A DNA stretch of 64,000 nt from Sulfurovum sp. XGS-02. Lineage in GTDB: Bacteria; Campylobacterota; Campylobacteria; Campylobacterales; Sulfurovaceae. Below, in pieces: positions 1-64,000 of the stretch (positions within the stretch are counted from its first letter, which is position 1; every line of letters starts with the position of its first letter). The notes beneath the pieces are model-generated. The model was not told the origin of the DNA. It worked only from the letters and a program-made list of their open reading frames with translations, and searched no databases. The translations under genes and the position numbers were made by a program. The stretch lies in the NCBI RefSeq assembly GCF_023213175.1, contig NZ_CP093312.1, positions 868,001 to 932,000 of the forward strand, in the 5' to 3' direction.

Positions 1-2
1 TG

Positions 3-695
3 AGAGATAATTGTAAGCAAAGTACCAAGATGGTACCCCAGTCACTTTTTGAAGCAGCAAAAGATAAAGTACGAAGTAAAAACAGAGAGATAATACTCTA
101 TCCATATGCGGAACAAACTGACATTTGGCCTGCATTTTACAATGAGTCCCCGGATCCTCTGCCTGGTTATAAGGTGAGTGGTTTTCCTATTTCTGTACAG
201 TTCAATCCTGCAAATTATAGCCACGTCAGATTGAAAGATTTTCGTTTATATGATGCGAATGGAAAAGAGATCAAAGAGACCAAGATCCTGCAACACAACA
301 GCGATCCTAACCATATTTTAAGTGAATTGGAATTCGTACTTATGCCACTGAAAAGGCTCGAGTTCAACACAAGATACAGTGCCGTATTTGAAGGTGTTGC
401 TGATGGGACTAAAGTAAAAAAACAGTGGAGATTCAGAACAGCAAAACCTGAAGAAAAAATATACAGGGTGAGTGAGAATAGGACAACATTGGCTGTCAAG
501 GCAGGTTCAACCGCTCTCCTCTATATGGTACCCGTCTCAAGGAAAGATATCTTACACAGCTATCGCTCTAGGGGAGGTATCAAAGCCTCATTTATGGATC
601 AAAATACGTTAAGAGTAACGTTCCCGAAGAGACGCTCTTCAGGAAGGGTCAGTCTGGATTTTGGCAAGCAAAAAGTTTTCTTTGACGTAGAGTAG
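3..695 (+). CDS. C-terminal part of a secreted-type protein, possibly CAP-domain family (runs off left end)
   Basis: The frame is open to the first base of the window, so the N-terminus and true start lie outside; about 230 residues are visible. There is no membrane segment. The segment with ESPDPLPGYKVSGFPISV followed by FNP, and the later beta-rich stretch ending in KQWRFRTAKPE, recall the C-terminal Ig-like part of campylobacterotal CAP/SCP-like secreted proteins. That resemblance is from memory and no catalytic motif is visible, so the family is tentative. The stop at 693-695 abuts the convergent sppA stop with no spacer, so no room remains for a dedicated terminator. Confidence 0.6.
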   Translation, partial: RDNCKQSTKMVPQSLFEAAKDKVRSKNREIILYPYAEQTDIWPAFYNESPDPLPGYKVSGFPISVQFNPANYSHVRLKDFRLYDANGKEIKETKILQHNSDPNHILSELEFVLMPLKRLEFNTRYSAVFEGVADGTKVKKQWRFRTAKPEEKIYRVSENRTTLAVKAGSTALLYMVPVSRKDILHSYRSRGGIKASFMDQNTLRVTFPKRRSSGRVSLDFGKQKVFFDVE

Positions 696-1550
696 TCAGA
701 AGGAAGCTTTTAGACCGTAAAAATAGTTTTGTAACTGCATCATACCTTTGGTGGCAAACTGTTCCATAAAGCTTTCGAGTTTATCTTTTTCTTTCCATCT
801 TGGATCGGTGACGTTCGCAAGTTTTTCCACTTCTGCTTTGGCCTGGATTTTCACTCCAACATGGTCTATGAGTCCTACATCTTTAGCTCGTTTTGCTGAA
901 AATATATGTGCATCTGCATAGGCTTTAGCATGCTTTACATCCAAGCCCCTCGCATCGGCTACATCCTGAATGAAAAGCTCATAGGTATCTTTGGTAAGCC
1001 TTTCGAGTTCAGCACGTTCTTCAGCTGTCCATTCTCTTGTCGGCGTACCCGCTTCTTTGTAGGTACCTTCTTTGACTATTTGTGTTTTCACACCGACAGT
1101 ATCCATCAGTTCCTTTATATTTGCACTCTCCATGATCACACCGATAGATCCCACGATGGAACCCGGATTGGCAATTATGGTATTTGCATAGATAGAAGCA
1201 TAGTAACTTCCGCTTGTCATCATACCGGAAGCATAAGCAACCACAGGTTTATGCTCCTTTAACGCTTTGATCGCATAGGCGATCTCAATCGAAGGCGGCA
1301 CCGCACCTCCGGGTGAATTTACGTTAAGCAGTACCCCTTTGATCTTAGGGTCTTTTTGTATCTCTTCTATCTCTTTGAGTATCATATCCGCATCCATGAT
1401 GGGACCAGAAAGTTGAATCTCCTGTAGATTGGCAGGCTTTAATTCGGTCGTTGAAGAGGGCATAAACACAAGCAACACAATGAGTAAAAAAAGCATTCCT
1501 AAAAAGTGTTGTCCGATCCATTTGATCACTTTTCCTATAGCACTAAACAT
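696..1550 (-). CDS. sppA: Signal peptide peptidase SppA (36 kDa type)
   Basis: 284-residue membrane serine protease of family S49, which degrades signal peptides left in the inner membrane. One N-terminal transmembrane helix lies at about residues 14-31 and the catalytic domain faces the periplasm. The nucleophile is predicted as Ser113 in MTSGSYYAS and the general base as Lys165 in GTYKEAGTP. Their 52-residue spacing equals that of the Ser-Lys dyad in the single-domain Bacillus enzyme. NSPGG near residue 78 forms the oxyanion-hole region. The ATG at 1550 overlaps the end of the upstream amidohydrolase gene by 8 nt, which suggests translational coupling. Confidence 0.93.
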   Translation of the reverse strand: MFSAIGKVIKWIGQHFLGMLFLLIVLLVFMPSSTTELKPANLQEIQLSGPIMDADMILKEIEEIQKDPKIKGVLLNVNSPGGAVPPSIEIAYAIKALKEHKPVVAYASGMMTSGSYYASIYANTIIANPGSIVGSIGVIMESANIKELMDTVGVKTQIVKEGTYKEAGTPTREWTAEERAELERLTKDTYELFIQDVADARGLDVKHAKAYADAHIFSAKRAKDVGLIDHVGVKIQAKAEVEKLANVTDPRWKEKDKLESFMEQFATKGMMQLQNYFYGLKASF

Positions 1551-2757
1551 ATTTTTCTCCTTCTATATAAACTTCTGAAACCTCTTTTGTATGCAAGATA
1601 CTCCACAGTGCCAACTCTTCTGTTCTTTGAGGTGCTTCAGGCAGAGTAACGACTGCAAAGTCCGCAAGTTTGTCGACTTCTATTTTACCACAGTTCAGAC
1701 CTAAGATATCAGCAGCATCTCCTGTCACTGCACGCAGCAGTTTTTCGGAAAGTTCTTGGAGCGGTATGTCGTTGTGCAGCATGACTGCAGCTTTGAGTTC
1801 ATCGAAGATATTCAGTGAATCGTTGGAACTTAACCCGTCTGTAGCAACACTGAAAGGGAGGGATAGTGCTTCAATGGCTAGTCTGCCGCATCCCAGATAC
1901 CTGTTAGAGCGAGGACAATGGGCAATGGAGTGTCCCTTCTCGGCCAAATAGTTTAACTCCTCTTTTGTTGCCTGTACACAGTGTGCAAAATGTGTCGGAT
2001 AGGTGTCAAAGGCATGCATGAACTCTTTGACATTGGTGACAGTCGTGGAGGTGTTAAAGTATTTCAGAAAAAATGCTCTGAGCGTACCGCTACTGGATTC
2101 AAGCCATTCTCTTTCATCTTTTGATTCTAAAAAATGTGCACTGAGAGGCATCGTATGTTTTTTGGCCAGGTTGACGGCTTTTTGCTGAAGTATCGGATGG
2201 ACAGAATAGGGAGAGTGTATTGCTACAGCAGGGGTGATACGAGAACTTTTATCACAGGACTGTGAGGCTCTTACTCGCTCTTGAAAGTCACCATAGAGCA
2301 TATCTGCGTACATGGCATTTGAGCCTATGAGTTCATTAAAAAAGACCACACGTTGAGGCGTTTTTTCACATACTTCAAGTTCATTTCCAAAACTTGAAAT
2401 AGCACCAAATGCCGTGATACCTGAACGCAGCATATTTTGACACTCATCCAGCATCATTGCGTTGTTACATGCCCCCATCAGTTCCTCCCGATGCTCTATC
2501 ACAGAATCAAGCCAGGGTTTGAAAGCGCCATACATCAACGATGTTTTGTTTGCAGAAAACTCCAGATGTACATGGGTGTTGATAAATCCGGGATAGAGTA
2601 TCGAATGGGGCTCGGCCTGGATGACTTCTGCATCGGGGTAACGTTGGATGAGTACTTCTAAAGGACCGATATCTTTAATGATTTCCGTAAATGCAACTGC
2701 TTGATTTTGTATATAGCCATCGGGTGTGTAGAGAAAGTCTGCATTTATTATCTTCAT
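1543..2757 (-). CDS. mqnX: Amidohydrolase, probable 6-aminodeoxyfutalosine deaminase (menaquinone synthesis)
   Basis: 404-residue TIM-barrel amidohydrolase of the chlorohydrolase/TrzN-like group. Metal ligands are visible as HVH at residues 62-64 (GFINTHVHLEFS), a histidine in SAHFLES, and an aspartate in ATDGLSSND; HCPRSNRYLGCG is a substrate-site motif of the aminofutalosine deaminase subgroup. A Nitratiruptor member of this group has been shown to deaminate 6-amino-6-deoxyfutalosine, so a role in the futalosine route to menaquinone is the best reading. Another aryl or nucleoside deamination cannot be excluded. It is the first gene of a two-gene unit with sppA and is divergent from aroQ across a 62-nt gap. 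Confidence 0.8.
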   Translation of the reverse strand: MKIINADFLYTPDGYIQNQAVAFTEIIKDIGPLEVLIQRYPDAEVIQAEPHSILYPGFINTHVHLEFSANKTSLMYGAFKPWLDSVIEHREELMGACNNAMMLDECQNMLRSGITAFGAISSFGNELEVCEKTPQRVVFFNELIGSNAMYADMLYGDFQERVRASQSCDKSSRITPAVAIHSPYSVHPILQQKAVNLAKKHTMPLSAHFLESKDEREWLESSSGTLRAFFLKYFNTSTTVTNVKEFMHAFDTYPTHFAHCVQATKEELNYLAEKGHSIAHCPRSNRYLGCGRLAIEALSLPFSVATDGLSSNDSLNIFDELKAAVMLHNDIPLQELSEKLLRAVTGDAADILGLNCGKIEVDKLADFAVVTLPEAPQRTEELALWSILHTKEVSEVYIEGEKYV

Positions 2758-2819
2758 TTTGCCTCACATTTAATATATTTAGATAGAATAATACCTAAAT
2801 TATATAAACAAGGTAGAAA

Positions 2820-3305
2820 ATGAAAATAGTAGTGATCCAAGGTCCAAATCTCAATATGCTAGGAATCAGAGAGAAAAATATCTATGGCCCAATGAAATTA
2901 GAAGATATCCATTCGCAAATGAAAGCATTTGCTGATCAAAATAAAACAGAGATCGAATTTTTTCAAAGCAACTTAGAGGGTGAGATCGTAGATCGTATCC
3001 AGGAGTGTATCGGTGATGCCGATGGTATTATTATCAATCCGGCTGCATATACGCATACCTCTATCGCAATTCGTGATGCTATTGCAGCGGTACAGATACC
3101 TACACTTGAAGTACACCTTTCAAACATTTACCAAAGAGAGGAATTTAGACATAAGTCACTGATAGCACCTGTATGTGCAGGTCAAATTTCAGGTATGGGG
3201 CCATTTAGTTACCACTTGGCAATGGTTGGTATGACACAAATGCTTTCAGAAGTGGCAGCAATGAGAGAGCACCAGGCAAAAGCACAAGCAGCACAACAAA
3301 AATAA
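2820..3305 (+). CDS. aroQ: 3-dehydroquinate dehydratase, type II
   Basis: 161 residues, typical of the small dodecameric type II enzyme that converts 3-dehydroquinate to 3-dehydroshikimate in the shikimate pathway. The N-terminal QGPNLNMLG, the catalytic-loop tyrosine Tyr22 in [17 protein letters not shown] at about residues 73-81 and [14 protein letters not shown] with His99 are all present. The C-terminus adds a short alanine/glutamine-rich tail ([11 protein letters not shown]). It is divergent from mqnX and 69 nt ahead of the M24 peptidase gene, the same aroQ-peptidase-folK order seen in related Campylobacterota. Confidence 0.95.
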
Positions 3306-3313
3306 TTCTAACC

Positions 3314-3337
3314 CTTTCCTCTCCTCCGAGAGGAGGG
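3314..3337 (+). terminator. Hairpin between aroQ and the M24 peptidase gene
   Basis: A 7-bp perfect stem (3317-3323 with 3328-3334) around a CTCC loop extends by two G-T pairs and one C-G pair to 3314-3337. It starts 8 nt after the aroQ stop codon. No clear run of T follows, so it may be a weak terminator, an RNA-processing hairpin or a 3' stabiliser rather than a classic rho-independent terminator. Confidence 0.4.
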
Positions 3338-3374
3338 CTATACCCCAATTTTAAACCAAATCAAAAGGTCACTT

Positions 3375-4394
3375 ATGAACTATATGCTCAAAGATGAAAA
3401 TGCTATCTATTATGAATGTGGCTACAGTTGTGATAATGCACTTTATCTCTCTTTGGGAAGTGAAGCATTTTTTATCACAGACAGTCGTTACACCATTGAT
3501 GCTACCCAAAATGTCAAAGGTGCAAGAGTGGTTATCAACCGTGACCTTTATGGTGAAGCCGTCTCTTTGATCAAAAAAGCCAGGGTTAAAAAAGTGATCT
3601 TTGATCCCAAAGAGTGGAGTGTAGATGGATTTGAGCGTGTAAGTTCACAATGTAAAGTAAAATTTGATCCGCAGTTGGATTTTTCGCATAAAAAGCGTAT
3701 CATTAAAAGTGATGAAGAGCTGAAAATACTTGCAAAAGCAGCAAAGCTGGGTGCTAAAGCGTTTAAAGCACTGGCCAAAGAGTTTTCTACAAACGGTTTT
3801 GGTGAAAATGAATATACACTCACGTACAGAGCCAAAGGCATGTTGAGTGATTTCGGTAAATATGACCTGAGTTTTGATCCTATCGTGGCAGTAAATGCCA
3901 ATGCTGCGAAACCTCATGCCATGCCAACCTCAAAAAATCTCGCTAAAAATGATCTGCTCCTGGTCGATGCAGGGTTGAAATATAAACGTTACTGTTCAGA
4001 CCGTACACGTACGGTACAGGCAGATAAAGATTTTATGTTTGATACCAAACAGCGTTTTAAAAGTAAAAAGATACAAAAAGCCTACGATACGGTGCTTAAA
4101 GCACATGACAATGCCATTGCCAAAGCACGTTCCGGAATGAAAGCAAAAAAGGTAGATGCACTTACACGTGACATTGTCACCAAAGCAGGCTTTGGAGAGT
4201 ACTATGTGCACTCAACAGGACATGGGGTAGGACTGGATATTCATGAAATGCCTTATATTTCTACAAAGTCGGATACTGTGATCGAGGATGGTATGGTGTA
4301 TACTATAGAACCGGGGATATACATTCCTGATGAATTCGGTATCCGTATAGAAGATATGGTAGCAATGGTAGATGGTAAAGCTGTTGTCCTGTAG
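3375..4394 (+). CDS. M24 family metallopeptidase (Xaa-Pro aminopeptidase-like)
   Basis: 339-residue cytoplasmic dimetal aminopeptidase with the pita-bread fold. All five metal ligands are visible: Asp198 (LLVDAG), Asp209 (CSDRT), His283 (GHGVG), Glu312 (IEPG) and Glu326 (RIED). An N-terminal creatinase-like domain of about 110 residues precedes them, which points to an Xaa-Pro peptidase (PepP/PepQ) rather than methionine aminopeptidase, although it is short for a classic PepP. It presumably removes N-terminal residues before proline. The stop lies 8 nt before the folK start, so the genes are probably cotranscribed. Confidence 0.88.
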   Translation: MNYMLKDENAIYYECGYSCDNALYLSLGSEAFFITDSRYTIDATQNVKGARVVINRDLYGEAVSLIKKARVKKVIFDPKEWSVDGFERVSSQCKVKFDPQLDFSHKKRIIKSDEELKILAKAAKLGAKAFKALAKEFSTNGFGENEYTLTYRAKGMLSDFGKYDLSFDPIVAVNANAAKPHAMPTSKNLAKNDLLLVDAGLKYKRYCSDRTRTVQADKDFMFDTKQRFKSKKIQKAYDTVLKAHDNAIAKARSGMKAKKVDALTRDIVTKAGFGEYYVHSTGHGVGLDIHEMPYISTKSDTVIEDGMVYTIEPGIYIPDEFGIRIEDMVAMVDGKAVVL

Positions 4395-4402
4395 GTTATG
4401 GT

Positions 4403-4894
4403 ATGATAAGAAAAAAAATAGACGAAAAAAACACTTTAATCAGAACAAAAGATTTTCCTTCTATTTTGTCAAGTCAAAGTGGGCATAAGGTATTACTGGG
4501 GATCGGTGGAAATATCGGTGATGTCGTACGTCGATTTGAACATCTTTTTTACTATTTTAAAAGATCTTCCTTAGTGCGTGTCATAGAGACAGCACCTATC
4601 GTGAAAAATCCCCCTTTTGGGTATACAGAACAGGGAGATTTTTATAACTCTTTACTGCTCATTGAGACGTTTTTAAGTCCCAAGGTGTTATTGCGTTATC
4701 TGTTGCGTGTGGAAAAGGTGTTTGGACGTAAACGTCTCTTTAAAGACGGTCCCAGAACATTAGATATAGATATCATATTTTATGAAAATGTGAAAATGGA
4801 AACCCAAGAACTGACACTTCCTCATCCGGGTTGGAGAGAACGGGCGTCTGTATTGATCCCATTATCAATGATGAAAGGCATATACAATGATTAA
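4403..4894 (+). CDS. folK: 2-amino-4-hydroxy-6-hydroxymethyldihydropteridine pyrophosphokinase
   Basis: 163 residues. It transfers pyrophosphate from ATP to 6-hydroxymethyl-7,8-dihydropterin in folate synthesis. HPPK landmarks are present: GIGGNIGD near residue 32 (the GSN-x-GD motif), an acidic FYN region, and the signature RTLDIDIIFY that binds ATP and magnesium, followed by LTLPHPGWRERASVL. About 30 residues ahead of the HPPK core look like a lineage-specific extension; the ATG at 4403 follows the peptidase stop closely. The 3' end overlaps flhF by 8 nt, matching the folK-flhF linkage usual in Campylobacterota. Confidence 0.92.
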   Translation: MIRKKIDEKNTLIRTKDFPSILSSQSGHKVLLGIGGNIGDVVRRFEHLFYYFKRSSLVRVIETAPIVKNPPFGYTEQGDFYNSLLLIETFLSPKVLLRYLLRVEKVFGRKRLFKDGPRTLDIDIIFYENVKMETQELTLPHPGWRERASVLIPLSMMKGIYND

Positions 4895-5975
4895 TGAAAC
4901 ATTTGTTGCTTCTGATCCAAAAAGTGCATATGAACAAGCCGTAGAGAAATATGGAGAGGGTGTTGAGCTCATTTCAGCAAAACAGATCAAATATGAAGAT
5001 GGCAAATTACGTTGTGAAGTATGTATCGCTGTACCTAAAGATATTTTTATGGAAAAGTCTTTTGGTAAGATCTCTGCCGAAAACAGTGATTCTGAGCAAG
5101 AAGATGATGCCGTACTGTTGGCAGAACTTGGTGAACTGAAAAAACAATTGTCTTTGATGAAAGAGGAGATGCTGGATTCAGAAGATGAGAGTGTCGTGCA
5201 AAAAGTGAAAAAACTTTTTATCAAAAAAGGTATTGCCAAAGTTTGGCTGGATGATATTTTATTGTCACTCATGGGAAGTAATATACTGGGGGATGCAGCA
5301 CTTTTGGTCTCTTACTTGCTTGAAGAGATCGACGAGAGTCTGAAAGTACATGAAGAGACATTGGACGAGCCTAAGATCATGATGCTTGTAGGTCCAACGG
5401 GTGTAGGAAAAACGACGACCATTGCTAAACTGGCTGCACGTTATGCCTATTTGATGGATAAACCCTATAAAGTAGCCCTTCTCAATCTTGACAGTTATAA
5501 AGTGGGCGCATTTGAACAACTTGCACACTATGCGGATATTATGCAGCTTAAACACATTACTGTAGAGAGTCTAGAAGATTTTACTGCAGGTTTGGAAGCT
5601 TTAAGTGATTATGATGTTATATTGGTAGACACAGCAGGTATGTCACCGTATGATACGAAAAAATTTATTAAGACAGTAGAGTTTGTTCAGACGGATACAC
5701 CTAGAAAACTGGAGGTAAATCTCGTTTTCTCAGCAACGGTGAAATATGAAGATATGGATGATATTTATAATAACTTCTCATTCTTGGATATAGACTCTGT
5801 GATGATCAGTAAATTTGATGAGACGAAACATTTTGGCACGTTGTTGAACTTTATGCTATTATACAATTTACCTATGAGTTATTTCTCGACAGGCCAGGAG
5901 GTACCGGATGATCTTATGGTCGCTTCAAAAGAGTATCTTTTAGAGCAGTTTATCGGTGATTTGGATGAAGCATGA
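4887..5975 (+). CDS. flhF: FlhF-type SRP-like GTPase
   Basis: 362-residue member of the SRP GTPase family (FtsY, Ffh, FlhF). P-loop GPTGVGKT is at 169-176, the DTAG motif at 248-251 and a G4-type SKFDE at 308-312. The N-terminal basic B domain (about 1-60) is followed by an acidic linker and a four-helix N region. FlhF normally sets the polar position and number of flagella. The protein is shorter than Campylobacter FlhF (about 480 residues, from memory). Downstream flhG/fliA genes, normally next, are missing; a SpoA-domain gene and mnmA follow instead, so the role may differ from classic flagellar placement. Confidence 0.88.
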   Translation: MINETFVASDPKSAYEQAVEKYGEGVELISAKQIKYEDGKLRCEVCIAVPKDIFMEKSFGKISAENSDSEQEDDAVLLAELGELKKQLSLMKEEMLDSEDESVVQKVKKLFIKKGIAKVWLDDILLSLMGSNILGDAALLVSYLLEEIDESLKVHEETLDEPKIMMLVGPTGVGKTTTIAKLAARYAYLMDKPYKVALLNLDSYKVGAFEQLAHYADIMQLKHITVESLEDFTAGLEALSDYDVILVDTAGMSPYDTKKFIKTVEFVQTDTPRKLEVNLVFSATVKYEDMDDIYNNFSFLDIDSVMISKFDETKHFGTLLNFMLLYNLPMSYFSTGQEVPDDLMVASKEYLLEQFIGDLDEA

Positions 5976-6435
5976 AACACAGGCGTTTCATTTAGCGAAG
6001 ATGATGCAAAAGCATCTATCCTGTCCGACATATGATCTAACCTTACCGCTTGTGGCCGTACGAAGTAATAAGCTTAAAAAACTAAGTCTGAATGACATAC
6101 TGCTTACAGGGTTTAACAGATTAGAACTGTTATTAATGAATGGTGAAACTATCTGTGCTAAAATACGGCTCAGACCTATGCAGAATACGCATGTATCAGA
6201 AATTGTGTATATCGTTGATGATACGATAAAACAACTTGACAGTAAAAAATATAAAATGCTAAAGATCTCTTTTGGTACCGTGCAAAGCAAGGCGTTGGAA
6301 ATAGGATCTACGATAGATATCACACATCTGGATCTGGGAAAAGTAACGCTTGTATCAGAGAGTAAAATGATCGCAGAGGGCTCTTTGGTCAATGTGGATG
6401 AAGAGATAGCAATACAAATTAAGAAAGTGAATTGA
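5965..6435 (+). CDS. FliM/FliN-like SpoA-domain protein
   Basis: About 156 residues from ATG 5965 (GTG 5956 is the alternative; neither has a strong ribosome site). The C-terminal stretch [20 protein letters not shown], then an [15 protein letters not shown] stretch, follows the FliN/SpoA pattern: an Lx-x-GD-x-I-x-L turn, a central valine-rich strand and a final G-x-hydrophobic-V-x-x-x-x-x-I strand. An earlier strand-rich half ([19 protein letters not shown]) may be a second, weaker SpoA copy. SpoA proteins build the flagellar C-ring or the type III secretion sorting platform. It overlaps flhF by 11 nt and mnmA starts 1 nt after it, so it is translated as part of that operon. Confidence 0.65.
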
Positions 6436-6436
6436 T

Positions 6437-7456
6437 ATGAAAAAGAAAGTATTAGTCGGTATGAGTGGAGGTGTAGACTCCACGGTGACATCCATACTCT
6501 TACAAAAAGAGGGGTATGAAGTTGAAGGTGTCTATATGAAGCTCCATCAGAAACCAGGGTATCATGAAGAGAATTTTGCCAAAGCACAAAGAGTAGGTGA
6601 ATACCTGGGTGTAAAGGTACACTTCCTGGACCTGAGTGAAGAGTTTGATAAGCAGGTTTATAACTATTTTGTAGACAGTTATAAACAGGGACTGACACCA
6701 AACCCCTGTGTCATGTGCAACCGTACTATCAAGTTTGGAAAGATGGTTGAGTTTGCAGACAGTATCGGTGCGGATCATGTCGCGACAGGACACTATATCA
6801 AATGTGACGGTGAGTTCATCTATGCAGCAGATGACCCGAACAAAGACCAGAGTTATTTCCTTTGTGAAGTAAAAAAAGAGGTTTTGCCTAGATTGCTTTT
6901 CCCTCTGGGTACATGGGTGAAAAAAGATGTAAAAGCCTATGCAGCCAATATAGAAGTACTGAAAGATTTTGCCACACAAAGAGAGAGCTCTGAGATCTGT
7001 TTTGTGGAAAATACCTACGATGAAGTCTTGGCAAAACATATGGATATCGATATGCCTGGTGAGACAGTAGATACTGAAGGAAACGTGGTCGGTACACACA
7101 AAGGATATATGCATTACACGATAGGAAAACGTCGAGGTTTCTTTGTTGATGGTGCACATGACCCACACTTCGTACTTGACATTAAACCTGAAACGAATCA
7201 GATCGTTGTAGGTACCAAGGAAAAACTCGAAGAGCATGAGTTTGAAGTCAAACATATCAACCTTTTTAAAGATCTTACAGAGTTTGATTGCATGGTGAAA
7301 GTGCGTTACCGTACCACTGCAGTACCTTGTCATGTGAGCATCAGTGACGGTAAAGCCAAAGTAGTGTTAGAAGAGCCTGTCTTTGGACTGGCAAAAGGAC
7401 AGATCGCTGCATTTTATGAAGATGACAAGTTGATCGGTGGCGGAGTAATCTGTTAA
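6437..7456 (+). CDS. mnmA: tRNA-specific 2-thiouridylase MnmA
   Basis: 339 residues. It adds sulfur to U34 of tRNA Lys, Glu and Gln in the wobble pathway, using ATP activation. PP-loop GMSGGVDST is at 8-16, the first catalytic cysteine is Cys94 ([12 protein letters not shown]) and the second is Cys188 (SSEICFVEN), with GKRRGF in the tRNA-binding region. The extra Cys91 makes a CxxC with Cys94. In some lineages MnmA/TtuA-type thiolases with three cysteines hold an iron-sulfur cluster, so cluster use is possible here but not shown. It is slightly short for the family. ATG follows the SpoA gene at once. Confidence 0.95.
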
Positions 7457-7501
7457 AAATTAAGATGAAGTGGTGTAGAATATCATTCGCTTTATATTAA
7501 G

Positions 7502-7522
7502 GAATATTAAATGAAAATATTC
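7502..7522. repeat. Inverted repeat between mnmA and the motor genes
   Basis: Arms 7502-7508 and 7516-7522 are a perfect 7-bp AT-rich inverted repeat around a 7-nt spacer. It sits 46 nt after the mnmA stop and about 50 nt before the predicted -10 box of the next operon. It could be an operator or a weak terminator. Confidence 0.3.
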
Positions 7523-7572
7523 AGGGTATGATTGAGATAAAATCTTCTGTATTTTCATTTAACGATTTTGGA

Positions 7573-7578
7573 TATAAT
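7573..7578 (+). promoter_or_regulatory. Promoter -10 box of the motor operon
   Basis: A perfect TATAAT lies 30 nt before the ATG of the MotA/ExbB-like gene in a 151-nt gap after mnmA. No convincing -35 hexamer is visible, as is usual for sigma-70 promoters of Campylobacterota. Assignment is by position and sequence only. Confidence 0.55.
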
Positions 7579-7607
7579 GGATTAATTCACTTTAAGTAGG
7601 ATGCTTT

Positions 7608-8714
7608 ATGCAACAATTTGACAGAAAAAAATCAGCTTCGTGTAGTTCACACTTTTTTATCATATTATTGATACCTTTTCTTTTTTTAGTAGGATTGGTA
7701 GTTGCGTATTTGGGTATTATCCCTGTTAATGTAGAGACGCATACATTGGGTATCGTGGCATTTATATTTGTCGTATTTGTCTCGTTTGTACGACATAATG
7801 CAAATTATGCAGTGTGCCATATGAGAGGGTCATTTGCCAACATGGAAGAGAACCTGCAGGCAGCCTTACGTGAAAATGCATTAACGATCATGGGTAAGAC
7901 CAAATCTACCTTACATATCAAAGAGTTTATCACTGAGTACTATGAGGATATCCGTAATGACAACTTTGCACGTGTAGCACCCTCTGTTTTCCCTATGTTG
8001 GGTATCTTGGGTACATTTATCGCTATTGCCCTCTCTATGCCTGACTTTACAGTAAAAGACCTTAGTGCACTTGACCGTGAGATATCTATACTCCTTTCGG
8101 GTATAGGTACGGCATTTTATGCATCGATCTACGGTATTATGCTCTCTCTTATCTGGACATACTTTGAAAAAAGAGGTATTGCAAAAGTGGATAAACAGAT
8201 CTTCGATCTGGAAAAACTGTATGGACAGCGTGTTTGGAAAAGATCGGAGTTGATCAAGCATGAACATATGCAGAGTGAACTTAAAGACCAACAGATCGTT
8301 CAGACACTTAAAGAGACATTCAATATGGATTTTATTAAAGAATTGAATGATCAGTATCTTAAAAATTTCACAACGATCGTACATGATACGACAAACAGTT
8401 TTACAAAGCTGACCGTACATATGCAGGAGGCCTCTTCAGAATTACGTGATACACTCGAGAACATTCAGAACAGACAATCAAGCGTTGATGCAGTGGCTGC
8501 TATGGAAAAAAATATTGAAGGATTTAACCAAAATGCTCAGAACCTTCAAAGATCTATGGAACGTTTTGATGGTTCAGTGGATCATACGTTCGAGAAGATA
8601 GATGAAGAGCTGGGACAGGCTGTTACAAAGCTTGCAGAATTTGCACGTATTATCTCTGAACAGAATGAACAGATACTTGAAAACATGGCTCATTTAAAAC
8701 AGCAAAAAAAGTAA
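7608..8714 (+). CDS. MotA/TolQ/ExbB-type proton channel subunit (ZorA-like)
   Basis: 368-residue inner-membrane protein with four predicted transmembrane helices (about 17-38, 46-63, 123-145 and 155-180). The two family signatures are present: SVFPMLGILGTFIAI and SGIGTAFYASIYG. After a cytoplasmic domain the C-terminus (about 220-368) is helical and coiled-coil-like, rich in Q, N and E. Together with the next gene it should form a 5:2 ion-driven motor. Subunit style is closer to ZorA or generic MotA/ExbB than to true flagellar MotA, but the tail is far shorter than that of ZorA. The partner gene starts 4 nt downstream. Confidence 0.82.
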   Translation: MQQFDRKKSASCSSHFFIILLIPFLFLVGLVVAYLGIIPVNVETHTLGIVAFIFVVFVSFVRHNANYAVCHMRGSFANMEENLQAALRENALTIMGKTKSTLHIKEFITEYYEDIRNDNFARVAPSVFPMLGILGTFIAIALSMPDFTVKDLSALDREISILLSGIGTAFYASIYGIMLSLIWTYFEKRGIAKVDKQIFDLEKLYGQRVWKRSELIKHEHMQSELKDQQIVQTLKETFNMDFIKELNDQYLKNFTTIVHDTTNSFTKLTVHMQEASSELRDTLENIQNRQSSVDAVAAMEKNIEGFNQNAQNLQRSMERFDGSVDHTFEKIDEELGQAVTKLAEFARIISEQNEQILENMAHLKQQKK

Positions 8715-8718
8715 AAAG

Positions 8719-9936
8719 ATGTTTAGAAACGACAAGACGAATGCAGAAAGCAATTTCTGGATATCCTATGCAGACCTGATGGCAGGATTACTTTTTGTTT
8801 TCATTTTACTTATTGGTGCAATCGTATCAAAATCTGTGATATTGAAAGCAGATCTGCATACTAAAGAAGAGCGGCTTACAAAACTCTCTGAAACACTTGA
8901 TGTGAAAGAATATACCTTGGCCAAGTTGAATAATGCTTTGGCAAAAAGTAAAGCACTTATAGCCGAAAAAGAGAAGTTGCTAACCCTTCGAAATGCACGT
9001 ATTGCCGAAGATGCGATCAAGTTGAGCGAAGCTGAAAAACAACTGCAACTTAAAAATACACGTATTGCAAAAGATCAGCTGCTATTGGCTGAAAATGAAA
9101 GAATGTTCAAGCTGCATATCTCTGAAATAGACAAGCTGAATAAACTCTTACTCGAAGCGAATGCCAAACAGGATATGTTGAGCAATAAAATTGTGATCGT
9201 CCAAAATATGCTGGATGAAAATAAAGATATATTGAATAAAACAACAAAAAGTTTAAAAGAGTATGAAGGAAAAGTACTCATGCTCTCTAATGACTTGAAT
9301 GTGACGAAGAATACGGTAAAAATAAAAGATGAAAAACTTTTAACGCTCCTGAATGCTTTGGATGAAAAGAAAACAAAGTATGATGAGCTGGTAGCGAATC
9401 TTCAGGCACAAAAGGCGAAGATCAAATCGCTTACAGGTATCAAACTTAAAGTCGTGGCTGCACTAAAAGAGGCCTTGGGTGACAAGATCGACATAGATAA
9501 AAGGACCGGCTCGCTCAGATTGGCTTCTAACATACTTTTTGAAAGTGGAGATGCAACATTGAAACCTGAAGCAAAAGTAGAGCTCAAAAAAGCATTTGAA
9601 GAGTACATCGGTACTTTGGTTACAAATCCAAGTATCAAGTCTCACCTTGATAAAATTATTATTGAAGGGCATACTGACAGTGTGGGATCATACATCTATA
9701 ACCTGAATCTTTCGCAAAAACGTGCTCTGGCAGTCATGGAGTATCTGCTGACTTTGAATTTCACGAAAAAGCATAACATTCAACCGCTTATGATCGCTTC
9801 GGGGAGAGCATATCAGGATGCTATTATAGTAGACGGTGTAGAAGATAAAGAAGCATCAAGACGTATAGAGATTAAATTTAGACTCAAAAATGAAGATGCC
9901 ATGCAGGAGATAGAAAAGGTTTTAGATGCGCAGTGA
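8719..9936 (+). CDS. MotB/OmpA-domain motor subunit with long coiled coil (ZorB-like)
   Basis: 405 residues. One N-terminal helix (about 19-40) begins with the motif FWISYADLMAG, whose Asp19 matches the proton-carrying aspartate of MotB/ZorB. Residues about 45-245 are a long coiled coil that contains a tandem 21-residue repeat (88-108 and 109-129). Residues about 255-395 form an OmpA/MotB peptidoglycan-binding domain with GHTD (Asp320) and LSQKRALAVMEYL (Arg335), then EASRRIEI. The predicted architecture is an inner-membrane motor whose arm reaches the cell wall. True MotB and ZorB have much shorter linkers, so the long stalk is the distinguishing trait. Confidence 0.83.
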   Translation: MFRNDKTNAESNFWISYADLMAGLLFVFILLIGAIVSKSVILKADLHTKEERLTKLSETLDVKEYTLAKLNNALAKSKALIAEKEKLLTLRNARIAEDAIKLSEAEKQLQLKNTRIAKDQLLLAENERMFKLHISEIDKLNKLLLEANAKQDMLSNKIVIVQNMLDENKDILNKTTKSLKEYEGKVLMLSNDLNVTKNTVKIKDEKLLTLLNALDEKKTKYDELVANLQAQKAKIKSLTGIKLKVVAALKEALGDKIDIDKRTGSLRLASNILFESGDATLKPEAKVELKKAFEEYIGTLVTNPSIKSHLDKIIIEGHTDSVGSYIYNLNLSQKRALAVMEYLLTLNFTKKHNIQPLMIASGRAYQDAIIVDGVEDKEASRRIEIKFRLKNEDAMQEIEKVLDAQ

Positions 9937-10096
9937 TTTTGAGCCCGTATATTTAAAAGAGGCAAATGAAAAACTGGAGAGAGACCTGATATCTTTAAAA
10001 CGAGATCAAAAAGAGGATAAACACTCTGAAAATGTGAGTGTTCAAACCTCTTTATGGGAAAAGTTTGTAGGTATATTGAAAAAGTTCTATAAATAA
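9926..10096 (+). CDS. Small 56-residue protein coupled to the motor genes
   Basis: An ATG at 9926 overlaps the end of the ZorB-like gene by 11 nt and is preceded by AAAAGG at 9914-9919, a 6-nt spacing. The 56 residues are charged and helical (YLKEANEKLERDLISLKRDQ), followed by a C-terminal amphipathic, lysine- and aromatic-rich end (LWEKFVGILKKFYK). There is no signal peptide. I do not recognise the family. Overlap, ribosome site and codon use support a real gene; an accessory or regulatory subunit of the motor is an inference from position only. Confidence 0.62.
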   Translation: MRSDFEPVYLKEANEKLERDLISLKRDQKEDKHSENVSVQTSLWEKFVGILKKFYK

Positions 10097-10161
10097 CTTC
10101 AAACTTTTACTACTTCTTCATACATTGTTCTCATATTTCATAGAAATTTCATACAAGTATC

Positions 10162-10177
10162 GTATAGTATGCTATAC
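10162..10177. repeat. Inverted repeat in the promoter of the M30 lipoprotein gene
   Basis: Perfect 6-bp arms (10162-10167, 10172-10177) around TATG. It overlaps an extended -10 candidate (TGCTATACT, 10170-10178) and lies just upstream of a second -10 candidate, so a repressor bound here could block transcription. It may also arise by chance from the promoter sequence itself. Confidence 0.4.
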
Positions 10178-10183
10178 TAAAAA

Positions 10184-10189
10184 TATAAT
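10184..10189 (+). promoter_or_regulatory. Promoter -10 box of the M30 lipoprotein gene
   Basis: TATAAT 35 nt before the ATG. An alternative extended -10, TGCTATACT, lies at 10170-10178; the same nine bases occur upstream of the thioredoxin gene at 41621-41629. Which one is used cannot be decided from sequence alone. Confidence 0.5.
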
Positions 10190-10223
10190 GTCAATATTTT
10201 ACTGAGACAATAGAGGTAATAAA

Positions 10224-11903
10224 ATGGAATTCAATCGTTTTTCAACATTATTAGTGATTGTGGTGATGACTCTTTCCGGCTGTGGCGGTGGGGGCGGATC
10301 AACAACAAGTACTGATCCTGTAGTACTGCCAACCGATATAGATGTCAATGTTACTATTACAGGTGACTATCAAGTGGAAAGCCTAGGGACTGCAAATACC
10401 ATCAATGCGAATGTATCTGTAGGAAATGTAGCGAAAGATCTTTATCTGGTACTTAGTAATAGTGCGACTACTTCTGCTTCTGCAACCATTGCACATAATG
10501 CTAAAGTTACAGAAGTACCACAGGCTAAAACTGTTTTATCTACTGATTTAGCAGAAAAACCACGTATTCTCCATCATCCTCAATATGTACAAAATTTTTC
10601 AACTAGAATCGGTACAGTACTTACACAAGATCAAATAACTATGTCTTCTTATGAAAAAATTATAACTTCTATAGAGAGACAAGAAGATGTTGTAGGTACT
10701 GGACAAAGATTTTATCTGAGTGAAGATACATCTGAATACACTGATGCTACTGCTAGATATGTTTCAGATTTAATACCTACTATCTTTGGAAATAAAAAAC
10801 TTAATATTTGGGTATCAAATGATAGTTTTGGTGTAGGATGTCCTAAAACAAAATGTGTGACTCAACCTATGGTAGATGCATTAGCAGGTTATTTTTTGTC
10901 TGATGGTCTTGAGAATGATATATATGACTGGGTAACAAACATATATGGAGAAGAATGGGGAAGTAACTTAGAAAGTTATTTCATTTCTCAGAATAATGAA
11001 ATAACTATATTACTTACTGATATACCTAACCCAAGTCCTCCTGTTTATGATACTCCTGATGGTGGTATAATTGGTTTCTTTTATCCGAAAGATAATTATG
11101 TAAAAGGTATCTATAATAATGGTACATATGATTTACGAGGATCTAATGAAAGAATAATGTTTTATGCAGATGCTGTAATGTTTGCAAATGAAGATGGTTT
11201 ATCTTGGGATATAAATGATTCATGGCCTAAAGAGATGGTCTCGACTCTTTCGCATGAGTTTCAGCACATGATCGATTTTTATCAAAAAAATGTTTTACTT
11301 GATGTCAATGCTGAGACTTGGATTAAAGAAATGCTTTCTGAAAGTACGGAGGATATTATTGGTACTAAAATTGGACATAGTGTAGAGGGGAGATATCCAA
11401 TTTTCAATGCCAATAATACGCTCTCATTAACAGAATGGAATAGCCAACTAGCAGATTATGCTAAAGTGAATACATTTGGTGCTTATCTTCTCCGAAACTA
11501 TGGAGGAGCACAAGTGCTTCATGATATTATGCATAATAGTTTTGATAATGAACAGGCAGTCGTATATGCTGTCAATCAATCTCCTAATGGTTCAGGTAAA
11601 ACGTTTGCTGATCTGCTTAGCGAGTGGGGTGTTGCCGTGATGCTTTCAGACCATGACAATCTAGTGGATACACCTGAATATAATATCGGTACATTATTTG
11701 AGGATGTGTATGGAAGTACAATATATACAATGAATTCTATAAACCTCTTTAACTATATTCCACAGCCGACGCTATATACAACATCTGGTACCGTTCAGCC
11801 CCAGGGGAATTACTACTATAAAATTGGGGATAATGTAACGGGTGATATTACTGTCAGTTTAGAGCTGAATGGTCAAACCGAAGCAACATTAATAGCCAAA
11901 TAG
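10224..11903 (+). CDS. Lipoprotein with M30 (hyicolysin)-like metallopeptidase domain
   Basis: 559 residues. The signal peptide ends in a lipobox (LSGCGGGGG), so Cys20 is predicted to be lipidated. The zinc motif HEFQHMI has His344, Glu345 and His348, and the downstream WIKEMLSESTED supplies a glutamate as expected for M30-like gluzincins. The N-terminal part (about 30-90) is beta-rich; the C-terminal 100 residues resemble an Ig-like domain. An extracellular or outer-membrane-anchored protease is the likely role. The gene is visibly more AT-rich than its neighbours, especially at 10620-11500, suggesting transfer. The small lipoprotein gene follows by 13 nt. Substrate is unknown. Confidence 0.75.
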   Translation: MEFNRFSTLLVIVVMTLSGCGGGGGSTTSTDPVVLPTDIDVNVTITGDYQVESLGTANTINANVSVGNVAKDLYLVLSNSATTSASATIAHNAKVTEVPQAKTVLSTDLAEKPRILHHPQYVQNFSTRIGTVLTQDQITMSSYEKIITSIERQEDVVGTGQRFYLSEDTSEYTDATARYVSDLIPTIFGNKKLNIWVSNDSFGVGCPKTKCVTQPMVDALAGYFLSDGLENDIYDWVTNIYGEEWGSNLESYFISQNNEITILLTDIPNPSPPVYDTPDGGIIGFFYPKDNYVKGIYNNGTYDLRGSNERIMFYADAVMFANEDGLSWDINDSWPKEMVSTLSHEFQHMIDFYQKNVLLDVNAETWIKEMLSESTEDIIGTKIGHSVEGRYPIFNANNTLSLTEWNSQLADYAKVNTFGAYLLRNYGGAQVLHDIMHNSFDNEQAVVYAVNQSPNGSGKTFADLLSEWGVAVMLSDHDNLVDTPEYNIGTLFEDVYGSTIYTMNSINLFNYIPQPTLYTTSGTVQPQGNYYYKIGDNVTGDITVSLELNGQTEATLIAK

Positions 11904-11916
11904 AAGAAGGGTATAT

Positions 11917-12201
11917 ATGAAAAAAATATTTATTGTACTGAGTCTTATAGGATTGTTTGTGGGATGTGCACAAGATAATGTGATGGAGCTTGAGGGAAGG
12001 GTAGCAGTGAAAGGCTCTGAACCCCATACCTATTTAAGTATTAAAGACAGTAAGAGTCAGCAAAGTTACAAGATACAAAATCAAGCCAAGTTTGATCTGG
12101 AAAAAAAACAAAACCAAACCGTTAAAATAAAGGCTGTGCTTATTAAAGAAGCGTTAGGCCCTGGTTTCCCTGCAGTGATAGAAGTTGTAGAAGCCCAATA
12201 G
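11917..12201 (+). CDS. Small lipoprotein of unknown function
   Basis: 94 residues with a clear type II signal peptide (MKKIFIVLSLIGLFVGC, Cys17 lipidated). The mature part of about 78 residues is predicted beta-strand-rich (MELEGRVAVKGSEPHTYLSI and VKIKAVLIKEALGPGFPAV), like a small OB-fold or beta-barrel. No known motif is seen. An AGAAGGG ribosome site precedes it, and with 13 nt between the genes it is likely cotranscribed with the M30 lipoprotein, so it may be its envelope partner. The stop lies 5 nt from the convergent murA stop. Confidence 0.7.
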   Translation: MKKIFIVLSLIGLFVGCAQDNVMELEGRVAVKGSEPHTYLSIKDSKSQQSYKIQNQAKFDLEKKQNQTVKIKAVLIKEALGPGFPAVIEVVEAQ

Positions 12202-12210
12202 ACCTTCTAC
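12187..12210. terminator. Hairpin spanning two convergent stop codons
   Basis: Arms 12187-12193 and 12204-12210 form a perfect 7-bp stem with a 10-nt loop that covers the stops of the small lipoprotein gene and murA. It may serve as a shared, weak bidirectional terminator. No strong T-run follows on either strand. Confidence 0.35.
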
Positions 12211-13475
12211 TTGCTCTCTTTCTTTCTCACAATATTTGCTCCCAGTGCAGCAAGTTTCCCTTCCAGGTCATCATATCCACGGTCTAGGTGATAGATACGT
12301 CTTACATTGGTCGTACCTTCTGCAACAAGGGCAGCCAAAACGAGTGCAGAAGAGGCTCTGAGGTCTGTTGCCATAACATCTGCTCCATAGAGCTTGTCAA
12401 CACCTTTTACCGCTGCAGTACTCCCTTTGAGCCAGATATCTGCACCCAGACGGTTGAGTTCACTGACATGCATAAAACGGTTTTCAAAGAGACGCTCCTC
12501 TATAAGGCTTTCACCTTCAGCCATGACCGCAAGTGCCATGAATTGTGCTTGCATGTCTGTAGGGAAGCCCGGATACTCCAAGGTGATGAGATTGACAGGT
12601 TTGAGATTTGAAGCAGGGTGGATAGTGATACTGTCATCTCCCAGATCAAAGGTACAACCCATATGTTCCAGTTTGTCTATAGATGCGCGTATATGCTTAT
12701 GGTTTACCTTGTTAAGGGTAATACTTGAATGTGTGATAGCTCCTGCACAAAGGTAGGTCCCTGCCTCTATACGGTCTGGGATGATCTCCACAGTTTTAAA
12801 TGTAAGAGGTTTCCTGTCCGTACCTTCTATAATAAGCTCATCCGTACCTATACCTTCTATCTTTACGCCAGCATCACGTATCATTTCACAGAGTTGAACC
12901 ACTTCTGGTTCTTTTGCCGCATTAATGATCGTGGTGGTCCCTTTAGCCAAGGCTGCAGCCATAACGATATTCTCCGTACCGCCTACAGTGATCTTGTCAA
13001 AAATGATCTTTGCACCTTGAAGGCCATTGGGTGCTTCCGCACGAACATACCCACCTTTGATCTCTATATGTGCACCCATCTCTTCGAGTGCCTGAAGATG
13101 AAGGTCTATAGGACGCTGGCCGATGGCACAACCACCAGGTAAACTCACTTCACATTCACCAAATCTTGCAAGCAGGGGACCCAAAACCAAAATGGATGCT
13201 CTCATCTGAGAAACGATCTCATAGACTGCTTTGGTGGAAGTAATCGAACCGTTGTTGATCTTTGCGACCGTATTATCATGTTCAACGTTACCGCCAAGCA
13301 TCGTTAACAACTTAAGGAGTGTTCGGATATCTACCACATTAGGAAGGTTGGTTAACGTGACTTCTTTGTCACTGAGTATAGTTGCAGCTATGATAGGAAG
13401 GGCAGCATTCTTAGCACCACTGATCGTAATATTTCCACTTAACTTGCTACCACCTACTATCTCTAAATAATCCAT
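12207..13475 (-). CDS. murA: UDP-N-acetylglucosamine 1-carboxyvinyltransferase
   Basis: 422 residues, full length for MurA. It transfers enolpyruvate from PEP to UDP-GlcNAc, the first committed step of peptidoglycan synthesis. The catalytic loop [14 protein letters not shown] carries Cys116 (Cys115 of the E. coli enzyme), so the fosfomycin-reactive form is predicted. N-terminal SGAKNAALP with the catalytic lysine (about residue 22) and C-terminal [10 protein letters not shown] are also present. It is a single minus-strand gene between two plus-strand units. Confidence 0.97.
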
Positions 13476-13560
13476 CCATTATATCCTCAAATAATATTTG
13501 AAAGATTTTACCTAAAACTCGATTAGAAGTGGGCTATTAGGTGAAACAGCACTTTTTATG

Positions 13561-13574
13561 CTAATTAATATTAG
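13561..13574. repeat. Short inverted repeat in the murA-13718 intergenic region
   Basis: The divergent gap 13476-13717 is very AT-rich and has no gene. It holds a 5-4-5 inverted repeat at 13561-13574, a -10-like TATACT at 13675-13680, and a short GC hairpin (GGGC-TACAG-GCCC, 13687-13699) about where the mRNA of the next gene would begin. Functions are not established. Confidence 0.3.
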
Positions 13575-13717
13575 TCCATTTCTCCCCTTTTAAATTAAAA
13601 AATAGGAAAATTAATATTATTCACTATAATTTAATCTAGCTATAACAAGAAGTTCTGTACTATATTTACTAATATATACTCAAAAAGGGCTACAGGCCCA
13701 CATTTTAAGGGAAAAGA

Positions 13718-14275
13718 ATGTCGAGTAGTTTAGATAAATTAAGGGCGCTTACGAGTCGCTTGGAAGATAAAATCGAAGAAAAAGAAAAAAAGTCTTCGGT
13801 AATATCTTCCGAGCACAAAGAAGTGCCAAAAACTAAAACGAAACCACCGGTAAAAACTGTGCGTAAAGCTGATAAGAACTGTGACAATGTTCGCGAAGAG
13901 AATATAGTGCGGGTTAAAGAGCTTTATGAAAAACTCAAAATATTTGAGAAGTCTCCAGACTTTGATAAGGTCTTTATGTATAAGGCCATGAACCTCTCTG
14001 GTATTGGTTTGAAAGAAGATGATTTTGGAGAAGTACGTGAAGGTAAATATATCCAGGTCATTGCTATCACTTATGAACCAGACAAGCATGGTAAAAAGAA
14101 AGCGAAGAATATCTCTTTAGGATATTTCGGTAAAGCCGAGACACTGGAGAATAAACGTAAAAATGAGATCATTGAATTTGTTTTACGTTGGCGTTATGAA
14201 AAAGCCTTTCAAAACGTGGAGCACTATAAAGATCTTATATCACGTGTTGAAATACCATCTGATACGCTCTTTTAA
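13718..14275 (+). CDS. Conserved-looking protein of unknown function
   Basis: 185 residues, cytoplasmic, with no membrane segment or signal. The first about 60 residues are low-complexity and charged (EEKEKKSS, then TKTKPPVKTVRK), probably disordered. The rest is a compact mixed domain (VRVKELYEKLKIFEK, VFMYKAMNLSGIGL, KYIQVIAITYEPD) with a lysine-rich loop HGKKKAKN and an aromatic FVLRWRYEKAFQNVEHYKDL end. I do not recognise it. An AAGGG ribosome site precedes ATG 13718. Positive patches would fit nucleic-acid binding, but this is speculation. Confidence 0.72.
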   Translation: MSSSLDKLRALTSRLEDKIEEKEKKSSVISSEHKEVPKTKTKPPVKTVRKADKNCDNVREENIVRVKELYEKLKIFEKSPDFDKVFMYKAMNLSGIGLKEDDFGEVREGKYIQVIAITYEPDKHGKKKAKNISLGYFGKAETLENKRKNEIIEFVLRWRYEKAFQNVEHYKDLISRVEIPSDTLF

Positions 14276-14278
14276 AAT

Positions 14279-14301
14279 TTAGGGAATTTTCATTTCCCTA
14301 A
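14279..14301 (+). terminator. Hairpin after the 13718 gene
   Basis: An 8-bp perfect stem (14279-14286 with 14294-14301) and a 7-nt loop start 3 nt after the stop codon. The base of the stem is not followed by a T-run, so termination strength is uncertain. Confidence 0.45.
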
Positions 14302-14335
14302 CGCTTCACTAATCAAAAATTTGCTACAATCAACT

Positions 14336-14341
14336 TATAAT
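14336..14341 (+). promoter_or_regulatory. Promoter -10 box of the 14361 gene and helicase
   Basis: TATAAT 19 nt before ATG 14361, downstream of the hairpin at 14279-14301. A TAGGA ribosome site lies between the box and the start. Confidence 0.5.
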
Positions 14342-14360
14342 TTTATTACTTAGGATTGTT

Positions 14361-14699
14361 ATGCATCTCGATCTTACACCAGAAGCACTGTTGGCACAGC
14401 TTGGTTATACAAAAACGGAACAAACACTCAAACAGATCAATGATATTATCGGAAATACAAAGAACTTTGACAAGTTTTCACAGCATATTCCATCATTCAA
14501 TGATGCCTTGGCTGTCGAAAAAGGTTTTATTGCTATGTCCAACTCGGAAGCGCATTTAAAGATCAAATGTGACGAAGATACAGGAGCAGATAACCTTTCT
14601 GCATTTACAGAATTGGTAAAACATTGGGCCGATAAATATAAATTAGAACTCAAACAGGTAGACAATAAGAATACTTACTACATTATCGGTCAGAAATAA
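14361..14699 (+). CDS. Small conserved-type protein upstream of the UvrD helicase
   Basis: 112 residues, soluble and alpha/beta. N-terminal helices (LTPEALLAQLGYTK, LKQINDIIGNTK) are followed by FSQHIPSFNDALAVEKGFIAMSNS and a C-terminal half with LSAFTELVKHWADKYKLEL and a final strand TYYIIGQK. I do not recognise a named family. The stop codon is immediately followed by the helicase TTG start with no spacer, so the two are translationally linked and probably act together, but the role is unknown. Confidence 0.75.
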   Translation: MHLDLTPEALLAQLGYTKTEQTLKQINDIIGNTKNFDKFSQHIPSFNDALAVEKGFIAMSNSEAHLKIKCDEDTGADNLSAFTELVKHWADKYKLELKQVDNKNTYYIIGQK

Positions 14700-16769
14700 T
14701 TGCCTTTATCCTCTCTTAATGACGAGCAGCTTAGTGCTGCTACGGCACCCCTAGGACACAATCTTATCATTGCCAGTGCAGGTACGGGGAAAACCTCTAC
14801 TATCGTAGGACGTATCGCACATCTTTTACATCAGGGTACTGAACCTTCCAAGATACTGCTTTTAACGTTTACCAATAAAGCGGCAGGAGAGATGATCGCA
14901 CGTCTTGAACGTTATTTCCCTAAAAAGATCGTATCGAAAATAGAATCCGGCACTTTCCATGCAGTCTCGTACCGCTGGCTTAAAGAGATCTATCCGAATT
15001 TGGCATTGAAACAACCTTCCGAGCTCAAGACACTCTTTAGAAGCATCTATGAAAAACGTAATTTTGAGCGTATGAACCTGAGTATGCAGCCTTTTTCAGC
15101 TACCTACCTCTATGAGATGTACTCTTTGTATCAAAATGCGTCCCTGGAAGGCTTTGACAAGTGGTTTTTGGAAAAATATCCTGAGCATGAACTTGTCATG
15201 GATATCTATATGGATATCACGCAAGAGTTTGAAAAAGAGAAGATAGACTACGGTTTTGCTTCTTTTAATGACTTGTTGCTGCGTATGAAAAGTCATCTGG
15301 AAGAACATACGATACATTTTGAAGAGGTACTGGTGGATGAGTATCAGGATACGAATACTCTTCAAAGTGCGCTTATCGATGTATTAAAACCAAAATCCCT
15401 TTTTTGTGTAGGGGATTATGATCAGAGTATCTATGCATTCAATGGGGCCAATATTGAGAACATTGCGACGTATTCAAAACGTTATAAAGATGCCAATGTC
15501 TTTACACTGAAAACAAATTATCGTTCGACAGCTCCCATACTCTCTTTGGCAAACCGTGTAATAGAAAGAAATGAGCGTATCTACCCTAAAAAACTGGAAG
15601 TGGGCCGTGATGTGAAGAGTTATCCACCTAAACTCTTGATGTATAATGATCTTTTTGAACAGTACCAGTCCATTGCAGAAAATATCAAACGTACCCATGT
15701 ACCTAATGACCAGATAGCCGTTGTTTTCAGAAACAATTCATCAGCCGATGGTGTGGAGGCAAGCCTTCGTGAGTATGGTATCCCTTGCAAGCGTAAAGGC
15801 GGGACGAGTTTTTTCGATACGAAAGAGATAAAGTTTTTACTGGATCTTTTGGCACTACTTGTCAATCCGAAAGATATGATGGCGTTTATTCATGTGTTTG
15901 AATATGCTAGAGGTGTCGGATCTGCACTCTCCAAAGAGTTTTTCCAGTGTTTCCTTCATTTTGGGCAGGGAAATTTTATGCAAGGGGTACTCTACCCGAA
16001 GGTGCATGATCTGCCGAAGCTCAACCCTAACAAAAATGTTCAGTTGGGTCTCTTTGATGATGACCAGGAGATAGGATCTGCAGCGAGATTTAAACATATG
16101 GATCTCGATAGTTCCCTCTACAACCATCCATTGCTTAAAAATGCAAAACTTACAAATGACGGTATGGCGTTTTTTAAAGACTTTTATATGCTGATGAAGT
16201 CTGTACACAGTCTGGAGAAACCTTCTGATATTTTAAAGAATATTATTGCTTCGAAACTCTATGCAGGAATCATAGAACTCTTAGCAACGCAAAGAGGACG
16301 ATTGAAGTCCGGTGAAGTGGATGAAGAGAAGAAAAAACAGGCCAAAGAACGGATACAGAGAAAGGCCCATCTTCTACTGGACCTTTCACGCCAGTATAAT
16401 GAGTTGGCACGTTTTGTCAATGCGATGGTACTGGGTGGAAATGAACTCAGCGAAGGGGAGGGGATCAACCTGCTGACCGTCCATGCAAGTAAAGGACTGG
16501 AATTCCCCGAAGTCTATGTCATTGACCTTGTGGATGGAAGATTCCCTAACAGAAAGATGATGTCAAGCATTGAAGAGGAGCGTCGGTTGTTCTATGTTGC
16601 CGTGACACGTGCCAAAGACAGACTTTATCTCTCGTTGGCGAAATTTGACAGGGTGAAAAAGATAGACTACAAACCTTCACAGTTTCTGCATGAGGCAGGA
16701 CTTATTAAAGGGGAATTCGTAGAACCTGAGACTAAAGAGAAAAAAGAGAAGAAAGAACCAGCGGTTTAG
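14700..16769 (+). CDS. UvrD/PcrA-family ATP-dependent DNA helicase
   Basis: 689-residue superfamily 1A 3'-5' helicase. Motif I ASAGTGKTS is at about 25-33, motif II DEYQD at 213-217, motif III VGDYDQSIYAFNGA next, motif IV TNYRST, motif V LLTVHASKGLEFPEVYV and motif VI ERRLFYVAVTRAKDRLYL. It fits the PcrA/Rep group that unwinds DNA in repair and removes bound proteins. The C-terminus ends in a lysine/glutamate-rich tail (ETKEKKEKKEP). The start is TTG directly after the preceding stop, with no good Shine-Dalgarno site, so translation probably depends on the upstream gene. The last 4 nt overlap the convergent NYN gene. Confidence 0.93.
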   Translation: MPLSSLNDEQLSAATAPLGHNLIIASAGTGKTSTIVGRIAHLLHQGTEPSKILLLTFTNKAAGEMIARLERYFPKKIVSKIESGTFHAVSYRWLKEIYPNLALKQPSELKTLFRSIYEKRNFERMNLSMQPFSATYLYEMYSLYQNASLEGFDKWFLEKYPEHELVMDIYMDITQEFEKEKIDYGFASFNDLLLRMKSHLEEHTIHFEEVLVDEYQDTNTLQSALIDVLKPKSLFCVGDYDQSIYAFNGANIENIATYSKRYKDANVFTLKTNYRSTAPILSLANRVIERNERIYPKKLEVGRDVKSYPPKLLMYNDLFEQYQSIAENIKRTHVPNDQIAVVFRNNSSADGVEASLREYGIPCKRKGGTSFFDTKEIKFLLDLLALLVNPKDMMAFIHVFEYARGVGSALSKEFFQCFLHFGQGNFMQGVLYPKVHDLPKLNPNKNVQLGLFDDDQEIGSAARFKHMDLDSSLYNHPLLKNAKLTNDGMAFFKDFYMLMKSVHSLEKPSDILKNIIASKLYAGIIELLATQRGRLKSGEVDEEKKKQAKERIQRKAHLLLDLSRQYNELARFVNAMVLGGNELSEGEGINLLTVHASKGLEFPEVYVIDLVDGRFPNRKMMSSIEEERRLFYVAVTRAKDRLYLSLAKFDRVKKIDYKPSQFLHEAGLIKGEFVEPETKEKKEKKEPAV

Positions 16770-17515
16770 CGGTATCTTTTATCTCTGATACTCATCTGTT
16801 TCGTACTTTCATCCACGTAGACATCAAAGAGGTCGATCTCATCTATCAGGTTACTGAGCTTCTTGTATCCGAAGTTGATAGGAGAAAAGGAGGTGGAGTT
16901 GTTAATATATTGGCCTATATCGGCAAGATTCGCCCATCCATCCTCATCCATGGTCTGTTCCACCGCTGTTCTTAGTACATTGACCAGCCAGGTATCTGCA
17001 CGCATCTCTTTACCTGATTGGCGTACAGGTGCCTGCATCACATCAACGCTCTCTGTACTATGTTCCCTGTTTGACATAAGCTTTTCAGTAAAGATGAACT
17101 GTGAACATGCTGCCATGAACGGTTTGGGTGTTTTCTTCTCTCCAAACCCATAAACTTTGATCCCCTCTGCTTGTACACGCATCACTACAGGGGTAAAGTC
17201 AGAGTCACTTGTTGCAAATGCAAAGGCATCGATATCTTTAGTATGAAGCAGATCTATGGCATCTATGGTCATCAGGATATCGGTGGCATTTTTGTTTTTA
17301 GAGTAGTCGAACTGCTGTATGGGTTTAATGGCGAACTCTAAGAGTTTCTCTTCCCAGTTCTTGAGGTTGTCTTTCGTCCAGTTACCGTAGGCATGGCGTA
17401 TATTTACGATACCATATTTACTAAGCTCATTAATGATACCTTCTATAGAACGATGTGATATGTTATCGCAGTCTATAAATAATGCAATGTGATCTTCTGT
17501 TTTACTTTTTGCCAT
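16766..17515 (-). CDS. NYN-domain ribonuclease-like protein with C-terminal LOTUS/OST-HTH domain
   Basis: 249 residues. The N-terminal NYN (PIN-like) domain shows the acidic metal-binding set: Asp15 and Asp17 (LFIDCDNIS), Asp79 (NATDILMTIDAIDLL), and Asp104/Asp106 (TSDSDFTPVV). After a linker (about 145-175) the C-terminal 75 residues (VNVLRTAVEQTMDEDGWANL and following) match the OST-HTH/LOTUS winged-helix pattern, which binds RNA. It is likely a ribonuclease acting on tRNA or mRNA, though targets in bacteria are poorly known. It is the last gene of a minus-strand run after rsmD, with 44 nt between them. Confidence 0.85.
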   Translation of the reverse strand: MAKSKTEDHIALFIDCDNISHRSIEGIINELSKYGIVNIRHAYGNWTKDNLKNWEEKLLEFAIKPIQQFDYSKNKNATDILMTIDAIDLLHTKDIDAFAFATSDSDFTPVVMRVQAEGIKVYGFGEKKTPKPFMAACSQFIFTEKLMSNREHSTESVDVMQAPVRQSGKEMRADTWLVNVLRTAVEQTMDEDGWANLADIGQYINNSTSFSPINFGYKKLSNLIDEIDLFDVYVDESTKQMSIRDKRYR

Positions 17516-17559
17516 ATTTATCCTTTGGGTTTTAGACTGACCTGAATCAATTCAGTGAC

Positions 17560-18162
17560 TTAAACGGGTCTATAATAGGTCATGGTACTGCGGCCGAACT
17601 TTTTACGTTTCATCAACTTCAAAGCACCGATCTTCTCTGGCATATCCAGGCTTGACATATGCTCGACAATGACCATTTCAGCCACTTCAGGCTCAATACC
17701 TTCTATCAGTGCAATGGTTTTATCATAGACATCATCCATACCATCACGTGTGGAGAAGGGAGGATCAAAATAAAAATAGGTCTTCTCCTTGCTCTGTTTG
17801 ACTATATCATAGACAGTGGAGAACTTTTCAAAACTGTCACCATAGAAAAGATGGCACTTCGAGGGATCGACACGTTTTACATTGCCTTCGAGACAACGAA
17901 ACGCGGTTCTGTTATACTCCATAAAATAACACTGTCCTGCACCGCGGCTTAATGCTTCCAGACCTATAGAGCCTGAACCGGCAAAGACTTCAACAAAGTT
18001 CTTGTCGATAATATCAAATTGTAAGGTATTAAAAAGGGACTCTTTTAGGATCCCTTTTGAGCTTCGCGTTGTAAAGATATCCGGTATTTCTATCTTTTTG
18101 CCTTTATGTTTGCCCGCAGTGATGGTCGTTGTAAATATTTTTATTTTTTCTTTAGATCTCAT
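17560..18162 (-). CDS. rsmD: 16S rRNA (guanine966-N2)-methyltransferase
   Basis: 200 residues, Rossmann-fold methyltransferase of the RsmD family. TAGKHKGKKIEIP at the N-terminus is the RsmD-type beta hairpin, VFAGSGSIGLEALSRGA (about 59-75) binds S-adenosylmethionine, and YFDPPF at 131-136 is the N6/N2-methyltransferase DPPF motif. It methylates G966 of 16S rRNA. The start has no strong ribosome site; the annotated ATG at 18162 gives the usual length. The preceding minus-strand gene ends 24 nt upstream. Confidence 0.9.
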   Translation of the reverse strand: MRSKEKIKIFTTTITAGKHKGKKIEIPDIFTTRSSKGILKESLFNTLQFDIIDKNFVEVFAGSGSIGLEALSRGAGQCYFMEYNRTAFRCLEGNVKRVDPSKCHLFYGDSFEKFSTVYDIVKQSKEKTYFYFDPPFSTRDGMDDVYDKTIALIEGIEPEVAEMVIVEHMSSLDMPEKIGALKLMKRKKFGRSTMTYYRPV

Positions 18163-18186
18163 GGTATGAGTGTATCTAAATATGCG

Positions 18187-19515
18187 TTAAAAATTGACTA
18201 TGGTTTGCAGTGTATTGATCAACTTACTCTCTTCTTTGATATCCGCACGTTCTTTCCCCGGTTCAGTACTGGTAATGATAGTGCGGGCAGTGATGAGTTT
18301 GGTAGTATCTTTTTTACGTATGCCCCAGTAGGTATGCATAATGACAGGCTCCCCTTTATACTCACCCAGGTAGAGTACGACATGTCCGGGAACATAGAGT
18401 AAAGATCTAAAAGGCTCAGCATCTTTGATGATCTTCTTCTTTTTTGTCAATTTTGTGAGACCTTTTATAGAGATACTCTCTCCATCTTCCGCCTGTTTAC
18501 TGGAGTTTCGGCGCAGAAAGATGCCAAATGCCCCTAAAAAGTCTCGGGTCGTTGCAGAACAGTCACGGCACTCATAACTTCCGCCCCATCCATACGGTTC
18601 GCCATAAAACTCTTTGGCCAGCATTCCGACATTCTTGGCAGTAAAAGGCAGCGGTTTTTTTGCAATGATGGCCGGATTTTTTACATTCACCTTTTCAATA
18701 TGTGCCCTTCCTTTGGCATCACGTGAAGCTACCAGATACTTTTGATCTTCAGAAATAGGGAAGAGCGCACCGAGTTTAACGATGGAGATATCTTTAACGC
18801 CGTTGTAAAGACGAAGATTGTCTTTGATCACCATAGCATACGTATCATTTTTAAATGTTTTGATGAAATCAGCACTTACCAGTGCCAGGTCAGACGTTTT
18901 TACCCAGCCAAAAGCGTAGGATGCCCTTACAAAGGCCCATCGTTTATCCTTGGAAAAATGGGAGATGTAAAGGGGCACATTAATGTGCAGCGCAGAATTT
19001 TGGTTATAGTCAAAAGGGAATCCTTCCCCGGTTTTTTTTGGGTCTCTAAAGAACGCAGAGGAGGTAGGAAGCGCTTTGACATTGGTACGGCGTACCGTAA
19101 TGGCTTTATATTTTTTTGTATCAATGTTGTCGTAGTTAGCATTCTCTATCCATTTGTTGTAGACTTTGGCAGGTATGATGGCCCCTTTGGCTCTATAGAT
19201 CGGTTTTTTTGTGATAAACCTGATCTCCCAGCCAAAATCTTTTTTAGGGATATCCAACGCACGTAAACGCCATGGTTCGAAGTATTTTTCGTTAAACTTT
19301 GTATCGAACTCTCTTTGTTTCTCTTTGGAAAATGGTTTGATCTGATCCGCATAATATGCAGGGTCCTGAGGGATATGCTTCATATCTGCCACCCTGTTTT
19401 TAGGCATACGGTCTATTTTACTTTTTATCCGTTTACTCTCTTTGAGCAGGTACTCAGCATGTAGGCTGGTAAATGAGCCAAGAAGAAGCAGGAGAAGGGT
19501 TAACTTTCGATACAT
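18187..19515 (-). CDS. SH3-domain NlpC/P60 (C40) cell-wall peptidase
   Basis: 442 residues with a Sec signal peptide (cleavage near residue 20, SLHA-EY). Middle SH3-like regions (about 100-275) are followed by the NlpC/P60 domain: Cys319 in YECRDCSATTRDFL, His378 in VPGHVVLYLG, and His394 in VIMHTYWG form the catalytic triad. Related campylobacterotal enzymes cut peptide stems of peptidoglycan as DL-endopeptidases or carboxypeptidases. The conserved YGWGGSYECRDCS block supports an active enzyme. It lies between the DUF2062 gene and rsmD on the same strand. Confidence 0.9.
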   Translation of the reverse strand: MYRKLTLLLLLLGSFTSLHAEYLLKESKRIKSKIDRMPKNRVADMKHIPQDPAYYADQIKPFSKEKQREFDTKFNEKYFEPWRLRALDIPKKDFGWEIRFITKKPIYRAKGAIIPAKVYNKWIENANYDNIDTKKYKAITVRRTNVKALPTSSAFFRDPKKTGEGFPFDYNQNSALHINVPLYISHFSKDKRWAFVRASYAFGWVKTSDLALVSADFIKTFKNDTYAMVIKDNLRLYNGVKDISIVKLGALFPISEDQKYLVASRDAKGRAHIEKVNVKNPAIIAKKPLPFTAKNVGMLAKEFYGEPYGWGGSYECRDCSATTRDFLGAFGIFLRRNSSKQAEDGESISIKGLTKLTKKKKIIKDAEPFRSLLYVPGHVVLYLGEYKGEPVIMHTYWGIRKKDTTKLITARTIITSTEPGKERADIKEESKLINTLQTIVNF

Positions 19516-19583
19516 TTTTTCTTTCTTTTTTGTTTTATCATAGGATAGTTTGGTTAATAGTTGGTTTATAAGTTGTCCAGTTA

Positions 19584-20117
19584 TTAACCTTTTGGAGGAT
19601 GAGAATTTTTACTGTCTCTTTTACGTCTTTTCCGTTTTCGCTCTCTATTTTCGGTATGTACGGACTTCACCCAGAGTCTGTTAAGGACCACATAGATAAT
19701 ACCCGTAACAACGATGGAGTAAAATGCAGTTCCTACATAGAGCGGAACCAGTATATCATCAAAATGTTCACTGAACCATGACATGGTCAACTCTATATCT
19801 TCGAGACCTTCGCGTCCCAGGATAAAGTTTCCCGTAAGGTACTCCATATAATACATAGGTGGCATGGTAAAAGGATTGCTCAGCCAAACCATGGAGATCG
19901 CTATGGGTACGTTAAACCGGATAAAAGGCGTGGTAGCCATAACAGCCAGCATTTGCATAGGCATAGGGATAAATCCCCAAAAAAGCCCTATAGCAACACC
20001 TCTGGTCACCATCCGTCTGTTTACAGCAAAATAGGCTTTGGGTAAATTGTATTTTTCCAAAAATGCATCTAGTTTAGTGCTGCCAGAGGGCTTTTTTTTA
20101 AAAACTTTTCGTATCAT
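19584..20117 (-). CDS. DUF2062 membrane protein
   Basis: 177 residues. The DUF2062 pattern is clear: VTRGVAIGLFWGFIPMPMQM, then FNVPIAISMVWLSNPFTMPPMYYMEYLTG. Predicted helices are at about 40-65, 70-95 and 120-145. The C-terminus is strongly basic (RERKRKRRKRDSKN), so it probably faces the cytoplasm. Function of the family is unknown; it is often found beside envelope genes, as here with a cell-wall peptidase 68 nt downstream. Confidence 0.88.
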   Translation of the reverse strand: MIRKVFKKKPSGSTKLDAFLEKYNLPKAYFAVNRRMVTRGVAIGLFWGFIPMPMQMLAVMATTPFIRFNVPIAISMVWLSNPFTMPPMYYMEYLTGNFILGREGLEDIELTMSWFSEHFDDILVPLYVGTAFYSIVVTGIIYVVLNRLWVKSVHTENRERKRKRRKRDSKNSHPPKG

Positions 20118-20196
20118 TTATATTTATAGTTCCAATTAGTATCTGGCTTAGTGTAATACCGGAGAGCTTTAAATCACCTTTTTATCAACTTTTGTG

Positions 20197-20202
20197 TAAA
20201 AT
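20197..20202 (+). promoter_or_regulatory. Promoter -10 box of prs
   Basis: TAAAAT with an upstream TG (TGTGTAAAAT context, 20193-20202), 32 nt before the prs ATG. It resembles an extended -10 promoter, and an ACAAAGG ribosome site follows. Confidence 0.4.
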
Positions 20203-20234
20203 ACGCGTAATAAAATAGTCACAAAGGTACAATT

Positions 20235-21170
20235 ATGAGTGGATATATGATTTTTTCCGGGACATCAAACCCTGAACTCGCTGAAGAGATAGCAGCTTAT
20301 TTGGAGATGCCTCTTTCCAAGGCGAATATTAACCGTTTCTCTGATGGTGAGATCTCTGTACAGATCGCAGAGAGTGTACGTGGTAAAGATGTATTTATCA
20401 TTCAACCTACATCTGCACCTGCGAACAGTAACCTGATGGAGCTTCTTATTATGACCGATGCATTGAAGCGTTCTTCTGCAAAGTCTATTACGGCTGTTGT
20501 ACCTTATTACGGTTATGCAAGACAAGATAGAAAAGCTGCACCGAGAGTACCTATCTCAGCGAAGCTTGTAGCAAACCTTATGGAGACTTCAGGTATCACT
20601 CGTATGGTCACGGTGGATCTTCATGCTTCTCAGATTCAAGGATTTTTTGATATCCCTGTCGACAACCTGTACGGTGCTATTTTATTTATGGACTACATTC
20701 GAGCTAAAAATTTTGAAAACCCTGTGATCGCCTCTCCGGATATAGGTGGTGTGGCAAGGGCAAGATACTTTGCCAATAAACTGGGTCTGGATATGGTGAT
20801 CGTTGATAAAAGACGTGAAAAAGCCAATGAGAGTGAAGTGATGAATATCATTGGTAATGTGGAAGGCAAAGATGTGATCCTCATCGATGATATGGTGGAT
20901 ACCGCAGGAACGATGGTGAAAGCTGCCTCTGCACTCAAAAAACTCGGTGCTACTTCAGTCATGGCATGTTGTACGCACCCAGTACTTTCTGGACCTGCCT
21001 ATGAGCGTATAGAAGAGGGAGATCTTGATGAACTTGTGGTTGCCAATACGATCCCTATGGCAAAACCGTCTAAAAAGATCAAAATGCTTTCCACGGCATC
21101 TATGTTGGGTGAAGTGATCCGTAGAGTACATAACAACGAGAGTGTAAACTCTCTGTTTGAAACGAACTAG
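20235..21170 (+). CDS. prs: Ribose-phosphate pyrophosphokinase
   Basis: 311 residues. It makes PRPP from ribose 5-phosphate and ATP for purine, pyrimidine, histidine and NAD synthesis. [14 protein letters not shown] and [11 protein letters not shown] are at the N-terminus, [11 protein letters not shown] is the flexible ATP-binding loop, [18 protein letters not shown] follows, and the PRPP-binding loop is [14 protein letters not shown] at about 216-229. All family landmarks are intact. lepA starts 23 nt downstream. Confidence 0.97.
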
Positions 21171-21193
21171 TAAGTAAGAATACAAGGAATGTA

Positions 21194-23005
21194 ATGGCCA
21201 AACCAGTACCACAGGAAAATATACGTAATTTTTCTATTATCGCACATATCGACCATGGAAAGTCAACACTTGCAGACCGTATCATACAGGAGTGTGGGGC
21301 GGTTTCAGACAGAAAGATGTCTGCACAAGTGATGGATACGATGGATATAGAAAAAGAACGTGGTATTACCATCAAAGCACAATCTGTACGTCTTGATTAT
21401 GTAAAAGATGGTGAACATTACATCCTCAACCTCATAGACACTCCGGGCCATGTGGATTTCTCTTATGAAGTCAGCCGCTCTTTGGCATCATGTGAAGGTG
21501 CTCTTCTGATCGTAGATGCGGCGCAGGGAGTGGAAGCACAAACGATCGCCAATGTTTATATCGCAATAGAAAATGACCTGGAACTTTTACCGGTAGTAAA
21601 CAAGATCGACCTTCCAGCTGCCGATCCTGACAGGGTATTGACTGAACTTGAAGAGGCTATAGGTATTGATGCGACCGAACATAATCTTGTTTCAGCCAAG
21701 ACCGGTGTGGGTGTGAAAGAACTTATAGACAGTATCGTGGACCGGATCCCTGCACCAAAAGGTGATGAAAATGCACCGGCTAAAGCACTTATTTACGATA
21801 GCTGGTTTGACAATTATCTGGGTGCATTGGCATTGGTACGTGTCTTTGAAGGAAGTATTAAAAAGAGACAAAATATCAGGATTATGGGAACGAAAGAGGA
21901 ACATCAAGTACTTGATCTGATGTATCCTAACCCTATCGCACCGATAAAAACGGATGAGATCCGTACCGGTGAAGTGGGTATCGTTGTAACGGGTCTAAAA
22001 ACAGTGGAAGGACTGCAGGTAGGTGATACCATTACCGATGCAAAAAATCCTACGGCTGAAGCCATTGGAGGTTTTGAACCTGCCAAACCGTTTGTATTTG
22101 CAGGTATCTATCCAATAGAAACTGACAAATTTGAAGACCTGCGTGATGCACTGAACAAACTTAAACTCAATGACTCCTCTTTGAGCTTTGAACCTGAGAG
22201 TTCTATGGCACTGGGTTCCGGGTTCAGAACAGGTTTCCTGGGAATGCTGCACATGGAAGTAGTAAAAGAGCGTTTGGAGCGTGAGTTTAACCTTGAACTC
22301 ATCGCAACTGCACCTACGGTTGTCTATAAGGTCAAACTGACAAACGGTACTGAACTTGAGATACAAAATCCAAGCGAGCTTCCTGAAGTACAAAAGATAG
22401 ATACGATCTACGAACCTTATGTAAAGGCAACCATATTAACACCTCAGGAGTATGTGGGTAATCTTATCAAACTTCTGAATGACCGTCGTGGTATCCAGGT
22501 GAAGATGGACTACCTGAATGAGACACGTGTGCTTATGGAGTATGATATCCCTATGAATGAGATCGTAATGGACTTTTATGACAAACTCAAGTCTATCACC
22601 AAAGGGTATGCAAGTTTTGATTATGAACCTGTAGGATTTAGACCAGGTAACCTTGTGAAACTTGACATACGTGTTGCAGGAGATATCGTTGATTCACTCT
22701 CGATCATCGTCCCTGAAGAGAAAGCTCGTACAAGAGGACTTGCTTTTGTTGCGCAGCTGAAAGAGCTTATCCCGAGACAGCTTTTTGAAGTGGCTATCCA
22801 GGCGAGTATAGGAAACAATATCATTGCACGTTCGAATGTGAAATCGATGGGTAAAAATGTGACGGCAAAGTGTTATGGTGGAGATATCACACGTAAAAGA
22901 AAGCTTTTAGAGAAACAAAAAGCTGGGAAAAAACGTATGAAGTCCATCGGTTCTGTGGAAGTACCACAAGAAGCATTTATGGCTGTATTGAAGTTAGACA
23001 GCTAA
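21194..23005 (+). CDS. lepA: Elongation factor 4 (LepA), back-translocating GTPase
   Basis: 603 residues, usual size. G-domain motifs are AHIDHGKST (about 18-26), DTPGHVDF, and [14 protein letters not shown]; the LepA-specific C-terminal domain ([19 protein letters not shown] and [20 protein letters not shown]) is complete. It acts on stalled ribosomes and in ribosome assembly. ATG 21194 follows an AAGGAATGT site. The stop and the next start share a base (TAATG), which indicates translational coupling to the NifX-like gene. Confidence 0.97.
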
Positions 23006-23361
23006 TGACACTCATTCCTCTGGAAGAAGACCAAGAGACTATCGCCGGACGTTTCAGAAAAGCACACTCTTTTGCTTTTTTGAACGAAGGTGATCTCACT
23101 GTGAAGAAAAATCCCCATAAAACATCAAAATCACCAGAGTTTTTTGAATATTTTAAAACATTGAACATAGATAGGCTCTATATCAAAGAACTAGGGTACA
23201 AAACTTTTCTGAAACTTTTGGCACTGGGTGTAGAAGTCTATCTGGTACAAGAGGTAGACAGATTGGATGATATCAAGTCTGATAGATTGCTTTTTTTAGA
23301 TAGGGATAATGCAAAAGAACATTGTTCGTTAGGACATCATAAGAAAGAGGCAGGAAAATAG
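23005..23361 (+). CDS. NifX/NifB-associated (dinitrogenase cofactor-type) domain protein
   Basis: 118 residues. The pattern IPLEEDQETIAGRFRKAHSFAFL followed by a helix and LLALGVEVYLVQ matches the small ribonuclease-H-like domain found in NifX, NafY and many stand-alone proteins in organisms without nitrogenase. Such proteins can hold iron-sulfur or metal cofactors in transit. The C-terminus is His/Cys-containing (KEHCSLGHHKKE), which may bind metal. It shares one base with both neighbours (TAATG and TAGTG). No nif genes are in the window, so the function is open. Confidence 0.55.
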   Translation: MTLIPLEEDQETIAGRFRKAHSFAFLNEGDLTVKKNPHKTSKSPEFFEYFKTLNIDRLYIKELGYKTFLKLLALGVEVYLVQEVDRLDDIKSDRLLFLDRDNAKEHCSLGHHKKEAGK

Positions 23362-23807
23362 TGGGCTGGGCATTACACTTACACCTTGTAGCAGCTATTG
23401 CATGGATAGGCGGTGCATTTTTTATGTTCATGCTGGGTGTGAGCCTTAGAAAAAAAGAGGATCAGGATGCTGTATATCCTCGTATCGGTCCTATCTATGG
23501 GTATTTTGAAACTGCGGCACTGATCATTCTTCTTAGCACAGGATATAGCATGATATCCAGTAATGGTCTGTTGGATATACTTTTTTCAAACCTCTCCAAT
23601 GAAGTGATTGATGCATTACGTATGAAGCTTTACATAGTAGCCGTGATTGTTGTGCTTACAGTGATACATATGACTATTTCTTTGATGACACTACATACTG
23701 AGAAAACACCATTGCAACGCCTTTTCTCCAAAGGTTCATCAATGGGTATATTTCTTTTAAACCTCATAGTACTGCATTATGCCATGGTACTCCGAGATAT
23801 CCTTTAA
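23361..23807 (+). CDS. CopD-like small membrane protein
   Basis: 148 residues, GTG start sharing a base with the previous stop. Four predicted helices are at about 4-26, 44-66, 86-108 and 125-146. The opening LHLVAAIAWIGGAFFMFML, with histidines at 6 and 8, matches the CopD/HemJ-like membrane fold, where histidines bind copper or haem. A later histidine in VLTVIHMTISLMTLH fits the same pattern. A role in metal or haem handling is plausible but not proven. Confidence 0.6.
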   Translation: MGWALHLHLVAAIAWIGGAFFMFMLGVSLRKKEDQDAVYPRIGPIYGYFETAALIILLSTGYSMISSNGLLDILFSNLSNEVIDALRMKLYIVAVIVVLTVIHMTISLMTLHTEKTPLQRLFSKGSSMGIFLLNLIVLHYAMVLRDIL

Positions 23808-23865
23808 TCTTCTCCCTCACCTGTATTTTCTTTTGAACTGACATTTTTAGACTACTAAATGTATC

Positions 23866-23880
23866 GTATATTTCATATAC
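23866..23880. repeat. Inverted repeat upstream of the thiD remnant
   Basis: Perfect 6-bp arms (23866-23871, 23875-23880) around TTC, 27 nt before the ATG of the remnant. It may be the operator or hairpin left from the former gene's promoter. Confidence 0.35.
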
Positions 23881-23907
23881 ACCTAAAATATCAAGCAAGG
23901 AGTGAGT

Positions 23908-24158
23908 ATGAAAGTGGTATTGAGTATTGCCAGTTCTGATAGCAGTATAGTGCAGGTATTCAAGCCGATCTAAAGATATTTGAAGCATTAGAAGCTAAAT
24001 CAGCGCTTATGGATGTTATACTAAAAGTAACATTGGAATGTTTTGATAAAAATTACAGTTCAAATTATGCACACTCTTTGTCTATTTTGGAACTTCTTAG
24101 AAAGGTAGGCATTACATCATTGGATGATGAGAGATTTAAAACCGCTTTTTTACAGTAA
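23908..24158 (+). pseudogene. thiD: Decayed thiD (hydroxymethylpyrimidine kinase) N-terminus with frameshift
   Basis: The gap 23808-24168 has no intact gene. ATG 23908 opens with MKVVLSIASSDSS, the ThiD start in which the usual Gly of IAGSDSS is Ser. It then meets a stop at 23971-23973. In the next frame, from 23952, AGIQADLKIFEAL resumes exactly as in ThiD, with 5 nt where 6 are expected, so one base has been lost. After EAL the similarity ends. About 50 further codons to TAA 24156-24158 (SALMDVILKVTLECF and on) do not look like ThiD and may come from a fused or rearranged fragment. An AGGAGTG ribosome site precedes it. Confidence 0.72.
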
Positions 24159-24168
24159 AGGGTGACTT

Positions 24169-25119
24169 ATGAAAATAGCCGTATCAGGATGTTTGCTAGG
24201 GGAAGAAATACGTTTTAACGGTGGGCACAGTCAGGATCGATTTGTGACTCAAAGTTTAGGAGAGTATGCCCAGTTCGTTTCATTTTGTCCCGAACATTTA
24301 GCATTCGGTACTCCTAGATCAACGGTAAGACTGGTAGAAGATGAGAATGACGGCTATTACATTCAAAGTAGTGATGGAGAGGTAGATGTTATGGATAAAC
24401 TCCTGCATACAAATAACATTGAACTTCAGAAAATTCAGAATGAACCTATACGAGGTATCATATTTAAGTCAAAATCCCCTAGTTGTGGACTGGGAAGTGC
24501 TTTGATCTATAGAACAAACGGTTACTCTAAAGAGAAAGATGACGGCCTTTTTGTAAAGATGTGCAAAGAGCGTTTTCCTTTATTGCCCATGGAAGAGGAA
24601 GGAAGACTGAATGACCCCTGGTTGCGAGAGAACTTCATCATGCAGCTTTTTGCTTATGATGATTTTGAAAACTTTAAGGCTTCAAAACCTACCATGAAAG
24701 ACCTTGTTGCGTTCCATCAGTCATACAAATTTATGCTTCAGGCAAAAGATGAGGTGATGTATCGGCGGTTGGGGCGGATCGTAGGCAACCATGACAAGCT
24801 TTCATTTGATGAGATATTGAAAAAATATGAGCATGTCTTTAAAACTATTATCGCAGAAAAAAGCTCCATCGCTAAAAACAGAAATGTCCTTGAACACATG
24901 GCAGGATTTGTGAAAGATAAAATCTCCAAGGTGGAAAAAGAGATGCTTCATGAGCAGATCCACGACTATGCAAACAAAATTGTCCCGCTTATCGCACCAT
25001 TAAGCAGACTTCATATGTTCGCTAAAAAATATAGTGTAGAGTATCTATTGAATCAAAAGTTCTTACATCCATATCCTAAAGAGCTTGCTTTACGTTCAGA
25101 TATAAAGAGTGGGAAATGA
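24169..25119 (+). CDS. DUF523 and DUF1722 (YbgA-like) protein
   Basis: 316 residues with two domains. DUF523 (about 1-145) has VSGCLLGEEIRFNGGH and SKSPSCGLGSALIY, with cysteines that may bind a metal or cluster. DUF1722 (about 190-310) has LVAFHQSYKFMLQAKD and the HPYPKELALR end. The fusion is the YbgA-like protein that sits next to photolyase genes in many bacteria, as here, where its stop overlaps the phrB start by 4 nt (ATGA). Recent literature links DUF523/DUF1722 to thiouracil or tRNA-related chemistry in some organisms, but I cannot assign a reaction here. Confidence 0.88.
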   Translation: MKIAVSGCLLGEEIRFNGGHSQDRFVTQSLGEYAQFVSFCPEHLAFGTPRSTVRLVEDENDGYYIQSSDGEVDVMDKLLHTNNIELQKIQNEPIRGIIFKSKSPSCGLGSALIYRTNGYSKEKDDGLFVKMCKERFPLLPMEEEGRLNDPWLRENFIMQLFAYDDFENFKASKPTMKDLVAFHQSYKFMLQAKDEVMYRRLGRIVGNHDKLSFDEILKKYEHVFKTIIAEKSSIAKNRNVLEHMAGFVKDKISKVEKEMLHEQIHDYANKIVPLIAPLSRLHMFAKKYSVEYLLNQKFLHPYPKELALRSDIKSGK

Positions 25120-26474
25120 AGCGGGTTCTTTGGTTTCGGCGTGATCTGAGAGTAGAAGACAATCCATTGTTCTCATTGGATGGAGAAGTCCTGCCTGTTT
25201 TTGTCTTCGATACACAGATACTCAATGCACTTCCTGAAGATGATAAGAGAGTCAGCTTCATTTTTGACAGGGTGCTTAAACTTAAAAAGTCACTGCAAGC
25301 CAAAGGGTTGGAGCTCAAAATATTCTGGGGGGACCCTGTAGAGATATTTAAAGTATTTGAGGTACAAGGCTTTGATGAGGTGGTTGCCAGCGGTGATTAT
25401 GATGCCTATGCCAAAGAACGTGATATCAGGGTTTCTCATCTTCTTCACTTCCGTTATATGCATGATACCTATATCTTTAAACCAACAGAGATACTCAAAG
25501 ACGATGGTACCCCTTATCTGGTCTTTACCCCTTATTACAACAAGGCTAAAACACTTTTTTCTAAAGAGCATATTCAGAAGTACACTTTTGGAGAGCATTC
25601 GCTCTATAAGACTTCATATGAAGGAATCACCAAAATTGATAAGGATAAAGAGGAGATCCTGCCTTTAGATATTAAATCGATCGGGTTCAGAGAAAACCTT
25701 CCCAAGATCGATCAGGTCGAAACGAAATTAAAAGCGCTGAAAGAGAATCTACCCATTTATGCAAAAGAGAGGGATTTCCTTGACAAAGAGGCCACCTCAC
25801 ATCTCAGTATCGATCTTCGTTTTGGTACGATCTCTATTCGAAGTCTCTTATGCTTTTTGGCCGAGCAGAAAAAAAGTGGTGTGGATACGGAACCTTTTTT
25901 CAGACAACTCATTTTTCGTGACTATTATGCGTATCTGCTCTTTCATTTTCCGACCCTCGCAACACATAATTATAAGTACCGTTTTAATGGGTTGGAAGAT
26001 CAAGAAAAATACAGTGCATTCTGTGAAGCAAGAACAGGTGTGCCTGTAGTAGATGCAGGGGTAAGAGAATTGTTGCAAACGGGGTTGATGCATAATCGTG
26101 TACGGATGATCTGTGCTTCATTCTTTACCAAAGACCTGCTCTTGCCATGGCAATGGGGCGAAAGTTTTTTTGCAAAGTATCTGTTGGATTATGACGCAGC
26201 ATCCAACATACTCTCTTGGCAATGGAGTGCAGGTACGGGTATAGACCCTCAGCCATATTTTCGTATCTTCAATCCCTATCTGCAGAGCAAAAAATTTGAT
26301 AAAGGGACAGAGTATATCAAGAAGTGGATACCGGAACTCAGAGAGGTAGATGCAAAAAAGCTTCATGATGAGAGCTATTTGCTAAACTATAGTATTGAAA
26401 ACTATCCAAAGCCGATAGTAGTACATAAAGAGGCTTCACAAAATGCTTTGGCATATTTTAAACAGAGACTTTAG
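25116..26474 (+). CDS. phrB: Deoxyribodipyrimidine photolyase (CPD class I type)
   Basis: 452 residues. It repairs UV-made cyclobutane pyrimidine dimers using blue light. The N-terminal alpha/beta antenna domain begins VLWFRRDLRVEDNPLF. FAD-binding motifs are FFRQLIFRDYYAYLLF, then GVRELLQTGLMHNRVRMICA, LLPWQWGESFFAKYLLDYDAASN and SWQWSAGTGIDPQPYFRIFNP with the electron-transfer tryptophans. The protein is full length and intact, which is notable for a lineage thought mostly to live in dark sulfidic habitats. It is coupled to the DUF523 gene upstream and pdxH downstream. Confidence 0.95.
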   Translation: MKRVLWFRRDLRVEDNPLFSLDGEVLPVFVFDTQILNALPEDDKRVSFIFDRVLKLKKSLQAKGLELKIFWGDPVEIFKVFEVQGFDEVVASGDYDAYAKERDIRVSHLLHFRYMHDTYIFKPTEILKDDGTPYLVFTPYYNKAKTLFSKEHIQKYTFGEHSLYKTSYEGITKIDKDKEEILPLDIKSIGFRENLPKIDQVETKLKALKENLPIYAKERDFLDKEATSHLSIDLRFGTISIRSLLCFLAEQKKSGVDTEPFFRQLIFRDYYAYLLFHFPTLATHNYKYRFNGLEDQEKYSAFCEARTGVPVVDAGVRELLQTGLMHNRVRMICASFFTKDLLLPWQWGESFFAKYLLDYDAASNILSWQWSAGTGIDPQPYFRIFNPYLQSKKFDKGTEYIKKWIPELREVDAKKLHDESYLLNYSIENYPKPIVVHKEASQNALAYFKQRL

Positions 26475-26483
26475 GAGATGATC

Positions 26484-27122
26484 ATGTTGGATTTGCAAGA
26501 GATGCGTACAGAATATATACAGGCGACACTCGATGAAAGTACGGTACCTACAGATCCTTTTATACTCTTTGAAACCTGGTTCGCTCAAGCGGTAGAGACA
26601 GAGGTGAAAGATCCAAACAGTATGATATTAGCTACAAGCTCGAAAGAGAATATGCCAAATATACGTACGGTACTTTTAAAGATATTTGATGAAAAGGGTT
26701 TTGTTTTTTTTACGAACTATAACAGTGTCAAAGCCAAAGAGATAGAACAAAATCCTCATGTGGCACTGGAGTTCTTGTGGCTGGATCTAGAACGTCAGGT
26801 ACGTGTGATAGGCACCTGCGAGAAGATCAGTACCTCTGAGTCTATGTCATACTTCATGAAGCGTTCTCGAGGTAGTCAGATAGGTGCATGGGTGAGCGAA
26901 CAAAGTTCGGTGATCTCATCACGGAAGATGCTTCAGATGCAAATAGAAAAAATGAAACAAAAGTTTGCTGATGGTTCCATCCCTTTACCTGATTTCTGGG
27001 GAGGCTACAGGGTTATACCTTCACAGATAGAGTTCTGGCAGGGCAGGGCGAACAGATTGCATGACCGTATACTCTATATGAAGGAAGAAGAGAACTGGAA
27101 GATAGAACGGCTTGCACCATAA
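26484..27122 (+). CDS. pdxH: Pyridoxamine 5'-phosphate oxidase
   Basis: FMN enzyme that oxidises PNP or PMP to pyridoxal 5'-phosphate. Landmarks are PNIRTVLLKIFDEKGFVFFTNYNSVKAKE (FMN site, seen as two blocks), VRVIGTCEKIS, SRGSQIGAW and the C-terminal EFWQGRANRLHDRI. An upstream ATG at 26478 touches its AGGAG (26473-26477) with no spacing; ATG 26484 has a 6-nt spacing and is preferred, giving 212 residues. It begins 9 nt after the phrB stop, so it is in the same operon. Confidence 0.93.
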   Translation: MLDLQEMRTEYIQATLDESTVPTDPFILFETWFAQAVETEVKDPNSMILATSSKENMPNIRTVLLKIFDEKGFVFFTNYNSVKAKEIEQNPHVALEFLWLDLERQVRVIGTCEKISTSESMSYFMKRSRGSQIGAWVSEQSSVISSRKMLQMQIEKMKQKFADGSIPLPDFWGGYRVIPSQIEFWQGRANRLHDRILYMKEEENWKIERLAP

Positions 27123-27150
27123 TATTTTTTTAAATCATTCTATTTTTGAC

Positions 27151-27156
27151 TATAAT
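27151..27156 (+). promoter_or_regulatory. Possible -10 box upstream of the SDR-DUF2867 gene
   Basis: TATAAT in the 165-nt gap after pdxH (27123-27287). A TATACT at about 27223-27228 is nearer the start and is an equally good candidate. The gap has no gene. Confidence 0.35.
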
Positions 27157-27287
27157 AAAACGTATGGTACTTTCGTAGTAAAAGGATCTCAATTTATCTT
27201 AATATCTATCATGAATAGATTATACTTAGGATAGAGAAGTAAATGGTACTTTAACAGGTGCCTGAATACCCTGAAAAAGGAGAGTGG

Positions 27288-28718
27288 ATGAAAGTTCTTC
27301 TCACCGGTGCGAACGGTTACATAGGAAGACGTCTCAAACAAACCCTTTTAGATGAGGATGTTTCCTTGAGACTGCTTGTACGCAACCCAAAAAGTCTAGA
27401 TTCTGATCTAAATGTCGAAATAGTACAAGGTGATACCTTTGATATGGATTCTTTGGAACATGCTCTTGAGGGCATCGATATTGCATACTATCTTATTCAC
27501 TCTTTGCAACATGAGGACTATAAAACACTTGACAAACAAAGTGCCCGGAATTTTCTTGATGCAGCGATCAAACAGGGTGTAAAACGTATCATATACCTAG
27601 GTGGACTTGGGGTCAAAGAAAATGCAAGCAAGCATCTTTTAAGTCGTATAGAAACGGGAGAGATACTCTCAAGCAGACCGGACAAGATAGAGACTATCTG
27701 GATACGTGCGGGTGTGATCATAGGCTCGGGAAGTGCGAGCTTTGAGATCATCAGGCACCTTACAGAGAAACTGCCGGTCATGGTGACGCCCAAATGGGTC
27801 AATACCTTGGCACAGCCGATCGGAGTTGATGATGTGATTGCCTACTTGAATGCCGCAAAGGACCTTAGAATAGATGAGAATCTTGTGGTCGATATAGGCA
27901 GTGAGAAGATGACCTATAAAGAGATGATGCTTGGCTGTGCGAATGCACTAGGTCTTCGCCGCTGGATTCTTCCGCTTCCTGTTCTGACCATTAATCTCTC
28001 TTCTTATTGGTTAAACCTTTTCACTCCAGTACCATACACAGTCGCACGTTCTCTTATTGATGGGCTCTCTTCTGAGGTGGTCGTACAAAATGACAATGCC
28101 AAGAAGTATTTTAGTCAGATCCATCCCATTAGATTTGAAGATGCAGTCAAAAAAGCGATCAAAGAGATGGAAGAGAATCAGGTCTATAGCCGGTGGAGTG
28201 ATGCAGGAGGAGTAGGTGACAGGTGGGAGATGCAGCATAAGGATGATCCGGCATCAGCCGTTTTAATGGACCGTCAGACGAGCAAGCTCGACGGCATTTC
28301 CAAAGAGACCGTTTACCGTACTTTTTGCTCTATAGGTGGTGAAGAGGGGTGGCTTGGCTATGATTGGCTTTGGGAGATCAGAGGCTGGATAGATAAAATG
28401 ATCGGTGGTGCAGGACTCAACAGAGGACGAAGAGACAGTTACCATCTTAGAATAGGAGAGAGTGTGGATTTTTGGAGAGTTGAAGATCTTATTCCTAATG
28501 AAAGGCTACTTCTCTATGCCCAAATGAAAGTCCCCGGAAAAGCCTGGCTGGAATTTAAGATAAAAGGGGATGAACTGGTGCAGACAGCCTATTTTTATCC
28601 ACGTGGACTGTATGGGAGGCTCTATTGGTACATCCTTACTCCCGTGCATTACCTGGTATTTCGCAATATGATAAGGTCCATATTGAACAAAGCTCAAAAC
28701 GATGAAGAGACAACATAA
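27288..28718 (+). CDS. SDR-type NAD(P)-binding protein with DUF2867 domain
   Basis: About 476 residues from ATG 27288, chosen because AAGGAG at 27277-27282 lies 5 nt before it; the upstream GTG 27258 has no such site. The N-terminal Rossmann domain has LLTGANGYIGRRL (about 4-16) and a YLGGLGV strand as in atypical SDRs. The C-terminal DUF2867 part has YHLRIGESVDFWRVEDL and PGKAWLEFKI, then two hydrophobic stretches near the end (YWYILTPVHYLVF). This fusion is a standard member of bacterial photo-oxidative-stress clusters with photolyase and lipocalin. Substrate unknown. Confidence 0.87.
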   Translation: MKVLLTGANGYIGRRLKQTLLDEDVSLRLLVRNPKSLDSDLNVEIVQGDTFDMDSLEHALEGIDIAYYLIHSLQHEDYKTLDKQSARNFLDAAIKQGVKRIIYLGGLGVKENASKHLLSRIETGEILSSRPDKIETIWIRAGVIIGSGSASFEIIRHLTEKLPVMVTPKWVNTLAQPIGVDDVIAYLNAAKDLRIDENLVVDIGSEKMTYKEMMLGCANALGLRRWILPLPVLTINLSSYWLNLFTPVPYTVARSLIDGLSSEVVVQNDNAKKYFSQIHPIRFEDAVKKAIKEMEENQVYSRWSDAGGVGDRWEMQHKDDPASAVLMDRQTSKLDGISKETVYRTFCSIGGEEGWLGYDWLWEIRGWIDKMIGGAGLNRGRRDSYHLRIGESVDFWRVEDLIPNERLLLYAQMKVPGKAWLEFKIKGDELVQTAYFYPRGLYGRLYWYILTPVHYLVFRNMIRSILNKAQNDEETT

Positions 28719-28815
28719 AACTATGAACACATCAAAAGAATGGGTAAAATAAAAAGAAGGAATCACTCATGCTTTTTGTCGCAGACACTGCATTCACTAT
28801 TTGAAAAGGATAAAT

Positions 28816-29364
28816 ATGAAAAAATTACTATTACTACTCGTACTCTCATTTGTGCTATTATTGACAGGGTGTGAAGAGAAAAAACCATACAAAGTAACAC
28901 CTGTTGACAATTTCAAACTTAATGAATACCTTGGAACATGGTATGAGATAGCAAGATTGGAGCACAGGTTTGAAGAAGGTATGGAGGCGATATCGGCAAC
29001 CTACAGTATGAGAGAAGATGGCGGTGTAAAAGTACTCAATAAAGGGTATAAAACAGAAGAGAAAGAGTGGAGTGAGGCAGAAGGTAAAGCGTACTTTGTA
29101 AAAAGTCCTGACAAAGGCTTTTTAAAAGTATCTTTCTTTGGACCTTTTTATGGCTCTTATATCGTGATGGATACAGATTATGAAACTTACACGATGATCA
29201 GTGGACCTGATCTGAGTTACTTCTGGATACTCTCCAGGAAACCTACACTTGATGAGACAACACTGAACAGACTTTTAGCGCAAGCAAAAGAAGCGGGATT
29301 TGATACCAGTAAACTGATCTATCCGGACCAAAGTAAGAATGCAAGTATGAATGATGGCAGATAA
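28816..29364 (+). CDS. blc: Lipocalin family lipoprotein (Blc-like)
   Basis: 182 residues from ATG 28816, which has AAAAGGA (28804-28810) 5 nt upstream; TTG 28801 is rejected. The signal peptide has lipobox LLTGC. The lipocalin signature LNEYLGTWYEIARLEHRFE with GTWYEIARL is clear, followed by the conserved YFWILSRKPTL motif and an eight-stranded barrel pattern. Outer-membrane Blc proteins bind fatty acids or lysophospholipids during envelope stress. It lies 97 nt after the SDR gene; its end overlaps the CbiX-like gene. Confidence 0.92.
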   Translation: MKKLLLLLVLSFVLLLTGCEEKKPYKVTPVDNFKLNEYLGTWYEIARLEHRFEEGMEAISATYSMREDGGVKVLNKGYKTEEKEWSEAEGKAYFVKSPDKGFLKVSFFGPFYGSYIVMDTDYETYTMISGPDLSYFWILSRKPTLDETTLNRLLAQAKEAGFDTSKLIYPDQSKNASMNDGR

Positions 29365-29737
29365 AGCACTCATCATCATAGCACATGGAAGCCGAAAAGA
29401 CTCTTCCAATGAAGAGGTCAAGGCACTAGGAGAGAAAGTAAAATACTTACAGGATAAACACTATGCCTTTGTGATGACAGCATTTCTGGAGTTTTCTGAT
29501 CCTTCTTTGGAAGAGAGTATGCTCTCCTGTATAGATAAGGGTGCCAATGAGATAGTCATCTTGCCTTACTTCCTGGCTTCGGGTAACCATGTTACCAGAG
29601 ATATCCCTGAAGTGGTTCAGAATATGCAGGCATCATACCCGCAAGTAAAGATAACACTCAAAGAACATGTAGGCAGTTCACCTGGTATGGTGGATCTTCT
29701 TAGCGATATGGCTATCAGTTCGAACAAAAAACTCTAA
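29351..29737 (+). CDS. Short CbiX/SirB-type sirohydrochlorin chelatase
   Basis: 128 residues, a single-domain class II chelatase. The metal-binding histidines are expected at His12 (IIAHGSRKDSS) and in GNHVTRDIPE. It would insert Co or Fe into sirohydrochlorin in cobalamin or siroheme synthesis. Start choice is between ATG 29351 and 29354. The gene overlaps the lipocalin end by 14 nt, an odd partner, so cotranscription may be coincidental. No other tetrapyrrole genes are nearby. Confidence 0.83.
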   Translation: MMADKALIIIAHGSRKDSSNEEVKALGEKVKYLQDKHYAFVMTAFLEFSDPSLEESMLSCIDKGANEIVILPYFLASGNHVTRDIPEVVQNMQASYPQVKITLKEHVGSSPGMVDLLSDMAISSNKKL

Positions 29738-29839
29738 AAACCCAATAAATACACTACAAATTTTATTTTTTGTATGAGAATAAGCAAATCATGTTATGAT
29801 GCCAAAAAAGATTATCTCATATCTAAAAGGATACGCCCT

Positions 29840-30142
29840 ATGTATACAGTACAAATGGAAAAAGAGTGTGGATGTTTTAAAAAAAGTGAATACACTAATA
29901 ATGTGACCTTTGAAACACAACAAGATGCCTACAAGTATGCAACAACTGTCGCTGAACTTATGAATGAAGAGTTTTGTGGTACACACAACTTTTCTGCACA
30001 TAGAGGGGATGGTGACTACTTTCTCATAACAGTGGCAATCAATCCTGAGGCTGTAGGCATTACGCCTCATGTGAGTTGTGATGTTGGCTGTAGTGCTACT
30101 GATAAATGGTCTTTAGAGTCTAACATCAAATCTGATAAATAA
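29840..30142 (+). CDS. Small cysteine-containing protein of unknown function
   Basis: 100 residues from ATG 29840, chosen for AAAAGGA (29825-29831) 8 nt upstream; a longer frame begins at 29774 without a ribosome site. It has CGCF near the N-terminus and a C-terminal CDVGC, so a metal or cluster site of four cysteines is possible. The middle (FETQQDAYKYATTVAELMNEEFCG, then YFLITVAI) looks like an alpha/beta fold. I do not recognise it. Confidence 0.65.
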   Translation: MYTVQMEKECGCFKKSEYTNNVTFETQQDAYKYATTVAELMNEEFCGTHNFSAHRGDGDYFLITVAINPEAVGITPHVSCDVGCSATDKWSLESNIKSDK

Positions 30143-30156
30143 CATCAATTTATACT

Positions 30157-30579
30157 TTAATTTTTAACCTTATTCATCATCTTACGCCAATCGGTCTCAA
30201 AGTTTCTAAATATATAGTCTTCAGCGTGAGGTATGGTGCACCCTGAGCAGTCTTGGTGTATTTCTCCTTCTTTGACAGTACGTTTTCCACGTTTTGAACT
30301 AATGGAACAGGTGGAGTGAAAGGCTAGGTCTTCTTCTATGGGAGGTGACTGGTAAAACCTAAAGTGAGGACACCCGCACATGTAGCAGTTGAGTTCATAC
30401 ATCTTGTGGCATTTGGTTTTTGTGGCATAAAGTTCACAAAAGTCCGGTTCATTCTCCACCATGTTCTCAAAAATGAAGTATTGGACTATGTCGAATTCAT
30501 CAAGCCCTTGGGTTTGGAGTTTTTGTACGATGGCTGCATGTTTTTTGGCATGTGCTTCAAACCAGTCATTGTATGTCAT
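30157..30579 (-). CDS. Cysteine-rich protein of unknown function
   Basis: 140 residues from the ATG at 30579, which has AAGGA (30585-30589) 5 nt upstream; a longer frame reaches 30624 without a ribosome site. At least nine cysteines occur in order: EPDFCELYATKTKC, ELNCYMCGCPHF, STCSIS, HQDCSGCTIPH. This looks like a zinc- or iron-sulfur-binding protein, with aromatic/helical ends (DYIFRNFETDWRKMMNK). It is convergent with the preceding gene, 14 nt apart. No name can be given. Confidence 0.7.
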   Translation of the reverse strand: MTYNDWFEAHAKKHAAIVQKLQTQGLDEFDIVQYFIFENMVENEPDFCELYATKTKCHKMYELNCYMCGCPHFRFYQSPPIEEDLAFHSTCSISSKRGKRTVKEGEIHQDCSGCTIPHAEDYIFRNFETDWRKMMNKVKN

Positions 30580-30737
30580 TGGCATCCTTGTAAAATTTTT
30601 CATATAGGTATTATAACTTAACAAGTATGAAGCCAGTGAGACCGTTTACTATATAAAACCTTAAGCATCTCGAAGCAAATACTTTGTGTTTATGGTATTA
30701 CCTTCCTATATTGTGTATGATTGTATTTATCTTCAAT

Positions 30738-30753
30738 AAGATGGTATCATCTT
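30738..30753. repeat. Inverted repeat upstream of the glutathione peroxidase gene
   Basis: Perfect 6-bp arms (30738-30743, 30748-30753) around GTAT, 34 nt before the ATG. It may be a repressor operator or a leader hairpin; a very strong AAAGGAGG ribosome site follows at 30775-30782. Confidence 0.4.
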
Positions 30754-30786
30754 GTAGCATGAAATAAATAGACCAAAGGAGGAAGT

Positions 30787-31335
30787 ATGTTAAAGAGGAT
30801 CTTTTCATTATTATTTATTTTGGGTATTAGTTTGTTAGCAAAGGATGGACATATGGGAACGATCTATGATTTTAAAGTTAAAACGATAGAGGGGCAAGAG
30901 ACAACACTGAAATCCTACGAAGGCAAGGTGATGCTTATCGTCAATGTCGCCAGCAAATGCGGCTTTACACCTCAGTATGAAGGGCTTGAATCACTCTATA
31001 AAAAATATAAGGATAAAGGGTTAGTAGTACTCGGGTTCCCCTGTAACCAGTTTGGCTCTCAGGAACCGGGTTCTGAAGCTGAGATCCAGAATTTTTGTCG
31101 TGTGAATTTTGGTGTGACGTTCCCAATGTTCTCTAAGATCAAGGTCAACGGGGAAGAGACACATCCACTTTATCGTTATCTTAAAGCTGAACAGCCGGGT
31201 ATTTTGGGTACCGAAGTGATCAAATGGAACTTTACCAAATTCCTTGTTGACAAAGAGGGTAAGGTAGTGGAGCGTTTTGGTTCATCAACTACGCCTGAAG
31301 CACTCGAAGAGAAGATAGTAACACTGTTAAAATAG
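30787..31335 (+). CDS. Glutathione-peroxidase-family thiol peroxidase, exported
   Basis: 182 residues with an N-terminal signal-like segment (about 1-18), so it is probably periplasmic, unlike the cytoplasmic BtuE group. Catalytic Cys58 (SKCGFTPQY), resolving Cys86 in [13 protein letters not shown], and WNFTKFLVD with the catalytic Trp/Asn are present. Bacterial forms usually use thioredoxin rather than glutathione. It reduces hydrogen peroxide and lipid peroxides. The ribosome site AAAGGAGG is near ideal, suggesting high expression. Confidence 0.92.
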
Positions 31336-31424
31336 CTCTAATCCGGAAGTTGATTTCTTACTAATTTGCCCTTAAAGTTATTCTGTTATTATCGTTCGCA
31401 CATCCAAAATGAATTAAGGTCAAT

Positions 31425-32198
31425 ATGAATCCATATAACAGAGTCGTTATAAAAGTGGGAAGTTCTGTGTTAACAGAGAAGGGCGAGATCGCAAAAGAGC
31501 GTATGCTTAATCTTGTCTCTTTTATCGTAGAAGTTCGCAAAAAATATGAGGTTATATTTGTAAGTTCAGGTGCAGCAGCAGCGGGTTACACGGCTTTAAA
31601 GCTAGACAAAAGAGAACATATCAGTAAGAAAGTCCTGGCTGCAGTGGGGCAGCCTATACTGATGAGTTCTTACAAAAAAAAGTTTGATATTTATGATACG
31701 GATATTGCTCAAATTCTTTTGACTGAAGATGATTTTGACTCTAGAAAATCTACGGAGATATTTAGACAGATCATCCATACATCATTTAAAGAAGATATTG
31801 TTCCTATTGTCAATGAGAATGATATCTCAAGTACACCTGATCAGATTTTTGGTGATAATGATCAGCTTGCTGCAAGAGTAGCACATCATACAGACTCGGA
31901 TCTCTTGGTTATTTTGAGTGATATAGACGGTTATTATGACAGTAACCCGGATGAAAATCCTCATGCACACATGTTAAAAGAAGTACATAGTATTTCAGAC
32001 GATGAACTTGCTGCAGTATATAGACCTACTAATGAATTTACATCAGGCGGTTTATATACTAAGTTGGTTGCGGCAGAGTACTTGATGAATAAAAAAAGAG
32101 AAATGTTTCTATGCAGCGGATTTGATCTTTCTGCTGCCTATGGGTATCTCATGGAGGGTAAACATACTAAAGGAACGCTTTTTAGAGCAAAGAAATAG
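31425..32198 (+). CDS. proB: Glutamate 5-kinase (without PUA domain)
   Basis: 257 residues, amino-acid kinase fold. KVGSSVLTEKGEI (about 10-22), FVSSGAAAAG, IVNENDISSTPDQIFGDNDQLAARVA and LLVILSDIDGYYDSNP are intact. It phosphorylates glutamate in proline synthesis. It ends after the kinase domain and lacks the RNA-binding-like PUA domain seen in E. coli ProB, which is typical of this phylum. It stands alone; no proA is nearby. A gap of 184 nt follows. Confidence 0.94.
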   Translation: MNPYNRVVIKVGSSVLTEKGEIAKERMLNLVSFIVEVRKKYEVIFVSSGAAAAGYTALKLDKREHISKKVLAAVGQPILMSSYKKKFDIYDTDIAQILLTEDDFDSRKSTEIFRQIIHTSFKEDIVPIVNENDISSTPDQIFGDNDQLAARVAHHTDSDLLVILSDIDGYYDSNPDENPHAHMLKEVHSISDDELAAVYRPTNEFTSGGLYTKLVAAEYLMNKKREMFLCSGFDLSAAYGYLMEGKHTKGTLFRAKK

Positions 32199-32337
32199 TA
32201 TATTTCGATTCTCCAGGGTATAATACTCTGCACCTGCTTATTATGAGTTTTAAACGTTCAACTTTGCGGTAATTCTTCACGCACTCTTTTATTTACCTAC
32301 ATTAGGTTCATGACAGGATACTATAGAGTTAACTATG

Positions 32338-32343
32338 TATAAT
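32338..32343 (+). promoter_or_regulatory. Promoter -10 box upstream of the 32383 gene
   Basis: TATAAT 39 nt before the ATG of the membrane-associated gene, in an otherwise empty gap after proB (32199-32382). A GAAGGGTGG ribosome site follows it. Confidence 0.45.
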
Positions 32344-32382
32344 AAACAAAGAGGTAAAATTGAACCATAAGAAGGGTGGTCT

Positions 32383-32964
32383 ATGAATGATAAGATAAGA
32401 GAAATGATAGAAGAGATCGACAAGATGAAGTTAAAACTTGCTGAAGAGATCGATAAACAAGAGAGTCATATCTCCTATGAGATCAAAAATGGTTATGTCA
32501 CTTTCGAAAAAGAGGTTTTGGCCAAACAAAAAGAGAATATGAAAAACCTTTTGATCTGGTTCAGGGAAGTCCCACTTTTGCACCTGTTGAGCTCTCCTCT
32601 CATATACGCTATGATCATCCCTGCTGTAGTTTTGGATATTATACTTTTTGTCTACCAGCAAGTGATATTCAGGATCTACAAGTTCAAGTTTGTCAAACGG
32701 AGCGATTATATGATCTTTGATCATCAGTATCTTGGGTATTTAAATCCTATAGAAAAGTTCAATTGTCTCTATTGCTCTTATTTTAACGGTTTGATGCTCT
32801 ATGTTTCAGCCATAGCGGGCAGGACCGAACTTTACTTCTGCCCTATAAAACATGCCAAGAAGATCGTGGCGCAACATCAGTACTATGAGGGGTTTCTCTC
32901 TTATGGCGATGAGGAAAATTATCAGGAGAAGTTAAAGGAGCTTCGGAAAACTTCTCAGCAGTAG
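32383..32964 (+). CDS. Conserved membrane-associated protein with CxxC motif, unknown function
   Basis: 193 residues. The N-terminal 45 residues are an acidic coiled coil; one or two hydrophobic helices lie at about 62-90. The C-terminal part has the well-conserved sequence block around DHQYLGYLNPIEKFNCLYCSY, then GRTELYFCPIKHAK. I recognise this as a widespread proteobacterial family with no assigned function. The three or four cysteines (NCLYC, FCPIKHA) with a nearby histidine suggest metal binding. It ends in a charged helix (EKLKELRKTSQQ). Confidence 0.77.
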   Translation: MNDKIREMIEEIDKMKLKLAEEIDKQESHISYEIKNGYVTFEKEVLAKQKENMKNLLIWFREVPLLHLLSSPLIYAMIIPAVVLDIILFVYQQVIFRIYKFKFVKRSDYMIFDHQYLGYLNPIEKFNCLYCSYFNGLMLYVSAIAGRTELYFCPIKHAKKIVAQHQYYEGFLSYGDEENYQEKLKELRKTSQQ

Positions 32965-33007
32965 GGCGATCTTTCAAAAGAAAAAACTTCTTTACATTTA
33001 TATAGAT

Positions 33008-33415
33008 TTAGATCACTAAAGGGCGTTTGTTTGCTTTTGCACGTAATTTATTGATAGATTTTAGAACAAAAGGGTGTTTTATGATCCAGATCTCAAATCT
33101 GTATTTGTAGGGAAAATCCATGATAAGCAAGCCTATAAGTATGGTAATGATCCCCTGTCCCGGTAAAAAAAGCAGGGCGATACCACCTATGATCAGCAGT
33201 ACTCCAATGATATTTTTAAGGAATATAACTATAAACCGCACGATATGTGGCCGGTCACCCCATAGAAGTTTTTGACGTTTTGGGTGTGTAAAGTAATCAG
33301 CGGGTATCGTGGTGACTATCCAAGGGATTAATAGTATCGAAGCGATAAACCCTATGATCGATACTATCGTTAACCAAAGTAACAGATTTTCATGATTCTC
33401 AATAAAGGCGATCAT
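33008..33415 (-). CDS. Small transmembrane protein, PGPGW-like family
   Basis: 135 residues with three predicted helices (about 9-32, 62-82 and 84-105). The turn LFLPGQGIITILIGLLIMD matches the PGPGW-type family of small membrane proteins with a PG-x-G turn between two helices. The C-terminal end is basic (KLRAKANKRP). Function is unknown. The minus-strand gene ends 43 nt beyond the end of the preceding plus-strand gene and follows the DHOD-like gene on its own strand. Confidence 0.72.
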   Translation of the reverse strand: MIAFIENHENLLLWLTIVSIIGFIASILLIPWIVTTIPADYFTHPKRQKLLWGDRPHIVRFIVIFLKNIIGVLLIIGGIALLFLPGQGIITILIGLLIMDFPYKYRFEIWIIKHPFVLKSINKLRAKANKRPLVI

Positions 33416-33444
33416 TTAGACTACTTTGTCCTACTGGTTCTGTA

Positions 33445-34440
33445 TCAGTGCCGGTACTGCTGCAGGGCATACATATAGGAGTTTCGCTCATAGGCAGCCG
33501 GGTTATCGGTATGTGCCAGAGAGATACTCCCTTTCATCTGGGAGATGGAGTCGTATTCGTTCGTCTGCATCCATTGGGTGAGTTCATTGAGTATCACTGC
33601 AACTTCATCTTCGCCTTTGGTAAGCAGTACGGAAGCCAGTGCCACAGCATCTGCTCCGCTCATGATAGCTTTGAGCACATCTTCTCCACTGTGGACCCCT
33701 GTACCCGCACACATCGAGCAGGAAAGCTTGTTATAGAGGATCGCACACCATCGCAAGGTTTCACTGACATTGGCAGAACTGGTAATATTGGCACGCTGTA
33801 AAGGTGTAAGAAGTTCAAGATCCACATCCACACGTGTAGGGTTGTCAAAAATGGTCAGGCCGTTGGCTCCTGCTTCAACAAAACGTTTGGCCATATTGGC
33901 CGGGCTGGAAAAATAGGCGTTCATTTTGACATTGAGAGGGATAGAAATATGTGCTTTGACCTGAGATACGGTATCGATATACATTTGCTCTACGGTATGC
34001 CCCTCCATATCAATGGATGTGGGAATATAGGTGATGTTAAGTTCCAAGGCATCCGCACCGGCTTCCTGTAGTTTTTTGGCATATTTCACCCATCCTCCGG
34101 CCGAAACGCCGTTCAGACTTGCAATGACTGGGATCTGGATAGATTCTTTGATCCTTTTGATCTCTTCAAGATAGTGTTCAGAGTGGAGATTCTCAAAATC
34201 CACTTCACTGGGAAGATAAGTGGTCGCTTCTGCATTTGCGTTGCTGTGAATATGCAAAAAATGGTCGATCTGATGGATCTCATGGTTGATCTCCTCTTCG
34301 AAGAGAGAATGCATGATGACAGCGGCGATACCCTTCTCTTCAAGTTTTTTAATACTATCCAGAGATGCCGTTAACGGCGAAGCACTGGCAATAAGAGGGT
34401 TTTTTAACTCCAGTCCTAAATGTGTAGTAGTCAGTTCCAT
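33445..34440 (-). CDS. Dihydroorotate-dehydrogenase-like flavoprotein paired with PFOR
   Basis: 331 residues, TIM-barrel FMN protein. LGLELKNPLIASASPLTAS at the N-terminus, VIASLNGVSAGGW, LELNITYI and MCAGTGVHSGEDVLKAIMSGADAV (two blocks) are DHOD-type motifs. It differs from true PyrD, and such stand-alone DHOD-like proteins are often encoded directly after nifJ, as here with 2 nt between them. It may act as an oxidoreductase linked to ferredoxin or low-potential electrons; its substrate is unknown. Confidence 0.82.
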   Translation of the reverse strand: MELTTTHLGLELKNPLIASASPLTASLDSIKKLEEKGIAAVIMHSLFEEEINHEIHQIDHFLHIHSNANAEATTYLPSEVDFENLHSEHYLEEIKRIKESIQIPVIASLNGVSAGGWVKYAKKLQEAGADALELNITYIPTSIDMEGHTVEQMYIDTVSQVKAHISIPLNVKMNAYFSSPANMAKRFVEAGANGLTIFDNPTRVDVDLELLTPLQRANITSSANVSETLRWCAILYNKLSCSMCAGTGVHSGEDVLKAIMSGADAVALASVLLTKGEDEVAVILNELTQWMQTNEYDSISQMKGSISLAHTDNPAAYERNSYMYALQQYRH

Positions 34441-34442
34441 GT

Positions 34443-37400
34443 TCAGAGCTCCTTTTGTGTTGGCTGGTAATATTCATACAGGTTTTGGTACCGTTTGTAG
34501 AGAGTCTGGGCTGTATGTGCCGCGGTTTTCAGGTAGGATCCTGCAGATTCAGCATTCATCTTCTCAACCATTTTAAACCGTGTCTCGCGATACATAAAGT
34601 CTTTGACATCTATTTTAGGACCTTTGTAGTCAAGTGTCATAGGATTTTCCCCTTCTTTGATCATATCGGGGTTAAATCGGAAGATCGGCCACAACCCACT
34701 GTCAACAGCACGTTTTTGCTGATCAAACCCATACTTTAGATCATAGCCGTGAGCGATACAGTGCGAATAGGCAATGATGATAGAAGGACCGTCATAACGT
34801 TCTGCTTCAACAAAGGCTTTGACCGTAGCTTTGTCATTTGCTCCCAGTGAGACTTTTGCGACATAGACATTTTCGTAATTGATAGCCATTGCAGCGAGAT
34901 CTTTCGGTACACCTGCTTTTCCTTCTGCCGCAAACTTCGCCACAGCACCGGTCAAAGTTGCCTTGGACTGCTGACCGCCGGTGTTGGAGTAGACCTGGGT
35001 ATCCAGTACTAAAATGTTGACATTCTTCCCGCTGGCAAGTACATGGTCCAGGCCACCATAGCCGATATCATAAGCCCAACCGTCTCCTCCGATGATCCAA
35101 ACGGATTTTTTTACAAGGTAATCGGCTATTTCATGTAGTTTTTTTGCTTCGTTATCCTCACGTTCAGCAAGTGTTGATTTAAGTAGCTCAACTTGCTTTC
35201 TTTGTTGATTGACCTCTGTTTCATTTACTTGAGAAGCACCCAGTATCGTTTCAACAAGTGTTTTGTCCAGACTCTCTTTAAGATCTTCGAGCAAACTGCG
35301 GGCATGATCCACATGGTTATCGATTGCAAGGCGGAAGCCAAGCCCGAACTCTGCGTTATCTTCAAAAAGCGAATTTGACCACGCTGGTCCGCGCCCTTCA
35401 TCATTTTTTCTCCATGGTGTCGTAGGAAGGTTCCCTCCGTAGATCGAGCTGCATCCAGTAGCGTTGGCAACGACCATCCTGTCACCGAAAAGCTGCGTAG
35501 CAAGTTTAATGTACGGAGTCTCTCCACATCCTGCACATGCACCGCTGAACTCAAAGAGCGGTTCAAGGAACTGTGACTCTTTCATGTCATCATGGTCAAG
35601 TTTTGAGCGTTCTACCTTTGGGAGGGAAGTAAAATATTCCCATTGTGCGATCTTCTCGTCTTTAATCTCAGCAAGAGGGGTCATATTGATCGCTTTGAGG
35701 TTGGTTTGCGATTTATTTTTGGCCGGGCATACTTCAGTGCAGAGCGAACAGCCCGTACAGTCCTCCACTGCTACCGAGATATTGAAATGGTCGTTTTCAC
35801 CGAACTTTTTTCCTTTGGCAAACTTTGAGAGAAATCCTTCTGGCGCTTCATCCATAAAGGAGATATCAAAGACGTTGGAGCGTATGACCGAGTGAGGGCA
35901 GGCTGAAACACACTTGTTGCACTGAATACAGGTATCAGGGTCCCAGACAGGAACTTCCTGGGCAATGTTCCGTTTCTCGAACTGTGTGGTCCCCGTAGGC
36001 CAGGTCCCATCAGCAGGGATCTTGGATACTGGAAGTTCATCTCCCATGTAGGCGCTTATTTTCCCGATCACTTCTGAGATGAAAGGTGTCAATATACCTT
36101 TGAGCACAGGCTGAAGCTCCTGGGTACTTTTAGTTTCTATCGGGACAGTGACTTCATAGAGATGTGCAAGTGTATTGTCCACGGCGGCAAAATTCATCTC
36201 TACGATCACGTCGCCTTTTTTCCCGTAGCTTTTTTGGATCGAGTGTTTTATTTTGGCAATCGCTTCCTCTCTGGGAAGAATACCGCTGATCGCAAAGAAA
36301 CAGGTCTGCATCACCGTATTGATCCGTGATCCCATCTTACTCTCTTTGGCCACACTGTAGGCATCAATGACATAAAATTTCAGCCTTTTGTCAATGATAT
36401 GCTTTTGGGTTACATGGCGAAGATTCTGCCATATTTCCTCTTTTTTATACGGAGTGTTCAAGAGAAAAACGGCACCTGGTTTAGCACTCTCCAGCAGGTC
36501 TAGTTTTTCAAGAAATACAGATTGGTGGACGGCGATAAAGTCTGCTTCTTGTATCAGGTAGCTTGAGTGGATCGGATCGGGACCGAAACGCAGATGAGAG
36601 GTGGTCATGGAACCGGATTTTTTGGAGTCATAGACAAAATATCCCTGGGCATAATAGTCTGTCTCTTCACCGATGATCTTGATCGTGTTTTTGTTAGCGC
36701 CTACCGTACCATCCGAACCCAGTCCATAAAAGAGGGCCTGGAACTGAGTAGGGTTCTTTAAGATGAAATCATGATCATAACCAAGTGATGTATGGGTGAT
36801 ATCATCGTCAATACCTATGGTAAAGTGATTCTTTGGAGATACGTTTGAAAGTTCTTTGTAGATCGCAAGTATCATGGCTGGAGTGAACTCTTTGGAAGAG
36901 AGACCGTAGCGGCCTCCGATAATAATCGGCAGTCCCAAAGAGAGTTTTGTACGATATTCAAAGAGAGCGCTCACTACATCATGGTAGAGCGGTTCACCCA
37001 GGCTACCTGACTCTTTGGTACGGTCAAGCACGGCAATGGCCTTGACTGAGTTTGGAAGTGCATCCATGAACGCCTTAACTGCAAAAGGCAATGCCAGCCG
37101 AACCTTTATCATGCCCACTTTTTCACCCAGAGTATTCAGATAGTGCACACTCTCTTCTACTGCTTGGGTACCTGATCCCATCAATACGATGACTCTCTGG
37201 GCATCCTCTGCACCGACATAATCAAAAAGTCGGTAAGCCCTTCCTGTAAGAGCAGCGAATGCATCCATTTGCTCCTGCAGGATCTTCGGCAGTGCTTGAT
37301 AGTACTTGTTGACACTTTCACGCCCTTGAAAATAGACATCGGGGTTTTGGGATGTACCTCTAAGTACAGGAGAGTCAGATGTCAGGCCCCGTTTCCTGTG

Positions 37401-38012
37401 TGCTTCAACCAGATCGGTGCTGATCATAGCTTTGAGTACGTCATCAGAAAGTTTTTCGATCCGACTTACCTCATGTGAGGTGCGAAAGCCGTCAAAAAAA
37501 TGCAAGAAAGGAATACGAGCATGCAAGGTCGCTGCTTGTGCAATAAGGGCAAAGTCATGTGCTTCCTGTACGGAACCGGAGGAGAGCAGGGCGAAACCGG
37601 TCTGTCTTACCCCCATGACATCCTGATGGTCTCCAAAGATGGAAAGTCCCTGAGCAGCAAGAGAGCGCGAAGCAACATGAAATACCGTCGAAGTGAGCTC
37701 TCCTGCGATCTTGTACATATTAGGTATCATCAGAAGCAGTCCCTGGGAGGCGGTAAACGTTGTGGTCAGGGCACCTGCCTGTAAGGCACCATGCACAGCC
37801 CCGCTTGCACCACCCTCGCTTTGCATTTCATAGACTTCTGGAATAGTACCAAAAATATTTTTCTGATGTTTTGCACTGTAAATATCACTGAATTCACCCA
37901 TAGGAGAGGCGGGGGTGATAGGGTAGATGGCAATGACTTCGTTGAGTTTGTGGGCTACCATCGCAACGGCTTCATTACCATCAACCATCATAGTGGAACG
38001 CTCTTTCATCAT
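34443..38012 (-). CDS. nifJ: Pyruvate:ferredoxin (flavodoxin) oxidoreductase, single chain
   Basis: 1189-residue fused PFOR. The N-terminal PYR domain has VIAIYPITPASPMGE and EMQSEGGASGAVHGAL; two [4Fe-4S] motifs are CIQCNKCVSACPHS (near 690-705) and CTGCSLCTEVCPA (near 750-762); CAGCGETPYIKL and GGDGWAYDIGYGG, then DTQVYSNTGGQQ, form the thiamine diphosphate part. It makes acetyl-CoA and CO2 from pyruvate or runs in reverse to fix CO2, as in the reductive TCA lifestyle expected for this group. AAGGA lies 5 nt before ATG 38012. Confidence 0.97.
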   Translation of the reverse strand: MMKERSTMMVDGNEAVAMVAHKLNEVIAIYPITPASPMGEFSDIYSAKHQKNIFGTIPEVYEMQSEGGASGAVHGALQAGALTTTFTASQGLLLMIPNMYKIAGELTSTVFHVASRSLAAQGLSIFGDHQDVMGVRQTGFALLSSGSVQEAHDFALIAQAATLHARIPFLHFFDGFRTSHEVSRIEKLSDDVLKAMISTDLVEAHRKRGLTSDSPVLRGTSQNPDVYFQGRESVNKYYQALPKILQEQMDAFAALTGRAYRLFDYVGAEDAQRVIVLMGSGTQAVEESVHYLNTLGEKVGMIKVRLALPFAVKAFMDALPNSVKAIAVLDRTKESGSLGEPLYHDVVSALFEYRTKLSLGLPIIIGGRYGLSSKEFTPAMILAIYKELSNVSPKNHFTIGIDDDITHTSLGYDHDFILKNPTQFQALFYGLGSDGTVGANKNTIKIIGEETDYYAQGYFVYDSKKSGSMTTSHLRFGPDPIHSSYLIQEADFIAVHQSVFLEKLDLLESAKPGAVFLLNTPYKKEEIWQNLRHVTQKHIIDKRLKFYVIDAYSVAKESKMGSRINTVMQTCFFAISGILPREEAIAKIKHSIQKSYGKKGDVIVEMNFAAVDNTLAHLYEVTVPIETKSTQELQPVLKGILTPFISEVIGKISAYMGDELPVSKIPADGTWPTGTTQFEKRNIAQEVPVWDPDTCIQCNKCVSACPHSVIRSNVFDISFMDEAPEGFLSKFAKGKKFGENDHFNISVAVEDCTGCSLCTEVCPAKNKSQTNLKAINMTPLAEIKDEKIAQWEYFTSLPKVERSKLDHDDMKESQFLEPLFEFSGACAGCGETPYIKLATQLFGDRMVVANATGCSSIYGGNLPTTPWRKNDEGRGPAWSNSLFEDNAEFGLGFRLAIDNHVDHARSLLEDLKESLDKTLVETILGASQVNETEVNQQRKQVELLKSTLAEREDNEAKKLHEIADYLVKKSVWIIGGDGWAYDIGYGGLDHVLASGKNVNILVLDTQVYSNTGGQQSKATLTGAVAKFAAEGKAGVPKDLAAMAINYENVYVAKVSLGANDKATVKAFVEAERYDGPSIIIAYSHCIAHGYDLKYGFDQQKRAVDSGLWPIFRFNPDMIKEGENPMTLDYKGPKIDVKDFMYRETRFKMVEKMNAESAGSYLKTAAHTAQTLYKRYQNLYEYYQPTQKEL

Positions 38013-38226
38013 TATATTCCTTTATTTATCGGTAAAAAAATTCATATAATATATTGTAGATGCAAGGGATACAATATAAACGCATTAAACACTGTTTTAT
38101 AGATGACACTTATGGGTCATTTTTATATTGTAGCGTGTATCAGATGTATAGTTGGTTAGAAGGATAGCATATCAGTGCACAGCTACCAGATTACATTTAA
38201 GATTATTCCCTGGCAGTTATTTGTGT

Positions 38227-38232
38227 TATAAT
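38227..38232 (+). promoter_or_regulatory. Promoter -10 box of the psiE-ATPase operon
   Basis: TATAAT 79 nt before the psiE ATG. It would place the transcription start near 38239, just ahead of the inverted repeat. Confidence 0.5.
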
Positions 38233-38247
38233 CTCTAAAAGGAGCTC

Positions 38248-38269
38248 TGTTCTTTATTTAAAAAGAACA
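38248..38269. repeat. 8-bp inverted repeat in the psiE leader
   Basis: Perfect 8-bp arms (38248-38255, 38262-38269) with a 6-nt spacer, about 16 nt downstream of the predicted -10 box. As DNA it would suit a dimeric repressor; as RNA it would be a leader hairpin. No T-run follows, so a terminator is less likely. Confidence 0.5.
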
Positions 38270-38311
38270 AGGCCGATAGCATTATCATTATGAATTATAT
38301 AGGATAAGCAG

Positions 38312-38782
38312 ATGGATAATGAAAACAAAAAGGATTCTTTTGTAGAAATTGGTCATGAATTGACAGACAAGTTGGAAGATCCCTTTATAGATTTTCTTCA
38401 CAAGATCATACGTATGGCAGTAAAAGTGTTGGCAGCTTTAATGGTTTTGGTTATTGTCTGGGGTATCGGTGATGTCATCTATGTATTATATCAGCGTCTG
38501 GTATCTCCACCATTTATGCTCCTAAATATCAATGATATACTGGCCACCTTTGGTGCCTTTCTTGCCGTACTGATCGCTATAGAGATCTTTATCAATATTA
38601 CACTCTATCTCAAAACCAATGTAATACCGGTCAGACTGGTTGTCGCAACTGCACTCATGGCCATTTCACGTAAGGTTATCATTTTTGATTTTGGAGCGAT
38701 CACACCTCTTTTTGTGCTTAGTACAGCAGCTGTTGTCTTTGCTTTGGGGATCACATACTGGCTTATTACCAAAAAAAGCTAA
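38312..38782 (+). CDS. PsiE-family membrane protein
   Basis: 156 residues with four predicted helices (about 34-58, 72-95, 103-122 and 128-150). The pattern LLNINDILATFGAFLAVLIAIEIFINI, with the later ARKV-type loop SRKVIIFDFG, matches the phosphate-starvation-inducible E (PsiE) family. The biochemical function is unknown. It begins an operon with a P-type cation ATPase 23 nt downstream, suggesting a role in ion homeostasis or envelope energetics. Confidence 0.78.
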   Translation: MDNENKKDSFVEIGHELTDKLEDPFIDFLHKIIRMAVKVLAALMVLVIVWGIGDVIYVLYQRLVSPPFMLLNINDILATFGAFLAVLIAIEIFINITLYLKTNVIPVRLVVATALMAISRKVIIFDFGAITPLFVLSTAAVVFALGITYWLITKKS

Positions 38783-38805
38783 CAACTAGCTAGAAAGGTA
38801 CGACT

Positions 38806-41532
38806 ATGCAGAACCAAGTAGATGCGTCAATTTTTATATCAGAAGAGTGGCATACAAAAAGTACAGAATCTGTCTTCACATTACTTGAAACATCCAGAGA
38901 TGGTCTTGCCCAAGAAGAGGTAGAGAAGAGACTTGAAACGTATGGGCCAAATCAGCTTCCTGCAGTACAGACGCGCAGTGCATTTCTACGGTTTATCTAT
39001 CAATTTCATAATATATTGATCTATGTGCTGCTTGCTGCAGGTATGGTTACTGCCATATTGGAGCATTGGATCGATGCAGGTGTGATCTTTGCTGTCGTGC
39101 TTCTCAACGCAGTGATTGGATTCTTACAAGAGGGAAAAGCTGAAAATGCTTTGAGATCGATACAACAGATGCTTTCTCCTCATGCGATCGCGATACGTAA
39201 CGGCCGACAGATCACGATTCAGGCAGAAGATCTGGTGCCCGGTGATATCGTAAGTCTGCAATCTGGTGATAAGGTACCGGCAGACCTGAGACTTTTCCGC
39301 GTTAAGGGACTTCAGATCCAGGAATCGGCATTGACAGGTGAGTCGGTAGCCGTAGAAAAAAGGACAGATCCTGTAGTAAAGGAGAGTGTGATAGGCGATC
39401 GTCACTGCATGGCTTACTCGGGCACCATTGTGACACACGGCCAGGGTAGTGGTATAGTTATAGGTACCGGTGTAGAGACACAAATAGGTCGTATCAGCAG
39501 TCTGGTATCGGAAGTCGAATCCGCGACTACTCCTCTGATTCAACAAATGGCCCAGTTTGCCCGTTGGCTTACTATAGCTATTTTGTCTATTTCACTTATC
39601 ACTTTCGCCTTTGGTTTATTGGTCAGGGATTATGCTGCTGTGGAAATGTTTCTGGCTTCGGTAAGTCTTGCAGTAGCCGCTATTCCGGAGGGACTGCCTG
39701 CCATCATGACGATTACGCTTGCCATTGGTGTACAGAGAATGGCACATCGTAATGCGATTATCCGTAAACTGCCAGCTGTTGAAACACTCGGAGCGGTCAC
39801 AGTGATTTGTTCGGATAAAACAGGTACCTTGACACGTAATGAAATGACCGTTTCTATGATTGCGACAGCCAAAGATCTGTTCGAACTGAGTGGAACAGGG
39901 TATGATCCGCATGGAGAGATATCTTTGTCAGGCAGAGCTGTACTTTCTGAAGAAAGACCACTTTTACAGGAAGTGGCCCGGGTTGCAATGCTTTGCAATG
40001 ATGCATCATTGGAACAAAAGAACGGTGAATGGCTTGTGCATGGTGATCCGATGGAGGGAGCCCTTCTGGTAGCCGGGTTAAAGGCCGGGTTGGATATAGA
40101 GATGGAGTCCAAAGAGTATCCTCGTACCGATCTTATCCCTTTTGAATCAGAACACCGATTCATGGCGACACTCCACCATGACCATTCATGCGATACTTTT
40201 ATCTTTCTCAAGGGTGCCCCGGAGAAGATATTAGAGATGTGCACCTATCAGAGAAGTCTCAATGGTGACCAACCTTTGGATACGCAGTACTGGCTGGAAC
40301 GTATTGAAACTTTGGCAGGGTATGGACAGCGCGTATTGGCCCTTGCCTTCAAGCCGGCAAAGCCTAAACAGGAAGAACTTGCATTCAGCGATCTGGAGGA
40401 TGGCCTGATCATGCTGGGTATGCTTGGCTTGATCGATCCGCCCCGAGAAGAAGCGATTGAAGCGGTGCAGGTCTGTGACAGGGCAGGCATCAGAGTGAAA
40501 ATGATCACAGGTGACCATGGTGCAACTGCACGTGCTATCGCCAAACAACTGAAACTTGTGAATAGCGATGATGTGCTGACCGGAACAGAGCTTGAAGTGA
40601 TGAGTGAAGAGGAGTTGCGCCAACGTGTGCTGGATGTTGATATCTATGCACGTGTAAATCCTGAACACAAACTTTGTCTGGTACGATTATTACAGGAGCA
40701 TGGCTTGATCGTTGCAATGACAGGTGACGGTGTGAACGATGCACCGGCACTCAAGCGTGCAGATGTAGGTACTGCAATGGGGCACAATGGTACAGAAGCT
40801 GCAAAAGAAGCGTCTGAAATGGTACTTGCAGATGATAATTTTGCTTCCATTATGCATGCAGTAGAAGAGGGGCGTACTGTCTATGACAACCTCAAAAAGG
40901 CCATACTCTTTATTCTTCCGACCAATGGTGGTGAAGCGTTGATCATTCTTGCTGCTATTGCATTTGGTTTTCATCAAATGCCACTCATACCGGTGCAGAT
41001 CCTTTGGGTCAATATGGTGACAGCTGTAACATTGGCACTATCATTGGCATTTGAGCCACCAGAATACAATGTCATGCAAAGACCTCCGCGTGATGCCCAT
41101 GAGCCTATACTTACGGGGTATCTCATTTGGCGTATTGCGTATGTTTCAATGATCTTGATGAGCGGGACATTCGGGCTTTTTCTTTGGGAGATGGAACAGG
41201 GTGCCGGAATTGCGCATGCACAAACTGTAGCTGTAAATACACTGATCATGTTTGAGATATTTTATCTGTTCAATTCCCGTTATATCACAGAATCGATCTT
41301 CAACTGGGAAGGTCTATCCGGAAACCGTTATGTATTGATCTCTATTGCTATACTGATCATACTCCAGCTTTGTTTTACCTATCTTAGCCCTATGCAGTCT
41401 CTATTCGGAAGCACTGCAATCGACTTTACCATATGGCTGCGTATAGTGTTGGTCGCCTCTTCTGTACTCTTCCTTGTAGAGCTTGAAAAGTATATTGTAC
41501 GATACATGGGGAAAAACAAAAGGAGGGTTTAG
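38806..41532 (+). CDS. P2-type cation-transporting ATPase
   Basis: 908 residues, full P-type architecture. The actuator domain has ALTGES; the phosphorylation site is Asp337 in CSDKTGTLTRNEM; TGDGVNDAPALKRADVG is the hinge; ten helices are predicted. The M4 motif IPEGLP (Glu295), Asn707 and Glu710 in M5, and Asn736 and Thr739 in M6 equal ion-binding residues of calcium pumps. The position of the key M6 aspartate is Ala740, so the transported ion may not be calcium. Close relatives are annotated only as cation ATPases. It follows psiE and a short A-G-rich ribosome site (GAAAGG). Confidence 0.9.
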   Translation: MQNQVDASIFISEEWHTKSTESVFTLLETSRDGLAQEEVEKRLETYGPNQLPAVQTRSAFLRFIYQFHNILIYVLLAAGMVTAILEHWIDAGVIFAVVLLNAVIGFLQEGKAENALRSIQQMLSPHAIAIRNGRQITIQAEDLVPGDIVSLQSGDKVPADLRLFRVKGLQIQESALTGESVAVEKRTDPVVKESVIGDRHCMAYSGTIVTHGQGSGIVIGTGVETQIGRISSLVSEVESATTPLIQQMAQFARWLTIAILSISLITFAFGLLVRDYAAVEMFLASVSLAVAAIPEGLPAIMTITLAIGVQRMAHRNAIIRKLPAVETLGAVTVICSDKTGTLTRNEMTVSMIATAKDLFELSGTGYDPHGEISLSGRAVLSEERPLLQEVARVAMLCNDASLEQKNGEWLVHGDPMEGALLVAGLKAGLDIEMESKEYPRTDLIPFESEHRFMATLHHDHSCDTFIFLKGAPEKILEMCTYQRSLNGDQPLDTQYWLERIETLAGYGQRVLALAFKPAKPKQEELAFSDLEDGLIMLGMLGLIDPPREEAIEAVQVCDRAGIRVKMITGDHGATARAIAKQLKLVNSDDVLTGTELEVMSEEELRQRVLDVDIYARVNPEHKLCLVRLLQEHGLIVAMTGDGVNDAPALKRADVGTAMGHNGTEAAKEASEMVLADDNFASIMHAVEEGRTVYDNLKKAILFILPTNGGEALIILAAIAFGFHQMPLIPVQILWVNMVTAVTLALSLAFEPPEYNVMQRPPRDAHEPILTGYLIWRIAYVSMILMSGTFGLFLWEMEQGAGIAHAQTVAVNTLIMFEIFYLFNSRYITESIFNWEGLSGNRYVLISIAILIILQLCFTYLSPMQSLFGSTAIDFTIWLRIVLVASSVLFLVELEKYIVRYMGKNKRRV

Positions 41533-41623
41533 GTTGATGGATAGATATGTGAAGTGGGGGAATAGGGCATAAACACTCATTATCCAAGTTATAATATTAA
41601 GTGAAGAACAATCATCGCTATGC

Positions 41624-41629
41624 TATACT
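41624..41629 (+). promoter_or_regulatory. Extended -10 promoter of the thioredoxin gene
   Basis: TATACT preceded by TG at 41621-41622 (TGnTATACT), 24 nt before the ATG, with AAAGGA as the ribosome site. The same extended -10 appears at 10170-10178. Confidence 0.55.
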
Positions 41630-41653
41630 CCACCCTCATACAAAGGAAAAACT

Positions 41654-42025
41654 ATGGCATATATAGATTTAACAACAAAAAATTTTAACGAAACACTGGA
41701 TAATAATGAAATAGTTATTATCGATTTTTGGGCAGAATGGTGTGGTCCCTGTAAACAGTTCGCACCCATTTTTGAAAGGGTAGCAGAAAAATATCCTGAT
41801 ATCACCTTTGCTAAGGTCAACACTGAGGAACAACCTGCTATATCGGCACAGTACGGTATCCGTTCGATCCCGACACTGATGGTCAGTAGAGACGGTATCA
41901 TCCTGCTTAATCAAGCAGGTATGCTGCCTGAAGAAGCCTTTGATAAGCTCATCACCCACGTAAAGGGGCTTGATATGGATCAAATACGTGCAGAGATAGC
42001 TAAAGATGAAGAGGATGACGAGTAA
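41654..42025 (+). CDS. trxA: Thioredoxin with acidic C-terminal tail
   Basis: 123 residues. The active site WCGPC holds Cys30 and Cys33, with SIPTLMV and the cis-proline near residue 76. It reduces protein disulfides in the cytoplasm. The last about 20 residues (DQIRAEIAKDEEDDE) extend past the usual thioredoxin end and are strongly acidic. The gene is preceded by an AAAGGA site. The small minus-strand gene that faces it also ends in an acidic run, an odd coincidence. Confidence 0.92.
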   Translation: MAYIDLTTKNFNETLDNNEIVIIDFWAEWCGPCKQFAPIFERVAEKYPDITFAKVNTEEQPAISAQYGIRSIPTLMVSRDGIILLNQAGMLPEEAFDKLITHVKGLDMDQIRAEIAKDEEDDE

Positions 42026-42134
42026 CACATCATTACGATACTCGTTATCTCATACCGTTTTATATTAAGATTACCAATCAACCCTTCTTGTAAACCTGTC
42101 ACTCTTTTATCATTTTTGATAACAGCTGATGGGG

Positions 42135-42443
42135 CTATTCATCATCTTCGTCATCATCGAAATCAAACTCTAGTTTTACGGGTTCCTCTACTACTTCTTT
42201 TAACTCACTAATATCCTCTGCAGGGATATTTATCGCCATTGCGACAAAGGAGACCAAAGCATTATCATCTATGATCTCCTGGCATGCTTCTGATGTGTTA
42301 TAAATGGTGAGTATGCCGTCTTTTATAAGTATATCTCTAGTGCCAATACCTAATTCTGCCGCTATATTATGCAAGTCTGGACGGGTAAGATGGATCCCGC
42401 TGACTTTCATTGAGAATCCTGTTCTTATCTTTCCTGGGTACAT
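42135..42443 (-). CDS. Small acidic-tailed protein of unknown function
   Basis: 102 residues, cytoplasmic. It starts MYPGKIRTGFSMKVSGIHL, has helical LHNIAAELGIG and a SEACQEIIDDNALVSFVAMAINI block, and ends in FDFDDDEDDE. The ATG at 42443 has AAAGGA 6-7 nt upstream. No motif is recognised. Convergent with the thioredoxin gene, 109 nt apart. Confidence 0.66.
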   Translation of the reverse strand: MYPGKIRTGFSMKVSGIHLTRPDLHNIAAELGIGTRDILIKDGILTIYNTSEACQEIIDDNALVSFVAMAINIPAEDISELKEVVEEPVKLEFDFDDDEDDE

Positions 42444-42613
42444 TTTTCTATCCTTTAAGTATTTCTTGAGTCGATTATTTTCAGATTATAGCTGATATAG
42501 TGTAGTCATACCTTATGTTTTGGCTTTAAGGAGTTATAAATACTTAGAGATATAAAAAGTGTGAAGGTTTAATCAAAAAACTCAAGAGTGTATAAGAAGC
42601 AAGTGGAGAAAGG

Positions 42614-43756
42614 TCAGTATGTCACTTTAAAACGCAGATAATAGCTGTTCTCAAGACTGCCAAACTCACTCTCATTATCTCCTCTATAAAGCATCGCACC
42701 CACCGATACGGAAGCATCATCACTGATACTGTAGGTGATGAGAGGGGAAATGAAACTGCTTTGGTCTTCCGGGCTATGGATCATACTCAGCGCACCGCTG
42801 TAGAGCAGGTTGAAGTCATAATAGGCAGAGGCTCCTAGGTAGTCAGAAGAGAGGTGACGGTTATAGCCTAGACTGCTTTTTTGGAAGTTCAGTATCTCAT
42901 CAACAGTATAGGTTTTGGTAGAGTGCAGCCATTCTGTCATGACGGTAAGCCCATTGACAAAGCCGTAATCCACCCCCAGTATGGTTTGATAAAATGATCT
43001 ATCTAAGAGTTTGTCTTTGTAGTATCCTCCTTCGCTCCGCCACTCTATACCGGTATCAAAAAGATTACCCTCTATCTCATAGGCGAACATCTGGGCATCA
43101 TTGCTCGAAAAAATATCCAGTGCGATATCGCCAATCTGGACATTTCCTTTGATCCTTCCTGCATATTTGTAACTGTTGTCCTCACGTTTTGCAACCACTC
43201 CCATTGCTTGACTCAGTGTTCCCAATGCATAAGTATAGGAGAGGGCAAAATTTCCGTAGATCTGGTCAGGTTCCAGGGCAAGAGGGTTTCTGGGGTTAAA
43301 GAGATCAGTCGGTGTCCATATCCGTCCAACACCCATAGTGATCTTCTGTAGACCAAAGATTACATGATGCTTTTCATCCGCATAACCGACAGAAAAACGG
43401 TGCAGCCGTCCAAATACTTCACCCTTGCCATAGTTCTTGGTATGGGTCTCTATGTCAAAAGGAGTATCTGCTTTGATAGAGCGAAAAAAACCATATTCAA
43501 AGCTCTCTATATAGGTTTTCCCGTAGTAGTTGTCTATATCTGCTATGATATTGGCAAACCAGTTTCCCTCTGTGATATTATCGGTCAGTCTCAGCCTGTT
43601 GTAGTTATAGAGTGTTCTCTCTTCCTCAGTGTAGGGTATCTTGGATATCGTATAGTTGGTGTTCTCTATGGTAAGGTCATGTTCTACGGCCATGATCGGC
43701 AGGGTCAAACAGAGTAGGGTGATATAGTTAACGATCTTCAACGACGACTCCGTCAT
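42614..43756 (-). CDS. Outer-membrane beta-barrel protein of the LolA-ABC operon
   Basis: 380 residues. A signal peptide (about 1-23, ending LPIMA) is followed by alternating beta strands with aromatic girdles (WFANIIADIDNYYG, FSVGYADEKHHVIFGLQ, FALSYTYALGTLSQAMG) and a C-terminal YLRFKVTY, the aromatic end expected for a BAM substrate. It resembles DUF1302/alginate-export-like barrels in style, but I cannot name a family. ATG 43756 overlaps the ATPase gene by 29 nt; TTG 43741 is an alternative start. As last gene of the operon it is likely the outer-membrane element of the exporter. Confidence 0.7.
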   Translation of the reverse strand: MTESSLKIVNYITLLCLTLPIMAVEHDLTIENTNYTISKIPYTEEERTLYNYNRLRLTDNITEGNWFANIIADIDNYYGKTYIESFEYGFFRSIKADTPFDIETHTKNYGKGEVFGRLHRFSVGYADEKHHVIFGLQKITMGVGRIWTPTDLFNPRNPLALEPDQIYGNFALSYTYALGTLSQAMGVVAKREDNSYKYAGRIKGNVQIGDIALDIFSSNDAQMFAYEIEGNLFDTGIEWRSEGGYYKDKLLDRSFYQTILGVDYGFVNGLTVMTEWLHSTKTYTVDEILNFQKSSLGYNRHLSSDYLGASAYYDFNLLYSGALSMIHSPEDQSSFISPLITYSISDDASVSVGAMLYRGDNESEFGSLENSYYLRFKVTY

Positions 43757-44399
43757 CTAAAACAATGATACGCTTGGACTGTTCAAGCACATATTTGTCA
43801 TGGGAAGCAAAAATGACTGTTACGTGCTCTTTTTCATTGAGTGTGCGCAGCATATTCATCAGGCGCGCACTGTTCTTCGAATCGAGGTTTGCTGTGGGCT
43901 CATCGGCGAGTATCAGTTTGGGGCGTGAAGCCACTGCTCGTGCTACAGCCACACGCTGTTGCTGGCCTCCACTGATCTCACCGGGAAGTTTATCGAGGAG
44001 GTCCGCTATCTGCAAGATCTCAGCCAACTCCGTAGTACGTGCATCTATCTCTTTTTGATCGAACTTGAGCAGTTTCATGATGAACCCTATGTTTTCTCTG
44101 ACATTAAGTACATGTATGAGATTGTAGGCCTGGAAGATAAAACCGATATCATGCAGTCTGAGCTTTGCCATTTTCTCTTCACTGTAAGCCGATATCTCTT
44201 CTCCTTCAAAAAAGATCTCTCCGCTTGTTGCAGAGTCCAGTCCACCTATAATATTCAAAAGAGTGGTCTTGCCTGAACCTGACTCACCGCTCAGTGTAGT
44301 GAACTCACCTTTTTCAAAAGTAAGGTTGATATCGGTAAGGGCTCTGACCTCTTTAGGAGTATCAGGGTAGAATGTTTTGTAGACATGGCTGAGTTTCAT
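43728..44399 (-). CDS. LolD-type ABC transporter ATP-binding protein
   Basis: 223 residues. Walker A SGESGSGKTTLL (about 38-49), Q-loop AYNLI, signature EISGGQQQRVAVARA, Walker B LILADEPTANLD and H-loop FASHDK are all present. The size and sequence fit the LolD/MacB/FtsE ATPase group that powers FtsX-type permeases. It overlaps the upstream permease by 4 nt. Confidence 0.94.
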   Translation of the reverse strand: MKLSHVYKTFYPDTPKEVRALTDINLTFEKGEFTTLSGESGSGKTTLLNIIGGLDSATSGEIFFEGEEISAYSEEKMAKLRLHDIGFIFQAYNLIHVLNVRENIGFIMKLLKFDQKEIDARTTELAEILQIADLLDKLPGEISGGQQQRVAVARAVASRPKLILADEPTANLDSKNSARLMNMLRTLNEKEHVTVIFASHDKYVLEQSKRIIVLDDGVVVEDR

Positions 44400-45625
44400 A
44401 ACATTTTTCCTTGTATGACTTGTATAGGTTTGATTTTCTTCAGTTTTCGCAGAGGCCAGATCACTGAGAGCAGGGTAGCAAAAAGTACAGCAAAGAATGC
44501 TTGAAAGAAATAGTAAAGGTGCATATTGGCATACATGACTGCACTGTATCCATAAAGTTCAAGACCTGCTTCAAATGCACGCATATCCACCCCAGAAGTC
44601 GACATATAGAGCAGGAAGATCCACCCACCCAATGCCCCTGCGATATAACCGATCAGACCGAGAAAAGAAGCTTCCATGATGATCTGGTTTCTGACGGTTC
44701 TGTAAGGTGTCCCTATGGCAAGCATAATACTGAACTCACGCATCCGTTCCAGAACAGAGACAAGCATCACACCAAAAATTCCCAGTGCAGCGACGACAAA
44801 GACAATGGCATAAGAGGCCAGATTGAAGATATTCATCCACTCCTGCATCTGTATGAGCAGTGGATAAAGTTCATCCCAGCGAAGTACATCTATAGTTGGA
44901 AAACGTTTTTGCAGCTCTTTTTGTGCGGTAGATATACGCTCAGCATCTTTCACACGCAATGCTATTTGGGTAGCACTTTGCTGCACATTTAGAAATGTAG
45001 ACATCTTTTCCATAGAGACCAATACGGCATGGTCATCGATGGTAGGGTTACCTGTTTTGAGAATACCGCTGATGCGAAAAGAGATAGCATTGATCTCACC
45101 TGTCGCATCCTGGGCCGTAAAGATCACACGGCTTCCTATCTTCAGGTTGAGTTTCTTAGCCAGTGCCGCACCTATCAATGCCTTTTGAGCATTTTCACCA
45201 AAACTGTACTCTCCTTGGGTGATAAAGGCATCAAGCCCTCCAAAATTCTGTTCATTTTTCAGAGAGATGCCTTTGAGGACGGCTCCAAGAGATTTGTGGG
45301 CAGTAGCAATGAGCCCCTCTTTTTCCAAACGTACGGAGTAAGCTTCTATCGCTTCGATCTTGGAAAAAGCCTCGATATAGTTTGAAATGGGAGTGAGTCG
45401 GTAATCCAGCGTTTTGTTCAATCTATACTTTTTGTTGTAGAGAGATATCTCTCCTGAGTCACTGCGGATGGTGGTGTTGATCAGATGGAGGATCATGCCA
45501 TCATAGAGCCCCTGCAGCCCAAGCAGACCAGTAAGACTCAGTGCGATCATCATGATCACCATCAAAGAGCGGGTTTTACGTCTCCAGATACTCAGCCAGG
45601 CAAGATGTCGAGCTATCTTATACAT
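44396..45625 (-). CDS. FtsX/LolC-type ABC permease (second)
   Basis: 409 residues. One helix near the N-terminus (about 18-42), a large periplasmic domain (about 45-275) and three C-terminal helices (about 280-305, 325-345 and 372-395) match the FtsX/LolC/E fold (MacB-PCD plus FtsX domains). The C-terminal RTVRNQIIMEASFLGLIGYIAG block carries the coupling helix. It overlaps both neighbours (8 nt upstream, 4 nt downstream). Confidence 0.9.
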   Translation of the reverse strand: MYKIARHLAWLSIWRRKTRSLMVIMMIALSLTGLLGLQGLYDGMILHLINTTIRSDSGEISLYNKKYRLNKTLDYRLTPISNYIEAFSKIEAIEAYSVRLEKEGLIATAHKSLGAVLKGISLKNEQNFGGLDAFITQGEYSFGENAQKALIGAALAKKLNLKIGSRVIFTAQDATGEINAISFRISGILKTGNPTIDDHAVLVSMEKMSTFLNVQQSATQIALRVKDAERISTAQKELQKRFPTIDVLRWDELYPLLIQMQEWMNIFNLASYAIVFVVAALGIFGVMLVSVLERMREFSIMLAIGTPYRTVRNQIIMEASFLGLIGYIAGALGGWIFLLYMSTSGVDMRAFEAGLELYGYSAVMYANMHLYYFFQAFFAVLFATLLSVIWPLRKLKKIKPIQVIQGKML

Positions 45626-46838
45626 ATCGCATCGCCTCCATTGCGGTAAGTTTATTGACTTTGAAGATCGGATAGATAATGGCTGCGAGATTGAGTATAA
45701 AGATCGTCAGTGCATTCCATGTAATGGTAAAAAGATCAAAGTTCATAGGTATTTCATCACTGACGACGCCATACTCTTTATAAGTCTCAGCGATACCTGA
45801 TATGACAATAGGATTGAGTTCAAAGTAGTAGGAGATGAAAGCACCAACGATGGTACCCAGGATGATACTGATCGTAGCAAGCATCAGGATTTCAATAAAA
45901 AGCATGCCAAAGATATCTTTGGAGGTCAATCCTAAAGCTCTTAGAAGTCCTATCTCCCGAGCACGTGTATAGATACTGACATAGGAAAATATCATGATCA
46001 CAAAAAATATCACTAGAAAAAAGATGGAGATGGAGATATAGCCAAATATAGAATCCACCAACATTGCTTGTACCAGTGCGGTAAGAAGTGTTTTCCAGTT
46101 GACCGCTTCATATCCGGCAGGAAGTACGTTTTGCAGATGTATGGTTATTTTATCTATCTTATCATTGTCATAGAAGTCAAGGGTAAAATAACTGGCTATA
46201 TTTTCACTCATCATCACGCTGTCCAGATAGAATTTGTTGACAAAGGCCGACTGGGAATCAAATTCGAAAAGACCTGTTTTGAAGATCCCTTTCACGGTAA
46301 AAAGATCGGCAGCGATGGAGTAGTCGACGGAAGAACCTACCATAGCTATTTCACTGCCTACATCCACATTAAGACGTTCGGATAGTTCAGATCCGATGTA
46401 GATGGCATTGGTATCATGATCCTCGAGATAAGCACCTTTGATAAGAGAATCGTGCAGTTTACTCAGCGTTTTTTCCCGGGAAGGAATGATCCCTCCGACC
46501 AAACTTCCTATGGTCTTTACCTCTCCTGAGAGCAGAGCATAGGTTTCAAATCTTGGGCTATAGAGTCTGATGGAAGGGTCATTTTTGAGAATAGTATCAA
46601 TGTGATCTGCATCTTCTATGAGGTGATCGTAGCCCCCTTCATCTCTATACCCATCAAGGTTCACATGTGCATACCCCGTATAGATCTCCACAGAACTTTT
46701 GATGATCTGATTATGGGAACCATCCATCAGTGCAACATAGCTTATGAAAAGAATAGTGCTGAAGGTGCTCAAAAGCAGGGTGGTAATGCTTCTACCCTTG
46801 GACTTTATAATATTTCTAAAAGCGAGTGAGAAAAGCAT
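45618..46838 (-). CDS. FtsX/LolC-type ABC permease (first)
   Basis: 406 residues with the same layout: helix about 15-40, periplasmic domain, then three C-terminal helices (SIFGYISISIFFLVIFFVIMI; LFIEILMLATISIILGTIVG; FTITWNALTIFILNLAAI). IYTRAREIGLLRALGLTS is the conserved FtsX loop. Two unlike permease genes with one ATPase resemble LolC plus LolE plus LolD, or a MacB-like half transporter. It starts 6 nt after the LolA-like gene and overlaps the next permease by 8 nt. Confidence 0.9.
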   Translation of the reverse strand: MLFSLAFRNIIKSKGRSITTLLLSTFSTILFISYVALMDGSHNQIIKSSVEIYTGYAHVNLDGYRDEGGYDHLIEDADHIDTILKNDPSIRLYSPRFETYALLSGEVKTIGSLVGGIIPSREKTLSKLHDSLIKGAYLEDHDTNAIYIGSELSERLNVDVGSEIAMVGSSVDYSIAADLFTVKGIFKTGLFEFDSQSAFVNKFYLDSVMMSENIASYFTLDFYDNDKIDKITIHLQNVLPAGYEAVNWKTLLTALVQAMLVDSIFGYISISIFFLVIFFVIMIFSYVSIYTRAREIGLLRALGLTSKDIFGMLFIEILMLATISIILGTIVGAFISYYFELNPIVISGIAETYKEYGVVSDEIPMNFDLFTITWNALTIFILNLAAIIYPIFKVNKLTAMEAMRYV

Positions 46839-46844
46839 TCATCA

Positions 46845-47576
46845 TTACCTTGAATAGCGCTTTAAAGCCTGTTTTGTAAAATAAGAAGGATCTATTTTGG
46901 TATCAAAATTGACCTTCTCAAAGATCACTTTCGTACGGTTTTTCTTTTTGTCCGGATCCAGAGGTTGAAGCTCCATGACCATCGGGATTGTATGTGAACC
47001 ATGCTGTTCTATTTTTGAGAAGGTCATCACCCTTACTTTTTGCATCATATCATCATAAAATATCTCTTTGATAGGAACAGCATCTTTTAGGTCGACATCA
47101 ATGACGATCTTTCCCCAAACCACAGCGGCATTGGGTCTAGGGATCAGTTCCAATGTAGCAGAGTCTCCTCTTTGGAAGAGTATAGAAGCATGGTAGTCTT
47201 CTTCCAAAGAGCTTTCTTTTACCATATCATCATTGGTAAAATCGCTTCCCATCCAGCTTTGTAGCATCATGGAAGGTGGTATCTTTATAGTACGTTCGAT
47301 TTTGGGGATATACTGCCACATTTGATTGTCGATCTTTAAAAAGGTGATTCCTTTGTCCTTTTTAGGGTAGAGGATCTTGATAAAACTCTTGTCGTTCCCC
47401 TCGGACCAGCTTTCTATCTTGACCGTACGTTTACCCCGCTTAGAGGTGACTATCATATTCATGGTGGAGTACATGTAGTCACCGCGCAGGTTCTTTTCAA
47501 GTTTTTTGATGATGGCTTGGGCTTCGTCAGCTAAGAGAATATTGGAAAGAAAAAGTAAAGAGAGTATCCATTTCAT
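46845..47576 (-). CDS. LolA-like outer-membrane lipoprotein-sorting protein
   Basis: 243 residues with a Sec signal peptide (about 1-16, ending LLA-DEA). The mature protein has the PF17131-type LolA-like fold: MVTSKRGKRTVKIESWSEG, IKILYPKKDKGITFLKI, MWQYIPKIERTIKIPPSMM, GSDFTNDDMVKESSL and a late VMELQPLDPDKKKNRT. Such proteins are periplasmic carriers with a hydrophobic cavity and are usually encoded next to RND or ABC exporters. It starts a five-gene operon, has AAGGGG 6 nt ahead, and its own extended -10 promoter. Confidence 0.85.
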   Translation of the reverse strand: MKWILSLLFLSNILLADEAQAIIKKLEKNLRGDYMYSTMNMIVTSKRGKRTVKIESWSEGNDKSFIKILYPKKDKGITFLKIDNQMWQYIPKIERTIKIPPSMMLQSWMGSDFTNDDMVKESSLEEDYHASILFQRGDSATLELIPRPNAAVVWGKIVIDVDLKDAVPIKEIFYDDMMQKVRVMTFSKIEQHGSHTIPMVMELQPLDPDKKKNRTKVIFEKVNFDTKIDPSYFTKQALKRYSR

Positions 47577-47593
47577 ATAAACCCCTTTTTTGT

Positions 47594-47602
47594 ATTATAA
47601 CA
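47594..47602 (-). promoter_or_regulatory. Extended -10 promoter of the LolA-ABC-barrel operon
   Basis: On the minus strand TG-n-TATAAT spans 47602-47594. The transcription start would be near 47587, giving a very short leader of about 11 nt before ATG 47576, which still holds AAGGGG. It lies in the 41-nt gap after the MFS gene. Confidence 0.55.
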
Positions 47603-47617
47603 AAATTGTAAAGAGGT

Positions 47618-48793
47618 TTATTGTATCTTTTCCATTCTTTTCGCATAGAGCAAAAATAGTATGCCTATAAATACAATAGATGCTGTCACATAGAGTGTGG
47701 CGTTATAGTTTCCAAAATGGTCGATCAAAATGACACTGTAGAGTGGTGCACCCACCTGGCCTATACCGTAGGCTGCGGTCATAGAGCCCATGAGTACTAC
47801 TGGGTTTTTCCCCGCCAAGTGACCGCCAAGGTTCAAAAAGAGTGCTACAAGCCCTATGAAAGTACTGCCATAGAGTGCACCGCTAAGTAAGTTCAGTGTT
47901 ACATCTGTGCTGAATGCAGGTATGAGTATACCGACTATTTGTAGAGCCATGGCAATGATAATGACATTGACACTGCCATAATTATGAGCGAGTCTCATCC
48001 ATAGTATAGAGGAGGGGATACCGGCAATACCCACGATGATCCAACCAAGATTTCCATACCCTTCCAATCCTTCTAGTGAATTAATGATGTCGGGTAAAAA
48101 AGTACCCTGCACGACAAATCCGACACCTTCGGTGAAATAGGCCAGGATCAGCAGTATCACATAGGTAGAGAATATCGATTTTGACAGGGGATGCTTTACT
48201 GCGTCTTTTTTGATGATTTTATCAAAAGATAAAATATAAAGCGTATAAAAAGTGATGATAACTGCAAACAGGGATAAAACAAGCCATGCATCAGCCCATG
48301 TGCCGTTTTGTAGAACATACTGGCTGATAAGCTCCGATATCACGATAGCAAAACCAATACCGCTGAAGTGTATGCCCATAGCCTTTGTTTTACTCTCAAA
48401 GTTCAGTTTGACCATCACAATGGCACCACCCACGATAAGGACCATGGCTGCACCAAATCCGGCGATGATCCTAGAGATCAGCCACAAGGCATCATTGGTT
48501 GTAGTCGCCAGTACCAGGGTTGTTAGGATACTCAGTACCATACCGATACGAAAATATTTTACTTTGGTGTTGATATCTCTGATGAATATAGAAAAGACAG
48601 CACCAGCCAGATAGCCTGCAAAGTTACATGATGCCAGTACACCGGCATAGGTAAGTGACAAGAAGTCTTCAAGCATAGATGGAAGCAGTGAAGTAAAGGC
48701 AAATCTTGCAACGCCTACACCTACTATAATGGCAAGTATACCGGCCAGAAGTATAGAAGTGTTATGGTTCTTATCGAAAAGCATTTTGATCAT
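47618..48793 (-). CDS. MFS transporter, YbfB/YjiJ family
   Basis: 391 residues with twelve predicted helices. GVGVARFAFTSLLPSML near residues 26-42 is the signature of the YbfB/YjiJ major facilitator group; RIIAGFGAAMVLIVGGAIVM is also typical. Substrate is unknown. It stands just upstream of the LolA-ABC operon on the same strand, with 41 nt and a promoter between them. Confidence 0.85.
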   Translation of the reverse strand: MIKMLFDKNHNTSILLAGILAIIVGVGVARFAFTSLLPSMLEDFLSLTYAGVLASCNFAGYLAGAVFSIFIRDINTKVKYFRIGMVLSILTTLVLATTTNDALWLISRIIAGFGAAMVLIVGGAIVMVKLNFESKTKAMGIHFSGIGFAIVISELISQYVLQNGTWADAWLVLSLFAVIITFYTLYILSFDKIIKKDAVKHPLSKSIFSTYVILLILAYFTEGVGFVVQGTFLPDIINSLEGLEGYGNLGWIIVGIAGIPSSILWMRLAHNYGSVNVIIIAMALQIVGILIPAFSTDVTLNLLSGALYGSTFIGLVALFLNLGGHLAGKNPVVLMGSMTAAYGIGQVGAPLYSVILIDHFGNYNATLYVTASIVFIGILFLLYAKRMEKIQ

Positions 48794-48946
48794 AGTGGTC
48801 TTTTTTTTCGCATTATAGTCACAGTAGACTTAATTACGAGTCGAAAAGCATTTCATGCATGACAGAAAGTTGTTCTGCATATATGTTTTAGATTTATATC
48901 TATTTTTTAATCTTATGTTATAAAAGTTAGTTATACAATAATCATT

Positions 48947-50818
48947 ATGCAGAAACAAAAATTCTATGGTTTTTTACGAAAACAGATCTTACTGATAATA
49001 GGATTCTCTTTTATACCTGGCTTCGCATATATAGGACTGGGTTGGATGAAGGGGTTTCTGATACCGGCTTTGATCATGAACGGCTTGGTCATACTGGTAT
49101 CCGTATGGGGATGGACGCTTTATAAAGACTTTGAATTTGAAGAGATGAACAAAAAGGAGCTGAAAAACTGGTATCGAAAACTGACACTCTTTTTTTATCT
49201 CATCTTTGGCTTATGGACCCTTGCATTTCTTGTCTATTCAGAAGAGGTTGAGAGTAAACTGCATTATATCGCCATTTGTACGCAAGTAGGTATCTCTATC
49301 GTGGCATCTATATTGCTCTTTTCAGACAGAAAACTTTTTTATCCTATTTTACTGATCTTGATATTACCCTTGATCGTCTACTCCCTGCTGATAGGGGAAC
49401 TCTATGGTGATGTGCTCTCTTTGTTCTCACTTATTTTTTTAGGTGTATTGATCTACGCATCAGATAACAGTTATAACCTGATTCAAAAAACCTATTATCA
49501 GGCACAACATGATGCATTGACAGGTTTATACAACAGTCGTTATTTTATTAATTATATGGATTATATGATCAAGAGAATACACGCTTCCAAACGATGTGCC
49601 TATCTCTTACTTATCGATCTTGATCATTTCAAAACGATTAATGACTCATTGGGACATGAGTTGGGAGATAAAGTACTTCAGGAAGTTTCAAAACGTATTA
49701 GGGACTACTGTGAAGATACACATACGATAGCCCGCCTTGGAGGAGATGAGTTCGCGATCATCAGTGATACATTATATGGGGATGGAACTTGTCAGGAAAA
49801 TGCTTACACTTTTTCTGTGAAATTATTGCAAATATTGAAGGAAACGTATGTGGTGGATCGCCATCATCTCTATATCAGTGCAAGTATCGGTGTAAACAGT
49901 CTAGGGGGTACATCAAAAGAAGCCAGACAATTTATCAAAGAAGCAGATATTGCCATGTATCAGGCAAAAGAAAAGGGCCGTGACGGAATCATTTTATTCA
50001 ATGATGAATTGGCAAAAGAGGTTGAATATCGTCTGGAGATCGAACGCAAACTCTATTTTGCTTTGGAACATAATGAGATTGAACTGCGTTACCAGCCACA
50101 GTTTAACAGGGACCAGAAGATCATTGGTTGTGAAGTACTTGTCCGATGGAACAGTCCGGATCTCGGACTGATCTCTCCCTTTGAATTTGTTTCGATCTCG
50201 GAAAAGACAGGGTTGATCATTGAACTGGGAAATTATATTATTGAAGAAGCGTTTAAAACACTTCAGTCATGGGAGCTCATGGGTTTAGACCTAAAACAGT
50301 TTTCGATCAATATCAGTGTAAGACAATTTTTTCATAATACGTTTTTAGATGAGGTGAAGCGGTTATCCGACAAATATCTCAATGAAGATACAAGAAAAAA
50401 GATCATTTTCGAAGTGACAGAGACGATTCTTATTGAAGATATCTATAGAATCAGTGTCATCATCAATAAACTAAAGCAGTTGGACTTTTCATTTTCCATG
50501 GATGATTTTGGTACGGGATACTCATCTCTAAGTGCTCTAAGGGAAATGCCTATCGAAGAGTTAAAAATAGATCGTTCTTTTGTGATCCATTTAGGTGAGC
50601 GCAAATCGGATGAACTGATGATCACAACGATCCTCTCTCTGGCAAAAATATATCATTTGAAAACGGTAGCAGAAGGTATAGAGACGAAAGAACAATTTAT
50701 ATTTCTATTGGAAAATGGCTGTGATATGTTTCAGGGATATTATTTCTCAAAACCTTTATCACAAGATGATTTTGAACTATTTTACAAAGAAAGCTTCTCT
50801 AAGCAGTTATCTATATAA
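48947..50818 (+). CDS. Membrane GGDEF-EAL protein (c-di-GMP turnover)
   Basis: 623 residues. Six predicted helices in the first about 180 residues are followed by a GGDEF domain: active site GGDEF at 265-269 (ARLGGDEFAII) and DALTGLYN before it. The EAL domain has EVLVRW (EVL in place of EAL), NISVRQFF, FEVTETIL, DDFGTGYSSL, KIDRSFV and TVAEGIET, so the catalytic residues for c-di-GMP hydrolysis look complete. Both cyclase and phosphodiesterase activities are possible. No Shine-Dalgarno site precedes ATG 48947, and a TG-n-TATAAA box lies at 48916-48924. Confidence 0.94.
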   Translation: MQKQKFYGFLRKQILLIIGFSFIPGFAYIGLGWMKGFLIPALIMNGLVILVSVWGWTLYKDFEFEEMNKKELKNWYRKLTLFFYLIFGLWTLAFLVYSEEVESKLHYIAICTQVGISIVASILLFSDRKLFYPILLILILPLIVYSLLIGELYGDVLSLFSLIFLGVLIYASDNSYNLIQKTYYQAQHDALTGLYNSRYFINYMDYMIKRIHASKRCAYLLLIDLDHFKTINDSLGHELGDKVLQEVSKRIRDYCEDTHTIARLGGDEFAIISDTLYGDGTCQENAYTFSVKLLQILKETYVVDRHHLYISASIGVNSLGGTSKEARQFIKEADIAMYQAKEKGRDGIILFNDELAKEVEYRLEIERKLYFALEHNEIELRYQPQFNRDQKIIGCEVLVRWNSPDLGLISPFEFVSISEKTGLIIELGNYIIEEAFKTLQSWELMGLDLKQFSINISVRQFFHNTFLDEVKRLSDKYLNEDTRKKIIFEVTETILIEDIYRISVIINKLKQLDFSFSMDDFGTGYSSLSALREMPIEELKIDRSFVIHLGERKSDELMITTILSLAKIYHLKTVAEGIETKEQFIFLLENGCDMFQGYYFSKPLSQDDFELFYKESFSKQLSI

Positions 50819-50906
50819 AAGATTTATTGACATTTATAATCTCCTGTGATATGATTAAGTATAGTTGAGTCAACTATTAAGTGGCTGGCTCATTAAAGGA
50901 GTCAAC

Positions 50907-51917
50907 ATGACATCTAGCAAAGATATGAAATATTATACAAAAGAAGAGGGTAAAGACAGGATCATCTGTCTGCTCTGCCGCCACTCCTGCAAACTCAAAG
51001 AGGGGCAGGTAGGTATCTGCGGGATCAATAAAAATGTGGGTGGAGAGCTTGAAACACTCGTATACGGCCATCCTGTCGCAGTCCATGTAGATCCTGTAGA
51101 AAAAAAACCTCTCAATCATGTACTGCCAGGCAGTACAGCACTCTCTTTTGGGACGGTCGGATGTAACTTCAAATGTCCATTCTGTCAAAACTGGGATATC
51201 TCCCAAGAGAAAAAAGTCAATGAATCTATCAATGTCAGTCCTGAAGAGATGGTGGAATTGGCCATTTCTCATGGTGCAGAATCGATTGCCTACACTTACA
51301 ATGAACCCACCATCTTCTACCCTTATGCCAAAGATATCGGAGTGATCGCCAAAACAAAAGGGCTTAAAAACCTTTTTGTTTCCAATGGTTTTGAATCACC
51401 GGAGGTCATAGCAGATATGGCAAGCTGGGTTGATGCTGCAAATATCGATCTTAAAAGCTGGGATGATGCCTACTATAGAAAGGTGCTCAAAGGCGGGCTC
51501 GATGAGGTGAAAGACACACTGAAAAGAATGATAGATGCAGGTATATGGGTTGAGATCACCACACTGCTCATCGAAGGTGAAAATGATAGTGATAAAGACC
51601 TTGAAGAGATGGCAGCATTTATCGCCAATGACCTGGGTAAATATGTGCCATGGCACTTAAGTGCCTTCCATCCCGATTATAAAATGATGGATCATGAGAG
51701 AACAAAAGTAGAAACGCTGATGCGTGCCAAAGAGATAGGTCAAAAAGCAGGGCTTTACTATATCTATCTAGGGAATGTACCGGTGCATGCAGATACACAC
51801 TGTCCGCAGTGCGGGACGTTGGTGATAGATCGTAGTGGTTATGATGTGACGGTGAACAACTTAGAAGATGGGCATTGTCCGAAGTGTCATAGAGCGATAG
51901 AAGGAGTGTGGTCATGA
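50907..51917 (+). CDS. amrS: AmmeMemoRadiSam system radical SAM enzyme
   Basis: 336 residues from ATG 50907, chosen for AAAGGAG (50895-50901) 5 nt upstream; GTG-type starts further upstream are rejected. The radical SAM cluster motif is VGCNFKCPFCQNWD. An N-terminal CLLCRHSCKLKEGQVGICG and a C-terminal double CxxC (HCPQCG, HCPKC) are added cysteine sites. AmrS works with a MEMO-type protein (next gene) and an AMMECR1 protein on an unidentified substrate. The stop overlaps amrB by 4 nt (ATGA). Confidence 0.92.
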   Translation: MTSSKDMKYYTKEEGKDRIICLLCRHSCKLKEGQVGICGINKNVGGELETLVYGHPVAVHVDPVEKKPLNHVLPGSTALSFGTVGCNFKCPFCQNWDISQEKKVNESINVSPEEMVELAISHGAESIAYTYNEPTIFYPYAKDIGVIAKTKGLKNLFVSNGFESPEVIADMASWVDAANIDLKSWDDAYYRKVLKGGLDEVKDTLKRMIDAGIWVEITTLLIEGENDSDKDLEEMAAFIANDLGKYVPWHLSAFHPDYKMMDHERTKVETLMRAKEIGQKAGLYYIYLGNVPVHADTHCPQCGTLVIDRSGYDVTVNNLEDGHCPKCHRAIEGVWS

Positions 51918-52720
51918 GCACAAGAGAAGCAGCAGTTGCCGGACAGTTCTACCCGTCTAGCCCGGATGAGATACAAGCAATGCTGGAACATTACAATCAA
52001 ATCATTGATACACATCTCAAAGAGAAAAAGGGTGTGTTACATCTTAAACCCAGAGCGGTCATTGTACCGCATGCAGGGTATGTATACAGTGGTTTTACTG
52101 CGAACATTGCATTAAGGTTACTATCTAATTCAGTTGTGAAGCGTGTGGTGATCATCGGTCCTAGCCACCGTGTCTATCTCAATGGGACCAGTATTTCTGA
52201 ATTTGATACCTATCATACACCTCTGGGGGCATTGCTTATCGATAAACCATTGGTATTAGACCTAAAAGAGAGATTTGGGATAGCTTTTGTACCTGAAGCC
52301 CACCATGAGCACAGTACAGAAGTACAGATCCCTTTTGTCAAAACCTATACACCGGATGTATCCGTGGTTGAGATGGTCTATGGTGATGAGTCTCCTGAAA
52401 AACTGTCAGAAGTGATCGAATACCTTCTTGAGGATCCTGATACCGCTGTCGTGATCAGTACGGATCTGAGTCACTACTATGACATCAAAAAGGCCAATGC
52501 GCTTGACAGCATCTGTTTGGATGCAGTAAAGAAACTGAGTACTACTGAATTGCATCAGGGGTGTGAAGCCTGTGGTAAGATCGGTGTGGAAGCGATGTTG
52601 CTTGCAGCAAAAAAGAACGGGTTAAGATCTGTACTGTTGGATTATCGTACAAGTGCGGATGCCAGCGGAGATGAATCACAGGTTGTAGGGTATATGAGTG
52701 CAGCATTTGTGGAGCAGTAG
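51914..52720 (+). CDS. amrB: AmmeMemoRadiSam system protein B (MEMO family)
   Basis: 268 residues from ATG 51914, in the ATGA overlap with amrS; GTG 51908 is the alternative. MEMO signatures are EAAVAGQFYPSSPDEI, IVPHAGYVYSG with the metal-type histidine, PSHRVYL, HHEHSTEVQIPF, and STDLSHYYD. The fold resembles non-heme dioxygenases and the MEMO metal site (His/His/Cys-type) could bind iron or copper. pcm starts directly after the stop. The third partner, AMMECR1 (AmrA), is not in this window. Confidence 0.93.
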   Translation: MSTREAAVAGQFYPSSPDEIQAMLEHYNQIIDTHLKEKKGVLHLKPRAVIVPHAGYVYSGFTANIALRLLSNSVVKRVVIIGPSHRVYLNGTSISEFDTYHTPLGALLIDKPLVLDLKERFGIAFVPEAHHEHSTEVQIPFVKTYTPDVSVVEMVYGDESPEKLSEVIEYLLEDPDTAVVISTDLSHYYDIKKANALDSICLDAVKKLSTTELHQGCEACGKIGVEAMLLAAKKNGLRSVLLDYRTSADASGDESQVVGYMSAAFVEQ

Positions 52721-53335
52721 ATGAAGAAGATGGATAGACTCGTGGATAGTATGATCTCCTCGAATATGTTGAAAAGTCCACTGATCATTGATGCCTTTAG
52801 AACGATCGATAGAAAATACTTTGTACCTGAAGAATATGAAGATGAAGCCTACGCAGATATGCCTTTGCCCATAGGAGATTACCAAACCATATCACAACCT
52901 TCCACAGTAGCCTTCATGTTGGAACGTCTTGACACCCAGGATGGGAACACGGTGTTGGACATTGGTTCGGGGTCAGGATGGACCACAGCACTTCTTTGTT
53001 ATATGGTGGGAAATAAAGGCAGTGTGATCGGGCTTGAAAGGATCAGTACTTTGGTGGAGCAAGGAAGAGAAAACCTTTCCAAGTTTGGTTTTAACAGTCA
53101 TTGTCACATAGAAAAGGCAGGAGATACGCTTGGCCTGCCAGGAAAACAGTTTGACAGGATACTGGTCTCTGCTTCAGCTGATGAAACTCCGGAAGAACTT
53201 TTTTTACAATTGAAAATAGGTGGTATCTTGGTCATACCCATAGGAGAGTCTATTTTTAAATTTATAAAGACTTCAGAAACAGAGATTAAAAAAGAAGAGT
53301 TTTACGGATTTGTCTTCGTACCTTTGATCTACTGA
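52721..53335 (+). CDS. pcm: Protein-L-isoaspartate O-methyltransferase
   Basis: 204 residues. SAM-binding VLDIGSGSGWTTALL (about 67-81), the upstream YQTISQPSTVAFMLERL block and the following GSVIGLERIS are standard Pcm motifs. It methylates isoaspartyl residues so damaged proteins can be repaired. The ATG follows the amrB stop with no gap, so it is very likely translated with AmrS and AmrB, which suggests a joint task in protein or metabolite repair. Confidence 0.92.
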   Translation: MKKMDRLVDSMISSNMLKSPLIIDAFRTIDRKYFVPEEYEDEAYADMPLPIGDYQTISQPSTVAFMLERLDTQDGNTVLDIGSGSGWTTALLCYMVGNKGSVIGLERISTLVEQGRENLSKFGFNSHCHIEKAGDTLGLPGKQFDRILVSASADETPEELFLQLKIGGILVIPIGESIFKFIKTSETEIKKEEFYGFVFVPLIY

Positions 53336-53390
53336 CTTTTACAGGCTCAATATATACATACATTTTTCGTGTATCAAAATGGACAGATGA

Positions 53391-54008
53391 TTAGCTGCAA
53401 CTCTCTGTATGTACACGCTTTTCATGATATGCATCCTTGATAATATCTATACCACCACGAATGACTATGATCGAGATGATCATACCAACAATGAGATCCG
53501 GGAATCTTGTCTCTAATAGATATACAAATCCACCACCAATAATAATACCTACATTAGCAATCACATCATTTTTTGAAAATATCCAACTGGCACGCATATG
53601 AACCTCACCCTTTTTGTATTTTGAAATCAGGACCAAACAAATAATGTTTGCTACAAGAGCTGCTATCCCAACAAAAATCATTAGGAGTGACTCCGGTTCA
53701 CTTCCATAAATCAATCGGCGTATAACATCCGCAAAAACCAATACTCCCAAAAATACTTGAAAAACACCACTTAAATGTGCGGCTTTTATTTTTACAAGCG
53801 GTGATTTTCCTACAGCATACAGCCCTATACCATAGACTGTTGCATCGGCCAACATATCAAGAGAATCTGCTATGAGGGCTGATGACTCACTCAAGATGCC
53901 AAGTGTAATTTCAGCCATAAACATAAAGGCATTGATACTCAATAGGATTTTTAATACCTTGCCTTCTAAACGATGATTGATTTCCGTGTCAGATCTACAA
54001 CTTGCTAT
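53391..54008 (-). CDS. CDF-family cation efflux protein, apparent AUA start
   Basis: CDF transporter with TM helices and the motif SALIADSLDMLADATVYG, plus IFSKNDVIANVG. Family members start with a short Cys-containing N-terminus, then a helix like KVLKILLSINAFMFM. In this frame those residues (SCRSDTEINHRLEGKVLKIL) lie upstream of the only ordinary start codon, TTG 53942. AAGGA (54015-54019) has a good 6-nt spacing to an ATA at 54008-54006. The gene therefore seems either to use an AUA start (205 residues) or to have lost its ATG. It would export divalent metals such as Zn, Cd or Co. Confidence 0.75.
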   Translation of the reverse strand: MASCRSDTEINHRLEGKVLKILLSINAFMFMAEITLGILSESSALIADSLDMLADATVYGIGLYAVGKSPLVKIKAAHLSGVFQVFLGVLVFADVIRRLIYGSEPESLLMIFVGIAALVANIICLVLISKYKKGEVHMRASWIFSKNDVIANVGIIIGGGFVYLLETRFPDLIVGMIISIIVIRGGIDIIKDAYHEKRVHTESCS

Positions 54009-54023
54009 TTTTATTCCTTCTAT

Positions 54024-54260
54024 CTATGATTGACAACAAGAACCTGAATCTTTCTGCATGGGAGGACAGGGGACTGAACCGTATGAACAAAAGACACAGC
54101 AATCACCCTTTTTAGGCTTAAGAATTGCACCGCAATTCTCACACTCATAAAACCATTGACACGCATCTATTGGCATAGTTTCTATTTTTTTATAACCACA
54201 TTTAGGACATGTGATCTCAGATTCTAAAATAAGTTCTTTTTTCACCGAATCTCTATTCAT
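54024..54260 (-). CDS. GDCCVxC-domain protein (cysteine form)
   Basis: About 78 residues from ATG 54260; longer starts lack support. Two zinc-type CxxC pairs (TCPKCG, YECENCG) are followed by KPKKGDCCVFCSYGSVPCPP, the signature of the GDCCVxC (seleno)protein family. Here the selenocysteine position is cysteine, so no SECIS element is needed. Relatives sit near metal transporters. The gene lies between a ferritin-like gene and the CDF gene on the same strand, so metal handling is the best inference. Confidence 0.85.
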   Translation of the reverse strand: MNRDSVKKELILESEITCPKCGYKKIETMPIDACQWFYECENCGAILKPKKGDCCVFCSYGSVPCPPMQKDSGSCCQS

Positions 54261-54339
54261 TTTTAAAAATCTTCTCCTCGTTTGCACATGTAATAGAGGA
54301 ACACATAACATCCCAGTAAGATGAACAGGTAGAGCTTCG

Positions 54340-54798
54340 TTAAGTTTTAAATGCCTCTACATCTCCAGGATGCCTTAACATCTTATTCACACTATCAAGA
54401 TGCATCTCCTCTTCTACGATCATTTCTCTGGCGTATTCTTCCAATAACACGGAAGTACCACCTTCTGTTAGTTTCAATAATTCGTAGTAGGCATCAAGAG
54501 CTGTTTTTTCATGCTCCAGGCTTTCTCGGAGTATATCTCCAATGTCATGCTTCGCTGTTTCAAGTAACTTTCCAATGCTGAGTGATGGATGACCACCCAA
54601 AAGCGTTACAAGTTCACCAGCCCTATGTGCATGAGTTAAACCTTCTTGCGCATTACTTTTCATCCAGTCAACTATAGGTAACCTATTGTAGCCATAAACC
54701 ATTAAAGAGTAATGGGTATAACGTACAACCCCGGCTAATTCGACCTCCATTATCCTGTTTAAGATCTCAATAGCATTTTTTGTATCTGTATCATTCAT
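54340..54798 (-). CDS. Ferritin-like (bacterioferritin-type) protein
   Basis: 152 residues from ATG 54798, chosen for AAAGGA (54806-54811) 7 nt upstream; a longer frame to 54843 lacks it. A four-helix ferritin pattern is visible with metal-ligand motifs EVELAGVVRYTHY, QEGLTHAHRAGELV, SLEHEKTALDAYYELL and REMIVEEEMHLDSVNKML. The ExxH motifs fit a di-iron ferroxidase site. It could store iron or detoxify peroxide. It begins a minus-strand cassette with the GDCCVxC protein and the CDF pump. Confidence 0.85.
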   Translation of the reverse strand: MNDTDTKNAIEILNRIMEVELAGVVRYTHYSLMVYGYNRLPIVDWMKSNAQEGLTHAHRAGELVTLLGGHPSLSIGKLLETAKHDIGDILRESLEHEKTALDAYYELLKLTEGGTSVLLEEYAREMIVEEEMHLDSVNKMLRHPGDVEAFKT

Positions 54799-54991
54799 TT
54801 GTCTATCCTTTCCGTCAGCTTTTATTTTTTTGCATAGGAACAATTTTTAGTAGACCAATTAAGCACTTGCTTGTTTGATTTGGCCACTGTATCCAGACAT
54901 CGTATAAATATACAATACTACAATGTAATGAGTGTGTAATGGAAATTCAAATGCTGGTATTATTTACGATTGAAGTAGGGGTATTACAAAA

Positions 54992-55396
54992 TTACAGTAT
55001 ACGTTTCACCTTGGCCATTAAAAGTGGTGAGATCAAACTTACTGCCAGTACAATGATAAAGAGGTTTCCTTTCATAATATGAAAGACCTCTGAGATATCA
55101 GACCATGATTTCCCCATCACATAATGGCCAAAGATGAATTCAAACAGGAGAGTCATTAAAACCCATTGAAGTCCAATAACAAAGTAGGTAAGAGCATGAT
55201 GTTTTCCAAATAGTGGAAAAGAGACATAGGTAACGATCAATACGATGATGGAGAGTGTGATACCACTCACCGGCACTGCCATATTTGGACTAATCATGCC
55301 AACTAAAACATTTTCTCTAAAGATACCGTTTATGATGGCCATGACAGCTATGATCAACCATATCATACTTGTTTTCAGAAAAAGAATGATTGTCAT
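54992..55396 (-). CDS. Small four-helix membrane protein of unknown function
   Basis: 134 residues with helices at about 8-28, 45-65, 72-95 and 110-130. GIFRENVLVG in the first loop and FEFIFGHYVMGKSWSD before the last helix are conserved-looking blocks of a widespread uncharacterised membrane family. No active-site residues stand out. It is divergent from the sirtuin gene. Confidence 0.68.
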   Translation of the reverse strand: MTIILFLKTSMIWLIIAVMAIINGIFRENVLVGMISPNMAVPVSGITLSIIVLIVTYVSFPLFGKHHALTYFVIGLQWVLMTLLFEFIFGHYVMGKSWSDISEVFHIMKGNLFIIVLAVSLISPLLMAKVKRIL

Positions 55397-55492
55397 ATGA
55401 CACTCCTGAGGCTACATGCATACAACTATTATCTCTTATTTTTGCTTTATTTCAGTAGGAAGGTTTTTTGATAGATAGGTGGGATTATATGC

Positions 55493-55498
55493 TATAAT
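55493..55498 (+). promoter_or_regulatory. Extended -10 promoter of the sirtuin gene
   Basis: TG-n-TATAAT at 55490-55498, only 7 nt before ATG 55506. The predicted transcription start (about 55505) falls at the start codon, implying a leaderless mRNA. No Shine-Dalgarno site is present. Confidence 0.6.
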
Positions 55499-55505
55499 CT
55501 TTCCT

Positions 55506-56327
55506 ATGAATATCACAGAAAACCTACAAAAAGCCAAACAATTGTTAGAAGCAGCAGATGCACTTTTCATAACTGCAGGTGCAGGGATGGGAGTGGACAG
55601 CGGGTTACCTGACTTTAGAGGGGTGGAGGGCTTTTGGAATGCCTATCCAAAGGCTAAGGAGTTGGGGCTTCATTTTGAAGAGATGGCAAATCCGGAGTGG
55701 TTCGAGTCTGACCCTCGGTTGGCCTGGGCATTTTACGGCCATAGGCTGCATCTTTACCGTGATACAGTGCCTCATGAGGGTTTTTCATTACTCCTGGAGC
55801 TCTCTAATACTAAAAAATATGGAGTCCATATTTTTACCTCAAATGTGGATGGACAGTTTCAGAAGGCCGGCTTCAAAGAGGAGCAGATCATGGAGTGTCA
55901 CGGTTCCATTCACCACATGCAGTGTGTAGATAACTGTCAGGGAATGCTCTGGAGTGCAGATGATACCTTTATAGAGATAGAAGAGGGGTTTAAAGCCAAA
56001 GAACCTTTGCCTTCCTGTCCATTCTGCGGGGCTATGGCACGACCGAATATTTTAATGTTCGGAGACTTCGGATGGGAGTATGCCCGTACGGATGGACAAA
56101 GAGAGAGACTAAGTCGTTGGATGGACATTTTGGAAAAGGAGGGTGCCAAGCTTGCTATCGTGGAGATAGGTGCAGGAACCGCTGTACCAACTGTCAGAAA
56201 CACGTCTGAACAGATAGGTAGAAGGTTTGATGTTCCTGTGATCCGTATTAATCCGAGAGAGAGTTTTGGTGCAGAGATAGAGCTTCCTATGGGAGCTTTC
56301 GAAGCACTTCAAGAGATCATTATTTAG
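55506..56327 (+). CDS. Sir2-family NAD-dependent protein deacylase
   Basis: 273 residues from ATG 55506; GTG 55479 lies before the promoter and is rejected. The NAD site is TAGAGMGVDSGLPDFRG (23-39). Catalytic His132 (MECHGSIHH) and four zinc cysteines at 140, 144, 171 and 174 (QCVDNC, SCPFC) are intact. It would remove acyl groups from lysine using NAD. The promoter arrangement suggests a leaderless transcript. The long insertion between the NAD site and the histidine fits a bacterial class distinct from CobB. Confidence 0.92.
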   Translation: MNITENLQKAKQLLEAADALFITAGAGMGVDSGLPDFRGVEGFWNAYPKAKELGLHFEEMANPEWFESDPRLAWAFYGHRLHLYRDTVPHEGFSLLLELSNTKKYGVHIFTSNVDGQFQKAGFKEEQIMECHGSIHHMQCVDNCQGMLWSADDTFIEIEEGFKAKEPLPSCPFCGAMARPNILMFGDFGWEYARTDGQRERLSRWMDILEKEGAKLAIVEIGAGTAVPTVRNTSEQIGRRFDVPVIRINPRESFGAEIELPMGAFEALQEIII

Positions 56328-56350
56328 AAGGCAGGTTGGTTTCCTGATCT

Positions 56351-57157
56351 TTAAAAGGCAGTACGGTTCAGCTCTTCTGTTTGACTTACAGTTTGGCTTT
56401 GACTCTCTTTTCCTGATTCTTTAGCGTTGAGGACCTTTACATCTATCTTTGCGTTTGATGCTTTGTTGGCTTGAGCCTCTCTTGTGACGGCCTCTACCTT
56501 ATTTTTTATCGTCGTAGGGTCGATTTTGGGAGAAAAAGGCTTTATTTTCGGTTGTCTCTGTGCTTTTTTTAGCGCTTTATGTATCTCGATCAAACCGGTT
56601 TCATAACTACATAATTTATCATAATTATCCATATCTCGTTCCATCATAGCTATCGTGTAGCTCTCTATCATCCTGGTTCTTCGCAGGATCATCTTTTGGA
56701 CATACTTTTCTCTTGCAATCTCTACCCCTCGTTTAATTTCGGGAGAAAGCGCATTTTCATAGGCTATTTTGGCTTTATTGCTGCCATCCTCACTCTTTTT
56801 TATATAGAGTTTCTTGGCACCATCTGTGATATTTTTCACGCCAAATGCTTGGCTTACACCATCAAATATATCCATATAAAGCCCCTGTTTTTTAGGCGTG
56901 GATGATGTATTGAGTGGATTGTTCAAGTAGTGCTGACACTGAAGATTGGATTTCATGATAAACTCGTCTATCAAAGCATTTCTCTCTTCTTTCGTAGGAG
57001 AAACTTCATCAATGGTAGCGATAAACATAGATCTATCGGTATGAAAACCGGATACTTTACGCTTTTTTTTGTCAGGTTCCGCAGTATCAGTACCACATCC
57101 ATTTATACCTAATAAAATAGTTGCTACTAAGATATAATGGATCTTGTTTTTTATCAT
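56351..57157 (-). CDS. Lipoprotein of unknown function
   Basis: 268 residues. A type II signal peptide ends in LLGINGC, so Cys21 is predicted to be lipidated. The mature protein is charged and helical (EEERNALIDEFIMKSN, then AKIAYENALSPEIKRGVEIAREK, QKMILRRTRMIESYTIAMMERD), with a low-complexity lysine/alanine-rich end. No motif is recognised. It is convergent with the sirtuin gene (23 nt apart) and divergent from comF. Confidence 0.75.
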   Translation of the reverse strand: MIKNKIHYILVATILLGINGCGTDTAEPDKKKRKVSGFHTDRSMFIATIDEVSPTKEERNALIDEFIMKSNLQCQHYLNNPLNTSSTPKKQGLYMDIFDGVSQAFGVKNITDGAKKLYIKKSEDGSNKAKIAYENALSPEIKRGVEIAREKYVQKMILRRTRMIESYTIAMMERDMDNYDKLCSYETGLIEIHKALKKAQRQPKIKPFSPKIDPTTIKNKVEAVTREAQANKASNAKIDVKVLNAKESGKESQSQTVSQTEELNRTAF

Positions 57158-57314
57158 CTATACACTCTCTTGGAATTAATATGATATTATACCATTTAGC
57201 TACAATAAATACTGAGATAAAGTTATCGATACATTTTCTTTTTATTGCCATGAGTATCTTCTATCATGTTGGCTAGATCCATAAGCTTGATCAAGTGAAT
57301 CGGAAGGATTTTTT

Positions 57315-57893
57315 ATGCGTTGTTTTTCTTGTTCAAAATTAAGTTTTAAGATCATCTGCAAGCGATGTATAGAACAACTCTTTATCCCTGCTATAAGTAC
57401 TAGGAAAGTAGGAACACTGGATATCATCAGTTTTTTTAAGTACAGCACTCTTGAGACCCTGCTACACACTAAACACAAACCAGAAGGATTCCGTATCTAC
57501 AAGTCATTGGCCAATATGACGATGAAACCCTTCATTGAAGAGTTTGTAGAGTCTGATGAGAGAGATGTCTACATCATAGGCATAGATGAATATGTCAAAA
57601 ACGGCTACTCCCATGTGGCACTTCTAACCCGGGCTATGAAGACCAAGAGTTCTATTATACAACACAGTTCGCTTATGGCACAGAACAGGGTGAATTATTC
57701 GGGTAAAAACTTACAGTTTCGTTTGGATAACCCAAGAGATTTTCTCTATAAAGGCAAGTCAAACATAGATGTGATATTGGTAGATGATATTATCACAACG
57801 GGTATTACACTGCAAGAGGCACAAAAGGTACTGATATCTCACGGAGTCAACGTACTCTTCGCATTGACACTGGCGGATGTAGAGGAATCCTGA
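57315..57893 (+). CDS. comF: ComF-family phosphoribosyltransferase-like protein
   Basis: 192 residues. An N-terminal zinc-type cluster (RCFSCSKLSFKIICKRC) is followed by the phosphoribosyltransferase PRPP motif DVILVDDIITTGITLQEA near 150-167. This combination is the ComF family, needed for uptake or handling of transforming DNA. AAGGA (57304-57308) has a 6-nt spacing to ATG 57315. The Cys cluster is complete, so the gene appears functional. Confidence 0.87.
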   Translation: MRCFSCSKLSFKIICKRCIEQLFIPAISTRKVGTLDIISFFKYSTLETLLHTKHKPEGFRIYKSLANMTMKPFIEEFVESDERDVYIIGIDEYVKNGYSHVALLTRAMKTKSSIIQHSSLMAQNRVNYSGKNLQFRLDNPRDFLYKGKSNIDVILVDDIITTGITLQEAQKVLISHGVNVLFALTLADVEES

Positions 57894-57908
57894 TCTGATA
57901 AGAAAAAA

Positions 57909-57923
57909 AGATTTTATAAATCT
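57909..57923 (-). terminator. Hairpin with T-tract for the minus-strand HAD/YgiQ unit
   Basis: A perfect 6-bp stem (57909-57914 with 57918-57923). Read on the minus strand it is followed by seven T, the layout of a rho-independent terminator, about 130 nt after the HAD gene. The stem is AT-rich, so strength is modest. It also lies 15 nt after the comF stop. Confidence 0.45.
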
Positions 57924-58052
57924 AATTTCATTATAAAACATGACACTATGGTAGATTTGATAAGGTTTTTATCTCGTTTGAATTAAGTCCGAAACTTGTA
58001 GTATATTTTATAGGATTCTAGTACTTTTATTGGAATTGAAAAATTTAACTGT

Positions 58053-58880
58053 CTATCCATTACTTTTCAAATATTTGGCCACTGCATCCTCATCATTGGA
58101 GTGAGGCAGTATGATATCTGCTACGGCTTTGACTTCATCCAGGGCATTGGAGACGGCAACAGAAGTGCCAGCAAGTTTGAACATCCCTATATCATTGACC
58201 GAGTCACCAAATACCGTTACGTCCTCAGGGTCTCGTTCGAGATAATCCATAACCTTCTGTAGAGCATGTGCTTTATCACCTTCAGGGTGAAGTATAGTCA
58301 GGAAATAGCCGTCTGAATATTTTTCTGGAGAGAGTTTGCACTCTATGGCATCTTTGAACGTTGTTTTTAATTTTGCTGTCAGAGGTTCCAGTGTTTTTTT
58401 GTCTCCAAAATAAACGATCTTCAGGTTCATATCCATAGTTTTGTTATCCGGATTGAATTGCAAACGAGGGTCATTTTTGTAGCCCTTTAAGACAAATTTC
58501 TGGTGTTCATTGAGTTTTCTTGGATATAAAAAAGCTTCATTGAGATCCATGTCTTTGAGACCTATGATGAAAGGGTCTATGTCAAACTGCAAACCTACTT
58601 CAACGATGGCATCACCCAGTGCCTTATTAATGGTCTTCAGGTCTATAAGCTTCTTGTCCGGTGATACTATCATCGTACCGTCCAAGAGTATCATTGGTGC
58701 ATGCAGATGGAGTTTCTCCAAAAAGTCACGGGTTTTTTGAAAGCTTCTGGCCGTGGCTACAGAGAGGATAGCATCTTTGTTTTTTGTATTCCATACCTCT
58801 GTGCTGAAATCACTGATAGTTTGGTCCGTATGTAAAAAAGTATGGTCAAGGTCAGTGATATAGATGGATCTATTGGGCAT
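58053..58880 (-). CDS. Cof-like HAD-superfamily phosphatase
   Basis: 275 residues. The catalytic DxD is Asp10/Asp12 (ITDLDHTFL), a conserved TARS follows, and GDSVNDIGMF near 228 is HAD motif IV. Size and pattern fit Cof-type IIB phosphatases acting on sugar or nucleotide phosphates. The start codon shares a base with the YgiQ stop (TAATG), so it is coupled to that gene. Confidence 0.88.
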   Translation of the reverse strand: MPNRSIYITDLDHTFLHTDQTISDFSTEVWNTKNKDAILSVATARSFQKTRDFLEKLHLHAPMILLDGTMIVSPDKKLIDLKTINKALGDAIVEVGLQFDIDPFIIGLKDMDLNEAFLYPRKLNEHQKFVLKGYKNDPRLQFNPDNKTMDMNLKIVYFGDKKTLEPLTAKLKTTFKDAIECKLSPEKYSDGYFLTILHPEGDKAHALQKVMDYLERDPEDVTVFGDSVNDIGMFKLAGTSVAVSNALDEVKAVADIILPHSNDEDAVAKYLKSNG

Positions 58881-60625
58881 TAACTTGCAAATCCTGATTT
58901 AAAATTTGTTTTTGCCTGAACAATGGCTTTTTGTTTCTCTTTTTTGTGTATATCTTTCTCCACAAATATCTTTTTACGTGTCACCGGGTCCATCTCTGTG
59001 TAGTACATCACAGCAGAGTAGGTACCGGGAGTCGGGGTAAAGACCTGTGCCTGTTCAGGGTTCATTTTTAGCTCTTCGGTGGTAAAACGTTTCAGTTCAT
59101 GCATATCTTTCTCTTCGCAACCCGGGTGCGCAGCGATCAGATAGTAGGTAAGGTACTGTTTTTTCCCCATATCTTTGTTCAGTTTGTCATAGAGTCTTTT
59201 AAAATCTATCAGTGTCTGTTTCCCCGGTTTTCCCATAAGATCAAGGACATGCTGCTGCGTATGTTCAGGTGCTACTTTCATCTGTCCCGAGATGTGGTGT
59301 TGTACCAGCTCTTTCAGGTAGGAGTATCCCTTGCGTTTGTCTTCATTGATCAGGTCATAACGTATACCTGAAGCCACAAATGCTTTTTTGATACCCTCTA
59401 TGTTTCGTACCTGTTTCATCATGCCTATGACACGGGTATGGTCCGGTTTCATGGATGAACACAAGTGTCTTGAATCGACACAACGCTGATGGTCACAGGT
59501 ACCGAGTTTGAGTTTTTTGTTACACTCATAACCATACATATTGGCCGTAGGGCCACCAAGGTCTGAAATGATCCCTTTAAAGTCTTTATACTCTTTAAAC
59601 TGGTTGGCTTCTTTCACGATGGAGCGTTCAGAACGTGTACGGATCGTACGTCCTTGGTGTACACCGATGGCACAGAAGTTACACTCACCCCAGCACCCCT
59701 GATGCGTCATGATGGAGAACTTGATCGTCTCCAGACACTTTACTTTTCCTTCCGGACGGTGGTAAGGATGCAGTTCCCTTGTAAACGGCAGGGCAGAGAC
59801 TTCATCCATCTCAGGTTCACTCAGATAATCGCATGGCGGATTTTGTATGGAGTAGCGTGTGTCTACTTTCTGGCAAAGACCTTTCGCGGCGATGGGGTCG
59901 TTATTGTCATAAAAAAGATCAAAAAGGTCTATGTACTTCTCTTTGTTATCCAGACACTCCTGGTGAGAGGGAAGCTGATGGTAATGTTCAACAGGCTCTT
60001 TGTTGATGTAACAGACACCGCGTATATCTCTCCACTCCTTGCCTTGATCCAAAGCATGTGTAAGCTCACGTATGGCCTGTTCTCCCATACCATAGATGAG
60101 AATATCTGCCTTAGAGTCAAAGAGTATAGGTTTTCTCAGCTTGTTGCTCCAGTAGTCATAGTGGGTGACACGTCTGAGAGAAGCTTCTATACCGCCCAGC
60201 ACGATAGGAACCGTATTTTTAAAGTTCTGGCGTATGAGATTGGTGTAGACCAGTACCGCACGATCGGGACGTTTGGTATTTTTCCCTCCGGGGGTATAGT
60301 CATCTGAGTTTCTGAACTTCTTTGTAGCTGTATAGTTCGCCACCATAGAGTCAATACTTCCGCCACTCACACCCCAGTAGAGTCTCGGTTCACCCAAACG
60401 CTTGATATCTTTGTCACTTTTTACATCAGGCTGTCCAATGATACCGACCTTATACCCCAGTTTTTCAAGCATACGTCCAACCGTAGCAACCCCAATGAAA
60501 GGGGAGTCTATATAGGCATCTCCGGAGATCAGTATCACATCACACTGTTCCCATCCGAGTGCATCCATCTCTTCTCTGGTAGTGGGTAAAAAACGTTTTG
60601 CTTCTCTTAGGTCAAGTTTGCTCAT
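58880..60625 (-). CDS. YgiQ-family radical SAM protein
   Basis: 581 residues from ATG 60625 (reads MSKLDLREAKRFLPTTREEM, with AAGG 8 nt upstream); a longer frame to 60670 lacks support. The cluster-binding motif is HQGCWGECNFCAIGVHQGR. Early blocks DVILISGDAYIDSPFIGVA and GIEASLRRVTHYDYW are typical of YgiQ; the late blocks include VAPEHTQQHVL and YYLIAAHPGCEE. The reaction is unknown. It shares a stop/start base with the HAD gene downstream. Confidence 0.9.
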   Translation of the reverse strand: MSKLDLREAKRFLPTTREEMDALGWEQCDVILISGDAYIDSPFIGVATVGRMLEKLGYKVGIIGQPDVKSDKDIKRLGEPRLYWGVSGGSIDSMVANYTATKKFRNSDDYTPGGKNTKRPDRAVLVYTNLIRQNFKNTVPIVLGGIEASLRRVTHYDYWSNKLRKPILFDSKADILIYGMGEQAIRELTHALDQGKEWRDIRGVCYINKEPVEHYHQLPSHQECLDNKEKYIDLFDLFYDNNDPIAAKGLCQKVDTRYSIQNPPCDYLSEPEMDEVSALPFTRELHPYHRPEGKVKCLETIKFSIMTHQGCWGECNFCAIGVHQGRTIRTRSERSIVKEANQFKEYKDFKGIISDLGGPTANMYGYECNKKLKLGTCDHQRCVDSRHLCSSMKPDHTRVIGMMKQVRNIEGIKKAFVASGIRYDLINEDKRKGYSYLKELVQHHISGQMKVAPEHTQQHVLDLMGKPGKQTLIDFKRLYDKLNKDMGKKQYLTYYLIAAHPGCEEKDMHELKRFTTEELKMNPEQAQVFTPTPGTYSAVMYYTEMDPVTRKKIFVEKDIHKKEKQKAIVQAKTNFKSGFAS

Positions 60626-60802
60626 AAGGGGTACCTTCATACTGCACTGAAAGGGCATGCATGCCTTCATTCATAGTGATTATTTTCGTATTATAGCCAA
60701 TAAGTGTGAATTCTACTTATGATACCTATCATCCGCATCATATGACTTTCCATATTTTGGTACAATAAGTCTATAGTAGATAATTTCCTAAAGGAAGCAG
60801 AG

Positions 60803-62638
60803 ATGGCAAAAGAACCGATAGATGTTCCTAAATTCAATCCTTTTACCAATATATGGGTGATACTGATCATGATCATACTGGGATTTCAACTCTATAATTA
60901 TATGTCCTTGCAGCAACAGAGTCAAACGCTCTCTTACGATGAATTTAAAAAGAAAATTGCAGAAAACAGTATCAAAGAGATACGAATCGATGGGGATCAG
61001 GTTCTAGCTACTTTAAAGGGTGAGCTAGGTACGAGACCTTCTTATGTGAGGACAATACTTCCTCCATTTGAAGATAAAACTTTTTTAGCACTACTGGAAA
61101 AAAACCAGGTTGAAATGTATGTGAAGTCACAAAAAGAGTCAAATTTTTGGCTTAGCTTTTTTATGTTGTTGCCACTTTTTATCTTTTTAGGATTCATATT
61201 TTACAGTTCACGACGTATGAAAGAACAGTTAGGCGGTATGGGTGGAGGTGTATTTGATTTTATGAAATCCACGGCCAAAAAATACGAGAAACAAAAGGTA
61301 TCTGTGACGTTTGATGACCTCGCAGGTGTCGAAAATGCAAAGATCGAACTCTATGAAGTTGTGGACTTTCTAAAAAATCCTGAGAAGTATGAAAGAATAG
61401 GTGCCAAAATTCCCAGAGGGATCCTGCTGATGGGAGCACCTGGTACAGGGAAGACCCTTTTGGCAAAAGCTGTAGCAGGGGAGGCGGAAGTACCTTTCTT
61501 TTCCATCAGCGGTTCGGAGTTCGTCGAGATGTTTGTCGGTGTAGGGGCATCACGGGTGCGTGATCTTTTCAAGAAAGCCAAACAGGAAGCCCCTTCGATC
61601 ATTTTCATCGATGAAATTGATTCTGTCGGGCGTGCCAGAGGTGCAGGCGTAGGCGGCGGTCATGATGAGAAAGAACAGACTCTCAATCAGATCTTAGCCG
61701 AGATGGATGGTTTTGAGTCAGAAGAGCAGGTAGTGGTCATCGCAGCGACCAACCGCCCCGACGTTCTGGATTATGCACTGCTCAGACCGGGCAGGTTTGA
61801 CCGTAAGATCACACTCACACTACCCGATGTCAAGGCACGTGAAAAGATACTCAACATCCATATACGTAATGTTCAGATAGACAACTCCATAGACCTGGAG
61901 AAGATAGCCAAAATATCCATCGGTTTCTCCGGTGCTGACCTTGCAAACCTTGTCAATGAAGCAGCCATGCATGCAGCCAGAGAAGGGCAAAGGTACGTCA
62001 CACAGGATGACTTTATGTATGCACGGGACCGTATCATCATGGGGGTAGAGCAGGAGTTTGTTCTGGATGAGAAAGACAAACAGAGAGTCGCCATCCATGA
62101 GAGCGGTCATGTGTTAGCTGCTCTACTGCTCGAACACGCAGATCCTATAGAAAAGGTAACGATCGTACCCAGAGGACAGGCATTGGGGATGACGGAACAA
62201 CTGCCTCTTAAAGATCTAAAAAACTTTCCTCAAGCCTATCTGCTCGATAAGATCGGGGTGATGCTAGGCGGAAGGGCTGCGGAGCAGACCCTGTTAGGCG
62301 ACCTCTCTTCAGGTGCGGCCAATGACCTCAAAGAGGCAACCAGTCTGGCAACTCATATGGTCAGCCAATGGGGTATGAGTGAACTGCTGGGTCCTGTCTA
62401 CTATCAAAAAGGTGAAGATCATGTTTTCCTCGGTCGTGAAATGGCTATGCCAAAAGACTTCAGTGAAGCGACGGCCAAACTCATAGATGATGAAGTACGG
62501 AAGATCATTACAGAAAAAGAGGAAGAGGTGTTGAAACTTTTTCAAACACATAAGAAAGAGATTACTGTACTTTCGGATAAACTGGCAGAAAAAGAGTTGT
62601 TATATCTTGATGAGATCAAGGCTATCGTAGAAATATAG
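60803..62638 (+). CDS. ftsH: ATP-dependent zinc metalloprotease FtsH
   Basis: 611 residues. Two helices (about 13-31 and 113-133) flank a periplasmic domain. The AAA domain has Walker [10 protein letters not shown] and Walker B IIFIDEID, with the [20 protein letters not shown]. The protease site is HESGH at 432-436 (zinc ligands His432 and His436), with the third ligand expected later. It removes damaged membrane proteins. AAGGAAG precedes ATG 60803. A 13-bp inverted repeat follows the stop. Confidence 0.95.
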
Positions 62639-62649
62639 TGTTTGATGAA

Positions 62650-62680
62650 TACAGAACAAGAAAGTACTTCTTGTTCTGTA
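62650..62680. terminator. 13-bp perfect inverted repeat between ftsH and cytochrome c peroxidase genes
   Basis: Arms 62650-62662 and 62668-62680 are fully complementary, with a 5-nt loop. It starts 11 nt after ftsH and ends 14 nt before the convergent peroxidase stop, so it is well placed as a shared bidirectional terminator. The stem is AT-rich and lacks a T-run. Confidence 0.6.
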
Positions 62681-62693
62681 ATGCACTATATGA

Positions 62694-63713
62694 TCAGTTA
62701 AATTCAGGTTTAGGCGTAGTAGCCGTACTCTCCGGAAGCTGAGGATAAACGATCTCTGGTTTTTGACCTTTCAACGCTTTGAGGAACGTTACGATCTTTG
62801 CTGCATCTTCATCAGAGATATTTTTTCCAAGCTGTGTGCGTCCCATCTCCTGAACCGCTTCAGCAAGGCTCCAGATCTGTCCATTATGGAAGTATGGTGC
62901 AGTTTCAGTCACGTTTCTAAGTGTTGGTACCTTTACCATACCCTTTTGATCGCCTTTGAAGTCACCTACATCCGCAAATTTATATGGTTTGATCATCGGG
63001 AATGGCATCATTTTTCCACCCAGTGCAACACCGCTATGGCATGATGTACACCCTTGATCCATAAATACTTGCAGTCCCTCTTTTTCAGCATCGTTCAATG
63101 CATCTTCTTTACCATTGAGGAAGTCATCGTATCTTGATGGTGTGACAAGTGTTCTCTCAAAGATACCGATCGTTGATGTGATCGTTGGGAAATCAACTTT
63201 TACATCGTCACCATACGCTTTTTTGAACTCTTCTACATACTCAGGGATAGAGTTGATTCTCTCTACGACCAATGAAGCCGGTGAAGCCATCTCTGGTGCT
63301 GCCTGCATAGGTCCTTGTGCCTGATCTTCAAGGTGTGGACTTCTACCATCCCAGAACTGAGATTCAAAGAATACGGCATTGTAAACGGTAGGTGAGTTAA
63401 GATGGTGCGGATTTGCTACCCACATGTGACCTATGGCTGCAGGAGCACCGTCCGCTCCTCCAAGTGCGAGGTTATGACAGGTATTACAGGAGATCAGTCC
63501 ACTTTTTGAAAGTCTTGGTTCAAAGTAAAGTTTTTTCCCAAGTTCAACCCTCTCAGTTGTAACAGTACCATTTGGATCGGTCAGTTTAGCAAGCTCAGTT
63601 TTATCAGTAGGGATCGCTTGAAGCCCCATTGATTTGGCTTTTTCAGCCAATGATCCGGCAAATAATACAGATGATGCTACAATTGAAGCAGCAATGATTT
63701 TAGTTATTTTCAT
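62694..63713 (-). CDS. Di-haem cytochrome c peroxidase
   Basis: 339 residues with a Sec signal peptide (about 1-20). Two haem c sites are CNTCH (76-80) and CTSCH (222-226). WDGRSPHLEDQAQGPMQAAPEM with the catalytic-loop residues and a MKVP-type block (GMVKVPTLRNVTETAPYFHNG) are standard for bacterial CcpA/MauG-like peroxidases. It reduces hydrogen peroxide in the periplasm with electrons from cytochrome c. AGGAG precedes the ATG on the minus strand. Confidence 0.95.
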   Translation of the reverse strand: MKITKIIAASIVASSVLFAGSLAEKAKSMGLQAIPTDKTELAKLTDPNGTVTTERVELGKKLYFEPRLSKSGLISCNTCHNLALGGADGAPAAIGHMWVANPHHLNSPTVYNAVFFESQFWDGRSPHLEDQAQGPMQAAPEMASPASLVVERINSIPEYVEEFKKAYGDDVKVDFPTITSTIGIFERTLVTPSRYDDFLNGKEDALNDAEKEGLQVFMDQGCTSCHSGVALGGKMMPFPMIKPYKFADVGDFKGDQKGMVKVPTLRNVTETAPYFHNGQIWSLAEAVQEMGRTQLGKNISDEDAAKIVTFLKALKGQKPEIVYPQLPESTATTPKPEFN

Positions 63714-63840
63714 ATAGTCTCCTTATAAATTATATAAGTCATTATATAGTTGTTATACTTATATGTAAGTAATAAAAATTATCATTTAATAAAGGTTTGT
63801 CTATTTTTTCTCACCTGAAAAAAGGAAAAGGCTAAGGAGT

Positions 63841-64000
63841 TAATATTCATCAAAATGTAATAAAACCTTTGCAAGGATCCTGCAGTCCTCCCTTTTATAT
63901 ACCAAATGGGAATAATCAGGATTTATTGATACAAAAAACTCTTTCTTTTCTATGTACGATGCTTTTTTTATCCACATATTTTGATCTTTTTCAATTAGGA
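63841..64000 (-). CDS. Probable C-terminal end of a gene running off the right edge
   Basis: On the minus strand a frame is open from the window end to a stop at 63843-63841, giving 52 residues of protein-like composition (WIKKASYIEKKEFFVSINPD and later YKREDCRILAKVLLHFDEY). The start lies outside. No family is recognised. An open frame of this length in AT-rich DNA is suggestive but not proof. The 127-nt gap to the peroxidase gene (63714-63840) should hold that gene's promoter. Confidence 0.45.

Follow-up and report, generated by a model that had tools for sequence, protein, structure and literature searches.

It has long been an open question by what path lipids and hydrophobic compounds traverse the periplasm and get past the outer membrane. 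In the LolABCDE system, an ABC complex with two unlike permeases works with a LolA-fold carrier, which docks on a part of LolC known as the Hook loop. LolCDE belongs with MacB and FtsEX to the type VII class of ABC transporters, whose known members either work in the outward direction, starting at the inner membrane, or serve to transmit force. MacAB-TolC also exports over both membranes, with a MacB-class permease and ATPase fused in one polypeptide. AmeABCD-type MMPL/RND cassettes encode, within a single operon, an inner-membrane engine (a proton-driven RND pump in AmeABCD), a LolA-fold periplasmic protein and an outer-membrane barrel, with an additional periplasmic protein, AmeC, in Castellaniella defragrans. 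Deletion of ameABCD lowers monoterpene tolerance in this species (PMC6394551), and DUF1302/DUF1329 genes of P. putida are required on Tween 20 (PMC10866462). The BBJ23-BBJ29 cluster, reported from Borrelia only, encodes a LolA-like protein, a type VII ABC transporter with one homodimeric permease, an Omp85/TamA-like outer-membrane barrel and two additional chaperones, and has been proposed to carry non-polar ligands (PMC13078400). P. gingivalis LolA3 has been studied alone, as a LolA paralogue (PMC13103446).

Here we analyse an operon of Sulfurovum sp. XGS-02 that probably encodes, as one unit, a complete ABC-powered export route across the envelope for a lipid or another hydrophobic or amphipathic cargo. 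Like LolABCDE, it has a LolA-fold carrier and two unlike permeases, which would be part of a LolCDE-class complex, but the carrier comes from a different Pfam family, neither permease has the Hook, there is no LolB or any lipoprotein gene, and the fifth gene encodes a predicted 18-strand barrel. The operon is also accessory and patchy in its distribution, with the canonical lol genes encoded separately. It differs from MacAB-TolC in having a shuttle carrier and a barrel, and no MacA adaptor or TolC-like gene was found in the operon by ORF and Pfam search. Its engine is a two-permease ABC transporter, whereas the ameABCD and P. putida precedents are RND-driven, with barrels at most distantly related to the one described here.

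Operon layout and candidate promoter

The window analysed is a 64,000-nucleotide stretch of the Sulfurovum sp. XGS-02 genome. Its minus strand carries five tightly spaced ORFs encoding, in this order, a carrier, permease A, permease B, an ATPase and a barrel (Table 1). The first-pass annotation had described a polycistron with its own extended -10 promoter. ORF coordinates bear out the former, with a 6-nt gap between carrier and permease A and overlaps of 8 nt between the two permeases, 4 nt between permease B and the ATPase, and 29 nt between the ATPase and the barrel. The promoter stands as a candidate, TGTTATAAT: a general promoter scan gave no surplus over shuffles (14 vs 15.5), and TGNTATAAT is rare (6 occurrences in 128 kb, both strands) and similarly placed in four related loci (L031, L033, L034, L039), where it lies 17-24 nt 5' of the ATG. 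The upstream gene MFS_4 (48793-47618) lies on the same strand, 41 bp from the operon, so transcripts may read through from it; the related loci yielded no MFS homologue.

Table 1. Features of the operon in the window
Feature	Position	Strand	Basis or remark
Predicted extended -10 promoter element TGTTATAAT	47595..47603	-	17 nt 5' of the lolA-like ATG
LolA-like periplasmic carrier, 243 aa, PF17131	46845..47576	-	profile match and fold model
Permease A, 406 aa, FtsX/LolCE-type, first of two unlike subunits, without LolC-type Hook	45618..46838	-	
Permease B, 409 aa, FtsX/LolE-type with MacB_PCD, second subunit, without Hook	44396..45625	-	
ABC ATPase, 223 aa, LolD/FtsE/MacB class	43728..44399	-	profile match
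Outer-membrane beta-barrel, 380 aa, predicted 18 strands, OprD/Occ/AlgE-like	42614..43756	-	structure model and linkage
Predicted barrel loop L3, residues 138-168, signature motif	43253..43345	-	strand borders from model

Carrier, permeases and ATPase

Profiles and the barrel model agree with the parts first proposed, namely a LolA-like protein, two unlike FtsX permeases, a LolD-type ATPase and a barrel. The carrier has a hydrophobic N-terminal signal segment that lacks a lipobox cysteine, and the only Pfam family that it matches is PF17131 (LolA_like, 155 bits), not PF03548. Its model (pLDDT 85.5) adopts a half-barrel fold, to which the closest solved structure is P. gingivalis LolA3 (PDB 9tp6, Z 23.7, E 9e-11), followed by the DUF1329 protein 4z48 (Z 23.4), with canonical LolA at a Z of about 12. 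As modelled, the carrier is thus closer to LolA3 and DUF1329 than to LolA, and it shares its fold with the carriers of MMPL/RND-DUF1329/PF17131-DUF1302 cassettes. The Vibrio parahaemolyticus structure 3BK5 was rejected as a structure of the operon's carrier, since it scores just 46 bits against the Vibrio campbellii copy.

Pfam places an FtsX domain in both permeases and MacB_PCD in permease B only. The best NCBIfam profile of both is lolCE, at 102 and 89 bits against an equivalog cut-off of 362; for the ATPase it is LolD/FtsE, with LolD at 197.6 bits, far under its cut-off of 307.75. Most of the length of both permeases aligns with LolF/LolE structures. In the region of PSASQFTPMGRIPSQRLF of E. 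coli LolC, however, the loop is about 6 columns shorter in permeases A and B of the window, Vibrio and Persicobacter, and in the alignment the Hook loop is kept in the genome's own LolF and missing from both permeases of the window. In a tree with long branches, permeases A and B form separate clades, each spanning phyla, that leave LolC, LolE, the genome's own LolF and MacB outside. Within Campylobacterota the two show the same branching and have therefore travelled together.

The genome's housekeeping lol genes lie outside the operon, with a canonical lolA (PF03548) at 1520508 and a lolC/F-type gene behind secA. A separate macA/macB set is also present; the set in L008 includes a MacA-type gene.

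A predicted outer-membrane channel

Searches of Pfam, NCBIfam, PHROGs and PDB sequences returned nothing usable for the barrel, and tblastn of the barrel against plasmids gave no match. The model (pLDDT 85.4, pTM 0.77) has 18 strands and compares with OprD/Occ/AlgE folds at Z 21-23 (OprD 23.1, AlgE 21.5), with alignments over about 290 residues at an rmsd of 3.2-4.0 and 9-14% identity, which is a likeness of fold only. The motif GVGRIWTPTDLFNPxNPLALEPD falls within a predicted long loop, L3, between barrel strands 5 and 6, and is conserved in A1 and A7; the loop may fold into the barrel pore. Conserved barrel residues are mostly polar or charged and mark no obvious lipid path. The first-pass annotation had put the barrel in the place of LolB, as an outer-membrane acceptor. 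That part now looks doubtful, since a predicted 18-strand channel is more suggestive of a route across the outer membrane than of a LolB-like acceptor.

The barrel has diverged more than the other four proteins. Its two families are homologous (hhalign 99.9%, E 1.8e-34). Weak, sub-threshold matches to DUF1302 occur in 12 of 60 relatives' barrels (best E 2e-5) and not in that of the window, and hhalign against DUF1302 proteins gives 95% for one from Prevotella and 5% for one from Campylobacterota (L138). The operon barrels are possibly distant relatives of DUF1302 barrels.

Distribution and regulation

Within a sample of 298 near-complete Campylobacterota genomes, the carrier (counted above 300 bits), permease A and the barrel co-occur in an identical set of 15 and are found in no other; a barrel match in G128 (E 1e-4) was left out. 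The operon is missing from about 95% of the phylum. Campylobacterota loci uncut by contig ends keep the order lolA-like, permease A, permease B, ATPase, barrel, except for two whose carrier gene sits on the same contig but about 18-20 kb distant (L041, L141) and one with extra permeases (L140). In other phyla (Bacteroidota, Chlorobiota, Calditrichota, Gemmatimonadota, Zixibacteria and Pseudomonadota), all five genes are present in 61 of 64 evaluable named loci, and beyond these in Vibrio (L047) and Persicobacter (L048). A diverged subfamily (L049) has the same five parts in a different order, barrel first.

The five-gene order is common to at least seven phyla, and its recurrence in related genomes and in other phyla is more than chance. 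Together with the identical presence and absence of carrier, permease A and barrel, this supports the earlier proposal that the five genes work as one system. The barrel stays beside the ABC genes in the phylum and beyond, and the genome has separate lol genes, so neither of the two objections that the first-pass annotation had raised against a novel system holds.

Outside Campylobacterota, the gene preceding the operon encodes a TetR repressor in 56 of 66 loci, a linkage that fits inducible efflux and may bear on tolerance of lipophilic compounds. No TetR gene adjoins the operon in the Sulfurovum sp. XGS-02 genome, and the regulation argument is therefore borrowed from other phyla. Neighbouring genes, read by eye for a clue to the substrate, revealed no consistent partner apart from TetR. 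A defence function was dismissed, as PADLOC gave only generic ATPase and LolE-like matches. No description of the operon was found in open-access papers, an absence that is weak evidence, and the five-gene unit as such seems undescribed so far. Its wide spread, the TetR link outside the phylum and the MMPL-driven parallels had not featured in the first-pass annotation.

Proposed route and alternatives

From the parts, their linkage and co-inheritance, the predicted folds, the absence of the Hook and the TetR linkage outside the phylum, we infer how the system would assemble, its direction, a carrier-to-barrel hand-over and a class of substrate. Permeases A and B would assemble with the ATPase into a heteromeric ABC complex of type VII (LolCDE class), which would extract hydrophobic or amphipathic substrate from the inner membrane. 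The PF17131 carrier would ferry it over the periplasm in its half-barrel cavity and hand it to the OprD/AlgE-like channel, which, controlled by loop L3, would let it enter or cross the outer membrane. By analogy, the operon appears best explained as an ABC-powered counterpart of MMPL/RND-LolA-like-DUF1302 routes.

Much of the same evidence could be read as a second, specialised Lol pathway, with the barrel standing in for LolB and delivering certain lipoproteins to the outer membrane, either into or onto it. The permease alignments, the LolD-class ATPase and the LolA/LolB-like half-barrel of the carrier are in line with it, and the Borrelia cluster has been interpreted in this way by its authors (PMC13078400). 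We nevertheless regard it as unlikely: both permeases lack the Hook loop, the carrier belongs to PF17131 and not PF03548, the related LolA3 scarcely binds LolB in P. gingivalis (PMC13103446), and lolA3 deletion in F. johnsoniae leaves gliding and amylase secretion both unaffected (PMC11885536). In addition, the barrel is predicted to be a pore, lipoprotein sorting is not usually linked to TetR, and most of the phylum does without the operon. The first-pass reading of a lipid or lipoprotein route thus keeps its five-gene system, while its lipoprotein cargo looks doubtful; the substrate is more probably a lipid or else a small lipophilic molecule that is toxic.

The flow could also be the reverse, in the Mla-like direction, with the barrel taking up an amphipathic substrate and the carrier passing it to the ABC complex. 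A retrograde system of this kind would agree with the OprD family, whose barrels mainly serve uptake, but known type VII transporters act otherwise, as set out above, an importer-type periplasmic binding protein is absent and TetR repressors suit export. Even though P. putida depends on its DUF1302/DUF1329 pair to grow on Tween 20 (PMC10866462), we consider uptake distinctly improbable. We give least credence of all to an ordinary porin that is merely co-transcribed while the carrier and ABC complex cooperate alone. The porin fold and the divergence of the barrel would suit it, but the barrel follows the other genes in the same Campylobacterota genomes and in nearly all loci of other phyla, the L049 subfamily retains it, and MMPL versions likewise carry one.

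Returning to the export route, the co-encoding and co-inheritance of engine, shuttle and exit channel make the carrier-to-barrel hand-over testable in Vibrio, Flammeovirga and Campylobacterota. More tentatively, at least seven phyla might share a new class of envelope-crossing exporter, in which an ABC engine delivers to a soluble shuttle and then a gated channel without a continuous tripartite conduit, and the shuttle-barrel pair is combined with varied engines (two-permease ABC, single-permease ABC or MMPL). One such pair served by several engines would amount to a modular alternative to efflux of the TolC type. MMPL-PF17131-DUF1302 operons occur both in Campylobacterota (L138) and in Prevotella.

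The operon and the housekeeping genes of its genome

All five ORFs lie where the first-pass annotation had placed them, with exactly the gap and overlaps it gave. Pfam and NCBIfam profile searches assign the carrier to PF17131 (LolA_like), both permeases to FtsX (with MacB_PCD additionally in permease B) and the ATPase to ABC_tran, of the LolD/FtsE class; the fifth protein, the barrel, matched no family in either collection. The extended -10 promoter claimed for the operon proved to be a real and rare element (6 occurrences in 128 kb, both strands), at a position common to four related loci; a general promoter scan gave no excess over shuffles. The MFS_4 transporter gene upstream is probably a local neighbour of the operon, since no homologue was found in the related loci searched.

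The genome (2.19 Mb, single contig) also encodes a canonical PF03548 LolA, a lolC/F-type permease directly behind secA and a MacA/MacB-type set, and the carrier is its only PF17131 protein. Because these separate genes exist, the concern that the operon might simply be the genome's only lolA/lolCDE genes can be set aside. Its carrier belongs to another family than that of the Lol system, its permeases lack the LolC-type Hook and it contains no LolB; on these grounds we file it as a variant among export cassettes of a LolA-fold carrier and a barrel, and not as a Lol system. Of published proposals, the closest is the BBJ23-29 cluster of Borrelia, whose barrel is of the Omp85 type and whose permease is homodimeric (PMC13078400). 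The P. gingivalis and F. johnsoniae LolA3 proteins have been examined as LolA paralogues, with no role found (PMC13103446, PMC11885536), and the open-access literature searched held no account of the five-gene operon as a unit.

Features of the operon and of related loci
Feature	Location	Strand	Remarks
Five-gene operon	window 42614-47602	-	
YbfB-type MFS_4 transporter gene	window 47618-48793	-	41 bp upstream of operon
Canonical lolA	own genome, 1520508		apart from operon
Expanded operon (G157)	L140:2254-9735		additional FtsX-type genes; ATPase between two of them
Shorter barrel (G007)	L045:6626-7588		320 aa; deletions around loops L2 and L7; same operon position
MMPL set, Campylobacterota	L138:2155-6607		MMPL pump, PF17131 carrier between, DUF1302 barrel
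MMPL set, Campylobacterota	L139:3339-7748		MMPL pump with DUF1302 barrel
Compact set, phylum relative	L137:3250-8444		ATPase, one FtsX permease, PF17131 carrier, possible barrel
Diverged subfamily, Persicobacter plasmid	L049:1609-6681		barrel-ATPase-FtsX-FtsX-LolA-like

Conservation of the five genes

Barrel matches occur in 19 of 100 genomes of the family to which the window's genome belongs. In the loci fetched around them the order carrier-permease A-permease B-ATPase-barrel is kept unless a contig end interrupts it, with the exception of L041, where the carrier lies ~20 kb off on the same contig; L046 holds a barrel fragment only. Among 298 genomes of the phylum with completeness of at least 90%, carrier (>300 bits), permease A (E <1e-40) and barrel (one match at E 1e-4 discounted) occur in an identical set of 15, one with its carrier ~18 kb away (L141) and another with additional permease genes (L140). 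This pattern makes it an accessory, patchily distributed system whose genes come and go together.

Named genomes, scanned with an alignment of carriers headed by a Persicobacter sequence, yielded 80 loci, and all five genes are present in 61 of the 64 with enough downstream sequence. Since these loci were picked by the carrier only, the presence of the other four counts as independent support, in a sample biased to the query's neighbourhood. Seven of the 61 carry more than one permease A-type ORF, and gene order is changed in L060. The phyla include Bacteroidota, Chlorobiota, Calditrichota, Gemmatimonadota, Zixibacteria and Pseudomonadota (Photobacterium and a Thalassovita MAG); loci of Vibrio campbellii and Persicobacter came from a separate search. 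Campylobacterota barrels are homologous to those of other phyla (hhalign 99.9%, E 1.8e-34). In the permease tree, permeases A and B form two clades, each spanning phyla and with identical Campylobacterota branching; LolC, LolE, the genome's own LolF and MacB fall outside both, on long outgroup branches. The linkage of the barrel to the ABC genes, on which the novel-system reading depended, is thus conserved within the phylum and beyond it. Persicobacter plasmids (L049, L051) carry a diverged second subfamily of the same five parts, differently ordered and with the barrel motif GLQKIDFGSSSILRPMQWFN.

Protein folds and a proposed export route

The barrel model (17-sequence alignment; pLDDT 85.4, pTM 0.77) has 18 strands, with long loops and short turns in alternation, and resembles OprD, Occ channels and AlgE at Z 21-23. 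Its most conserved stretch, GVGRIWTPTDLFNPxNPLALEPD in the window's barrel and GRQRINWGxNxVWNPNDIFN elsewhere, sits in the predicted L3, the long loop that joins strands 5 and 6 (residues 138-168). The L3 loop of porins bends inward into the pore, and by analogy that of the barrel may do so too. The predicted carrier structure resembles LolA3 of P. gingivalis (9tp6, Z 23.7) and a DUF1329 protein (4z48, Z 23.4); canonical LolA is a far poorer match (Z about 12).

The permeases align with LolF/LolE over most of their length, and the LolC Hook loop is ~6 columns shorter in both permeases of three phyla; the genome's own LolF keeps it. Given LolF/LolE-like permeases without the Hook, a LolCDE-class engine would likely extract the substrate from the inner membrane as the first step, and docking of the larger carrier would have to differ from that of LolA on LolC. 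A lipid or lipoprotein route had been proposed, with the barrel in place of LolB. Since the putative exit is by its model a channel rather than a lipoprotein of the LolB type, a lipid or lipophilic compound is the favoured cargo for export, and lipoprotein insertion, the other half of that proposal, is considered less likely.

Possible alternative engines, and regulation

The MMPL-PF17131-DUF1302 set also occurs in Prevotella. The compact set stands behind a sigma-54 response regulator, and its possible barrel is a 368-aa protein with weak likeness to the window's barrel (hhalign 60%). From the MMPL (L138, Prevotella) and compact ATPase-FtsX (L137) versions, the carrier-barrel pair appears to be coupled to engines of more than one kind. 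Sequence comparison suggests, weakly, that the barrel family may be related to DUF1302. In the RND kind, monoterpene tolerance falls when ameABCD is lost (PMC6394551); Tween 20 metabolism in P. putida needs DUF1302/DUF1329 genes (PMC10866462), and Prevotella/Porphyromonas operons pairing MMPL with lipoprotein-sorting proteins are strongly upregulated when iron is limiting (PMC10434189).

In the other phyla, TetR_N proteins are encoded by 56 of the 66 genes that precede the carrier on its strand, often only a few bases away. Two loci related to that of the window, L031 and L033, have an upstream gene that was judged by eye to encode a Crp/Fnr-type regulator. The window genome has four TetR genes, none near the operon. 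Seven of the TetR-position proteins, in the alignment of upstream genes (A5), also match an EF-hand profile (best E 5e-7), which would be odd for a TetR regulator.
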